From NCBI GenBank assembly GCA_913778085.1, contig CAJYXJ010000002.1, positions 1-44,288 of the forward strand: a stretch of 44,288 nt of DNA. The letters run 5' to 3'. Within the stretch, counting starts at the first letter, position 1. Every line of letters starts with the position of its first letter. The stretch comes from an uncultured Chryseobacterium sp. Lineage in GTDB: Bacteria > Bacteroidota > Bacteroidia > Flavobacteriales > Weeksellaceae. The notes beneath the pieces are model-generated. The model was not told where the DNA came from. It ran no database searches and saw only the letters and a list, made by a program, of their open reading frames with translations. Shown here one piece after another: positions 1-44,288 of this stretch. The translations under genes were made by a program, and so were the position numbers.

Positions 1-104
1 CCGCCGAATCCTTTAATGCCAAAATCAAAAACTTCAGGATGCAGCTCCGGGGAGTCAAAGACCGGACCTTCTTCCTATTCAGATTAACCAAACTTTTTGC
101 ATAG
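1..104 (+). mobile_element. 3' end of an IS transposase (ISAon1-like), cut by window edge
   Basis: The frame starting at base 3 reads a 33-residue C-terminal fragment beginning AESFNAKIKNFR and ending LFRLTKLFA before a TAG at 102-104. The AESFNAKIK...FFLFRL pattern is what I recognise from the C-terminus of ISL3/ISAon1-group DDE transposases common in Bacteroidota. The bases after the stop (about 104-128) probably include the terminal inverted repeat, but the other end lies outside the window, so the limits cannot be checked. The family call rests on 33 residues only. Confidence 0.6.
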
Positions 105-170
105 TCCCCAGGTTTTGGCACTGATCCCATAAATTGAGCCATAAGAAATTGATGAGGTAACCCGGAAATA

Positions 171-202
171 AAAAAAGAGCATCACAAAACTGCGATACTC
201 TT
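171..202 (-). terminator. Rho-independent terminator of the tRNA pair
   Basis: Bases 176-186 and 191-201 form an 11-bp stem with one mismatch and a 4-base loop. On the minus strand the stem is followed by a run of T (complement of 170-176). It lies a few bases downstream of the 3' end of the nearer tRNA, so it should end the tRNA transcript. Confidence 0.75.
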
Positions 203-207
203 CTTAG

Positions 208-280
<73 letters not shown>

Positions 281-317
281 GTGTATTTTCAGAACGCCAC
301 CGTAAGCGTTACCTTAG

Positions 318-390
<73 letters not shown>

Positions 391-479
391 ATATTGGACT
401 GCAAATATACGACAATTTTTTAAAACTCCTAATTTTTCCTGTAAATAAAGGCTAATTATGAAAATTATTTTAATATTCG

Positions 480-487
480 TATCTTTG
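480..487 (+). promoter_or_regulatory. -7 box (TATCTTTG) just before the YciO/TsaC-type gene
   Basis: TATCTTTG matches the Bacteroidota -7 consensus TAnnTTTG and ends four bases before the ATG at 492. If used, transcription would begin at or next to the start codon and the mRNA would be leaderless. I see no good -33 box. Confidence 0.4.
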
Positions 488-491
488 AAGT

Positions 492-1103
492 ATGGCAAAA
501 ATATTAAAAATTTATCCGAACAACCCTCAGGAAAACCTTATTAATGAAGTAATTAAAACACTGAATAACGGCGGGCTTATTATCTACCCGTCCGATACCG
601 TTTATGCGCTGGGCTGCAATATTTTTGACATTAAAGCAATGGAAAAGCTCGCCCAGATCAAAAAAATAAAACTTGAAAAGGCACAGTTTTCAATCATCTG
701 TAATGATCTGAGCCACCTTTCGGATTTTACAAGACCGATCGATACTTCAACCTTCCGGTTTCTGAAGAGCCATCTTCCGGGCCCGTTCACGTTTATCCTG
801 GATGCTAACAAAAGCCTGCCGCTGGCTTATAAAAATCACAAGACCATCGGTATCCGGGTTCCCGATCATCCCATTCCTCAGCTGATCGTTGAAAAACTTG
901 GCCATCCGATTGCCTCTACTTCCATTAAAGACGATGACGAAATCATCGAATATTCTACCGATCCGGAACTGATCGCAGAAAAGTATGATCATCTGGTCGA
1001 TCTCGTGATCGATTCAGGATATGGAGATAATGTAGCTTCCACCATTGTGGATCTTACTTCCGGTGAGCCTGAAATTATCCGTCAGGGAAAAGGCGAAATT
1101 TAA
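492..1103 (+). CDS. YciO/TsaC (Sua5-YrdC domain) protein, L-threonylcarbamoyladenylate synthase type
   Basis: The 203-residue protein is a single Sua5/YciO/YrdC domain. The family makes threonylcarbamoyl-AMP from threonine, bicarbonate and ATP, the first step of t6A modification at position 37 of ANN-decoding tRNAs. The N-terminal GGLIIYPSDTVYALGC (about 27-42) is the family signature, followed by the KTIGIRVPDHP segment near 117-127. The opening (IYPNNPQENLIN) resembles E. coli YciO more than TsaC, so the exact role within the family is open: YciO-type proteins are less clearly tied to t6A. It starts a + strand run, with the CPBP protease gene 9 bases downstream. Confidence 0.88.
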   Translation: MAKILKIYPNNPQENLINEVIKTLNNGGLIIYPSDTVYALGCNIFDIKAMEKLAQIKKIKLEKAQFSIICNDLSHLSDFTRPIDTSTFRFLKSHLPGPFTFILDANKSLPLAYKNHKTIGIRVPDHPIPQLIVEKLGHPIASTSIKDDDEIIEYSTDPELIAEKYDHLVDLVIDSGYGDNVASTIVDLTSGEPEIIRQGKGEI

Positions 1104-1112
1104 AACATTCTG

Positions 1113-1814
1113 ATGAGCCTTAACGGAAGATATACGTTGGGAGTTCTCCTGACATTCGTATTGCTGGGCGGTGTAATGCTGTATGTTTTTCCTGCAGTCC
1201 AATTTATTTCAGGCGGAAAAGCAGGTTCTGCGGCAGCATTTGCCTATTCGCGGATTGTACTGTGGCTGGTATTGCTGATCACTTTTATGTACAGTCTGCT
1301 GATTGAAAAGCAGTCTTTACTGCTTTTGAAAGATAAAAACTATCCTTTTGGCTTCTATCTTAAAAAAATATTCAGCCTCTATCTGATCTGTGCCGTCGGA
1401 GGATCTTTCTTAAACTTTTTAATCCGGTTTTTCACGCATGAAAGCATGAGCAGCAAGATTGTTCAGCTTTCATACATTTTTAAAAACAATTACAGCCTGA
1501 TTATTTTCACCTGTCTTACGGCCGGTATTGTAGAAGAGCTTCTGATGAGGGGTTACATCCAGACGAGAATTGAAAAAATATATAAAAATCAATATGCCGG
1601 TGTTTTTGTTTCTGCCGTACTCTTCGGAATTCTCCACAGTGCGTACGGAACAATCGGCCAGGTAGCTGTCCCATGCTTTATCGGAATTGTTTTTGCGATG
1701 TTTTATAAAATATATTCCAATATTAAGATCCTGATCATCTGCCATTTCATGTACGATTTCATATCGCTGATGATCATGAACCTTGTTGATTTCAAACATT
1801 TATCTGTATTTTAA
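1113..1814 (+). CDS. CPBP family intramembrane metalloprotease (Abi/Rce1-like)
   Basis: This 233-residue membrane protein has about six hydrophobic segments. Near residues 142-147 it carries EELLMR, the EExxxR motif of the CPBP (CaaX protease and bacteriocin-processing) family, followed by FGILHSAYG (FxxxH) and a third conserved His in ILIICHFMYD. These are the predicted metal and catalytic residues. Substrates of bacterial members are mostly unknown; some process peptides or give self-immunity to bacteriocins. It begins 9 bases after the previous gene and its stop is 4 bases before the yaaA start, so it is probably co-transcribed with both. Confidence 0.88.
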   Translation: MSLNGRYTLGVLLTFVLLGGVMLYVFPAVQFISGGKAGSAAAFAYSRIVLWLVLLITFMYSLLIEKQSLLLLKDKNYPFGFYLKKIFSLYLICAVGGSFLNFLIRFFTHESMSSKIVQLSYIFKNNYSLIIFTCLTAGIVEELLMRGYIQTRIEKIYKNQYAGVFVSAVLFGILHSAYGTIGQVAVPCFIGIVFAMFYKIYSNIKILIICHFMYDFISLMIMNLVDFKHLSVF

Positions 1815-1818
1815 CCTT

Positions 1819-2577
1819 ATGAAAATAATAACGTCTCCTGCCAAGCTTATGAACGTGGAAAATTCTACCGACCTGTTGAAAACAACGACACCAAAGTTCA
1901 TTGAACAGGCTGGATTTATCCATTCTTTTTTAAAAACAAAATCACCCCAATACCTGTCTGAGCTTATGGAAATTTCAGCCAGGCTGGCGGATGAAAACTG
2001 GGACAGAAACCAGAAATGGAAATCAAAACCGGGTGCCAAGGAATCCGCTCCCGCTCTTTTTGCTTTTACCGGAGAGGTTTACCGCGGGCTGGATGCCAAG
2101 ACACTGGACAAAGATGCAGTGGAATACCTGCAGAAAAACCAAAGAATCCTTTCAGGACTGTACGGGCTGCTCAAACCTTCGGATAAGGTGATGCTGTACC
2201 GCCTGGAAATGGGAAGGCCATTCGCATTTGACGAATACAAAAACCTATATGAATTCTGGAGAGACAGGATCACGGATCAGCTGAATTCCGAAATGAAGAA
2301 AAACGAAATCCTGCTGAATCTTGCCAGCAATGAGTATTTTAAAGCGGTTGACCGTAAAAAACTGAATCAGACCATCATCGATTTTGATTTTTATGAATTA
2401 AAAGACGGAAAACTGAAAACCATCGTAGTATACACAAAACATGCAAGAGGGTTAGTGACACGGTTTTGTGCACAGACTAATGCGCAGACCCTGAATGATG
2501 TAAAGGCTTTCAATTATGAAGGCTATTTAATTGATGAAGAGAAATCTACAGATACAAAACTGGTTTTCACAAGATAA
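1819..2577 (+). CDS. yaaA: Peroxide stress protein YaaA (DUF328/UPF0246)
   Basis: From the ATG at 1819 the protein has 252 residues and begins MKIITSPAKLM, the conserved YaaA N-terminus. An in-frame ATG at 1783 would add 12 residues overlapping the upstream gene and is less likely. Family signatures include the YRGLDA segment, LSGLYGLLKPSD and, near the C-terminus, KHARG..TRF. In E. coli YaaA limits intracellular iron and DNA damage under hydrogen peroxide stress and binds DNA. It lies 4 bases downstream of the CPBP protease gene and 3 bases upstream of prmC. Confidence 0.93.
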   Translation: MKIITSPAKLMNVENSTDLLKTTTPKFIEQAGFIHSFLKTKSPQYLSELMEISARLADENWDRNQKWKSKPGAKESAPALFAFTGEVYRGLDAKTLDKDAVEYLQKNQRILSGLYGLLKPSDKVMLYRLEMGRPFAFDEYKNLYEFWRDRITDQLNSEMKKNEILLNLASNEYFKAVDRKKLNQTIIDFDFYELKDGKLKTIVVYTKHARGLVTRFCAQTNAQTLNDVKAFNYEGYLIDEEKSTDTKLVFTR

Positions 2578-2580
2578 AAA

Positions 2581-3435
2581 ATGACCATTTCAGAATTTAA
2601 AGCCTACTTCAAAAAAGAGCTTTCCCTATTGTATACCGATTCGGAGAACGGATTTTTAAGCAGTATTTTCGTGGAGAAAATCGTGGGATTCAATCCGTTT
2701 TATCAACGCAGGTTTTCCGGACAGGAAATGCTGATGGATGATGAACAGAAGTTGCTGGCCGCTGTTTCCGCCTTAAAAACCGGGCGGCCTTACCAACAAA
2801 TCTTAGGCGAGACCGAATTTTATGGAATGACGTTTTTTGTCAATGAACATGTACTGATTCCCAGGCCGGAAACGGAAGAACTGCTGGAATTTGCTATAAA
2901 AAAAATCCGGCATTATGAACTGTCCGGAAGGGAAAACTTAAAAATCCTCGATATCGGGACTGGCAGCGGAATTATCCCATTGGTACTGAAAAAGCATTTC
3001 CCACAGGCACAGGTGTCTTCTATCGATTTTTCTGAAAAAGCACTGGATACGGCAAAAAGAAATGCAGAATTCCACGGGCTTGACATTCATTTTATCCATG
3101 CCGACTATCTGAATTTCACACCGTCTGAGGTATTCGACATTATCATTTCAAATCCACCTTACATCGGGATTGACGAAGAATATGAAATTGAACATTCGGT
3201 AAAAGGATTTGAGCCGATGATGGCCCTCTTCTCCCCGACTTCCGACGCGCTGATCTTCTACCGGAAAATAGCGGAGGATGCCCGGGAATACTTGCGGCAC
3301 AATGGGCTATTGTTTCTGGAAATCAATCAGAAACTGGGCCCGGAAACACAGGCTTTATATATTAATCATTTTTCCAAAGCACAGCTCATCAAGGATCTTT
3401 CGGGGAATGACCGGTTTATTTTTGGGAGGAAGTAA
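2581..3435 (+). CDS. prmC: Release factor N5-glutamine methyltransferase PrmC
   Basis: This 284-residue class I methyltransferase transfers a methyl group from S-adenosylmethionine to the glutamine of the GGQ motif of release factors RF1/RF2. Residues 88-98 (NEHVLIPRPET) are the PrmC-specific segment, LDIGTGSGIIP (about 123-133) is the SAM-binding motif I, and NPPYI (191-195) is the catalytic motif that positions the glutamine side chain. Length is normal for the family. It starts 3 bases after yaaA and faces the HTH gene tail-to-tail with an 8-base gap, where the AT-rich insertion begins. Confidence 0.96.
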   Translation: MTISEFKAYFKKELSLLYTDSENGFLSSIFVEKIVGFNPFYQRRFSGQEMLMDDEQKLLAAVSALKTGRPYQQILGETEFYGMTFFVNEHVLIPRPETEELLEFAIKKIRHYELSGRENLKILDIGTGSGIIPLVLKKHFPQAQVSSIDFSEKALDTAKRNAEFHGLDIHFIHADYLNFTPSEVFDIIISNPPYIGIDEEYEIEHSVKGFEPMMALFSPTSDALIFYRKIAEDAREYLRHNGLLFLEINQKLGPETQALYINHFSKAQLIKDLSGNDRFIFGRK

Positions 3436-3443
3436 AACAATTT

Positions 3444-3818
3444 TTATCTTACCTGAGACTTTAAGAATTCATTTTCTTCTCTTAAAGATTGGATTTCTTT
3501 TTCGAGTTTGTCAATATATTTTTTCTGGGTTTCTAAAAAAAAATCCGGAATATTGGAGTAGTTAATATTACTTCCCGCATGATCATGAAAAGTAGAATTT
3601 TCAAATTGAAAAGAAAACTTTGCATCATCATTTTTAATCTCTTCTACCGGAACCTCTAATGTTTTTGCCAATTTCTCCCACTCATCATCAAAAATTTTAA
3701 CTTCTCCGCGCTCCTTTCGTGAATAGTTTGATGGATCTGTACCTATTATTTTTGCCATTTTTTCCTGAGATATACCTTTTTGTTTCCTGATATTTCTTAA
3801 TTTTTCCTGAATTATCAT
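3444..3818 (-). CDS. Helix-turn-helix (XRE-type) regulator with C-terminal coiled coil
   Basis: The 124-residue protein has an N-terminal XRE-type HTH (about 4-60: LRNIRKQKGISQEKMAKIIG then SNYSRKERGE). A linker containing FHDHAGSNINYSNIP follows, and then a short heptad-like coiled coil (about 93-124, YIDKLEKEIQSLREENEFLK). The layout of HTH, DHA-G-N linker and terminal coil is shared with the protein at 42679. It is divergent from the precursor peptide gene at 4054, with a 235-base AT-rich interval between. Its AT-rich composition matches the cassette rather than prmC, so it probably arrived with the cassette and may regulate it. That role is inferred from position. Confidence 0.85.
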   Translation of the reverse strand: MIIQEKLRNIRKQKGISQEKMAKIIGTDPSNYSRKERGEVKIFDDEWEKLAKTLEVPVEEIKNDDAKFSFQFENSTFHDHAGSNINYSNIPDFFLETQKKYIDKLEKEIQSLREENEFLKSQVR

Positions 3819-3846
3819 ATTGTATCTTTTTTACAAATATGCAAAA

Positions 3847-3900
3847 TATGTACACATTCTACAAAAAAATTGCAAAAAAATACACATATTATTTCACTTC
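3847..3900. promoter_or_regulatory. Imperfect direct repeats between the HTH gene and the peptide gene
   Basis: Two similar AT-rich blocks, one starting near 3840 (TGCAAAATATGTACACATT) and one near 3871 (TGCAAAAAAATACACATATT), lie about 31 bases apart. They sit just upstream of the HTH gene start in the divergent interval. Their position suits binding sites for the HTH regulator, but low complexity makes chance similarity possible. Confidence 0.35.
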
Positions 3901-3917
3901 GATTTGATTTTTATTTC

Positions 3918-3941
3918 TAGTTTTGACTCATCAACGTTGAT
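3918..3941 (+). promoter_or_regulatory. -7 box and perfect 12-bp palindrome, candidate promoter/operator of the peptide cassette
   Basis: TAGTTTTG (3918-3925) fits the TAnnTTTG -7 box. Five bases later ATCAACGTTGAT (3930-3941) is a perfect 12-bp palindrome, placed where transcription should begin. An operator over the start site would give repression. There is no clear -33 box. The leader to the ATG at 4054 would be about 120 bases. Confidence 0.45.
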
Positions 3942-4053
3942 AAAAATAATAAGATCCTGTTTTTGTATGTGCACAATACAAATATAGTCTTAAAATTCCC
4001 ATTGCCTGGGATGATATGGCAAAATAAAATTTTTAATTTACAAAATTTACAAA

Positions 4054-4269
4054 ATGAAAAAACTTACAGGAATGAAGAAGAATTTTTCTTCTTTGGAAAA
4101 CAAGAGATTAAAAGACCTTAAATCTATTCAAGGATGTTTAATGGCAGCGGGTAGTTCAAGAAAGTCGCCTTCAAATGCAGGAGGACAATGGGATCAGGAT
4201 TATTATACTGATAATAATACTGCAGGTGAATGTGTATATGCTGGAAGACATACTTTAGAATTTGATTAA
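4054..4269 (+). CDS. Small precursor peptide of the grasp-with-spasm RiPP cassette
   Basis: This 71-residue peptide has a Lys-rich N-terminal leader (about 1-33, MKKLTGMKKNFSSLENKRL onward) that ends in CLMAAG. The acidic, Thr-containing C-terminal part carries D47, D49, D53, E59, E69 and D71 with T52, T56 and T67. Acidic side chains plus hydroxyl or Lys donors are what ATP-grasp peptide ligases join in omega-ester or amide rings. It resembles the short Chryseobacterium peptides found beside ATP-grasp/SPASM maturases (TIGR04139-like, from memory). A hairpin follows the stop, then the lipoprotein and maturase genes. The modified residues and the function of the product are unknown. Confidence 0.8.
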   Translation: MKKLTGMKKNFSSLENKRLKDLKSIQGCLMAAGSSRKSPSNAGGQWDQDYYTDNNTAGECVYAGRHTLEFD

Positions 4270-4287
4270 CCCATTATAAGTATTAAA

Positions 4288-4317
4288 AAAGGCTGCCTTA
4301 ATTACAAGGTAGCCTTT
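4288..4317 (+). terminator. Hairpin between precursor and maturase genes (attenuator-like)
   Basis: Bases 4288-4299 and 4306-4317 form a 12-bp stem with one G-T pair and a 6-base loop. The T-run does not follow directly (TTTTT comes about 10 bases later), so termination may be partial. A leaky terminator here would make much more precursor than enzyme, a common RiPP arrangement. Confidence 0.7.
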
Positions 4318-4350
4318 GTAAATAATTTTTCATAAAAGCATAAAATATTT

Positions 4351-5217
4351 ATGATCTACAAAAAAACGCATTCGATACATATTCTTATAGCAAGTTTTTT
4401 TTTAATTTCTTGCAAAAAAAAAGAACATAATTCTATCCCTTACTATAACAAAGTTAATGAGATAGACAGTATTTACAGAATAGCAGGAAACTCTGAATTG
4501 GCTGTAAAAAAATACAAAGAATTATTTAACGAATATTCTCCTAAGAATCAAGAAAAGATTGAAGAGTATGAAACATATATACAATTATCTGAACAGCGTA
4601 ATATCGATTTTGGAGGAAAAGAGAGCTTATATAAACTCATCACTTTAATCGTACCTTCTCAAGGTAAATATAAAAAATATTTGCCTCTTTTTAAAAAATA
4701 TGGAATTGACAGTACAGAAGTAAAAAATAAAGTAGCAAAATATAAAAGTAGCTTGAATCAAAAACTTATAGATTCTCTTACCATTGCATCCCACCGAGAT
4801 CAGGAAGGTGGACGGCATGATATATTAATAATGCAAAAGAGCGATCATAAAAATTTGAATCTTTTTTTACAAATTTTTGATCAGTATGGGTATCCATCTG
4901 AAGAAAAGGTAGGAACTGTCGGAAATGACGGAGAACCGTTAGCAATTGTCACTATTCTTTCTCATTTGATTTGCTTTGATCATGACAAAATATATTCAAA
5001 ATTAGTTGAATTTCTAAAAAAAGGAGAAATCCCTCCTCGCACATTTGCATTTATTGTCGATAAATATTATTTGTGTAAAAAAAGTACAGGTTATTATTAT
5101 ACTTATGGTGAAACTTCAAAAGAAGACTCTTTGATTATTAATCGCAGACGTAAAAGTATTGGGCTTCCTAGTCTTAGACATTATTCTAAAATAAAAACAG
5201 ATTTTCACAAAAAATGA
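4351..5217 (+). CDS. Predicted lipoprotein of unknown function in the RiPP cassette
   Basis: The 288-residue protein starts with a signal peptide ending in the lipobox LISC (Cys about 21) followed by Lys residues, so it should be lipid-anchored outside the inner membrane. The rest is Lys-rich and probably helical, with the segments HRDQEGGRHDILIMQKSDHKN and GNDGEPLAIVTILSH as the most distinctive parts. I recognise no domain. Its stop codon overlaps the start of the ATP-grasp gene (ATGA), which implies translational coupling and a role in the same system: perhaps export, processing or immunity, though nothing in the sequence decides between these. Confidence 0.78.
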   Translation: MIYKKTHSIHILIASFFLISCKKKEHNSIPYYNKVNEIDSIYRIAGNSELAVKKYKELFNEYSPKNQEKIEEYETYIQLSEQRNIDFGGKESLYKLITLIVPSQGKYKKYLPLFKKYGIDSTEVKNKVAKYKSSLNQKLIDSLTIASHRDQEGGRHDILIMQKSDHKNLNLFLQIFDQYGYPSEEKVGTVGNDGEPLAIVTILSHLICFDHDKIYSKLVEFLKKGEIPPRTFAFIVDKYYLCKKSTGYYYTYGETSKEDSLIINRRRKSIGLPSLRHYSKIKTDFHKK

Positions 5218-6116
5218 TATTAATTATTTCGAAAAAAAATGATCAAAGTACAATAGAAGTTATGAAATGGCTATCAAAAATGGCTAAAAAATGCATTTTT
5301 GTATATGAAGATGAAGTTTTCGAAATCAAGACTAAATATAAAAGAGTTTTAATCGAAAGTCAAAGAAATACTTTTTTTTTAGATGAAATAGCGAGTGTAT
5401 GGTACAGAAGAGGAGGTATTAGGTTTAATCGTTATCAATACGAAAATAATTCAGTTAATATACACATGAATGAAACCCAATACTGGTTAGAAGATTATGT
5501 ACTTAAAACATTAGAATCAAAAAAACATCTTAATAAGCAAAGTAATTGTCATGTTAATAAGCTTTTGGTTTTAGAAAAAGCACAAAAAGCAGGCTTAAAT
5601 GTTCCTGAATATTTTTTAGCAGAAAATACCAATGAAGTAGCAATAAACAAAACTATTGTAAAACCAATTGCAGGAAACCCAATTTTAGAATCACTTGAAA
5701 AAAACTGTGATGGCATAATGTATACATCTATAGTTGAAAATAAAATAAAAGAGAATTTTTTTATTTCTTTTTTTCAGGAAAAAATAGAAAAAGATTTTGA
5801 GATCAGAAGTTTTTATCTTGATGGAAAAATCTGGTCGATGGCAATTTTTTCACAAAATGACGAACAGACAAAAACCGATTTCAGGAAATATAATCTTGAA
5901 AAACCAAACAGAAATGTACGATATAATCTGCCTAAAGAAATCGAAACAAAAGTTCATCAATTAATGCAAAGCTTAGATTTGAATTGTGGTTCAATAGATT
6001 TTATGAAAAGTTGTGACAAATATTATTTTCTAGAAATTAATCCTATCGGACAGTTCGGAAATGTCTCAGCAGATTGTAATTATTTATTAGAAAAAGAAAT
6101 AGCGGAATACTTATAA
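5214..6116 (+). CDS. gwsG: ATP-grasp peptide maturase (GwsG-type, graspetide ligase-like)
   Basis: This 300-residue ATP-grasp enzyme resembles the MvdC/MvdD-type ligases that form omega-ester or omega-amide links in ribosomal peptides. VWYRR (62-66) is the family's N-terminal-domain motif, K150 lies in the ATP-binding strand TIVKPI, and FQEKIEKDFEIRSFYLDG (about 187-204) spans the hinge and substrate region. D262 with E274-x-N276 (LEINPIGQFG) are the expected Mg-ATP ligands. It overlaps the lipoprotein gene by 4 bases and is followed after 19 bases by the 63-residue ORF. The predicted substrate is the peptide at 4054. Confidence 0.88.
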   Translation: MILIISKKNDQSTIEVMKWLSKMAKKCIFVYEDEVFEIKTKYKRVLIESQRNTFFLDEIASVWYRRGGIRFNRYQYENNSVNIHMNETQYWLEDYVLKTLESKKHLNKQSNCHVNKLLVLEKAQKAGLNVPEYFLAENTNEVAINKTIVKPIAGNPILESLEKNCDGIMYTSIVENKIKENFFISFFQEKIEKDFEIRSFYLDGKIWSMAIFSQNDEQTKTDFRKYNLEKPNRNVRYNLPKEIETKVHQLMQSLDLNCGSIDFMKSCDKYYFLEINPIGQFGNVSADCNYLLEKEIAEYL

Positions 6117-6135
6117 AATTTTATCCAACGCAAAT

Positions 6136-6327
6136 ATGAAAAAACAAATTAAAGACAAACATAACCTCCCACTGACATTCAATTTTATTGAATTAATTAA
6201 AAAGACAAATTTGGGAAAAGACAATAAAAATAGGTATACTTTATTTCCTGTAAAAAATATCAAGCAGATTTTTATGTACGAGAAAAACCTTTTAAACCTC
6301 TTACCAGAATGCTATGAAATATTTTAA
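6136..6327 (+). CDS. 63-residue protein of unknown function between the two maturase genes
   Basis: The reading frame codes for a Lys/Asn-rich 63-residue protein (starts MKKQIKDKHNLPLTFNF, ends ECYEIF). It begins 19 bases after the ATP-grasp gene and overlaps the SPASM gene by 14 bases, an arrangement typical of coupled translation. I recognise no domain and it has no signal peptide. It could be a small accessory or peptide-recognition subunit, a second short substrate, or a non-coding frame. The tight spacing and AT-rich composition shared with the cassette favour a real gene. Confidence 0.6.
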   Translation: MKKQIKDKHNLPLTFNFIELIKKTNLGKDNKNRYTLFPVKNIKQIFMYEKNLLNLLPECYEIF

Positions 6328-7390
6328 TTTATTTAGTAATATTCATATAACAAAGGGTGTAAATAGAATTCTCATTTCAGATCTACAGAGAAATACCTCA
6401 GAACTATATTCTTTTGAATTGTATGATCTTATAATAGAATTAAAAACAAATTCTATTGAAAATATTTTAGAAAATTATGATGAAGAATCTAAAGAAATAG
6501 TATCTGAATATCTGGATTTTCTATTGGAAAAAGAATTTGGTTTTATAACACAAAATGATTGGGACAAAAACTTTCCACCGCTGTCTTGTGAATATCATAA
6601 TTATAATATTTTGTCAAATATTTTTGTAGAACTCAAGGATCTGACTGTTCTTAAAACTATACGTTACTCAATAGAAAGCTTAGAAATAAAACACTTGGTT
6701 ATCTATTCTCCAAGAATGCTTCTATTGAGGGAGTTTTTGGAAATTGACGATGTTTTCTCCGGCTCAACACTGGAAGGCATTGAAATTTTTTCGCCGTTCC
6801 ACGATTCGGTTAATTCGGATTTTATTCAGGACATTGATAAAGAAACGGCCAGAATATACAGCTTGGTCTTTTACAGTTGTCCAAAAGTTCCCTTTAAAGC
6901 AGATGACAGTTTTAGATTTTCTATTAATTTTACCGATCTGTCCCTGAAAATTTCATCCTGCGGAAAAGTAAGCCTGGATTATTTCAACACCAATCTCCCA
7001 AAAGTCCTTGAAGCCCTAAATCACAACTCCTGTCTTTACAAGAAAATTGGTATCGATATCGATGGCAATATCAAAAACTGTCCGGCCATGCCCCAGACTT
7101 TTGGAAATATAAAAGACATCCCTCTGGAAGAAGCTTTACAGCATAAAGACTTTAAAAAATACTGGAATCTTACCAAAGACGGTATTGAAGTCTGCAAAAA
7201 TTGTGAATTCCGCTATATCTGTACAGACTGTAGAGCCTATACAGAGCAAACCCACTACGATAGGGACCAAAGAGACCTTTCTAAACCGCTGAAATGCGGA
7301 TACAATCCTTACACCGGAGAATGGGAAGAATGGAGCAAAAACCCGCTAAAACAAAAAGCTATTCAGTACTACAGAATGCCGGAAAAATAA
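6314..7390 (+). CDS. gwsS: SPASM-domain peptide maturase (GwsS-type) without radical-SAM Cys motif
   Basis: The 358-residue protein has a SPASM-like C-terminal domain: C240-x10-G-x4-C256, then C294-x2-C297-x5-C303-x2-C306 and C328. This fits the pattern that binds auxiliary iron-sulfur clusters in radical-SAM peptide maturases. The N-terminal two thirds contain only C92, C189 and C216 and no CxxxCxxC, so the radical-SAM cluster appears to be absent. It partners the ATP-grasp enzyme in grasp-with-spasm cassettes; the reaction is not known to me. The gene is mosaic: the 5' part to about base 6740 is strongly AT-rich, and the 3' part has the composition of the surrounding chromosome. Confidence 0.85.
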   Translation: MKYFNLFSNIHITKGVNRILISDLQRNTSELYSFELYDLIIELKTNSIENILENYDEESKEIVSEYLDFLLEKEFGFITQNDWDKNFPPLSCEYHNYNILSNIFVELKDLTVLKTIRYSIESLEIKHLVIYSPRMLLLREFLEIDDVFSGSTLEGIEIFSPFHDSVNSDFIQDIDKETARIYSLVFYSCPKVPFKADDSFRFSINFTDLSLKISSCGKVSLDYFNTNLPKVLEALNHNSCLYKKIGIDIDGNIKNCPAMPQTFGNIKDIPLEEALQHKDFKKYWNLTKDGIEVCKNCEFRYICTDCRAYTEQTHYDRDQRDLSKPLKCGYNPYTGEWEEWSKNPLKQKAIQYYRMPEK

Positions 7391-7391
7391 T

Positions 7392-7419
7392 AAAAAAGTC
7401 AGCAAATTGTGCTGACTTT
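7392..7419 (-). terminator. Terminator between gwsS and the rhomboid gene
   Basis: A perfect 10-bp stem (7395-7404 with 7410-7419) has a 5-base loop. On the minus strand it is followed by six T, so it mainly serves the rhomboid gene ending at 7440. It may also stop the gwsS transcript coming the other way. Confidence 0.8.
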
Positions 7420-7439
7420 CATTAATTTAAAATATTTTT

Positions 7440-8093
7440 CTATCCAATTCTTTTCCTGATAAAAATTTCATAAGCAAGGTATATCAGCGGCAATGCCATG
7501 ATCCCGATGTATAAAGCATTGGCCATTGCTGATTGCGGCTGATTGGCAACCGCATAAATCAATCCGAAAAATGCACCTCCCAAATGGGCAGCATGCCCGA
7601 TGTTATCATGCTGATTAGGATTCAGCATCATGTAAACGGAATAACTGAAATAAACGAGGCCGAAAATATATCCCGGGATCCCTATCGGAATAAAGAACAT
7701 ATAGATTTCAAGATGAGGAATCAAAGCAATTGATGCAAATAAAATCCCCGACACACCACCGCTTGCCCCTATTGCCGAATACCACGGTTGCCTTTGATAA
7801 ACAAAAAGCGAAAACATATTTCCCAAAAGAATAGAACCGAAGTAAATAATAAGAAATCCTACATTACCAAATCCCTGAATCACAACCGGCCCAAAGAAAT
7901 ATAAGGTAAGCATATTGAAAACAAGATGCATAATATCGGCATGAAGGAAGCCCGAAGAAATCAATCTCACATATTCTTTCCGGTTCAGAATGGCACCCAC
8001 GCTGAATTTGTATTTTTCAAAATTGCTGCTGCCGTTTGGTGCAACAAAACTGATAATGGCTGTAATGGCGATAATTAAAATAAGGATATTCAT
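7440..8093 (-). CDS. Rhomboid family intramembrane serine protease
   Basis: This 217-residue membrane protein has six hydrophobic segments. The catalytic serine lies in GASG (109-112, S111) and the catalytic histidine in HAAHLGG (H170), both within membrane helices. H56 and N60 in HLVFN match the conserved second-helix His and Asn of the family. Rhomboids cut transmembrane substrates near the outer face of the membrane; the substrate here is unknown. It is transcribed alone, convergent with gwsS. Confidence 0.94.
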   Translation of the reverse strand: MNILILIIAITAIISFVAPNGSSNFEKYKFSVGAILNRKEYVRLISSGFLHADIMHLVFNMLTLYFFGPVVIQGFGNVGFLIIYFGSILLGNMFSLFVYQRQPWYSAIGASGGVSGILFASIALIPHLEIYMFFIPIGIPGYIFGLVYFSYSVYMMLNPNQHDNIGHAAHLGGAFFGLIYAVANQPQSAMANALYIGIMALPLIYLAYEIFIRKRIG

Positions 8094-8227
8094 TTTTTCA
8101 ACATTAATTTCTGTATTTCCTACGCAAGTTTTATGCTAATTTTCAAAACCTTTGCTGCGCTAACCTTCCGGCTTTTTTAAAAAAGGTTAAAAATACAAAA
8201 TTTCGGACGTTAAAAGCGGGCAGATTC

Positions 8228-8992
8228 CTATTTTTTAAGAACTTTAAATATCCTGTTATCGATACGGGTTAAAACCTTCACCAGATATTCCCCCGGTACA
8301 TATCCGGAAAGATCAACAGCGGCATTGGACTTATTAACGATCTGACTTTTAATTTTTCTGCCTTCTGTATTATAAACTTCTAAAGATAATATAAGCTCTT
8401 TGTCATGAATATGTAAGAGATCTGCTGTCGGATTAGGATAAATTTCGGTGTGGCTGTCTGCAGGAGTTTCTTTTGTTCCGAGTGGTGTTCCTGAAATATT
8501 CACTATGTAATCCCTTGTTTCTCCGGATCCGAATGACGAACAAGCATTTGCGGAACCGATGGTGCTTCCATACGCTCTGGACCTTATTCTCATCCTCGTG
8601 TTTCCGTTTGCAGCAGAAGCAGGTATGGTAAAAGAGGTTGTATTTTGTGTACCCATGGAATTCACGAGCTGTTTATATTCCTGTGCTTCGAAAATGTTAT
8701 TCTGGTTGGTATCGAGCCACATGCCAATTACCGCTTCCGATGAAGTGGACGTATACATCTGGTACGACTGCCCGGCCGCCAGTGTCGCAGTTGTATTTCC
8801 CGAAGCCGGATACTCATGGTAAAAAATACTGGGTGAAGAAAAGGTCTGGTGGCTGAAAGGGGTTGAATTAATCCTTATTTCTATAAAGGAAGGATCTACA
8901 TCACCGCCTAAATTAGAAGTACAGGGATTTTGTGTGGATTGTGCATGAAGAAAAGATGCCATTAAAATACATGGAACTAAAACTGATTTCAT
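8228..8992 (-). CDS. Secreted GEVED-domain protein with T9SS type A sorting domain
   Basis: The 254-residue protein has an N-terminal signal peptide (about 1-17, ending FLHAQ). A GEVED-like domain follows: GMWLDTNQNNIFEAQEY near 90-106 and GSGETRDYIVNI near 155-166. The C-terminal sorting domain of about 75 residues starts around YPNPTADLLHI and ends FKVLKK. Such proteins cross the outer membrane through the type IX system and are released or anchored on the cell surface. GEVED domains occur in secreted adhesion or protease-associated proteins; no catalytic residues are evident. It is a single gene with its own promoter. Confidence 0.88.
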   Translation of the reverse strand: MKSVLVPCILMASFLHAQSTQNPCTSNLGGDVDPSFIEIRINSTPFSHQTFSSPSIFYHEYPASGNTTATLAAGQSYQMYTSTSSEAVIGMWLDTNQNNIFEAQEYKQLVNSMGTQNTTSFTIPASAANGNTRMRIRSRAYGSTIGSANACSSFGSGETRDYIVNISGTPLGTKETPADSHTEIYPNPTADLLHIHDKELILSLEVYNTEGRKIKSQIVNKSNAAVDLSGYVPGEYLVKVLTRIDNRIFKVLKK

Positions 8993-9010
8993 ATAAAAAA
9001 TTTAAGACTA

Positions 9011-9044
9011 CAAATCTAGCAAAAATAATTTTTAACGCAACAAA
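9011..9044 (-). promoter_or_regulatory. Promoter of the GEVED/T9SS gene
   Basis: On the minus strand, TAGATTTG (complement of 9011-9018) fits the -7 box. TTTG (complement of 9041-9044) lies 22 bases upstream as a -33 box. Both are about 20-50 bases ahead of the start codon at 8992. Confidence 0.55.
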
Positions 9045-9189
9045 GTTTCATTAATAGATTGAAAATTTAATATTCTTTTCTATTATTCTACTGATCTGTT
9101 CAAATTTCCCGTTCAACTGACTTAGATAAAGGATATACTGCAGTTCAGCAACAGATGTTCATCCGGATTAAAATATTTGAAATTATACG

Positions 9190-9211
9190 TAAATTTGTAT
9201 GCGTATACAAA
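9190..9211 (+). promoter_or_regulatory. -7 box overlapped by a near-perfect 18-bp palindrome (candidate Fur-family operator)
   Basis: TAAATTTG (9190-9197) fits the -7 box. Bases 9194-9211 (TTTGTATGCGTATACAAA) form an inverted repeat identical to its own reverse complement at 16 of 18 positions. It overlaps the -7 box and probable start site of the Fur-family gene, so it may be an autoregulatory operator. Confidence 0.55.
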
Positions 9212-9233
9212 ATAACAAATCTTTCAGTGACCT

Positions 9234-9623
9234 ATGAAACAAATCAGAAACACCCATGCAAAAACGGAGATCCTGAATATTATCAACAATTCAGAGTTTG
9301 CTTTATCGCATGCGGACATTCAGAAAAAGATCGGGGATCTCTGTAATCGTGTCACCATATACAGGGTTCTTGAACGCCTTGAAAAAGAGGGAAATATTCA
9401 TAAAATTACGAACGTGGACGGCGTTGTGAATTTTGCTAAGTGTGACCACGCTTGTGAAACGGACCATCATACACATGACCATATCCATTTTAACTGCGAA
9501 AAATGCAAAACCATGATCTGTATCGAAAATGTTGCACCGGCAATCACCCTTCCTGAAGGCTTCACGGTCAGCAGCTACAACCTCGTGATCAGTGGAACAT
9601 GTCCTAAGTGCCGAAACCTTTAA
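9234..9623 (+). CDS. Fur-family metal-responsive transcriptional regulator
   Basis: The 129-residue protein has a winged-helix DNA-binding region (about 1-65, with IYRVLERLEKEGNIHK). A short metal-binding dimerisation domain follows. Candidate ligands are C-x3-C in KCDHACETDHHTHDHIHF, the CEKC pair and a terminal CPKC. The His-rich DHHTHDHIHF resembles the Fur/Zur metal site. Whether it senses iron, zinc or peroxide cannot be decided from sequence alone; the Cys pairs and short length suggest Zur or a Bacteroidota-specific type. A palindrome lies over its promoter and a strong terminator follows. Confidence 0.88.
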   Translation: MKQIRNTHAKTEILNIINNSEFALSHADIQKKIGDLCNRVTIYRVLERLEKEGNIHKITNVDGVVNFAKCDHACETDHHTHDHIHFNCEKCKTMICIENVAPAITLPEGFTVSSYNLVISGTCPKCRNL

Positions 9624-9646
9624 ATCTGGCACTCATTCAAATAAAT

Positions 9647-9681
9647 AGAAAGACCGGCTGCTCAAACCGGTCTTTCTTTTA
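9647..9681 (+). terminator. Bidirectional terminator between the Fur-family gene and parC
   Basis: AGAAAGACCGG (9647-9657) pairs perfectly with CCGGTCTTTCT (9667-9677) around a 9-base loop and is followed by TTTT. It ends the + strand Fur-family gene and could also stop leftward parC transcription. Confidence 0.85.
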
Positions 9682-9737
9682 TCCATTAATTTCTCAACTG
9701 TTAAAAAACAGCTGTTATTTACATTGGCGAAAATTAC

Positions 9738-12317
9738 CTATGTGCCGGTTTCACCCTGAAACAGGTCTCCGATGGTTCCGTCTTCCTCGGCTCCGCCCGC
9801 AGGCTCCGGTTCTTCATAGACTTCGGGCTCTTCTTCCGACGGTTCCGGAATGGTGATATTAATCGCTTTTACTTTAAATTTAGTAAACTGATTACCGATC
9901 GCCTTAATTCCTTTAACGGCTATAAATTCATCGATGGCCACCGTCTCAGGTTCGCGCTCCTTGCCTTTATCTTTGGCAAAGACAATTTCGGCTGTGGCGC
10001 CATTCGCTACAATAATATTTTCAATAAAGGATTTCGGGTGTTCCGACGGCATAAAGGTCTGCATATTCGGTGTATTTTCAAAAAGGAACCTTTTGATAAA
10101 GTAAATATCTTTTTCGCCATCGTAATAAATGCAGGTCACCGGCTGATTCGGCCGCCATTTTTCAAGCACCAGATACTGGTCGTCAAAACGGTTGCCCAGA
10201 TCGAATGAAACCAATTTTGCCTCACCATTGGTATTGATCGTCAGTATTTTATCATCTCCTTTAAAACTTCCCAGCAGGGTTCCTCTTCCGTCTGCGTTCA
10301 GTCTGCGTACGGTATCATCGAACCAGATCTTTCTCGGTGCCAGCGTCGATACGCCTTCTTCTTTAAGATCAACCTTCTTTACCGAATATTTGGTCACCAG
10401 GTTTCCTTTGGAATCACGTCCTTTGATGGCAAGTTCGGAGAAATCAAGATCCATTTTATTTTTTCTGATCCTTGGATTGGGTTTCAACAAAACAGTAACG
10501 GTCTCCGCTTCTCCGTTCGGATTCGCAGAAAAATAAAGCATTTCCGAGCCCCGTTTATCGGAAGCAAGCGGATAATCGGTATTCCGGGTTACGCCGGTTA
10601 CGGAAAAACGCTTCATGTAGTAAGGTCCTTCTCTTCCTTCCCGGTAAATCATATTGTATACGGTTCTTTTATCGTTTTTCTTCCAGATGGCCACATGGAC
10701 GATGTCTTTCCCGATAAAGGTTTTGGCTTCCACTTTTACCACCTTCATCCGTCCGTCTTTGCGGAATGTAATAATATCGTCGATATCCGAACAATCGAAA
10801 AGATACTGGTCTTTTTTCAGCGAAGTCCCTATGAAGCCTTCTTCAAAATTCGCATAGAATTTTTCGTTGGCCACTGCCACTTTCGTAGCATCAATGGTAT
10901 CGAAAATCCGAAGTTCGGTCTTACGCTGCCGTTCTTTGCCGTATTTTTTCTGGATGTTTAAATAATAATCGATCGCATACTGAATAAGATTAGCCAGATG
11001 ATGTTTTACTTGCTCAATCTTTCCTTCAAGTGCCGCTATATTTTCTTTGAATTTATTAAGGTCGAATCTGGAAATCCTTTTGATCCTGATTTCCGTAAGC
11101 CTTAAAATATCCTCTTCCGTTACGGCTCTTAAAAGATGTCCGGTATGTGGTTTCAGACCTTTGTCTATTGTTTTAAGCACATCTTCCCAGGTTTTAACCT
11201 CTTCAATATCATGGTAGATCCGGTTTTCGATAAAGATCCTTTCCAAAGAGGAGAAATGCCAACTTTCCTGAAGCTCATGAAGCTCGATCTCCAATTCTTT
11301 TTTAAGGAGGGAAACCGTGTGGTCCGTATTCATTTTCAGAATTTCGGAAACACTCATAAACATCGGCTTGTCCCCTACAATGACACAGGCATTCGGAGAA
11401 ATGGTGACCTGGCAGTCGGTAAAGGCGTATAATGCATCAATGGTCTTATCAGGTGAAACGTCATTGTGAAGATGAATCAGGATCTCTACTTTATCGGAGG
11501 TATTGTCTTCAATCTTCTTGATCTTGATCTTGCCTTTTTCATTGGCCTTTAAAATAGAATCGATGAGATCGCTGGTGGTTTTGGAATAAGGAAGCTCGGT
11601 AATAATGAGCGTATGCTTATCCAAAGGAGATATTTTTGCTCTTGCTCTTACTTTCCCGCCCCGGTGTCCGTCGTTGTATTCGGAAACATCAAGATAGCCT
11701 GCCGTTAAAAAGTCCGGGAATATTTCAAACTTTTTGCCTTTTAGGTAAGCTACGGAAGCACTGATCAGTTCATTAAAATTATGCGGAAGGATTTTTGTGG
11801 AAAGGCCGACCCCGATTCCTTCGACTCCCTGCGCCAGAAGGAGCGGAAATTTTACGGGAAGGTCTATCGGTTCGTTATTTCTGCCGTCATAGGATTTGGC
11901 CCATTCGGTCGTTTTGGGATTAAAGACTACTTCCAGGGCAAAAGGCGTGAGTCTGGCTTCAATATACCTGGCTGCCGCAGCAGAGTCTCCGGTGTAAATA
12001 TTCCCCCAGTTTCCCTGCGTATCAATCAGCAATTCTTTCTGCCCGATTCCTACCATCGCATCGGTAATGGAAGCATCACCGTGAGGGTGATACTTCATGG
12101 TATTTCCCACGATGTTGGCTACTTTGTTGTAACGTCCGTCTTCCAGCTCCCGCATGGAATGCATGATTCTTCGCTGAACAGGTTTGAAACCGTCATAAAC
12201 GGATGGAATGGCCCTGTCTAAAATTACGTAGGAAGCATAATCCAGGAACCAGTCTCTGTAAAGCCCGGATACCTTTTTTAAGCTTTCCCCTTCATGCGAA
12301 TGTTCTTCTGTTATCAT
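9738..12317 (-). CDS. parC: DNA topoisomerase IV subunit A (ParC/GyrA family)
   Basis: This 859-residue type IIA topoisomerase subunit breaks and rejoins DNA and works with the ParE product encoded upstream. The catalytic tyrosine is Y118 in AAAARYIEARL. The quinolone-contact region reads HPHGDASITD (77-86), with Ala82 where E. coli GyrA has Ser83, as is usual in this Bacteroidota subgroup as far as I recall. The C-terminal half should form the beta-pinwheel DNA-wrapping domain, ending in an acidic tail (EPSEEEPEVYEEPEPAGG). It is third in the parE-orf-parC operon, 8 bases after the small membrane protein gene. Confidence 0.95.
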   Translation of the reverse strand: MITEEHSHEGESLKKVSGLYRDWFLDYASYVILDRAIPSVYDGFKPVQRRIMHSMRELEDGRYNKVANIVGNTMKYHPHGDASITDAMVGIGQKELLIDTQGNWGNIYTGDSAAAARYIEARLTPFALEVVFNPKTTEWAKSYDGRNNEPIDLPVKFPLLLAQGVEGIGVGLSTKILPHNFNELISASVAYLKGKKFEIFPDFLTAGYLDVSEYNDGHRGGKVRARAKISPLDKHTLIITELPYSKTTSDLIDSILKANEKGKIKIKKIEDNTSDKVEILIHLHNDVSPDKTIDALYAFTDCQVTISPNACVIVGDKPMFMSVSEILKMNTDHTVSLLKKELEIELHELQESWHFSSLERIFIENRIYHDIEEVKTWEDVLKTIDKGLKPHTGHLLRAVTEEDILRLTEIRIKRISRFDLNKFKENIAALEGKIEQVKHHLANLIQYAIDYYLNIQKKYGKERQRKTELRIFDTIDATKVAVANEKFYANFEEGFIGTSLKKDQYLFDCSDIDDIITFRKDGRMKVVKVEAKTFIGKDIVHVAIWKKNDKRTVYNMIYREGREGPYYMKRFSVTGVTRNTDYPLASDKRGSEMLYFSANPNGEAETVTVLLKPNPRIRKNKMDLDFSELAIKGRDSKGNLVTKYSVKKVDLKEEGVSTLAPRKIWFDDTVRRLNADGRGTLLGSFKGDDKILTINTNGEAKLVSFDLGNRFDDQYLVLEKWRPNQPVTCIYYDGEKDIYFIKRFLFENTPNMQTFMPSEHPKSFIENIIVANGATAEIVFAKDKGKEREPETVAIDEFIAVKGIKAIGNQFTKFKVKAINITIPEPSEEEPEVYEEPEPAGGAEEDGTIGDLFQGETGT

Positions 12318-12325
12318 TTAATGTA

Positions 12326-12802
12326 TTAACTCTTTTTCTCGTTATTGGTTTTCACCACTTTATGCAGGGAGAATTTTAAATCGTTCACTTCTTTCTTGGT
12401 GAGATATGAAATTTCATATTTCAGGATGGTAGAGCCGCTGTTTTTGCTTGAGATCGTAATGTAAAGTCTTTTAAAAACAAAAAGGTTGATAACTTCAAAT
12501 TTCAGCAGCTTATATTTCGGAAATTCATCGCTTAACGGCCTCTGCAGAAAAGGGATGATGTTCCTGTTCCTGAAATGAAGGGCTTCCCCATCGCTGTCGT
12601 ACTCAAAGATCTGCCTTCCGCTGATGTAAAACAGCAGGATAATCAAAAGCGGAACGATGATCAATAAAAGGCTCTCCCATCCTAAAATATTGAATTTATA
12701 TTCTTCTAAAAAATAAGCTCCAATGCCTCCGAGTAATAACATAATCAGAAGACTGTTGATGAAGCTGTACACTGAAGCTTTATTACGGTTGCTCAGTCTC
12801 AT
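12326..12802 (-). CDS. Small membrane protein of unknown function in the par operon
   Basis: The 158-residue protein has two predicted transmembrane helices near 12-31 and 43-61. The remaining part is soluble and beta-rich (YDSDGEALHFRNRNIIPFL, then KYELSYLTKKEV-like strands), resembling the PH-like shape of many small bacterial membrane proteins, though I cannot assign a family. It lies between parE (37-base gap) and parC (8-base gap) in the same direction, so it is co-transcribed with topoisomerase IV. No functional link is evident from its sequence. Confidence 0.82.
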   Translation of the reverse strand: MRLSNRNKASVYSFINSLLIMLLLGGIGAYFLEEYKFNILGWESLLLIIVPLLIILLFYISGRQIFEYDSDGEALHFRNRNIIPFLQRPLSDEFPKYKLLKFEVINLFVFKRLYITISSKNSGSTILKYEISYLTKKEVNDLKFSLHKVVKTNNEKKS

Positions 12803-12839
12803 TATTTAATATGCTTTTGTGATTTGTGGTTTTAAAATA

Positions 12840-14729
12840 CTAATCTTCATTAACCGCCTCGGCCAACAATTCTTTCTTATCGATCTCCGGATCTTCTACT
12901 ACAAGATTTTCAAGAATAAAGGTTTGCCGGTCCGGGGTATTTTTTCCCATATAAAATTCCAGTAACTGATCGATCGTCTGGTCTTTTCCTGCCACCACCG
13001 GCTCCAGGCGGATATCCTTTCCGATAAAATGCTTGAATTCATCAGGAGAAATCTCTCCTAGTCCTTTAAAGCGGGTGATCTCAGGATTTTTACCCAGTTC
13101 GTTCAGTGCTTTGATCCGCTCCTGTTCGGAATAGCAGTATCTCGTCTCCTTCTTGTTTCTTACCCTGAATAAAGGGGTCTGAAGGATGTAAAGGTGTCCG
13201 TTTTTGATCAGATCCGGGAAGAACTGCAGGAAAAACGTAATCATCAGCAGCCGGATATGCATCCCGTCGACATCGGCGTCGGTAGCAATAATGACCTGGT
13301 TGTACCGCAGGTCTTCAAGGCTTTCCTCGATATTCAGGGCTGCCTGAAGAAGGTTGAATTCTTCGTTCTCGTAGACTACTTTTTTGGTAAGGCCATAGCA
13401 GTTCAAAGGTTTTCCTTTCAGTGAAAATACCGCTTGGGTTTCAACATCACGCGATTTTGTAATCGATCCGGATGCGGAATCTCCTTCGGTAATGAAAATC
13501 TGGGTTTCCCCTTTCCTTTCGTTTTTCTGGTCGTTATAATGCTGCCGGCAGTCACGGAGCTTTTTATTGTGAAGCGATACTTTTTTTGCTCTTTCCCGCG
13601 CAAGTTTCTGGATCCCGGAAAGCTCTTTTCTTTCTCTTTCGGAAATTAAGATTTTCCGCTGGATCGCTTCGGCAAATTCCGGGTTCCGGTGCAGGAAATT
13701 ATCAAGCTTGCTTTTCAGGAAGTCGATAATAAATATACGTACGGTAGGGCCGTTCGGGCCGATGTCGTTGGATCCCAGCTTTGTTTTGGTCTGGGATTCA
13801 AATACCGGCTCTTCCACATTAATCGAAACCGCAGCGACGATTGATTTTCTGACATCCGAAGCGTCGAAATTTTTATTGAAAAATTCACGGATGGTTTTTA
13901 CATACGCTTCACGGAATGCATTCAGGTGAGTTCCGCCCTGCGTAGTATTCTGTCCGTTGACGAATGAAAAATAGGTTTCCGTCTGCGACTTATCAGTATG
14001 CGTGATCGCGACCTCGATATCGTTATCTTTTAAATGAATGATCGGATACAGCGTTTCATTCTCCAGTTCTTCTTCCAGGAGATCTTTTAATCCGTTTTCA
14101 GAATAAAACGTTTCCCCGTTGAAAAGAATCTTCAGTCCCGGGTTCAGATAAGCATAGTTGCGGAGCATTCTCTCAATATATTCTTTCCGGAATTTGAAAT
14201 TAAGGAAGATATCGGCATCCGGAATAAAGGAAATTTCGGTCCCGTTGCGGTCGGAAGTATCTTTTTCGTCAAAATTCTCTTTAATCAAACCTCTGGAAAA
14301 CTCAGCCACTTTCATTCTTCCGTCCCGGAAAGAACGTACCCGGAAATAATCGGAAAGGGCATTTACCGCTTTGGTCCCCACCCCGTTCAGACCCACGGAT
14401 TTTTTGAAGGCCTTACTGTCGTACTTACCCCCGGTGTTCATTTTGGAAACAGCATCAACTACTTTTCCAAGGGGAATCCCACGGCCAAAATCACGGATCG
14501 TAACTTTGCCGTCGTCTAATTTTATTTCAATTCTTTTACCGGATTTCATCCTGAACTCATCAATCGAGTTGTCCAGAATTTCTTTCAGCAAAATATAGAT
14601 CCCGTCGTCGGCCGAGGAACCGTCTCCCAGCTTCCCGATATACATCCCGGGACGTAAGCGGATGTGCTCCTGCCAATCGAGGGTCCTGATATTATCTTCG
14701 GAATAGATTGGGTTTATTTCTTGTGACAT
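12840..14729 (-). CDS. parE: DNA topoisomerase IV subunit B (ParE)
   Basis: From the ATG at 14729 ([14 protein letters not shown]) the protein has 629 residues. A further in-frame ATG 20 codons upstream gives a hydrophobic, unconserved extension and is rejected. The N-terminal GHKL ATPase shows the [17 protein letters not shown] and [14 protein letters not shown] motifs. The TOPRIM domain has EGDSASGS and [10 protein letters not shown], the metal-binding residues of the cleavage centre. It provides ATP-driven strand passage with ParC to decatenate chromosomes. First gene of the operon. Confidence 0.95.
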
Positions 14730-14749
14730 ATATAATTTCAGCAAACATA

Positions 14750-14757
14750 CAAAAGTA
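14750..14757 (-). promoter_or_regulatory. -7 box of the parE operon
   Basis: The complement reads TACTTTTG, a match to TAnnTTTG, 20-28 bases upstream of the chosen parE start at 14729. This supports the shorter start, since the longer reading frame would begin upstream of this promoter. No convincing -33 box is visible. Confidence 0.45.
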
Positions 14758-14847
14758 CGAATTTGCCAAAAAATATCCGAATGTTTCACTTCCTTTTTTA
14801 CGAATATTTATTAAAAAATATTGCATTATTGTATGTGAAACTCTATA

Positions 14848-14867
14848 TTTACATTATTCAATGTAAA
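14848..14867 (+). promoter_or_regulatory. Perfect 8-bp inverted repeat upstream of the orphan LytTR regulator
   Basis: TTTACATT and AATGTAAA flank a 4-base spacer, giving a perfect palindrome in the parE/LytTR divergent interval about 145 bases before the ATG at 15012. Its symmetry suggests a dimeric repressor or activator site; the binding protein is unknown. Confidence 0.45.
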
Positions 14868-15011
14868 GTGACAAACAATTAGCGTTTATTATTAACAGCA
14901 TTTACGCGAAAACCCATAATCATTAACAATTCATTTATTTAAAAACTAAAATTAACAGTATGTATCAAATTTAAAAACCTAAAAACCAACTCCAAAAACC
15001 ACAATTAAACC

Positions 15012-15728
15012 ATGAAAAATACATTCCACGTCTGCATCCTTGGGGACAAAGAGGGCAGCGAATCCATCTCCCTGCTTTTGAAAAAAGAATTTCCTGAATT
15101 TAAGATTGATTTTTGTACGGGAGACCTCCGGTCGGCCTCAGGTTATCTCAGCAAAAATTCTACTGATCTTCTTTTCGTGGATATTCCTCTCAATGACGAA
15201 ACTGCCTTTGAAATCTTGTCGGAATTCCACAAAAAATCCTCTCTTCTTATTTTTATGACGGATTCTGAAAAGTCGGCTATCCAAGCCGTAAAAAAAGGTA
15301 TCACCGGCTGTATTCTGAAACCTGTTACAAATCTTGATTTTGTACTGACCGTTAATAAAGCAATTGAAAATTTCAGCAATAGCAAAACTCTTTCGGCTGC
15401 CCTACCCCACAGTAAAATCAACCTGCCGACTTTACAGGGTTTTAAAAGGGTAAATATTGATGAAATTATCCGTTGTGAGGCAGATTCCAATTATACCTTC
15501 ATTTATCTGCTGGATAAAAGCAAAGTAATGGTTTCCAGGACCCTTCACGATTTTGAAAAGAATCTTTCAGACTATAACTTTTTCAGGATTCACCACAAAC
15601 ACCTGATCAATCTGGAACATCTGAAAGAATATATCAAAGGAAAAGGCGGGCAGGTTGTGATGGCCGATAATTCCATCCTGGATGTTTCCATACGGCGTAA
15701 AAACGAATTCCTTCATAAAATGGTATAA
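15012..15728 (+). CDS. LytTR-family response regulator (no adjacent kinase)
   Basis: The 238-residue protein has an N-terminal receiver domain with the phosphoacceptor Asp at D57 (LLFVDIP), the switch Thr at T83 and conserved Lys at K103 (ILKPV). A LytTR DNA-binding domain follows (about 135-238: RVNIDEIIRCEADSNYTFIYL then FFRIHHKHLINLEHLKEYIKGKGG). LytTR domains bind pairs of 9-bp direct repeats. No histidine kinase gene adjoins it. It may be served by the kinase at 22515 or by one elsewhere. It precedes two T9SS surface-protein genes, the first of which carries a candidate LytTR-type site. Confidence 0.92.
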   Translation: MKNTFHVCILGDKEGSESISLLLKKEFPEFKIDFCTGDLRSASGYLSKNSTDLLFVDIPLNDETAFEILSEFHKKSSLLIFMTDSEKSAIQAVKKGITGCILKPVTNLDFVLTVNKAIENFSNSKTLSAALPHSKINLPTLQGFKRVNIDEIIRCEADSNYTFIYLLDKSKVMVSRTLHDFEKNLSDYNFFRIHHKHLINLEHLKEYIKGKGGQVVMADNSILDVSIRRKNEFLHKMV

Positions 15729-15760
15729 CAATTCACACTTATTTGATAAACATTTACATT

Positions 15761-15825
15761 TACTCATTTTCCGCCGCCATATAATCACTTATGATAGGGT
15801 AATACCTAACGCTTTTATACTTTTG
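15761..15825 (+). promoter_or_regulatory. Candidate LytTR site and -7 box of the T9SS gene at 15849
   Basis: TACTCATTT (15761-15769) and TAATCACTT (15782-15790) are 9-mers agreeing at 7 of 9 positions and spaced 21 bases start to start. Exactly 27 bases later comes TACTTTTG (15818-15825), a TAnnTTTG -7 box, 23 bases before the ATG. No -33 box is seen, as expected of an activator-dependent promoter. The same geometry precedes the genes starting at 21666 and 24434. Confidence 0.55.
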
Positions 15826-15848
15826 AGAAACAAACAACAAAATTTATT

Positions 15849-17015
15849 ATGAAAGCAAAAGTATTATCTTTAAAAAGCATCTTTACTGCAGCTGCAATAT
15901 GTTCGTCATTAACAATAAATGCACAGGTATGGGATGTTAACGGCAACGGAGGCATCAACAATTCAAACTATGTGGGAACCGTGGATCCCAATCCCCTTTA
16001 CCTGCGGGTTAACGGGCAGGGCAATAATCCCGGCCAAGCTCTTTTAAATGAAGAGGGATCATTTTTGGTAGAAAGTGTAAACTATTCCAATGCTTCAAAA
16101 ACCAAAGGAAGTATTATAGCCGGTTCAAGCAATGTTCTGGGAAGCGATGCCAACAGCTCAATGGTCAGTGGATGGGAGAATGACCTATCTGATGGCGGAG
16201 GTGCTAATATCGTGGCCGGACAGGGAAACAGGGTCATTAAACAGGCTGCTAAGTCTGTTGCTTTGGGATGGGTCAATATGATCAGGGCTTCCAACCAGTT
16301 TGCTGTTGGAGTGGGTGTCGATCTGTCTTCCGAATATTCTGGAGGTTTTGGGATAGACCTGATTGCGACAGGAAACCGGTCATTCGTATTCGGTTCAGGA
16401 ACAGGCGGAGGGTCCAAACTTACCAACAACATTCCTTCGTCACTGATGTTCGGCGTTTCTTCAACACCAACCATGCTGATCCAAGATCAGAGAGTGGGGA
16501 TCGGCACTACTGCTCCTACTGCAATCCTTCATACAAACGGCAAAGTACGGATGGAAAATCTGCCGAATGGCACCGGGAGGGCTTTGGTGATTGATCCTAA
16601 TGGAAACGTAATGGCAGCCAACAGCTATCTTTATAAATCTACCGGAGATCAGACTACGGATTTTCAGACCCAGATCGATGATCTGAAAAAAGAAGTTCAG
16701 GAACTGAAAGAACTGCTGAAACAAAGCACGATCAATGCGGATATGAGCGCTGTTTCCAATGGGCCTGTACTCTATCAAAATACTCCCAATCCGGGAAAAG
16801 GCGAAACCGTAATCAGGTATTATCTTCCTAAAGATGCAAACAAGGCTTCCATCGGAATTTATAATATTTCAGGACAACTGATTAAGAATATTCCGCTTAC
16901 GGAAAAAGGCAACGGCAGCGTTACCCTGAACGGAATCCGTGGCGGATCTTATGTATACACCCTTTCGGTAGATGGTAAAAATACAGACACCAAGAAAATG
17001 CTGATACAGGACTAG
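15849..17015 (+). CDS. Secreted protein with adhesin-head-like repeats and T9SS sorting domain
   Basis: The 388-residue protein has a signal peptide (about 1-26, ending TINAQ). Residues about 75-215 are rich in Gly, Ser, Asn and Ala with short strands such as SMVSGWENDL, NIVAGQGNRV, SVALGWVNMI and QFAVGVGVDL, resembling the coiled YadA-like head repeats of trimeric adhesins. A coiled coil follows (about 270-295, QIDDLKKEVQELKELLKQS). The C-terminal T9SS sorting domain begins near YQNTPNPGKGETVI and ends KKMLIQD. A surface adhesin is a reasonable inference. It is 120 bases downstream of the orphan LytTR gene and has its own candidate regulated promoter and terminator. Confidence 0.85.
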   Translation: MKAKVLSLKSIFTAAAICSSLTINAQVWDVNGNGGINNSNYVGTVDPNPLYLRVNGQGNNPGQALLNEEGSFLVESVNYSNASKTKGSIIAGSSNVLGSDANSSMVSGWENDLSDGGGANIVAGQGNRVIKQAAKSVALGWVNMIRASNQFAVGVGVDLSSEYSGGFGIDLIATGNRSFVFGSGTGGGSKLTNNIPSSLMFGVSSTPTMLIQDQRVGIGTTAPTAILHTNGKVRMENLPNGTGRALVIDPNGNVMAANSYLYKSTGDQTTDFQTQIDDLKKEVQELKELLKQSTINADMSAVSNGPVLYQNTPNPGKGETVIRYYLPKDANKASIGIYNISGQLIKNIPLTEKGNGSVTLNGIRGGSYVYTLSVDGKNTDTKKMLIQD

Positions 17016-17059
17016 CAAAATATTCATGTTCAAAAACTTACCATTTATTCATAAGATCG

Positions 17060-17087
17060 AAAGCTGTCTCCGGACAGCTTTTGTTTT
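17060..17087 (+). terminator. Terminator after the adhesin-like T9SS gene
   Basis: AAAGCTGTC (17060-17068) pairs with GACAGCTTT (17073-17081) around a 4-base loop and is followed by TGTTTTT. It lies 45 bases after the stop codon. Confidence 0.8.
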
Positions 17088-17289
17088 TAGCATTTATTAG
17101 CGAAAGGCATACACTTGCTCAAAATAGTTACACAGGTACTTATTCCCGGTGGCGTGAAATTATATTAAGTTCTACTTTTATGGTACAAATAACCGTAGAA
17201 TATAAGAACGGTGAAAACCAGATTTTATCAAATGAGTTTAATTCTTAAAGTTTTTATTGGTTTTTGATCTATAAAATCAATATCACATT

Positions 17290-18510
17290 ATGGTAAGAAT
17301 GTATTTTTTAGCATTGTACCTATTATTGGGAAGTGCTCTGTTCACGGCACAGAACGTTCCTCCGTGCTCAGATTTCAATGATCCGTCCAATCCTTACGGG
17401 AATTGGGCGCCTGCGCCCGCCCCTAACGGAAATGTAAGTGTAGGAATAGGTTCGCCTAATGCCCTGGACGGTTCACCTTATCTGATTATTAAAGATAAAT
17501 CAGGCGGTTCGTGGTATCAAAACGAGAAAGATTACCAGTATCTCGGAAAACACTTTCTGGGACAGTGCATCTATTTTGATTTTTATCTTGAAAACGACAG
17601 CGGCTACGGCATGCCTTATCATCCTTATATCGTGCTTTCAGACGGAACCAACAGCGCCTCATTTGTAGCCAATGTTACGGTGACTCCGGGAAGCGGATGG
17701 GTGCGGATAAAAGCTCCGATCCAGCTTTCCAGCGGTGGGGTCCTTCCAAGCAATTCCGACGGAGCCTGGACGATGAGCCCCGTAAACGCCGCCGCTTTTG
17801 ACAATATTATTATGAATTCACAAATTATTGCGGTGTCTCCTGATATAACGTCTACCCAGCAGGAAGTGGTATATTTCGATAACTTCTGTGTGAAGCCTTG
17901 TGAAGGCTGTAATGAGTGCAATTCCAATTTCAAATTTCAGAGTACCACCAGCACATCCGGGAATTATACAATCGGGCAGGTTTTTCTGGAAAGCACAAAT
18001 TCTCCGAGTTTATACAAAGTCGACTGGGGTGACGGTACCATTACCGACGTAATGACTTCCCATACCTATACTTCTGCAGGAAGTTATACCGTATGTGTAG
18101 CGCAATATGAAGGAGATAAGCCGAAATGTAAAACCTGTATTTCCATCTGCATCCCGAAACCTGCGGAAGGCGGAGATGCAAAAAACCCGGCTTATGTAAA
18201 ATCTCCGCTGAATGAAGTCCGCGATATTGCCCGTGCAGAAACAGGCAGTACCATTCAGACAGATTATACACTTGTTCCGAATCCTGCAAAAAATTATGTG
18301 GATGTAATAACGAATCTTTCTAAGAGCGGCCCTGTCTCTATAAAAATCATGGATGCTTCAGGAAAAGTGCTGATCAATAGGTCCGAAACGATAAGTACGG
18401 GCAGACAAAGCATCAGAATTACTACGGAAAAGCTTATACAGGGCGTATATATCGTGGAAATACAATTAGAGAATAAAATAAGTTCCCAGAAACTGATGAT
18501 TTCAAAATAA
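17290..18510 (+). CDS. Secreted PKD-like domain protein with T9SS sorting domain
   Basis: The 406-residue protein has a signal peptide (about 1-20, ending LFTAQ). An N-terminal region of about 190 residues looks like a carbohydrate-binding-module-like beta-sandwich (GSWYQNEKDYQYLGKHFLGQ, then VVYFDNFCVKPC). A Cys-rich hinge (CEGCNEC) follows, then a PKD-like fold near 245-275 (KVDWGDGTITDVMTSHTY, SYTVCV). The C-terminal T9SS domain starts around LVPNPAKNYVDV and ends QKLMISK. It should be exported to the cell surface. No catalytic motif is seen, so glycan or matrix binding is the best guess. Confidence 0.85.
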   Translation: MVRMYFLALYLLLGSALFTAQNVPPCSDFNDPSNPYGNWAPAPAPNGNVSVGIGSPNALDGSPYLIIKDKSGGSWYQNEKDYQYLGKHFLGQCIYFDFYLENDSGYGMPYHPYIVLSDGTNSASFVANVTVTPGSGWVRIKAPIQLSSGGVLPSNSDGAWTMSPVNAAAFDNIIMNSQIIAVSPDITSTQQEVVYFDNFCVKPCEGCNECNSNFKFQSTTSTSGNYTIGQVFLESTNSPSLYKVDWGDGTITDVMTSHTYTSAGSYTVCVAQYEGDKPKCKTCISICIPKPAEGGDAKNPAYVKSPLNEVRDIARAETGSTIQTDYTLVPNPAKNYVDVITNLSKSGPVSIKIMDASGKVLINRSETISTGRQSIRITTEKLIQGVYIVEIQLENKISSQKLMISK

Positions 18511-19071
18511 TATATATTACATGTTATGAGAAACTGCCTTTTTAAGGCGGTCATGGTCGGAAGAATTTTTCTTCCGACTTTTTGATGTCAGATGACAAAT
18601 AAATGGATCATATAAGTTTGAAAATTATAACACATCTCTTAAAACGTTCTATAATGCATTTCCCAAGTCATTCCACTACAACTGATTATTGCGGTAAGGT
18701 CTGCCTGGCAAAAAATCTCCTGCCTGCTTTATTCTGCATTGTGGATAACGAAAAAACATTTCCGTGGACCTTTAAGCATACTTTTTAACAGCAACTGATT
18801 CAAAGCATTATGAGGTTTAGGGGAAATAAAAAAGTCCAGGAGAACTTAATGTCAGAAGGGATTTACAACATTCTGTTTCCGGAAATGATATAATGGGATC
18901 AGTTCTATACTTTATCAGACATGGAATGCATTCATTCACTAAACAATAAAAAAATCTCGATAGGTGATGATATCCTGATATGGTATCCATTAAAAACAAA
19001 TGACTATGCCAGATTCTGACATAGCCATTGCAAACTAAACCTCTTTACCAATGAGGATTAGTTTTACTAAT
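18511..19071. other. Gene-free interval between two T9SS genes
   Basis: This 561-base AT-rich stretch holds the terminator at 18556-18584. Near 19003-19027 there is a short imperfect inverted repeat (CTATG...CAGATTCTG...CATAG), possibly a terminator for the leftward LRR gene. The only sizeable open frame, 18603-18788, has no recognisable product or start signal. Confidence 0.6.
18556..18584 (+). terminator. Terminator after the PKD-like T9SS gene
   Basis: GTCGGAAG (18556-18563) pairs perfectly with CTTCCGAC (18571-18578) around a 7-base loop and is followed by five T. It lies 45 bases after the stop codon. Confidence 0.85.
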
Positions 19072-21666
19072 TTAATTTCTGATAACTTTTTTTAATAATG
19101 TTCCTTTTTCGGTATTTATTTTAAAATAGTAAACTCCGTTAATGTTGCTGTTAATACTGATCCTGGCATTTTCAGCATGAATCCCGATATGCTTTTGAAT
19201 AATTCTTCCCATTGCATCAAACACCTCCACCGACTGAATTTTGGAATCGGCATCTATATTTACATCACCTTTTGTTGGATTGGGATAAATATTTACCGAT
19301 TTATCATTTTGAACTTCAGAGGTTTTCAGCTGATTTTCGATATTGGTGATTTCATCATTGGTGACGATCGGGAAATTATAATCAAAATAGATATTTGCCT
19401 TATTGATGACTTTATCACCAATGGTGAGATTTCCTTTAGATTTTATTTTCATCAGGATATTACCATGCCCGCCGGTTCCCAGATTTGCCTGCTTCATCAT
19501 AAACTCCACTTTATTTCCTGTAATTTTAGTATAGGAAGGGTATGAAGAATTTTGCAGCTGTAAGGTGTTGATATCAAAATCGGCAGGATCAATGTTCATT
19601 TCCACGACGATGTTTTCGGTAGGAGCGGTGCCTGTATTTTCAAAATTTACTATGTAGTGAAGGTACTGTCCAACCATAGAGACAGGAATTGAATTTCCTT
19701 CTATGCACTCAATATCATTAGGATCATATGAACCCGTTACGGTCTGATTGAAAACAAAATGGTTATCCAAAGGTAAAATATCATTCAGTGCAGGATTAAT
19801 ATCCGCTGTAAAGATAAGATGATTACCGATGTTTACAGGATGGGTAGGATGTGTCGGAGGATTGACTGAAAAAATAATTTCGGTTGCTTTGTTCTGATAC
19901 GGTTTCAGATTCGTAAAACTGTACGTGATCTGATTTCCTGCAATGGAAGCATAAGGCAAAGAGGAAGAAACAAAGGCTATCTTTAAATTATCGAAATTCA
20001 GTGTGACATTTCCGGAGAGTGTCGTATTCCCTTTATTCCTCCACATAAGTTTATATTTTGCGTTAAACCCGGGTCTTGCAGAACCTACCGGAGCAATAAC
20101 AACTTCAAGATCATTGGAATTTCCGATTGCTTTTATGCAGATATCCTGAGTGAAAATATTATTATTGGAATTTGCAAAATTTGTATTGAAACTGCCCGGA
20201 ACAGCCTGGAAAAGAGAAGGATTTTCAGCTTCCGTGGTGATGGCAAAACTACCAGCTATGGTATAGAAGAAATATTTCCCTTGGCTGTTGGTAAAGGTAG
20301 AGCCTGTATTGGTGCCGTCATTTATCTTAATTTTTAAATGCTCAAAAAGCTCATCATTAGGATCGCAGCCATTATTATTTTCGTCAAAACGGACGATTCC
20401 CGTGATGGTGTTGTAATTACCTCCCGGATTAAAGGTGCAATAGGAGTTAACGTTACAGTTGGTAAAATTCAGGGAAGAGACCACGGACTGGATACCGGCG
20501 ATCTGGCCTTCATCACAGCAGATGTATTGAAGGGCATTGCCATTATTGCTCAGAGACAGAAATTCATTGGCCCCGTTTTTCATAAATATTGAGACCAATA
20601 ACGGATTCATCTCACATCTAAAAGTCTGGAGGCTGATACAGTCTTCTACGTTGATGGTTGTAAATTTATTATTATCACAGTATATTTGCTGAAGGCCTGT
20701 ACAGCCCTGTACATTGAGTGAAGCTAGCTGGTTCTTAGCGCAGGATAAATAGTAAAGATTGGTTAAGCCGTGCAGATCCAATGTGGTAAGCTGGTTGCTG
20801 TAACAGCTTAAATACTGGAGATTGGGCAGTCCCTGTACATTCAATGCAGTCAGCTGGTTTTCAAAGCAGGTAAAGGTTTTAAGATTCAGCAATCCCTGTA
20901 CGTTGATTGCCGGAAGACCGCATCCATAACATGCCAATGTCATGAGGTTAGACAATCCCTGTACATTGATTGAGGTTAACGTCGGATTATAATGGCAGTC
21001 CAGATTTTGAAGATTAGGGATTGCCTGCATGTCTAAGGTAACAAACTTATTGCTGCTGCAGTTGAGAACCGTAAGATTGTTAAGTCCTGCTACATTTAAG
21101 GAAGTCAGCAGATTGAAAGAACAATTTAAGTTCTGAAGATTCGTGAGTCCCTGTATATTCAGTGAAGGAAGTTTATTGCCGGAGCAATTAAGGTTCTGAA
21201 GACCCGGTAATCCCTGAACATTTAAAGAGGGAAGTAAATTGGCGTAGCAGTTTAAGGTTTGAAGATTGGTAAGCCCCTGCACGTTCAATGAGGTAAGCTT
21301 GTTGCTGTAGCAGTTCAGAACCTGAAGATCAGCAAGCCCCTGAACATCTAATGAGGCCAATAAATTGCTGTAGCAATTTAACGTCTGGATATTAAGAAAA
21401 TCTGATATTCCGGTCAGCGCAGAAATATTTGAAGATGAAACATTTAAATAAAGCACCTGCTGAGCTTCCGTGAGCTGTATTTCTCCATCGCTGTTGGCAT
21501 CTATCTTAAAATAGTTCCCGGATAAATTTTTGGCGATCTGGTTGGTCGTATCGGCCTGAAGTAATTTTGTCTTAAAATTTGCATCGGGAATACTGACAAG
21601 CTGTGCTTTGATTCCGAATGAAATGATCAGTAAAAATAATACGGTAAAGGATAGTTTTACTTTCAT
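19072..21666 (-). CDS. Large secreted leucine-rich-repeat protein with T9SS sorting domain
   Basis: The 864-residue protein has a signal peptide (1-21). After a short acidic region come about 13 leucine-rich repeats of 21 residues (about 80-375), consensus L-SLNVQGL-NLQ-LNCYSN, with a Cys in most repeats. Next is an SdrD-B-like carboxypeptidase-regulatory-type domain (about 415-500, GIVRFDENNNGCDP). A conserved Bacteroidota beta domain follows (about 645-775, YDPNDIECIEG to NKANIYFDYNFPIVTNDE). The T9SS domain begins IYPNPTKGDVNID. It is likely a surface adhesin or interaction protein. It lies 84 bases downstream of the LytTR regulator gene and has a candidate site for that regulator in the gap. 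Confidence 0.9.
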   Translation of the reverse strand: MKVKLSFTVLFLLIISFGIKAQLVSIPDANFKTKLLQADTTNQIAKNLSGNYFKIDANSDGEIQLTEAQQVLYLNVSSSNISALTGISDFLNIQTLNCYSNLLASLDVQGLADLQVLNCYSNKLTSLNVQGLTNLQTLNCYANLLPSLNVQGLPGLQNLNCSGNKLPSLNIQGLTNLQNLNCSFNLLTSLNVAGLNNLTVLNCSSNKFVTLDMQAIPNLQNLDCHYNPTLTSINVQGLSNLMTLACYGCGLPAINVQGLLNLKTFTCFENQLTALNVQGLPNLQYLSCYSNQLTTLDLHGLTNLYYLSCAKNQLASLNVQGCTGLQQIYCDNNKFTTINVEDCISLQTFRCEMNPLLVSIFMKNGANEFLSLSNNGNALQYICCDEGQIAGIQSVVSSLNFTNCNVNSYCTFNPGGNYNTITGIVRFDENNNGCDPNDELFEHLKIKINDGTNTGSTFTNSQGKYFFYTIAGSFAITTEAENPSLFQAVPGSFNTNFANSNNNIFTQDICIKAIGNSNDLEVVIAPVGSARPGFNAKYKLMWRNKGNTTLSGNVTLNFDNLKIAFVSSSLPYASIAGNQITYSFTNLKPYQNKATEIIFSVNPPTHPTHPVNIGNHLIFTADINPALNDILPLDNHFVFNQTVTGSYDPNDIECIEGNSIPVSMVGQYLHYIVNFENTGTAPTENIVVEMNIDPADFDINTLQLQNSSYPSYTKITGNKVEFMMKQANLGTGGHGNILMKIKSKGNLTIGDKVINKANIYFDYNFPIVTNDEITNIENQLKTSEVQNDKSVNIYPNPTKGDVNIDADSKIQSVEVFDAMGRIIQKHIGIHAENARISINSNINGVYYFKINTEKGTLLKKVIRN
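20620..21430 (-). repeat. 63-bp coding repeats encoding the leucine-rich repeats
   Basis: Within the LRR gene the DNA repeats with a 63-bp period, each unit coding for one 21-residue repeat (for example LNVQGLTNLQTLNC). Several neighbouring units are closely similar at the DNA level (the segment for NVQGL), which favours copy-number change by recombination. Limits are approximate. Confidence 0.75.
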
Positions 21667-21684
21667 AGTAAATGTTTTTTTTTA

Positions 21685-21749
21685 TAAATTTATTTATAGA
21701 ATCTTTTCTATAAAACCATCAATGAGAATTTGTAAGGTTTTATTTAGAA
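21685..21749 (-). promoter_or_regulatory. Candidate LytTR site and -7-like box of the LRR gene
   Basis: On the minus strand TTCTAAATA (complement of 21741-21749) and TTCTCATTG (complement of 21720-21728) are spaced 21 bases apart. They are followed after 27 bases by TAAATTTA (21692-21685), one mismatch from TAnnTTTG. The block TCAATGAGAATTTG (+ strand, 21719-21732) is identical to 24507-24520 upstream of the kinase gene. It fills the gap between the regulator stop codon and the LRR start. Confidence 0.6.
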
Positions 21750-21750
21750 T

Positions 21751-22512
21751 TTAAAGTCTCCCGATCAGTTCCTGTAACTTTTCTTTTTTCCGCTGCGATA
21801 CCGGTATCTGTGACTGATCCGACATAATAACAAACCCGCCGTCCTTTTTGATGTAGGATTTCAGTTCATTCAGATTAATAAGATGAGACTGATGAATACG
21901 TTCAAAACCATGATCTCCCAAAAGCTCTTCATATTCTTTCAGGGTCTTTGAAATAATAACAGGTTTATGGTTTTTAAGATAGAATTTGGTGTAATTGTCT
22001 TCACTTTCGCAACGGATAATGTCTTTTATTTCAAACAGATGAATCCCGTCCGACGTAGAAAGAGCGATCTTTTTAAAACTTTCGGTCTTTTTGGTAATAT
22101 TATCAAGAAGCAGTTCAATATGCTTATAATTATTGTTCTTGCTTTGGGCCTCCTTGATTTTTAAAACAACATTTTTCAGATCATCGGGATCTACAGGCTT
22201 CAACAGATAATCCAATGCACTGAACCGGAATGCTTTTATAGCAAACTTTTCGTGAGCGGTAATAAAGACCACCTGTGCAGATACCTGCCCGGTTTTTTGG
22301 TTGAGCTGCTCAAGAATATCAAATCCGGTCCCGTCATTCATTAAAATGTCCAGGAAAATAATTTCAGGATTCAGCTTCTCTACCAATTCAATACCGGTTT
22401 TTACGCTTTCCGCTTCCCCTGTAAACTTAATTTCGGGGGCATAAAGTTTCAGCATTTCTTTCATGCCTTCACGCAGATTGGCATCATCATCAATAATAAC
22501 AGCACTGATCAT
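21751..22512 (-). CDS. LytTR-family response regulator, partner of the TPR histidine kinase
   Basis: The 253-residue protein has a receiver domain with acidic pocket D8-D10, phosphoacceptor D55 (IIFLDILMND), T85 and K105 (LLKPVDP). The LytTR domain follows (about 150-253: FKKIALSTSDGIHLFEIKDIIRCESEDNY to GGFVIMSDQSQIPVSQRKKEKL). It starts 2 bases after the kinase gene stop, so kinase and regulator form a classic LytS/LytR-type pair. The candidate targets are its own operon promoter and the downstream LRR gene, based on shared repeats. Confidence 0.95.
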   Translation of the reverse strand: MISAVIIDDDANLREGMKEMLKLYAPEIKFTGEAESVKTGIELVEKLNPEIIFLDILMNDGTGFDILEQLNQKTGQVSAQVVFITAHEKFAIKAFRFSALDYLLKPVDPDDLKNVVLKIKEAQSKNNNYKHIELLLDNITKKTESFKKIALSTSDGIHLFEIKDIIRCESEDNYTKFYLKNHKPVIISKTLKEYEELLGDHGFERIHQSHLINLNELKSYIKKDGGFVIMSDQSQIPVSQRKKEKLQELIGRL

Positions 22513-22514
22513 AG

Positions 22515-24434
22515 TTAATTTTTTATATATTCAATTGGCAGTTCCAGGAGTACTTTTGTACCTTCTACAGTACCGCTTGGTCCTTTTACTTCCTGTATCG
22601 TAAGATTCACTTTCTTTTTTTCAAGTTTTTCTAAAGTTTCCAGTCTTTTCCGGGAGATATCCATGGCCATCGATTTATGGATGTTCACTGAATTTTCTTT
22701 CAGTTTTTTAGCCGTTTCAATCCCGATTCCGTTGTCCTCTATTTCGCAGATCAATGATTCCTTTGTCTGTTCAAATTTTATCCTGATAAAACCTTTTCCT
22801 TCTTTCGGGACCACCCCGTGAATTACTGCATTTTCGATATAAGGCTGAAGCAGCAGAGACGGCAGTGCCGTATCATCCTCAATTAAAGGATCTTTGGAAA
22901 TTTCAAAATCAAATTTTTGGTTAAATCTTAACTGCTCAAGCTCCAGATAATTTTTTAGGGATTCAATTTCTTTATCAATCGTAATCAGGGATTCTTTGGA
23001 GAAGTCAAGGGTCAGACGCATCAGTTTGGAAAATTTGGCCAGGTATTTTATCGCTTCTTCTTTGTCGTTCTGCATAATAAACGAAGAGATTGCGGCAAGG
23101 CAGTTAAATACAAAATGCGGATTCATCTGAAGATGGAGTGCCTTGTGCTGAAACTCGGCCAGTTGTTTTTGAAGCAGAATGGTTTTTTCCCTTTCCTTAT
23201 TCCTGAAAAAGAAAAAGAGGCCCGTCAGAATGATGATAAGCACAAGAAATCCGAAATACCATTTCATTTTTTCGCGATCCGTTTTTTCCTTTTGTTCAAT
23301 CTTTTTTCTCTCAAACTCGAAATTCAGTTCGGTTTTGATGCGTTCTTTCGCATTTTCCGTTTTTAAAAGCTTCTCCTTTTCCGTACTGTAATTTTTTAAA
23401 TGGATAAGAGCCAGTTCCTCATCACCTTTTTTATCGAAGATCCTGGATAGAAGCTCTTCACTTTTTACATTCGTTTCAGGCAAATTTAATTCTTTGGAAA
23501 TAGCAAGGCTTTTATTAGCCAGTTCCAGGGACTGATCCAGCCTGTTTTCATTAAAGTAGATTCTGCCTAAAAACAGATACGTATTAGACAGCCCGAATTT
23601 ATCATCTGTGCTTTTAAACGTTTCTTCCGCTTTCAGCAGACATGCTTTGGCTTTTTCGGGCTGTCTTTTTGAAATATAATATTGAGATAAGTTATTATAC
23701 AATTCTCCTAAATCACGGGAATTCGGGTTTTTCCTGAATTCATTCAACCCTTCATCAAAAAAGACTTTGGCTTTTTCAGGGAGATTTTTATCAAGATAAA
23801 TCAGGCCGATGTTGGAGCAGACGGCACCCAGTGAAGCCGCTTTTATCTTCTTTTGCAGGGTATAGGATTTCAGGAAATAATACAGTGCCTTATCCTTGTC
23901 ATCGATCGACTGGTAAATCACACCGATATTATTATAAATCTTGGAAAGCTGTACTTCATTCCGCGTCTCTTGATATATTTTCATGGCTTTAAAATCATTG
24001 CTTAAAGCCCGGGAATAATTATTCTGCTCAGAATAGATAATGCCTTTGCTCCCAAATGTTTTGGCTAAAATTTCCTGTGTTTCCTGATCGGTCCGGTTAA
24101 GACTTATTAATTTTTTCTCCGTCAGATCAAAATATTGAAGCGCCTTCCGGTAATCCCCGAGGATGATATTGGAAGTTCCCAGATTCTGATAAGCCAAAAC
24201 CTCTTCCTTTGTATTATTTGTTTTTCTTGCCAGCTCCAAAGCTTCATTGGCAAACTTTTGCATGGCATTGGGATCCGAAGTTTTGTAAGAATCTGATATC
24301 CTGTTCAAAAGCTGCGTTCTTTCCGGAAGATCGGTGGTTTGGCTTAAAAGAACCGCCAAAGAATCCGACACTTTATTTTGTGCAAAAAGAAAAATCGTAA
24401 CCAGTAAAAAAACAAAAGAATAATTTTTTTTCAT
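22515..24434 (-). CDS. TPR-containing sensor histidine kinase (LytS/YehU-type His_kinase domain)
   Basis: The 639-residue protein has a signal peptide (1-19). About eight tetratricopeptide repeats (about 40-350) should lie in the periplasm as the sensing region. A coiled segment, one transmembrane helix (about 391-410, YFGFLVLIIILTGLFFFF) and a cytoplasmic kinase follow. The phosphorylated His is H440 in LQMNPHFVFNCL, the His_kinase (PF06580) signature. The ATPase lobe has N-box PYIENAVIHG and DNGIGI. It is transcribed with the LytTR regulator (2-base gap). The signal it senses is unknown. Confidence 0.94.
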   Translation of the reverse strand: MKKNYSFVFLLVTIFLFAQNKVSDSLAVLLSQTTDLPERTQLLNRISDSYKTSDPNAMQKFANEALELARKTNNTKEEVLAYQNLGTSNIILGDYRKALQYFDLTEKKLISLNRTDQETQEILAKTFGSKGIIYSEQNNYSRALSNDFKAMKIYQETRNEVQLSKIYNNIGVIYQSIDDKDKALYYFLKSYTLQKKIKAASLGAVCSNIGLIYLDKNLPEKAKVFFDEGLNEFRKNPNSRDLGELYNNLSQYYISKRQPEKAKACLLKAEETFKSTDDKFGLSNTYLFLGRIYFNENRLDQSLELANKSLAISKELNLPETNVKSEELLSRIFDKKGDEELALIHLKNYSTEKEKLLKTENAKERIKTELNFEFERKKIEQKEKTDREKMKWYFGFLVLIIILTGLFFFFRNKEREKTILLQKQLAEFQHKALHLQMNPHFVFNCLAAISSFIMQNDKEEAIKYLAKFSKLMRLTLDFSKESLITIDKEIESLKNYLELEQLRFNQKFDFEISKDPLIEDDTALPSLLLQPYIENAVIHGVVPKEGKGFIRIKFEQTKESLICEIEDNGIGIETAKKLKENSVNIHKSMAMDISRKRLETLEKLEKKKVNLTIQEVKGPSGTVEGTKVLLELPIEYIKN

Positions 24435-24845
24435 TAATTATAGTTTAGTCACAAATTTAAATGAATCAAAACAAGAAAAGAACAGCCAATGAGAAATCTC
24501 TGGTTTTCAATGAGAATTTGAAAGTTTTAACAATGAAGGAAGCGCAACAGCCTGTTTAGATTTTGATTTAGAAAACTTTTCGTCATTTCTCTTAATTTTC
24601 TGAATTAAAATAAACTTTGTTTATTCTTAATTTAGTACGATGATCTTCAGTCATACCGCTGAGAAACTGACAAATTGATTTTTTCAAGCTAAAATTCCTT
24701 AATTCCTTAATGGTAAAAAATAAACTCCAAATTTAATCAGGCTCTAAAAACAAGAGGATAGCCAAAGCCTGCTTACAGTTATTTATCCAAATGTATCTCC
24801 GATAGCTTATTTTTCCTTACATTCGGAGATAAAAAATCACCTTTC
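24435..24845. other. Gene-free divergent interval between kinase and aminotransferase genes
   Basis: This 411-base AT-rich stretch contains the candidate LytTR site and -7 box of the kinase operon at 24452-24516. I see nothing else structured, and no clear promoter for the aminotransferase gene. Confidence 0.5.
24452..24516 (-). promoter_or_regulatory. Candidate LytTR site and -7 box of the kinase/regulator operon
   Basis: CAATGAGAA occurs twice on the + strand, at 24487-24495 and 24508-24516: identical 9-mers 21 bases apart (TTCTCATTG as read by the gene). 27 bases further, TAAATTTG (complement of 24452-24459) is a perfect -7 box, about 17 bases before the start codon at 24434. No -33 box is present. 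With a start site near 24446 the repeats would sit at about -41 to -49 and -62 to -70, as for LytTR activators. Confidence 0.65.
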
Positions 24846-25994
24846 ATGATACAACTTCCTTTATCGAAGCTTTCCAATGTAGGAACTACCATTTTCAGTA
24901 CGATGACGCAGCTGGCCAATGAAAATGAGGCCATTAATCTCTCGCAGGGTTTCCCGGATTTTATGGCGGATTCTGAGCTGCTGGATTATGTAAGCAACTT
25001 TATCAAACAGGGCTTTAACCAATATGCGCCTATGGGCGGAATGATCGGGTTAAAGGAAGAAATTGCACGAAAGATCGAAAACAGCCACAAAGCCGTTTAT
25101 CATCCCGATTCTGAAATTACGGTAACTGCCGGCGGAACCCAGGCCATCTTTACAGCCATTGCTGCGTTTATAAAAAAGGACGATGAGGTTATTATTTTTG
25201 AACCGGCTTATGACTGTTACGAACCGACAGTAGAACTTTTCGGAGGGATCGTAAAAAGATTTGAAATGAAGGCTCCGAATTATGAAATCGACTGGACTGC
25301 CGTGAAAAACCTGGTTTCCGATAAAACAAAGATGATCATCATCAACAACCCCAACAATCCCGCAGGAAAGATTTTAAAGGAACATGACCTTCAGGAATTA
25401 ATAAAAATCGTTGAAAATACCTCCATCCTGATCCTAAGTGATGAGGTCTATGAAAATATTGTCTTCGACGGGAAGCAGCATCTCAGCATCTGCAGGTATC
25501 CCGAACTTAAAAACCGGAGCCTGATGGTGGCTTCTTTCGGAAAACTCTTCCATGTTACCGGCTGGAAAACCGGATACTGTGCCGCACCGAAATACCTGAT
25601 GGATGAATTCCGGAAAGTACATCAGTTCAACGTATTCTCCGTCAATACCCCAATGCAGCTCGCTCTGGCGGAATACATGAAAAATCCTGAACATTATCTT
25701 TATCTCAATAATTTCTTTCAGGAAAAAAGAGATTTTTTAAGGCAGGGACTGGCCAACACTCCGTTTACCTTATTGGATTGCGAAGGAACTTATTTCCAGG
25801 CACTGCAATACGATAAGATCTCTGATAAAAATGATTTTGATTTCGCCTCCGAACTTACAGTCACCCATAAAGTAGCAAGTGTACCTTTCTCATCGTTTTA
25901 CCAGAATAAAAGGGATGATAAAGTGATCCGTTTATGCTTTGCCAAAAAACAGGAAACGCTGGAAAAGGCAATTGAAAATTTATCGAAGCTGTAA
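24846..25994 (+). CDS. PLP-dependent methionine aminotransferase (YbdL-like)
   Basis: This 382-residue fold-type I aminotransferase most resembles YbdL/kynurenine aminotransferase-type enzymes that use methionine as amino donor. INLSQGFPDF (30-39) is the N-terminal substrate loop. NNPNNPAG (167-174), D199 (SDEVYE) and K233 (SFGKLFHVTGW) are the cofactor residues, with K233 forming the Schiff base. The C-terminal Arg in IRLCFAK binds the substrate carboxylate. It is a single gene with a strong terminator. Substrate preference is by resemblance only. Confidence 0.9.
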   Translation: MIQLPLSKLSNVGTTIFSTMTQLANENEAINLSQGFPDFMADSELLDYVSNFIKQGFNQYAPMGGMIGLKEEIARKIENSHKAVYHPDSEITVTAGGTQAIFTAIAAFIKKDDEVIIFEPAYDCYEPTVELFGGIVKRFEMKAPNYEIDWTAVKNLVSDKTKMIIINNPNNPAGKILKEHDLQELIKIVENTSILILSDEVYENIVFDGKQHLSICRYPELKNRSLMVASFGKLFHVTGWKTGYCAAPKYLMDEFRKVHQFNVFSVNTPMQLALAEYMKNPEHYLYLNNFFQEKRDFLRQGLANTPFTLLDCEGTYFQALQYDKISDKNDFDFASELTVTHKVASVPFSSFYQNKRDDKVIRLCFAKKQETLEKAIENLSKL

Positions 25995-26036
25995 AAAAAA
26001 TCCGGTGGTTTCGAGAGCCTCAACCACCGGATTTTT
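25995..26036 (+). terminator. Strong terminator after the aminotransferase gene
   Basis: A 14-bp perfect stem (25997-26010 with 26022-26035; core AATCCGGTGGTT) has an 11-base loop and is followed by T. It starts directly after the stop codon and may also work leftwards. Confidence 0.9.
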
Positions 26037-26245
26037 AATTTAATATAATTTCGGTCGAATTAGATTTATTTTAAGCTGATTATGAAAGATCGGAATTCAG
26101 TTTGATAAATCAGGATCTGAAATAAAGCTTCTATTGATAAGTAACAAACGATTTTCATTTGCTGGTGAATATCTTTGATCGTCATGTTGGCAAGAGAAAC
26201 TTCCGGCATCCGGCCACCTTTCCAGGCTACTGATCCAATTTCCAA

Positions 26246-27010
26246 TTATAAAAACATGCCGCCGGACGCTTCAATGCGCTGCCCGTTGATCCAGCCGGCA
26301 TCTTCCGTACAGAGAAAAGCTACTACTCCACCGATATCATCCGGAAGTCCGGCTCTGCCCAAAGCGGTCGCACCGGCTACCATGGCATTTACATGCTCGT
26401 CGTCTCTGGTCCTTCCGCCGCCAAAATCCGTTTCAATAGCTCCCGGTGCTACCACATTGGATTTTATTCTCCTTACTCCCAATTCTTTCGCCTGATATTT
26501 GGTAAGCATATCTACAGCCGCTTTAATCGATCCGTAAACCGACGATCCGGGAAGGGCAAACCTGGCCAGTCCTGAAGAAATATTGATGATTCCCCCACCT
26601 TCATTGATGAACGGTAAAAATTTCTGAGTCAGAAAAAACACTCCTTTGAAATGGATATCCACCACATCATCCAGCTGTTCTTCGGTTACTTCAGTAATCG
26701 GGGCATACAGGGCAGTTCCGGCATTATTAACAAGAAAATCGATGTTTCTGCTTCCTGTATTTTCTTCAAGATGATCCCCTACCGTTTTTACAATGGCATC
26801 AAAGCTATTTATATTTTTGGTATCCAGCTGATAGGCAATTGCTTTTTTGCCCAATGCCTGAATTTCAGCCACTACCTTATCCGCTTCTTCTTTATTGCTT
26901 TTATACGTGATAATCACATCAAGCCCTTTCCGGGCAATTTTTAAAGCTGAATTTTTCCCTAAGCCACGGCTTCCTCCCGTTACCAAAGCTATTTTTGTTC
27001 TTGTTTCCAT
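26246..27010 (-). CDS. SDR family oxidoreductase
   Basis: The 254-residue protein is a classical short-chain dehydrogenase/reductase. TGGSRGLG (11-18) is the dinucleotide-binding turn, NNAG is at 95-98, and the catalytic S145/S146, Y159 and K163 are in YGSIK. The C-terminal GQRIEASGGMFL is typical of FabG-like members. The basic residues after strand 2 (YKSNKEEA) suggest NADP(H). The substrate is unknown. It lies 89 bases downstream of the AraC-type regulator gene in the same direction and shares a 12-base promoter segment with it, so it may be that regulator's target. Confidence 0.92.
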   Translation of the reverse strand: METRTKIALVTGGSRGLGKNSALKIARKGLDVIITYKSNKEEADKVVAEIQALGKKAIAYQLDTKNINSFDAIVKTVGDHLEENTGSRNIDFLVNNAGTALYAPITEVTEEQLDDVVDIHFKGVFFLTQKFLPFINEGGGIINISSGLARFALPGSSVYGSIKAAVDMLTKYQAKELGVRRIKSNVVAPGAIETDFGGGRTRDDEHVNAMVAGATALGRAGLPDDIGGVVAFLCTEDAGWINGQRIEASGGMFL

Positions 27011-27071
27011 TATTAAAATTATTTTTTGAAGTTACAAAGTTCAGATAATTAAGAGATAAAATAGTTGTCCG

Positions 27072-27083
27072 ATTCAAATGTAA
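27072..27083 (-). promoter_or_regulatory. -7 box of the SDR gene, identical 12-mer to the AraC gene promoter
   Basis: ATTCAAATGTAA (+ strand) contains the complement of TACATTTG, a TAnnTTTG -7 box, about 65 bases before the SDR start. The same 12-mer occurs at 28064-28075 before the AraC-family gene. Confidence 0.45.
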
Positions 27084-27099
27084 ATTTGCAAAATTCAAA

Positions 27100-28047
27100 T
27101 CAGGACCTGAATTCCATAGGTGCCAGGGAAGTTTTTTTCTTGAAAAAATTGGAAAAGTGGGCAATTTCTTCAAATCCAAGTGCGTAGGCAATCTCTGAAA
27201 TATTCCATTTTGTCTGTTTCAATAAAATTTTAGCTTCCTGAATAATACGTTCTGCAATAATTTCAGTCGTAGTTTTTCCGGTGCTTTCCTTTAATTTTTT
27301 ATTAAGATAATTAACATGAACGGCCAGCCGGTCAGCATAATCCTTCGCTGTTTTCAGCCGCAGCCGCTGATCGGAAGACTCAATGGGAAACTGTCTTTCC
27401 AAAAGTTCTAAAAAAAGGAAAACTACCCTCATGGAACTATCCTGAGAGGTCGACAATTTAGAAGCCGGCTGCAGCTTTTGGCCGTAGTGCATCAGTTCCA
27501 GCACATAGTTCCGGATAAGGTCATATTTAAAAATGTAGTCCGAGCTTATTTCCTTTTTAATTTTAATGTACAATTGTTCGATTTCATCTGCGAGATCGTC
27601 TTCAATTTCAAACAGCGGAACATTCCCCGGCTGAAAAATAGGAAAATCTTCCAAGGTGGTATAGGATTTATCCTTTATAAAAAAATCTTCGGTAAAAACA
27701 CAGAAACTTCCAGACTGATCCGGATCTTCCGGAATCCAGCGGTAAGGGACTCTCGGAGTGGCAAACAGTAAAGCATTCTTTTTAATCTGAATAACTTTAT
27801 CGGCATATTCGGCACGATTCCTTCCTCTGATCAGGCTGATCTTATAGTATTTTCGCCGGTTGTAAGGCATCTCCGAGGTAGCTTTTATTTTTTCGATGGT
27901 CTGGGCTATATCAAATACATTGAAATGTCCTATATCTTTATGCAGGCCTTTCGGAAAAACAGACTCCCGATCTGTACCAAGTTTTGCGGTCACTTCACGA
28001 TAAAAATCATCAAGCAAAGTGTAATTTGTATGGACTGTTTTTTCCAT
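27100..28047 (-). CDS. AraC-family transcriptional regulator
   Basis: The 315-residue protein has an N-terminal cupin-like sensing region (about 40-170). The C-terminal pair of HTH motifs (about 215-315) is typical of AraC/XylS: DYADRLAVHVNYLNKKLKESTGKTTTEII, then WNISEIAYALGFEEIAHFSNFFKKKTSLAPMEFR. Regulators of this type often control an adjacent oxidoreductase, here the SDR gene 89 bases downstream. It is divergent from the three small cysteine-rich peptide genes with 150 bases between, which hold a perfect palindrome. Confidence 0.92.
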   Translation of the reverse strand: MEKTVHTNYTLLDDFYREVTAKLGTDRESVFPKGLHKDIGHFNVFDIAQTIEKIKATSEMPYNRRKYYKISLIRGRNRAEYADKVIQIKKNALLFATPRVPYRWIPEDPDQSGSFCVFTEDFFIKDKSYTTLEDFPIFQPGNVPLFEIEDDLADEIEQLYIKIKKEISSDYIFKYDLIRNYVLELMHYGQKLQPASKLSTSQDSSMRVVFLFLELLERQFPIESSDQRLRLKTAKDYADRLAVHVNYLNKKLKESTGKTTTEIIAERIIQEAKILLKQTKWNISEIAYALGFEEIAHFSNFFKKKTSLAPMEFRS

Positions 28048-28063
28048 AAATGAGATTTGTAAA

Positions 28064-28096
28064 ATTCAAATGTAAGAAATAAAAATCTCTACCAAA
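28064..28096 (-). promoter_or_regulatory. Promoter of the AraC-family gene
   Basis: On the minus strand TTTG (complement of 28093-28096) and TACATTTG (complement of 28067-28074) are separated by 18 bases, a good Bacteroidota -33/-7 pair, 20-49 bases before the start codon. Confidence 0.6.
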
Positions 28097-28129
28097 AAAT
28101 AGACATCATAAAAACTTTTTATTTTTTTC

Positions 28130-28149
28130 ATACTAAAGTGATTTAGTAT
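28130..28149. promoter_or_regulatory. Perfect 8-bp inverted repeat between the AraC gene and the peptide array
   Basis: ATACTAAA and TTTAGTAT flank the 4-base spacer GTGA. The palindrome lies in the 150-base divergent interval, 49 bases before the first peptide ATG and 83 bases from the AraC gene start. A further half-like block (AATTTAGTGA) follows at about 28163. It is a candidate operator for either transcript. Confidence 0.55.
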
Positions 28150-28197
28150 TCATTTATTTCATAATTTAGTGACAATCAAATTAAAACCATATTCAAT

Positions 28198-28377
28198 ATG
28201 AAAAATCAAAGTCTTATCAACGGAAAGAAACTGAACAAAAAACAATTACGCTCCATCACCGGAGGATTATTAAACTGCATGGAGCCTATACTGTGCACAG
28301 ACCCTCCATGTGACCCGACAGCGTCCATGTGTACCAGAATTTCACCGGCATGTGCGCAGGCAGAATGCCGTCCGTAA
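28198..28377 (+). CDS. Double-glycine, six-cysteine small peptide 1 (bacteriocin-like)
   Basis: The 59-residue peptide has a leader ending in a double-glycine motif (KKLNKKQLRSITGG, residues 10-23). The core carries six cysteines (C27, C33, C38, C45, C52, C57), including CTDPPC. Leaders of this form are recognised and cut after GG by peptidase-containing ABC transporters, so the core is probably exported; the even number of cysteines suggests disulfides. It is first of three related peptide genes. No transporter or modifying enzyme is in the window. Toxin, signal or surface peptide are all possible. Confidence 0.82.
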   Translation: MKNQSLINGKKLNKKQLRSITGGLLNCMEPILCTDPPCDPTASMCTRISPACAQAECRP

Positions 28378-28407
28378 TAATTTTATTTTACTTAAATAAT
28401 TTTTATT

Positions 28408-28587
28408 ATGAAGAATCAGGACCTAATTAACGGAAAGAAATTAAATAAAAAACAATTGCGCTCTATTACAGGAGGACTACTAGACTGTATGAAACCTGTA
28501 CCTTGCACAGATCCTCCTTGCGAATCCACTGGATCCATGTGTACCAGAATTTCTCCTGTTTGTGCTCAGGTAGAATGTAGGCCTTAA
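28408..28587 (+). CDS. Double-glycine, six-cysteine small peptide 2 (bacteriocin-like)
   Basis: This 59-residue peptide is nearly identical in leader to peptide 1 (INGKKLNKKQLRSITGG). All six cysteines are at the same positions (27, 33, 38, 45, 52, 57). Core substitutions include N26D, E29K, I31V, L32P and D39E, with CTDPPC and MCTRISP retained. It begins 30 bases after peptide 1. The pair is clearly a tandem duplication, and conserved Cys spacing amid substitutions suggests selection on the fold. It would be missed by callers with a minimum length above 60 residues. Confidence 0.82.
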   Translation: MKNQDLINGKKLNKKQLRSITGGLLDCMKPVPCTDPPCESTGSMCTRISPVCAQVECRP

Positions 28588-28642
28588 GCATAAAATTTAA
28601 TTAATTTTTTTCAATTTTCATCAATAATCAAAATCTACAATT

Positions 28643-28804
28643 ATGAAAAACCAAAACCTATCAAAAGGAAAAAAGCTGGATAAAAAACAGCTCAGAGCAA
28701 TCATCGGAGGATTAATGCAGTGCATCGATCCTTATACCGGGCAGTGTAAGGCTTACGGCAGACAGTGTGCAGAATTTGAATGCCGTTATATAATAGAACC
28801 GTAA
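28643..28804 (+). CDS. Double-glycine, four-cysteine small peptide 3 (bacteriocin-like)
   Basis: This 53-residue peptide has the same leader type (KGKKLDKKQLRAIIGG, GG at 22-23) but a diverged core with four cysteines (C27, C35, C42, C47) and no DPPC. It follows peptide 2 by 55 bases and is followed by a terminator, which suggests one transcript for all three. The conserved leader and changed core fit the usual pattern of leader-dependent export of diversified cores. Confidence 0.78.
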   Translation: MKNQNLSKGKKLDKKQLRAIIGGLMQCIDPYTGQCKAYGRQCAEFECRYIIEP

Positions 28805-28826
28805 AAACTAAATACTTAATTGAAGT

Positions 28827-28865
28827 AAAAAACGCTCCGGAAATCAATTCCGAAGCGTTTTTTTA
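28827..28865 (+). terminator. Terminator after the peptide array (probably bidirectional)
   Basis: AAAAACGCT-CGGAA pairs with TTCCG-AGCGTTTTT around a short loop, with an A-run on the left and a T-run on the right. It separates the peptide array from the leftward ychF gene, which ends at 28888, and can serve both. Confidence 0.85.
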
Positions 28866-28887
28866 TATAACTAACTTTAATACTTTT

Positions 28888-29979
28888 CTACACGTTGAAT
28901 CTGAAGTGCATGATATCGCCGTCTTTCACGATATATTCTTTTCCTTCTACCGAAAGCTTTCCGGCTTCTTTTACCTTTACTTCAGAACCATAGTTAACGT
29001 AATCGTCATACTTAATCACTTCCGCACGGATGAAACCTTTTTCAAAATCGGTATGGATCACACCGGCAGCCTGAGGAGCAGTCCACCCCTGCCCGATGGT
29101 CCACGCCCTTACTTCCTTTACGCCTGCCGTAAAATAGGTCTGTAGCTTCAGAAGATCGTAGGCTTTTCTGATCAGACGGTTGACGCCCGGTTCAGTAAGT
29201 CCCAGTTCATCAAGGAAAATCTCTCTTTCTTCAAAAGTTTCCAGTTCGTTGATGTCGGCTTCAATCTGAGCAGCAAGCACAACGACTTCAGCTCCTTCAT
29301 TTTTAGCCATCTCTTCGATTTTAGCAATCCATTCGTTACCATTTTTAATGGAATTTTCGTCCACATTACAAACATAAAGCACAGGCTTATTAGTCAATAA
29401 CTGGACATCGCTGATGATTGATTTCGTAGCATCATCCGTTGCGAATTCTCTGGCATTTTTACCGTCTTCAAGAAATTTTTCAAGACTCTGAAGGGTCTCA
29501 TATACCAAAATATCATCTTTCTTCCCGGATTTAATGAATTTTTTAGCTTTTTCAACCGCTTTTCCTACTGTTTCAAGGTCTTTCAGCTGAAGCTCAATGT
29601 CTATGATTTCCTTATCTCTCAAAGGATCCACCGAACCTTCTACGTGAACGATATTTCCGTTATCGAAACATCTTAAAACATGGATGATCGCTTCGCACTC
29701 GCGGATGTTGGCCAGGAACTGGTTTCCTAACCCTTCTCCTTTGCTTGCCCCTTTTACAAGACCTGCAATATCTACGATTTCCACTACCGCAGGTAAAACT
29801 CTTTCCGGCTTTACTATTTTTTCCAGCTCGAACAACCGGTGGTCCGGTACGGAAACCGTTCCGAGATTCGGCTCGATGGTACAGAAAGGATAGTTGGCCG
29901 ACTGGGCTTTAGCATTGCTCAGGCAGTTAAAAAGAGTTGATTTACCTACATTCGGTAAGCCTACGATTCCACATTTCAT
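28888..29979 (-). CDS. ychF: Redox-regulated P-loop ATPase YchF (Obg family)
   Basis: This 363-residue protein has the P-loop GLPNVGKS (7-14), DIAGLVKGASKGEGLGNQFL (about 68-87) as the G3 region, and a C-terminal TGS domain (about 280-363, AGVKEVRAWTIG to KDGDIMHFRFNV). YchF binds ATP rather than GTP because its G4 motif deviates from NKxD (NVDE here). It associates with ribosomes and affects stress responses and translation fidelity. A -7 box, TATCTTTG (complement of 30051-30058), lies about 75 bases upstream. Confidence 0.95.
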   Translation of the reverse strand: MKCGIVGLPNVGKSTLFNCLSNAKAQSANYPFCTIEPNLGTVSVPDHRLFELEKIVKPERVLPAVVEIVDIAGLVKGASKGEGLGNQFLANIRECEAIIHVLRCFDNGNIVHVEGSVDPLRDKEIIDIELQLKDLETVGKAVEKAKKFIKSGKKDDILVYETLQSLEKFLEDGKNAREFATDDATKSIISDVQLLTNKPVLYVCNVDENSIKNGNEWIAKIEEMAKNEGAEVVVLAAQIEADINELETFEEREIFLDELGLTEPGVNRLIRKAYDLLKLQTYFTAGVKEVRAWTIGQGWTAPQAAGVIHTDFEKGFIRAEVIKYDDYVNYGSEVKVKEAGKLSVEGKEYIVKDGDIMHFRFNV

Positions 29980-30083
29980 AACGTCAGATTCAAAGTTTAA
30001 TGTTTACTGTCAGGGATTTGATGTTATTAAAACCCTGAACTTTCAGCGGGCAAAGATAGTGATTTTAACGGGAGTTTCATAAT

Positions 30084-30111
30084 AAAAAAATCTGCCGGAA
30101 CTCGGCAGATC
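30084..30111 (-). terminator. Terminator after the ferritin gene
   Basis: ATCTGCCG (30090-30097) pairs with CGGCAGAT (30103-30110) around a 5-base loop. On the minus strand a run of seven T follows. It lies 36 bases downstream of the ferritin stop codon. Confidence 0.85.
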
Positions 30112-30146
30112 TTAATAAATTTTCTTTCAGTGGGTGTTTTGTATCT

Positions 30147-30698
30147 TTACGGATTCGCTCCTGTGGCATCCTGTGCCTGTTCTGCGTCATCCGGTAATGT
30201 TTCAAGGGTTTTATCCAATGTAAATAACGATTCGTCGGTCGCTCTGTCTCCTCCTGCAATTTTAAGTTTATCGATCAGGTTCATCGCAAACGTTTCTTCT
30301 TCAATCTGTTCTTTTACAAACCACTGGAGGAAATTCCATGATGCCCAGTCTTTTTCTTCAAGGGCCATATCTACAAGCTTATAGATTGCCGTTGTATTGT
30401 TTACTTCATGCTGAAAAACAAGATCAAAGCAATGTGTCAGACTGGTAGGTTCCTCTCCCGGCGAAGGAAGTTCGGTAATCTTCGGCTTTCCGCCTCTGTT
30501 CAGCACATACTGCATAAATTTTACGGCGTGGTCCCTTTCTTCTTGAGCATGACGGAATAAAAAGTTCGAGATTCCGGCATATCCTTTATCCGCTGCCCAA
30601 ATCCCATACGAAAAATACGTTCTCGACTGAAGATCTTCCGTATTCATCTGGTCGCTGAGTGCCTGTTCAAGTTTAGCCGAAAGTCTGTTGGTATTCAT
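30147..30698 (-). CDS. Non-haem ferritin
   Basis: This 183-residue four-helix ferritin oxidises Fe(II) and stores iron in a 24-subunit shell. Ferroxidase ligands are visible as E21 in MNTEDLQS and E54-x2-H57 in HAQEERDHA, with further Glu in FQHEVNNTT and EEQIEEE. The C-terminal extension (about 158-183, ending AEQAQDATGANP) is acidic and longer than in E. coli FtnA. It is a single gene. No Fur-like palindrome was recognised upstream. Confidence 0.93.
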   Translation of the reverse strand: MNTNRLSAKLEQALSDQMNTEDLQSRTYFSYGIWAADKGYAGISNFLFRHAQEERDHAVKFMQYVLNRGGKPKITELPSPGEEPTSLTHCFDLVFQHEVNNTTAIYKLVDMALEEKDWASWNFLQWFVKEQIEEETFAMNLIDKLKIAGGDRATDESLFTLDKTLETLPDDAEQAQDATGANP

Positions 30699-31173
30699 AA
30701 TTTATATTTTTAAAGTGATTATAATATACCGATGCAAAAATGGTTCCGCGAAATTCCGTCTTTTCATTAAACTCAACCTAGGCTTTTTATAAAATACTGA
30801 AAGACTATAATTTAAACTGTAATTTATAGTTATTCTAAACTTCTGCCCGGAATTCCAGACCATGAATTTTCAAGCTTTGTATTACTGTTATTTTATTTTT
30901 CAGGAGCTTTCTCCCGCTTTCCGTTGCAATCTTTTTTTTCAAAAAAGGATTTCCACTGCAATCGGGGCTAGGAGTTGGTCGTTTATCTCTGTAGCAGTCT
31001 GTAAGTTTAATATTTTTCTTATCAGGAAATTTCAGGTCAATAGTGAATTCGGCTTTGCCGGTGAATGATGAATTTTCATGAGAGAATTAATACGAATTCA
31101 GCATTGACTATTTATTTTTATCTAAGAAAAGTTCAGTATTAACTATTCATCTGAACAGCGAAATTCACCTTTT

Positions 31174-31231
31174 CAAAACCACCCCGTCAAAAATTCCTAC
31201 AGAATTTTCGCCACCCCTCCGGATTGAGGGG
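31174..31231 (-). repeat. Interspersed hairpin repeat, copy A
   Basis: This stretch contains AACCACCCCGTCAAAAATTC, a spacer with AATTTTCG, then CCACCCCTCC and GAGGGG. Its reverse complement matches 38282-38335 closely, including the flanking CCCCTCC/GGAGGGG hairpin and the AAAATTC/GAATTTT stem. Confidence 0.65.
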
Positions 31232-31410
31232 AATTGCGGTTAAGGGTATTTAATTGCTACTTTTGATTTTAATTATTTGTTTAAATTCACTAATAATCAA
31301 ATAGTTAATTAATAACAATACTTTAAAGAAGCAAAGAATTTAATGCTGTCAAATTTTCAGACTTCAAATTTATAACTCCGTGGGCTTTAACAAGTAAAAA
31401 AGTTATAGTT

Positions 31411-31443
31411 ATACTGAGCCTGTCGAAGCGGCTTTGTGAAACT
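31411..31443 (-). repeat. 33-base interspersed repeat (TTCGACAGGCTCAG type), copy A
   Basis: The reverse complement of this segment matches 40271-40303 at 30 of 33 positions; the core is CTTCGACAGGCTCAG. A shorter related copy is at 39555-39579. Confidence 0.7.
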
Positions 31444-31731
31444 AAAAAGCAGAACATATTAAAAAAACTTTGTGATCTTTGTGTTCAAACAACCCTCCGA
31501 ATTTCGGAGGGGAATTGCGGTTAAGGCATTTATCTGTTCACCATTTTATCAAGAGAAAAATCCTTGCGTTCTTTTCCATGCAGCGTATTCAAAACCTTTC
31601 GGTCGTTTGCGATTTCCAACATTAACCAAGGTTTTAGATTCACTATTCAATTGCGCAGCAAAATTCACCATTCACCACAAACATTCCTCGAGGCTAACTA
31701 CAGGAATAAAGTCGTTCTATGATTTAACCCG

Positions 31732-33312
31732 TTATTTCAGCATTTTCGCCATGTAATCGCTTTCGTTGCCTAATCGGTCAACAGCCTTAATGGCTGCGGC
31801 AGTCAGTATTTTGCCTTCTTTTGTTTTCTGGATTTCTTTGGAAAGCTGGTCTAGGGTCAGGATTTCGGTTTCCCATACGCCGTTGTATTGAGTGAAAAGT
31901 ATCCATTGGAAAACGTCTTTTATGTTTTTTACACTCCAGCTAACCTGTACAGAACTTCCGTTATCTTTGATGAAGAGGCTCGGTGTCTGCAAAGGGATGG
32001 CTTTAATCCACGGCGATTTTGGAACCAGGGCTTTTTCTTTGTAAGGTCCGTTTTTTAATACCGGAAGCATATTGGCATTTTTGGTAAGCCCGGCAATGCT
32101 CCAGTGCACTTCACCGGCATCATTTCCTAAAACCTGCCTTGAGACTTCAATCTGGTTCTTAATCTCTGTCGGACGGTCCGAAGAACGGATTTCCACCGTA
32201 TTCAGTCCGGGCCACAGGTGGCGGTTCAGGGTATTTTCAGATTTCCACCATTGCAGCAAGGCTTCGAACGGCTGACCTTTGGATTCAATCGGCCAGTACA
32301 GCTGAGGCGAAAAATAATCGACCCAGCCTTTGTTCAGCCATAATTTGGCATCGGCGTACAACTCGTCGTATTGCGAAGAACCGGTAATTCCTGCCGGATA
32401 ACCCGGCTTCCAGATTCCAAACGGACTGATCCCGAATTTTACATAACTTTTCTCGGCATGGATTTCTTTATAGATCCGCTCTACAAATTTATTCACATTA
32501 TCCCTTCTCCAGTCTGCCCTGCTTAACGTTCCGCCACTGCTTACATACGCACTCCACGTTTTATTGTCAGGAAAATCGGCTCCTTTATTATAGGTAGCAT
32601 ACGGATAAAAATAATCATCGAAATGCACGGCATCGATGTCGTACCGTTTTACAATATCTTTTACAACATTTGAAACGTGTCCCTGTGTTTTCGGATCGGC
32701 AGGATCAAACCAGTACATGCCGTTTTTCAGCCGGATCACAATATCGGAAAGCTTATTCACCATCGACAGGCTGTTCGGCGAACCTCCGTTGGAATGGTGC
32801 GCCCGATAAGGATTCAGCCAGACATGAAGCTCCAATCCTCTTTTATGCGCTTCTTCAGTCCAGAACTGCAACGGATCGTAATTCGGATAAGGTGCGAGGC
32901 CGGTCTGTCCCGTTAAAAAATAAGACCAGGGTTCCAGATTGCTGGTATATAAAGCATCAGCAGAAGGCCGGGCCTGAAAAATAACGGCATTGAAGTTATT
33001 ATCTCGCAGCATATCCAGCATGGCAATCGCTTCCGCCTTCTGCTGGTCTACCGATAAATTGTTTCTCGAGGGCCAGTTGATATTCGCCACACTCGCAATC
33101 CAGGCACCGCGGAACTCCCTTTTTATCTCAGGAAGAACGGTTCTGAATGTTTCATCAGCCGGAGGAACCGCAGCCACCGGTTTCGGAGGAAGATCCGGTT
33201 TTGGTTTTGAAAGGGGTGTTTTTACGGGAGTTGCCGCTTTTTGTGAGGCACAGGAAGTCAGCGTAACCGCTGAACATAAGATGAGGGTATATTTAATATT
33301 TCGGAGGTTCAT
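31732..33312 (-). CDS. Glycoside hydrolase-like lipoprotein (GHL10, family 10-type)
   Basis: The 526-residue protein has a lipoprotein signal (lipobox LTSC, Cys21), a Pro-rich linker, then a GHL10/DUF187 TIM-barrel domain. FRGAWIASVANINWPS (about 67-82) opens the domain, followed by NFNAVIFQARPSADALY, LHVWLNPYRAHHSNGG and AVHFDDYFYPY, whose acidic residues line the presumed active site. A C-terminal fibronectin-III-like segment (about 435-520) ends the protein. Members are thought to act on peptidoglycan-type or other glycans. It should sit in the periplasm or outer membrane. Confidence 0.9.
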   Translation of the reverse strand: MNLRNIKYTLILCSAVTLTSCASQKAATPVKTPLSKPKPDLPPKPVAAVPPADETFRTVLPEIKREFRGAWIASVANINWPSRNNLSVDQQKAEAIAMLDMLRDNNFNAVIFQARPSADALYTSNLEPWSYFLTGQTGLAPYPNYDPLQFWTEEAHKRGLELHVWLNPYRAHHSNGGSPNSLSMVNKLSDIVIRLKNGMYWFDPADPKTQGHVSNVVKDIVKRYDIDAVHFDDYFYPYATYNKGADFPDNKTWSAYVSSGGTLSRADWRRDNVNKFVERIYKEIHAEKSYVKFGISPFGIWKPGYPAGITGSSQYDELYADAKLWLNKGWVDYFSPQLYWPIESKGQPFEALLQWWKSENTLNRHLWPGLNTVEIRSSDRPTEIKNQIEVSRQVLGNDAGEVHWSIAGLTKNANMLPVLKNGPYKEKALVPKSPWIKAIPLQTPSLFIKDNGSSVQVSWSVKNIKDVFQWILFTQYNGVWETEILTLDQLSKEIQKTKEGKILTAAAIKAVDRLGNESDYMAKMLK

Positions 33313-33465
33313 TTCACAAAAATAAGGTTAATCTTTTATTTTAAATCATACGGATTGATGAAGTTTTACACATTCATGGGTTTTAGATGGTTGAGCTCAC
33401 TGCATTTTAAAACAATAATCCGACTGTATCATCTGCTTAAATTTAATGGTGAGGTCAGCAACTTA

Positions 33466-34578
33466 TTATTCCTGCAGCCTGTCTTTCTGCAAAAAACCCT
33501 CCTGCCCGTCCGTTGATTTTACGTGATACCAGGAACCGGCTGCAGTAAGTATTTTAACAGGAGCTTTATCATTAATTAAGATGAGGATTTCATATTTGCT
33601 TCCCGGACCTGAACGGAAGCTCGTCCCGGACTTAATAAATTTCCCTGCCGGCATTTTTATTATGGAACCAGAAATCTGCACCTGCCGTTTGCGGATGTAA
33701 GGATACGGATCAACGGCGCCTCCAGCCGTATAAATCCCGAAGTGTAAATGGGTCGGACCGCCGGCGGCATTGCCGGTATTGCCTACTTTGCCCAGGGTAT
33801 CCCCTGTTTTTACCTGTCTGCCGCCTTCGGTCATGACACTGTCGAGATGCGCGTAATAATAGGAATTACCCAGGATGCCGTCGCGGAGCCAGACCTGCTT
33901 CCCGCCAAGCCCCTGATTTCCGGTGCGGGTAATGAATCCATCCGCCACGGCTACAACAGGTGTTCCGCGCGATGCAAAGATATCCACGCCTTCGTGGCTC
34001 CTTCCGCCTCCGTCACGGCTGGCTCCCCAGAAGCTCTGGACGTCGCGGTTGCCTTTTCCTGCTACGGGAAATGAAATGGAGGGCTGGGTATATATTTTCA
34101 GTTCAAATGTATTCCGGTATCCGATTTCAGGCTGGATAACCACTTTATGTAAACCGCTGGTTTCGGTAAACCGGGTGAATTTTCCGTTTTCCAGAAGTTT
34201 GCTTTTGGCTTTATCGGTATCTACACCCGGTTCAAGAACATCAACAAATATTTTTGCCGGTGAAATAACTCCTGACGCTTCAATCACCAACAGATCGCCT
34301 TTTTTCAGTTCTAGGGAATATCCAACAGCTTGCTGTTCCGGCTGATCGGCAAAGAAGGTGAAAGCATTGCTCTCTCCTATCGTGAGCCGATTGGCAACGG
34401 CGGAAGAAAAACTGTTCTTCCATTGCACCATGAGGCTATCGGCACCGGAATAACTGCGCTCATAGCGGGCCCGTTCGGAAGCCTCGAAGATTTTATCCGG
34501 AAACTTCAGTTCTTTACAGGCGGTTACTGAAATGATGATGATGATGGATAGAAAGAATATTTTTTTGATGGTGTTCAT
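33466..34578 (-). CDS. M23 family metalloendopeptidase lipoprotein with SH3-like domain
   Basis: The 370-residue protein has a lipoprotein signal (Cys21 in SVTAC). A jelly-roll-like N-terminal region (about 60-165) comes next. The LytM/M23 peptidase domain (about 175-290) has zinc ligands in SHEGVD (H-x3-D) and HLHFG (HxH) and the intermediate YAHLDS. A C-terminal SH3-like domain (about 305-370, SGTSFRSGPGSKYEIL) probably binds the cell wall. All catalytic residues are present, so it should be active in cleaving peptidoglycan cross-bridges. It is single, 153 bases upstream of the GHL10 gene on the same strand. Confidence 0.93.
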   Translation of the reverse strand: MNTIKKIFFLSIIIIISVTACKELKFPDKIFEASERARYERSYSGADSLMVQWKNSFSSAVANRLTIGESNAFTFFADQPEQQAVGYSLELKKGDLLVIEASGVISPAKIFVDVLEPGVDTDKAKSKLLENGKFTRFTETSGLHKVVIQPEIGYRNTFELKIYTQPSISFPVAGKGNRDVQSFWGASRDGGGRSHEGVDIFASRGTPVVAVADGFITRTGNQGLGGKQVWLRDGILGNSYYYAHLDSVMTEGGRQVKTGDTLGKVGNTGNAAGGPTHLHFGIYTAGGAVDPYPYIRKRQVQISGSIIKMPAGKFIKSGTSFRSGPGSKYEILILINDKAPVKILTAAGSWYHVKSTDGQEGFLQKDRLQE

Positions 34579-34806
34579 GGTAAACGGAAGTACAAAAACT
34601 TGGCCGTGGGGTTAGCTTGGTAAGTATTCATGTGGTCACGGAAAAGCTTTAACACATTAGCCACACGAGCTTTTTAGATTAATGGACTGAGCATAATTTC
34701 AGAACACATTAGAGAAAATCAAAGATTTTCAGCGGCTTCACAATTCATTATACTTGGCGATTATGTATAGGACTCTATACCTTTCATTTCAACTTACTAA
34801 TATTCA

Positions 34807-34893
34807 CCATAAAAGAAACAAAAGATATTTTATGCTGTATAAAAAGCTAAATGATTCACGGCGAAGAAAGCGCACAAAAGTTTTTAAAAACCT
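34807..34893 (+). repeat. Diverged copy of the 180-bp repeat unit
   Basis: The order of words CATAAAAG, CAAAAGA, AAAAAGCT, ATGATTC, GCACAAAAGTTTTT matches the second half of repeat unit 3 (about 37954-38034), with scattered substitutions. It shows that the 37.5-kb tandem array derives from a dispersed element. Confidence 0.6.
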
Positions 34894-35109
34894 CGAAGAG
34901 GTTCGCGAATTCCTTTGGTAATCTAAATAACAATGAGACAAATCAAAGATTTTTATCTCTTGTCATTTAGATAATGTCTTTCCGGTCGCTGAGCTAAGTT
35001 GAAGTTTTTACACCGGAATACACTCGGTGCTGTTGATCAGATACCCTTTCAGGACTCAGTTGTAAAGAATGGCTATCCGGACGGCTGAGCGGAGCCTAAG
35101 CAAGAAATA

Positions 35110-35316
35110 ATCTGTGAAAATCCGTGCTATCTGTGGGACACTTTTAATCTACCGAATGTCGTTGATGTTGTATTTAGATTCCTGTGGAATGACAAACTAT
35201 ATGTTGAAATTTTTATAGAAGTTATTCATGCTTCATGGTTAAAAGGAATTGAAGCGTGGTAACCGGGTAGAACCGAAGCCATGGAATCATCTGTGAAAAT
35301 CCGTGCCATCTGTGGG
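35110..35316 (+). repeat. Pair of 28-base direct repeats
   Basis: ATCTGTGAAAATCCGTGC followed by (T/C)ATCTGTGGG occurs at 35110-35137 and again at 35289-35316 with one clear difference. The feature span covers both copies and the sequence between them. Confidence 0.7.
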
Positions 35317-35320
35317 CAAT

Positions 35321-35350
35321 AAAAAAGCCTTCCGTAAAAACGGAAGGCTG
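35321..35350 (-). terminator. Terminator after typA
   Basis: AGCCTTCCGT (35326-35335) pairs perfectly with ACGGAAGGCT (35340-35349) around AAAA. On the minus strand a run of T follows. It is 53 bases downstream of the typA stop codon. Confidence 0.88.
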
Positions 35351-35402
35351 TATAATATTCTGTAGCAATGACGAAAAAGCCAGTGCCAGATGAATGTTGA
35401 AA

Positions 35403-37211
35403 TTATGCTTTCGCTCCTCTTTCCACTCTTTTTCTTTCTTCTTCAGAAAGGATTTTCTTTCTCATACGGATGAAGTTCGGGGTTACCTCAATGGCTTCAT
35501 CACCCTGGATGTATTCCATGCATTCTTCCAAAGAGAATAAGATTTTTGGTGCTACTCCGGTATCTTTGTCTTTTCCGGAGGCTCTCATGTTATTCAGCTG
35601 TTTGGCTTCCACGATGTTTACCACAAGGTCTCCCGGCTTGTTCTGCTCACCGATGATCATCCCTGCATAGATCTCCTCACCCGGATCAACGAAGAATTTA
35701 CCTCTGTCCTGAAGTTTAGCAATCGAATATTCTGTAGCCGGCCCTTGCGTTTTGCTGATCAGTACCCCGTTGTTTCTTCCCGGGATCGCACCTTTGAAAG
35801 GCTTATATTCTGTGAAACGGTGAGCCATGATGGCTTCACCCGCGGTAGCAGTAAGCATCTGAGAACGCAATCCGATCAAACCTCTTGAAGGAATTTCGAA
35901 TTCCATGTGCTGCATTTCCCCTTTGGTTTCCATGATGTGAAGGTCACCTTTTCTCTGGGTAGCCAAATCGATTACTCTTGAAGCATATTCTTCAGGAACG
36001 TCTACCACCAATGATTCGTAAGGCTCCAACTTTTGTCCGTTTTCATCTTCTCTAAGGATTACCTGCGGCTGACCGATAGTCATTTCATATCCTTCTCTTC
36101 TCATCGTTTCAATAAGAACGGATAAGTGAAGAATACCTCTACCAAATACTAAGAAAGTGTTGGCATCATCGGTCTGCTGAACTCTTAGGGCTAAGTTTTT
36201 CTCCAATTCTTTGGTTAACCTTTCTTTCAGGTGATTGGAGGTAACATATTTACCGTCTTTCCCGAAGAACGGAGAGTTGTTGATGGAGAACGTCATGTTC
36301 AGGGTAGGCTCGTCGATGGCTGTTCTTTCCAATGGTTCAGGATTTTCAAGGTCTACGAAAGAGTCCCCGATCTGGAAGGCATCGAAACCTACTACGGCAC
36401 AGATATCCCCTGCCTGAACTTCGGTTACTTTCTTCTTTCCTAATCCTTCGAAAACATAAAGTTCTTTTACTTTTCCTTTAACAATTTTTCCGTCTGCCTG
36501 GGCAAGACCGATCCACTGAGATTCTTTAAGTTCGCCTCTCGTTACTTTCCCGATGGCAATTCTTCCCAGGAAAGAAGAGAAATCAAGGGAAGTAATCTGC
36601 ATCTGAAGGTTTCCTTCAGTTACTTTCGGAGCCGGAACATATTGTAAGATCCCATCCAATAACGGTAAGATATCTTCCGTCTGCTCCAGTGAAGTATTGA
36701 ACCATCCCTGTTTTGAAGATCCGTAGAACGTAGGGAAATCCAATTGCTCTTCGGTAGCCTCAAGGTTGAAGAACAAATCGAATACCTGATCGTGAACTTC
36801 GTCCGGACGGCAGTTCGGCTTGTCTACTTTATTGATGACCACCAATGGTCTTAATCCTAATTCCAACGCTTTCTGAAGTACGAAACGGGTCTGCGGCATC
36901 GGCCCTTCGAAGGCATCCACCAACAGGATCACCCCGTCTGCCATTTTCAATACCCTTTCCACTTCCCCACCGAAGTCGGCGTGACCGGGGGTATCGATTA
37001 CGTTGATTTTTGTGTCTTTATACGTAACAGAAATATTTTTTGATAAAATGGTAATCCCTCTCTCTCTTTCAAGATCATTGTTATCCATTATCAGTTCTCC
37101 ACTTTCCTGATTTTCTCTGAAAATGTTCGTTGCATGAATGATTTTATCAACCAGAGTCGTCTTCCCGTGGTCAACGTGTGCGATGATCGCAATATTTCTA
37201 ATGTTTTGCAT
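35403..37211 (-). CDS. typA: Translational GTPase TypA/BipA
   Basis: The 602-residue protein is full length. It has the G1 motif [10 protein letters not shown] (11-20), the RGITI switch I (about 50), [12 protein letters not shown] (G3), NKVDKP (G4) and the EF-G-like domains III and V, then the BipA-specific C-terminal domain ([35 protein letters not shown]). TypA is a ribosome-associated GTPase that aids 50S assembly and growth under cold or stress. It is a single gene with a -7 box (TATTTTTG, complement of 37230-37237). Confidence 0.97.
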
Positions 37212-37500
37212 GAATGATTTTTACGGGTGCAAAAATAGTGATTTTAAATCAAATACCGTGTATGAAGACTAATAATTTAACAAATTCATAATGAGAACTT
37301 TAGTCTGGAAAGCAGAAAAGCGGTGTTCAAATCTTCAAGGTTTTAAAAAACCTGAAGGTTTCTGAATGTTGTGATTTTAACGATATTCGTCATTAAATTT
37401 TGATTACCTGCAAAGAGACAAGATATTTTAACACAGAGATCACATAAGATTTCAGATTGATGGATTGCGCGTATCTCAGAACACATGAGATTAAAAATCA

Positions 37501-38221
37501 AAGATTTTTAAGTGTCATCTTTGAATGGAATAGCTTCCGTAGACTGAGCGGAGCCGAAATCAATTTTCTTCGATATAAACTGATGAGGTTTTTACCACAA
37601 AAGTCACAAAAGACATTGATGATGTTTAGAAGCTGACTGTTTCGTGCGGAAAAAAGTCCACAAAAGTTTTTTTAAAAATCAAAGATTTTTAAATGTTATC
37701 TTTGAATGGAATAGTTTCGGTGGAATGAGCGGAGCCGAAATCAATTTTCTTCGATATAAACTGATGAGGTTTTAACCACAAAAGTCACAAAAGACATTGA
37801 TGATGTTTAGAAGCTGAATGTTTCGTGCGGAAAAAGTCCACAAAAGTTTTTTAAAAATCAAAGATTTTTAAATGTTATCTATAAATGGAATAGTTTCGGT
37901 GGAATGAGCGAAGCCGAAACCAGCCTTCTTCTATATAAACTACTGAATTATAACCATAAAAGTCACAAAAGACATTGATGATGCTTAAAAAGCTGCATGA
38001 TTCGTGCGGAAAAAAGTCCACAAAAGTTTTTTTTTAAATCAAAGATTTTTAAATGTTATCTTTAAATGGAATAGTTTCGGTGGAATGAGCGGAGCCGAAA
38101 CCAACCTTCTTCTATATAAACTACTGAATTATAACCACAAAAGTCACAAAAGACATTGATAATGCTTAATAAAGCTGAATGATTCGTGGGGAAAAGGTCC
38201 ACAAAAGTTCTTAAAAAATCA
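37501..38221 (+). repeat. Four tandem copies of a repeat of about 180 bp (order A-A-B-B)
   Basis: The word AAGATTTTTA recurs at 37501, 37682, 37861 and 38042, giving periods of 181, 179 and 181 bases. Each unit has an A/T-rich stem (AAAAATCAAAGATTTTT), a TTTCGG...CCGAAA hairpin (imperfect in unit 1), the phrase CACAAAAGTCACAAAAGACATT (GACATTGATGATG in most) and TTCGTGCGG. Units 1 and 2 share CAATTTTCTTCGATATAAAC and GATGAGG. Units 3 and 4 share CCTTCTTCTATATAAAC and CTGAATTATAACCA. This indicates two rounds of duplication. No conserved open frame runs through all units. Confidence 0.9.
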
Positions 38222-38281
38222 GAAATTTCTGATTTGTTAATTTTAATATCAGTCAAGTCATGAAGACGTTCCGGTTTCATT

Positions 38282-38335
38282 CCCCTCCTGTGGAGGGGTG
38301 TCGAAAATTCAAAGAATTTTTGACGGGGTGGTTTG
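38282..38335 (+). repeat. Interspersed hairpin repeat, copy B
   Basis: CCCCTCC-tg-GGAGGGG forms a short hairpin, followed by CGAAAATTC/GAATTTTTG pairing and GACGGGGTGGTTTG. The whole is the reverse complement of copy A at 31174-31231. Confidence 0.65.
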
Positions 38336-38538
38336 CAAACTGCATCTACGTGGCTGACGAGTTTGTAAGCATGGAATAAGTACGGATACGAACCTGGAGG
38401 ATCGTACCAGCAATGAGGATTTCGCTTCTAAAAGACTGAAAATCCGCACTAATATGATTTTAAACTACACTTAGAAATTAACTATTGACAAACGAAGCGG
38501 ATTGACCATTGACTATCATACTTCCGGTAAAAATAGAA

Positions 38539-38664
38539 CCTGCTGCCCCTAGCCCTGATAGAAGCGGCTACCCCACAGCGGGGTTGGAGGATTGGAGTGT
38601 GTGAGGGTTTGGCGGTGGCGTGCCTGGGAGAGCGGCGGCGCGAGGAGTAATAGCGGATAGCAGG
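38539..38664 (+). ncRNA. GC-rich structured intergenic element (possible flavobacterial RNA motif)
   Basis: Bases 38539-38544 (CCTGCT) pair with 38659-38664 (AGCAGG). Just inside lie CCTAGCCCTGATAGAAGCGG (38549-38568) and AGCGGAT (38652-38658), and a CCCC/GGGG hairpin is at 38571-38583. The 5' block is one I recognise from intergenic regions of many flavobacteria, and the layout is like structured RNA motifs such as flavo-1. I cannot confirm identity with that motif. The strand is assumed from that resemblance. G+C is far above its surroundings. Confidence 0.45.
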
Positions 38665-38772
38665 ATCAAGCTCCTGAAAAAAATCTTTACCTGTTTGAAA
38701 GGGATTTTTGATAATTATTAGGTCATATCTTCTTTGCTTTGAAGATTATTTCAACTTTCATGAAAGGCCAAT

Positions 38773-38807
38773 AAAAAAGGCCCGGATCGTCTGACCCGTG
38801 CCTTTTT
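38773..38807 (-). terminator. Terminator after the DJ-1/PfpI gene
   Basis: AAAAAGGC-CGG pairs with CCG-GCCTTTTT around a loop of about 10 bases. On the minus strand a T-run follows. It is about 20 bases downstream of the stop codon. Confidence 0.82.
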
Positions 38808-38826
38808 ATCGTTTCCGTATACAGTT

Positions 38827-39375
38827 TTATACGGTTTGCTCTTCGTGTTTCCCTTCGTTGATTTCCTCTACCATCTTTTTGTTGAAGGCCGGTAAATCTT
38901 CCGGGGTTCTGCTGGTTACCAATCCATGATCGGTGACCACTTCGCTGTCTTCCCATTGGGCACCTGCATTTTTTAAATCCTGGCTGATGGATTTTACGGA
39001 TGTTAAGTTTCTTCCTTCCACTACGCCTGCATTGATCAGGATCTGAGGACCGTGGCAAATTGAAGCTACCGGTTTGTGCTGCTCAAAGAAATCTTTTACA
39101 AAAGACAATGCTTTTTCATTGGTTCTCAACTGATCCGGATTGATCACCCCGCCTGGCAATACCAAAGCATCATAATCGGAAGCAGACGCTTCGTCCAAGG
39201 TTTTGTCCACCGGATATTCCTGTCCCCAGTCTTTCTCTGCCCATGCTTTAATGGAACCGGATTCCGGGCTTACGATATGTGCCGTCCATCCTTGTTGTTC
39301 CAAATATTCTTTCGGTGATTTCAGTTCGCTTTCTTCAAATCCGTGGGTTGCCAAAATGGCGATTTTTTTAGACAT
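38827..39375 (-). CDS. DJ-1/PfpI family protein (YhbO-type type 1 glutamine amidotransferase-like)
   Basis: This 182-residue single-domain protein has the nucleophile C107 in SICHGPQ, an acidic residue in GFEESE (14-15) and VLPGGVINPD (about 72-81), the features of PfpI/YhbO/YraA proteins. Members have been reported as proteases, glyoxalases or protein deglycases that protect against aldehyde and oxidative stress; the true activity is debated. It is a single gene with its own terminator. Confidence 0.92.
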   Translation of the reverse strand: MSKKIAILATHGFEESELKSPKEYLEQQGWTAHIVSPESGSIKAWAEKDWGQEYPVDKTLDEASASDYDALVLPGGVINPDQLRTNEKALSFVKDFFEQHKPVASICHGPQILINAGVVEGRNLTSVKSISQDLKNAGAQWEDSEVVTDHGLVTSRTPEDLPAFNKKMVEEINEGKHEEQTV

Positions 39376-39893
39376 AATATTAAATTTTTTGGTGTTTACA
39401 GTTCAGATAGAAGAAAAAATGGTGCCGTGGGAAAAATACAAATGCTAAATGTTTGTTAAAAGATGAGTTATTGGCTTCCATCTGCAGGATTTCAAACGCA
39501 ACGATCACAAAGCGTAATTTCCTAGTTTTCCTGCATATTTTTCGTTCGCAGAGGTACTTCGACAGGCTCAACATAAACTAATCATTCAGCTAATGATAGC
39601 TGCAATTATATGATAACTAAAAGATCTGCCGCATCTGCAAAATCTTTACGTAAACAAAGAATAAAACAGCTAAGACTTTTCATTAACATAACTATGTTTC
39701 AAATGCGATGGTTTTCTTTAAAGTATCGAGCATATTTTTCGTTCGCTAAGGCACTTCGTTCAGCAAATGATCGTTGTGGATAATTAATCTTTCAAGAGTA
39801 AGCAAAATTAAGAATCTGCGTCATCCGCCAAATCTGCGTGCGAATAAAAAAACTGTCGATAGGCCCTGATCCTTCAAAATAGGTTTTTGCAAC
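39376..39893. other. Gene-free interval with short repeats
   Basis: This 518-base stretch holds a 29-base direct repeat (39533-39561 and 39730-39758) and one copy of the TTCGACAGGCTCA-type repeat (39555-39579). No credible gene is seen. Confidence 0.6.
39533..39758 (+). repeat. Pair of 29-base direct repeats
   Basis: GCATATTTTTCGTTCGC followed by (A/T)(G/A)AGG(T/C)ACTTCG occurs at 39533-39561 and 39730-39758, with three differences. The first copy runs into the TTCGACAGGCTCA repeat; the second diverges at that point. Confidence 0.7.
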
Positions 39894-40160
39894 TCATAAA
39901 TGATAGAGCAGCGCGTAGATGATCAGCCCTTGTAGGAGGATGACCAGACCGGTTTTGATGAGAAAGGAGGTTTTGGATGTTTTATGCCGGTAGGAGATCA
40001 TGCCAAGTAAGGCGCCGGCAGTTCCGCCCATGAATGTGAGAAAGAGGAGTAAAGATTCCGGGAGACGCCGCTGATGCTTTTCGGCCCTGCGTTTGTCGAG
40101 GCCGAAAGCGAGGAAGGTAATCAAGGTAGAGATGAGGAAAAAATACTTCATGAAGGACAA
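39894..40160 (-). CDS. DUF1294 membrane protein
   Basis: The 88-residue protein has about three hydrophobic segments and the DUF1294 pattern FGLDKRRAEKHQRRLPE (about 19-35), then FMGGTAGALLGMISYRHKTSKTSFL. An internal start at Met4 (40151) is equally possible. Function is unknown; in other genomes the domain often occurs fused to cold-shock domains, but here it stands alone. Confidence 0.87.
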   Translation of the reverse strand: MSFMKYFFLISTLITFLAFGLDKRRAEKHQRRLPESLLLFLTFMGGTAGALLGMISYRHKTSKTSFLIKTGLVILLQGLIIYALLYHL

Positions 40161-40270
40161 AGGTAGGAATATTATACGAAGTCTGGTGGTGAATGGTGAA
40201 TAGTGAATTTAGAGAGGTTTTGCCGGAACACAGAGGACGCGGAGATTTTTTAGTATATATAACGTTTTCA

Positions 40271-40303
40271 AGTTTCACAAAGCTACTTCGACAGGCTCAG
40301 CAT
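40271..40303 (+). repeat. 33-base interspersed repeat (TTCGACAGGCTCAG type), copy B
   Basis: Matches the reverse complement of 31411-31443 at 30 of 33 positions. The core CTTCGACAGGCTCA also occurs at 39555-39579, followed in both by ATAAACT. Confidence 0.7.
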
Positions 40304-40660
40304 AAACTTCTTCACTTATAAGAGCACACCAAGTTTCTGATGAGTGGTGATTGTTGGGAAAACGCAATGGCGCAAGAGGTTTTTAAAGATTTTGTTTGGA
40401 AAGGAGTAAGGATTTTTATCTTTGATAAAATTGTGAGAAGCTGATTGGTTTTGAGAGAGCAGATGTTATAGAACAGCAATTTCAGCGGCATTAAAATTTG
40501 ACTTTGTCAAATTCCTTGCGCCTTATACCACGACTCTATTCCCTATCCCTTCGCGCCTTTGCGAATTGCCAACCTTCCGCAACCGGTAAAAAATAAACAC
40601 TGCAAAAAAGATCTGCGAGCGGAAATATTTTTCACATCCGTTTCACCGGTTTCAGTCCGG

Positions 40661-40691
40661 TTGGAAATTGCTGCAGGAATCTTTATTTTTG
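40661..40691 (+). promoter_or_regulatory. Promoter of the 117-residue hypothetical gene
   Basis: TTG (40661-40663) and TATTTTTG (40684-40691) are separated by 20 bases, matching the TTG/TAnnTTTG layout. The start codon follows 21 bases later. Confidence 0.55.
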
Positions 40692-40706
40692 TTTTATCTA
40701 AATTAA

Positions 40707-41066
<360 letters not shown>

Positions 41067-41134
41067 TATAAATCCAAATCTTATTAATAAAATTGAGGTC
41101 AGTGTATAATTACTAACGCTCCAATTCTAACATT

Positions 41135-41806
41135 TTACTGAACCATACGAATTTCAAAAGAACCTTTCAACTTTGAAAATCCTGAAAACATATCCATATA
41201 AAATTTAGCATGGGTAACAACACCGTTCTTAGGGTTTATCGTATATTCGCCTTCATATTTCCGGGTTAACTTCATCTGAGATGAATATTTATCTGACGAT
41301 ACAAAATTCATCACTGCTTTTACCATTACGACATCATCATTTACCGAGGTACAAGTATAGTCTGTATCAATAAATTCAAAAAACATATCCGGTTTTGCTG
41401 TTTTTTTCGACTTCCACCGGCTTCCTACCTTGACAGGTGTCTTTGGAAATTCAACGACAAATACCTCCATATTGATTATCTGTTTCGGAACATTATCCAA
41501 ATCGGCAGAAGCACCATATTTCGTATAAGTCCGGGTATAGGTCTGTCCTACGAATTCTCCATATCCCAAATCCTGATGATCCTCCGATTCAGCTGATAAG
41601 CTTTCCACCTCAACATTCATATTAACTAAATCATTATTTTGTGTGTAATCCGTCTTAAGATTCCCTTTGATGTTTAGCTGTTTTAAATTCATATCATATT
41701 GATAGGTAATGGTTCCTGACGGACGGTATTCCAGAGAGATTTCTTTCTGATTCTGTGCACAACCGGCAAAAAATATCAGGCTAAGAAGAAGATAAATGAA
41801 TTTCAT
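41135..41806 (-). CDS. Lipoprotein of unknown function (DUF6263-like)
   Basis: From the ATG at 41806 the protein has 223 residues and begins with a lipoprotein signal (MKFIYLLLSLIFFAGC, Cys16). A reading frame open 53 codons further upstream would hide this signal, so the shorter start is preferred. The body is beta-rich (SGTITYQYDMNLKQL, YTRTYTKYGASADLDN, PVKVGSRWKSKKTAK, YEGEYTINPKNGVV) and resembles DUF6263-type Bacteroidota lipoproteins. The family name is from memory. Predicted to be anchored in the outer or inner membrane. Confidence 0.8.
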   Translation of the reverse strand: MKFIYLLLSLIFFAGCAQNQKEISLEYRPSGTITYQYDMNLKQLNIKGNLKTDYTQNNDLVNMNVEVESLSAESEDHQDLGYGEFVGQTYTRTYTKYGASADLDNVPKQIINMEVFVVEFPKTPVKVGSRWKSKKTAKPDMFFEFIDTDYTCTSVNDDVVMVKAVMNFVSSDKYSSQMKLTRKYEGEYTINPKNGVVTHAKFYMDMFSGFSKLKGSFEIRMVQ

Positions 41807-41971
41807 TGAATCGTATATAAGGTTATTAATTATTTTAACCGCAAAAATAAACCTATTTTCCGGATTACTGATCTTTCTTTCATTTTTATATAATGTCAGC
41901 AATCTATTCGAGTGAAATCCCGAAAAGAATGTTGTATCGGAAACCAGTAAATTTCCAACCGCCAACAGCCG

Positions 41972-42511
41972 TTAATCAAAGTCCTTCTGATTCCTCCATC
42001 CCCTTTCCAGAATGAGCTGCGCAGCATCCAGCATTTTCTGGAGGTGGAGAAAACGGGAGATGTTATTCCTTTCCGGGTAATCCCCGAAAGGCCCCAGTGA
42101 GAAGTAAGCGATCCCGGTAATGAAATGATCGAATGCTGCCAGGCGGTGGTCATCAAATGCCCTCCGGAAGACCAGAAACGGGTCTGCATATTCCTCCTCC
42201 GACAAACTTCCCTGCTTCAGTTGAGACGGATGTTCTTTGAGAGGATTGAGCCTGTATTTCCCGGAGGTCCGGCTGAGGTGATCAGCCGCCCGGATGAAGG
42301 ACCGCATCGAAAGGTAAAAGTGAAAGATCACCGAAGGATCCTTTTCCGAAAGCACCTTCCGTTTCACCGCGTACCGCATCATCGAAGACAAATGTTCTTT
42401 CGCTTCGCTCAGCGGATAGGTACTGAAAAATGCATCGAATAATGGGAGCGGGTTGTTTCCGGTACGTCCTGCCCAGAACGCGGCATCGAAATCCGGTTTT
42501 TTCTTTTTCAT
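41972..42511 (-). CDS. Hypothetical protein
   Basis: The 179-residue soluble, probably all-helical protein starts MKKKKPDFDAAFWAGRTGNN. Notable segments are LSSMMRYAVKRKVLSEKDPSV, FHFYLSMRSFIRAADHLS and FDHFITGIAYFSLGPF. I recognise no domain or motif. Composition is G+C-rich relative to neighbours, as in the next gene's 5' half. It lies 165 bases upstream of the lipoprotein gene in the same direction. Confidence 0.72.
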   Translation of the reverse strand: MKKKKPDFDAAFWAGRTGNNPLPLFDAFFSTYPLSEAKEHLSSMMRYAVKRKVLSEKDPSVIFHFYLSMRSFIRAADHLSRTSGKYRLNPLKEHPSQLKQGSLSEEEYADPFLVFRRAFDDHRLAAFDHFITGIAYFSLGPFGDYPERNNISRFLHLQKMLDAAQLILERGWRNQKDFD

Positions 42512-42678
42512 ATCTGTATGTTTTTAGGGACGAAGTACGAAAGCTGCGGCCAGGTATTCTATTCCCGAAACGGATATTGTAGTGGCAGGATTAGGATTTT
42601 TACCGGATAATTGTTAGTTTTACCCTTCCGGTTATCACGGAACCGCCGTATCTTTACCGCATCTAAAAAACAACACAC

Positions 42679-43092
42679 ATGGAACAGAAAATACACCAGG
42701 GACGCAACATCAAACGATTCAGGGAAATGCTGGGCATCAAGCAGGAAGCCCTCGCCTTCGATCTCGGCGAAGACTGGAACCAGAAGAAAATCTCCCTCCT
42801 CGAACAGAAAAGCGTGGTGGAAGAAGCCCTGCTGCAAAAGATCTCCGAAGTACTGAACATTCCCGTGGAGGCGTTTCAGAATTTTGATGAGGAGCAGGCG
42901 ATTAATATTATCTCGAATACCGTTAATAACAACGATCATGCTTCCGGCAATTCTTTATTTAGCTACTACCCTACTGTAAATCCTATTGAAAAATGGATTG
43001 AAGCTTTGGAGGAGATTAAAAGACTTAATTCGGAGTTACTGAAATCAAAGGATGAGCAGATTCGATTGATGGAGAAGTTGATTGGAAAATAA
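42679..43092 (+). CDS. Helix-turn-helix regulator with C-terminal coiled coil
   Basis: The 137-residue protein has an N-terminal XRE-like HTH (about 8-65: NIKRFREMLGIKQEALAFDLG then QKKISLLEQKSVVEEALL). A linker with NNNDHASGNSLFSYYP and a terminal coiled coil (about 105-137, WIEALEEIKRLNSELLKSKDEQI) follow. It shares the HTH, DHA-G-N linker and coil layout with the protein at 3444. The 5' half of the gene is G+C-rich and the 3' half AT-rich. Target unknown. A terminator follows, then an IS256-family element. Confidence 0.85.
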   Translation: MEQKIHQGRNIKRFREMLGIKQEALAFDLGEDWNQKKISLLEQKSVVEEALLQKISEVLNIPVEAFQNFDEEQAINIISNTVNNNDHASGNSLFSYYPTVNPIEKWIEALEEIKRLNSELLKSKDEQIRLMEKLIGK

Positions 43093-43096
43093 TAGT

Positions 43097-43125
43097 AAAG
43101 CCTGAGAGTTTTCAGGCTTTGGTTT
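43097..43125 (+). terminator. Terminator after the HTH gene
   Basis: AAAGCCTGA (43097-43105) pairs with TTCAGGCTTT (43111-43120) around a short loop and is followed by GGTTTT. It starts 4 bases after the stop codon. Confidence 0.8.
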
Positions 43126-43167
43126 TATATTCATGTAAAGGGTAGTGTCTCACTAACTGTGTAAGTT

Positions 43168-43231
43168 AAAAAGTTATTCTGGAAAATTTTGAGCCCTTAG
43201 AGCTCAAAAAATTTTTCGGAAATAACTTTTT
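43168..43231 (+). other. Large hairpin between the IS256-family left end and the transposase start
   Basis: AAAAAGTTATT...AAAATTTTGAGC pairs with GCTCAAAAAATTTT...AATAACTTTTT across a loop of about 8 bases, giving a stem of more than 20 bp with a few mismatches. It ends 22 bases before the ATG at 43254. Such a structure could block translation from read-through transcripts or act as a terminator. Confidence 0.7.
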
Positions 43232-43253
43232 ATTATTTTTAACCTATATAGTT

Positions 43254-44288
43254 ATGATCGACAAAGAAGAATTATTAAACAACAAGGATTTCTATAAATC
43301 CTTTAAGAATGGAGAAGATTTGACCACTTTCTTCAAACAGATGCACAAACGTGCCGTTGAACACATGCTGGAAGCAGAACTTGATGCTCATCTGGACAAT
43401 GAAAAACATGAAAAAACCAAAGAAGGGAACTATCGCAACGGGCATGGAATCAAGAAAATAAAATCCTCTTTTGGAGAGAGTGAAATCAAAGTTCCCAGAG
43501 ACCGGGCAAGCAGTTTTGAACCTGTACTGGTACCCAAAAGGCATAACATTATCGAAGGTTTGGAGAATATTATTATCTCCTTCTATGCCAAAGGAATGAG
43601 CGTAAGCGATATCGAAGAACAGGTTAAAGAACTATACGATTTTGAAATATCTTCCTCTGCCATTTCCAGGATTACCAATGCCGTTGCCACCGAAGTGGTG
43701 AGCTGGCAGAACCGACCCTTAGAAGATTTGTATTTAATTGTCTGGATGGACGGAATCATATTCAAGGTTCGGGAAAACTCCAAGATCATTAACAAAACCA
43801 TCTATTTGGCAGTAGGGTTAAATCGAGAAGGTAAAAAAGAAGTGCTGGGAATGTGGCTCGGTAAAAATGAAAGTTCGAGCTTTTGGATGGCGGTTCTGAC
43901 CGATTTGAAAGCCCGTGGCGTAGAGGATATTCTCATCACCGCTACTGATAATTTGCACGGATTTACTGGGACCATCCGTTCTGTTTTTCCTGAATCTCAA
44001 ACCCAGATCTGTGTGGTCCATCAAATCAGAAACGCCTGCAAATATGTGGTCTGGAAGGACAGAAAAGAGTTCTCTGCCGATATGAAGCATATTTACACTG
44101 CTCCAACAAAACAAGCAGCAGAAGCTGCTCTCACTGATTTTGCGGAAAAATGGGAATCCAAATATTCCTACGCCATCAAATCCTGGAGGGATAATTGGGA
44201 TGAATTGACCGTATTTTTTGAATTTCCTTTAGAAATCCGTAAAATCATTTACACCACCAATTTAATCGAGAATCTCAACGGCAAAATC
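43254..44288 (+). CDS. IS256-family transposase (3' end beyond the window)
   Basis: The visible 345 residues are an intact IS256/Mutator-type DDE transposase: D166 in VWMDGI, D232 in ATDNLHGF and E339 in TNLIENLN form the catalytic triad. The family signature CVVHQIRN is at about 253-260. The start MIDKEELLNN is in the usual place, and GNYRNGHGIKK (about 58-68) is typical of the N-terminal DNA-binding part. No frameshift is seen up to the window edge, so the copy may be active. Confidence 0.94.
   Translation, partial: MIDKEELLNNKDFYKSFKNGEDLTTFFKQMHKRAVEHMLEAELDAHLDNEKHEKTKEGNYRNGHGIKKIKSSFGESEIKVPRDRASSFEPVLVPKRHNIIEGLENIIISFYAKGMSVSDIEEQVKELYDFEISSSAISRITNAVATEVVSWQNRPLEDLYLIVWMDGIIFKVRENSKIINKTIYLAVGLNREGKKEVLGMWLGKNESSSFWMAVLTDLKARGVEDILITATDNLHGFTGTIRSVFPESQTQICVVHQIRNACKYVVWKDRKEFSADMKHIYTAPTKQAAEAALTDFAEKWESKYSYAIKSWRDNWDELTVFFEFPLEIRKIIYTTNLIENLNGKI

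Follow-up and report, generated by a model that had tools for sequence, protein, structure and literature searches.

Does a SPASM protein encoded beside a graspetide ligase add a radical chemistry of its own to the peptide, or does it serve the ligase? The question is raised by the gene block at positions 3444-7390 of the window, the 44,288-nucleotide stretch of Chryseobacterium DNA analysed here. Judged from its sequence, the block is a grasp-with-spasm graspetide cassette located between prmC and a rhomboid gene (Table 1), and it is a genuine representative of a system already described but so far uncharacterised. The original prediction had described a grasp-with-spasm RiPP cassette of six ORFs, containing an ATP-grasp enzyme with WYRR and ExN signatures and yielding a product whose chemistry was not established. 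Each of these points held. The six ORFs were recovered where they had been placed, together with their overlaps of 4 bases (5214-5217) and 14 bases (6314-6327), and both the ligase GwsG and the adjacent SPASM protein GwsS exceed the curated cut-offs of the models TIGR04192 and TIGR04193. A search for a characterised grasp-with-spasm product found none in open-licence PMC papers, a body of literature outside which most subscription papers lie.

Table 1. Features of the cassette, in window coordinates, with the basis of their identification
Feature	Position	Strand	Basis or remark
XRE-type HTH regulator	3444..3818	-	Divergent from the operon; HTH_3 E=9.9e-11, 42 bits (cut-off 23)
Graspetide precursor, 71 aa	4054..4269	+	TIGR04139 33.1 bits (below the cut-off of 40), PF14406 21.3 bits (below the cut-off of 25), core conservation
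Lipoprotein (Cys21), 288 aa	4351..5217	+	Predicted remote DUF6624 homologue; profile comparison
GwsG, ATP-grasp graspetide synthetase	5214..6116	+	TIGR04192 360.3 bits (cut-off 230)
LPL-family small gene with apparent frameshift	6136..6317	+	LPL model matches both pieces
63-aa ORF	6136-6327		Frame of the N-terminal part of LPL
GwsS	6314..7390	+	TIGR04193 419.2 bits (cut-off 175)
AT-rich tract, GC 0.274, probable swapped segment	3444..6690		Ends inside gwsS near codon 125

The passages of PMC8939145 that deal with branch 5, the largest of the poorly characterised ATP-grasp groups (190 loci), describe an ATP-grasp enzyme, a SPASM protein, a small LPL gene and "cluster 23" proteins, many of which carry lipoprotein signals. 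The LPL gene is stated to lie always directly upstream of the SPASM gene. Strictly conserved Thr/Ser and Asp/Glu residues in some precursors are considered to be most likely linked, and the SPASM protein is labelled a radical SAM enzyme, with thioethers proposed. In PMC13097080 a SPASM protein is reported to co-occur with all members of group 14, which we infer to be identical with branch 5. The same source characterises groups 21 and 15 and describes DFR as critical for graspetide synthetases; graspetides have been produced from groups 2, 7, 8 and 19 and from one unnumbered group (PMC9576775). The window cassette resembles other grasp-with-spasm systems in its two enzymes above cut-off, its lipoprotein, the MKKL leader, the LPL gene directly before gwsS and the Ser/Thr and Asp/Glu conserved in the core. 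It differs from them in that the leader-core junction is GC rather than GG, the LPL gene appears to be frameshifted and the precursor stays below the cut-offs of both precursor models.

GwsG carries the graspetide-ligase motifs DFR (residue 222) and ExN, the latter as EIN (274), in addition to WYRR (63). Among 102 distinct full-length relatives, D222, R224, E274 and N276 are conserved in at least 95%, with a literal DFR in 74 and a literal WYRR in 77. In the PDB, GwsG matches AMdnB, CdnC and a further two chains named "ATP grasp ligase", 5ig8 and 5ig9, which we take to be MvdC/MvdD, and it has the ATP-grasp homology and the motifs in common with these microviridin-type ligases. By contrast, the microviridin-type leader motif Phhx(1,2)h occurs in none of 95 grasp-with-spasm precursor leaders.

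These precursors were collected with a model of the leader (the first 30 residues), which yielded 97 distinct sequences in 89 of 102 loci, 95 of them with at least 50 residues. The junction is GG in 83 of the 95, GA in six, GS in five and GC in the window precursor alone. In the aligned cores, one column holds Ser/Thr in 92 of 95 and another Asp/Glu in 94, with both present in 91 cores and 7 to 11 residues apart in 86 of those. Eight shuffled and realigned sets peaked at 0.30 (Ser/Thr) and 0.42 (Asp/Glu), these controls having been aligned with fewer refinement rounds and four of the eight having no column that passed the occupancy filter. The two columns correspond to S40 and D47 of the window precursor, between which a ring is predicted, the ring residues being read from one alignment of related sequences. 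A second pair of positions is coupled: Asp/Glu is found at column 36 in 35 of the 37 cores in which column 48 is Thr, compared with 20 of the 58 others (Fisher p 1.8e-9, relatedness ignored). As the window core has Arg at the Thr column and Thr67 two positions later, a second pair D53/T67 is uncertain here.

GwsS consists of an RRE (about residues 2-80), a shortened radical-SAM-like core devoid of the cluster motif and a SPASM domain, which scores 35.3 bits with TIGR04085 (cut-off 27) and contains eight Cys. For comparison, 45 fetched stretches, the best 80 of 353 loci and the window provided 106 full-length copies, equivalent to 97 distinct proteins; 13 partial matches were left out of the set. 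CX3CX2C is absent outside SPASM from all 97 proteins, the single match, at residue 294, lying inside SPASM. In a control sample comprising 30 of the 41 matches to SPASM that were listed from 21 genomes, the motif was present at residues 102-122 in six of the seven other SPASM proteins of the genus and in none of the 23 gwsS-like ones. The seventh of the other proteins (L241) is a wrong frame over a partial gwsS. The eight Cys of GwsS (216, 240, 256, 294, 297, 303, 306 and 328) are each kept in 96 or 97 of the 97 homologues, a number sufficient for two clusters; according to PMC10352776, seven or eight SPASM Cys bind two auxiliary clusters. A degenerate row of the alignment, L107:4329, seems to be the sole exception to this conservation.

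The structural model of GwsS comprises an RRE of the leader-binding type, whose predicted fold matches that of solved RREs with bound leader, followed by a shortened barrel, in which strand 102-106 and helix 111-122 are separated by four residues only, and the SPASM domain. The closest fold is that of CteB (5wgg), a thioether-forming radical SAM maturase of 440 residues, whereas GwsS has 358 residues and no CX3CX2C outside SPASM. A comparison of the gwsS profile with PDB sequences gave six matches, the best to an "OT3" chain (E 1.7e-4) and the others with E > 0.4, which were judged to be due to chance. On the evidence of the aligned homologues, GwsS does not belong to the radical SAM enzymes and, because it lacks the radical SAM cluster motif, its SPASM domain should not be taken as a sign of radical chemistry. 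The best reading of the alignment and the model is that GwsS would be a leader-binding Fe-S partner of GwsG.

Two other functions of GwsS were weighed against this reading. As suggested in PMC8939145, GwsS might be a functional radical SAM maturase, forming thioether or C-C bonds in a Cys-bearing core, and its SPASM Cys, its likeness to CteB and the presence of at least one Cys in 77 of the 95 cores agree with such an activity. The cluster motif, however, is missing from all 97 homologues and present in six of seven other SPASM proteins, the model leaves only the four residues mentioned above between strand and helix, and 18 of the 95 cores have no Cys at all. The radical reading was rejected for want of the cluster motif, and we regard it as very improbable. 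A SAM-free redox reaction on the peptide, performed through the auxiliary clusters, would amount to a new Fe-S chemistry; it could explain why eight Cys were kept despite the loss of the SAM cluster motif, but purely structural clusters would account for that conservation too, and cores without Cys exist. We know of no precedent for it and think it unlikely. Two observations speak against GwsS as a mere partner: a SPASM domain with its full set of Cys could perform redox chemistry of its own, and the window core, with its one Cys, is among the 77 that contain this residue.

Likeness to a known pair is found in rosaritide biosynthesis, in which the graspetide synthetase MirB co-occurs with the partner MirC, as GwsG does with GwsS (PMC13097080). 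According to that source, the N-domain of MirC weakly resembles an RRE, so that both partners would bear this type of domain, whereas its C-domain is SurA-like and GwsS instead has the radical-SAM-like core and SPASM.

The 63-residue ORF of the original prediction appears to be the N-terminal part of a disrupted LPL gene. It retains NLPLTF, and the C-terminal end typical of the family is encoded in the next frame, at 6234-6317; either the window gene is frameshifted or the draft contains an error at that place. Of 85 distinct full-length LPL proteins, 57 were aligned; all 57 end in K-x3-[RKQ]-x-[LI] and 56 contain LP[LI]. The LPL gene abuts gwsS in 78 of the 106 copies and overlaps it by 4 bases in 77 of the 78 (72 of 73 among distinct proteins). 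The window alone has 14 bases, because of the frameshift. Thus, of the compact block with its 14-base overlap, the overlap is real, but it is a product of the frameshift and measures 4 bases in the relatives. In 12 further copies the LPL gene lies farther upstream of gwsS, contrary to the invariable position given in PMC8939145, and in 15 of the remaining 16 copies an ORF of 55-79 residues stops close to where gwsS begins; its likeness to LPL was judged by eye, and some of these ORFs are without the LPL motif. Owing to the frameshift, the window copy of the cassette may be inactive.

Modelled alone, LPL reached a pLDDT of 55.9 and a pTM of 0.14. With so poor a model, and with an RRE-like domain already situated in GwsS, LPL is not considered to be a folded PqqD-like domain. 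The PqqD Pfam model was uninformative, with two matches below and none above its cut-off in 41 genomes. A detached leader motif of the microviridin type was likewise rejected, the strict Phhx(1,2)h pattern occurring in 12 of the 57 proteins and a looser one in 53. No NCBIfam model matched more than one of the 57 (best E 0.015). In view of the pLDDT, the role of a flexible adaptor is only a guess.

The lipoprotein had no match in a Pfam search of the window protein, and the cut-off of DUF6624 (PF20329) is not reached; the homology was seen in profile comparison only. Two of 28 homologues match DUF6624 weakly (best E 0.011). When the alignment of these 28 rows was compared by hhalign with 20 DUF6624 proteins of the genus, a probability of 98.9 was obtained (E 1.7e-17), which remained at 98.9 (E 2.6e-17) once the single row with a known location close to a gwsS had been taken out; four controls gave at most 1.1. 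The window lipoprotein is therefore predicted to be a remote DUF6624 homologue and is probably the "cluster 23" protein of PMC8939145. Since it acts outside the cytoplasm, a role in immunity or maturation is more likely than one in ring formation.

Taken as a whole, the following mechanism has, in our estimate, a somewhat better than even chance of being correct. The RRE of GwsS would bind the conserved leader of the precursor, and GwsS, as a non-catalytic Fe-S partner and perhaps together with LPL as adaptor, would hold the precursor and GwsG together. GwsG would then activate the conserved Asp/Glu and link it through an ester bond to the conserved Ser/Thr, here between D47 and S40 with the loss of 18 Da; a second ring (D53/T67) is possible. 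After cleavage of the leader at the G-C junction, export of the peptide would probably fall to a C39 peptidase-transporter encoded at another locus of the genome. Strains would exchange the upstream part of the cassette by recombination, with the right end of the exchanged segment inside gwsS. What the analysis brings to the subject is a SPASM protein that seems to be built like a leader-binding Fe-S scaffold and not like a radical enzyme. Should GwsS be a non-radical partner, the thing to assay for would be GwsS-dependent rings of -18 Da rather than thioethers, and the residues to be tested would be S40, D47, the eight Cys and the RRE. It would represent a radical SAM fold turned scaffold, and a case of RiPP cassettes swapped via a conserved gene end.

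The proposed exchange is derived from composition, from other copies at the same site and from swap patterns in relatives. The block as a whole has a GC content of 0.295, compared with 0.405 for the rest of the window. The cassette had been predicted to be AT-rich, which is correct from 3444 onwards but ceases to be so near 6690, inside gwsS; the last 700 bases (6691-7390) have a GC content of 0.390. A gwsS match is present in 95 of 119 genomes of the genus, and 115 of the 119 carry prmC and the rhomboid gene on a single contig, in one case 873 kb apart. Comparison of the prmC-rhomboid interval, as had been proposed, demonstrated a site that varies within the genus: gwsS lies between the two genes in at least six of the 115 genomes (G000, G019, G049, G087, G103 and G109), and the gap is shorter than 300 bp in 12 and larger in the others. 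In G039 the end of gwsS adjoins the rhomboid gene at a contig end. The claim that the cassette had been inserted was less well supported. The gwsS copies at the same site in G049, G087, G103 and G109 have a GC content of 0.34-0.47 in all 120-base bins, and they group with the window in a tree of residues 1-200 (SH-aLRT 94, not starred); in a tree of residues 236-358 the window pairs with G049 (96). The trees included 27 of the 97 proteins. Because the low GC ends near 6690 and the four same-site copies are not AT-rich yet group with the window, a swap inside a resident cassette would fit better than a plain fresh insertion.

Borders inside gwsS were also observed in other copies. Compared in steps of 25 codons, the gwsS genes of L114 (contig 69 of the window genome) and L092 (G026) are identical at 35-58% of bases as far as codon 225 and at 88-95% from codon 251 onwards. 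A clade of the two on the N-part of gwsS was rejected (p-AU 0.0017); in the C-part tree they stand together, the pair being unsupported and the pair plus L196 reaching 88. L114 and L196 agree in their flanks (77-82%), in the XRE region (74%) and at the end of gwsS (85%); the DNA that separates the XRE region from the gwsS end gave no match. Among 435 same-site pairs, 48 have a matching block that begins between codons 169 and 253 of gwsS and extends for 1 kb or more beyond the gene, the left block having been set at least 2 kb upstream of gwsS, which in some pairs is within the cassette. L133 and L162, for instance, both from records named C. jejuense, are 93% identical from codon 211, 86% in the left flank and 60% in the N-part. 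The border in the window, near codon 125, lies to the left of the usual one. Most same-site pairs are without a swap, the N-part being common to 293 of 328 and not in 21 under a stricter rule. The C-part is more conserved in any case: in 1277 of 4656 pairs there is a match in C but none in N, and values of at least 80 in C with less than 60 in N occur in five of the 435 same-site pairs. We are evenly divided over a broader proposition, that a disarmed radical SAM protein, with RRE and SPASM Cys kept and the SAM cluster lost, serves as an obligate precursor-delivering partner of the ligase or performs SAM-free Fe-S chemistry, with LPL as a detached adaptor, and that the SPASM-encoding 3' end of gwsS is a fixed point for the exchange of whole cassettes between strains.

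Fresh insertion of an entire foreign, AT-rich cassette between the two flanking genes would agree with a GC content of 0.27 from 3444 on and with the short gaps in the relatives G014 (256 bp) and G033 (61 bp). It is nevertheless improbable in view of the composition of the last 700 bases of gwsS, the four same-site copies that are not AT-rich and fall into one group with the window in the tree of residues 1-200, and the blocks beginning inside gwsS in other pairs. A further alternative, that the cassette of the window is in decay and no longer functional, deserves more weight, although we put it at rather less than an even chance. In addition to the LPL frameshift and the GC junction found in one of 95 precursors, the ligase, SPASM and XRE genes are broken in the same-site relative G019, G049 has a split lipoprotein gene, and the cassette is absent at the site in many genomes. 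On the other hand, the precursor, GwsG and GwsS are open and retain the conserved residues, and a sequencing error is possible in a draft of 82 contigs.

No donor of the AT-rich tract of the window was found, nor did a search of phages give a match. A plasmid search returned three records, two from Elizabethkingia at 62-63% and one from Hymenobacter at 24%. Between the XRE gene and the precursor, nothing convincing was found in a search for repeats in this AT-rich DNA. A relative of the divergent XRE gene is present in 12 of the 97 distinct cassettes.

The cassette that occupies the prmC-rhomboid site in one Chryseobacterium relative (locus L072, genome G019) is a decaying copy, in which the ligase, SPASM and XRE genes are all broken and the small LPL gene has no match. 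In the same interval of a second genome (L091) an XRE relative is present without any other cassette genes and is perhaps a remnant. In L111 the precursor gene is followed by a gwsS reduced to its final ~107 residues, and no match to the ligase was found across the 12.5-kb stretch. Two other loci, L108 and L109, contain gwsS-like genes in two pieces, with identities of 30-36% in the N-part and 71-72% in the separate SPASM ORF; the L108 pair of ORFs has a 4-base overlap.

Three additional gwsS genes, all scoring above the TIGR04193 cut-off, were observed in the window's own genome (contigs C69, C62 and C40; L114, L112 and L113, respectively). A gwsS-like gene below that cut-off adjoins a C39 peptidase-transporter on contig C37 (L115), and a pair of ATP-grasp genes lies side by side on C13 (L116). 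Beyond the genus, gwsS is carried by two Elizabethkingia anophelis plasmids (NZ_CP016375.1 and NZ_CP071549.1; 62-63% identity), which are a possible route of spread.

Coordinates of tRNA genes in the window and of partial or split cassette genes in relatives
Feature	Location	Position	Strand	Remarks
tRNA-Met	window	207-280	minus	in tandem pair
tRNA-Met	window	317-390	minus	in tandem pair
XRE relative	L091 (G035)	2517-2795		46%; between prmC and rhomboid gene
Precursor and gwsS 3' remainder	L111 (G033:C2)	7565-8310		precursor match 52%
Split gwsS-like gene	L108 (G026:C3)	7478-8574		N-part and separate SPASM ORF
Split gwsS-like gene	L109 (G076:C3)	7368-8450		N-part and separate SPASM ORF
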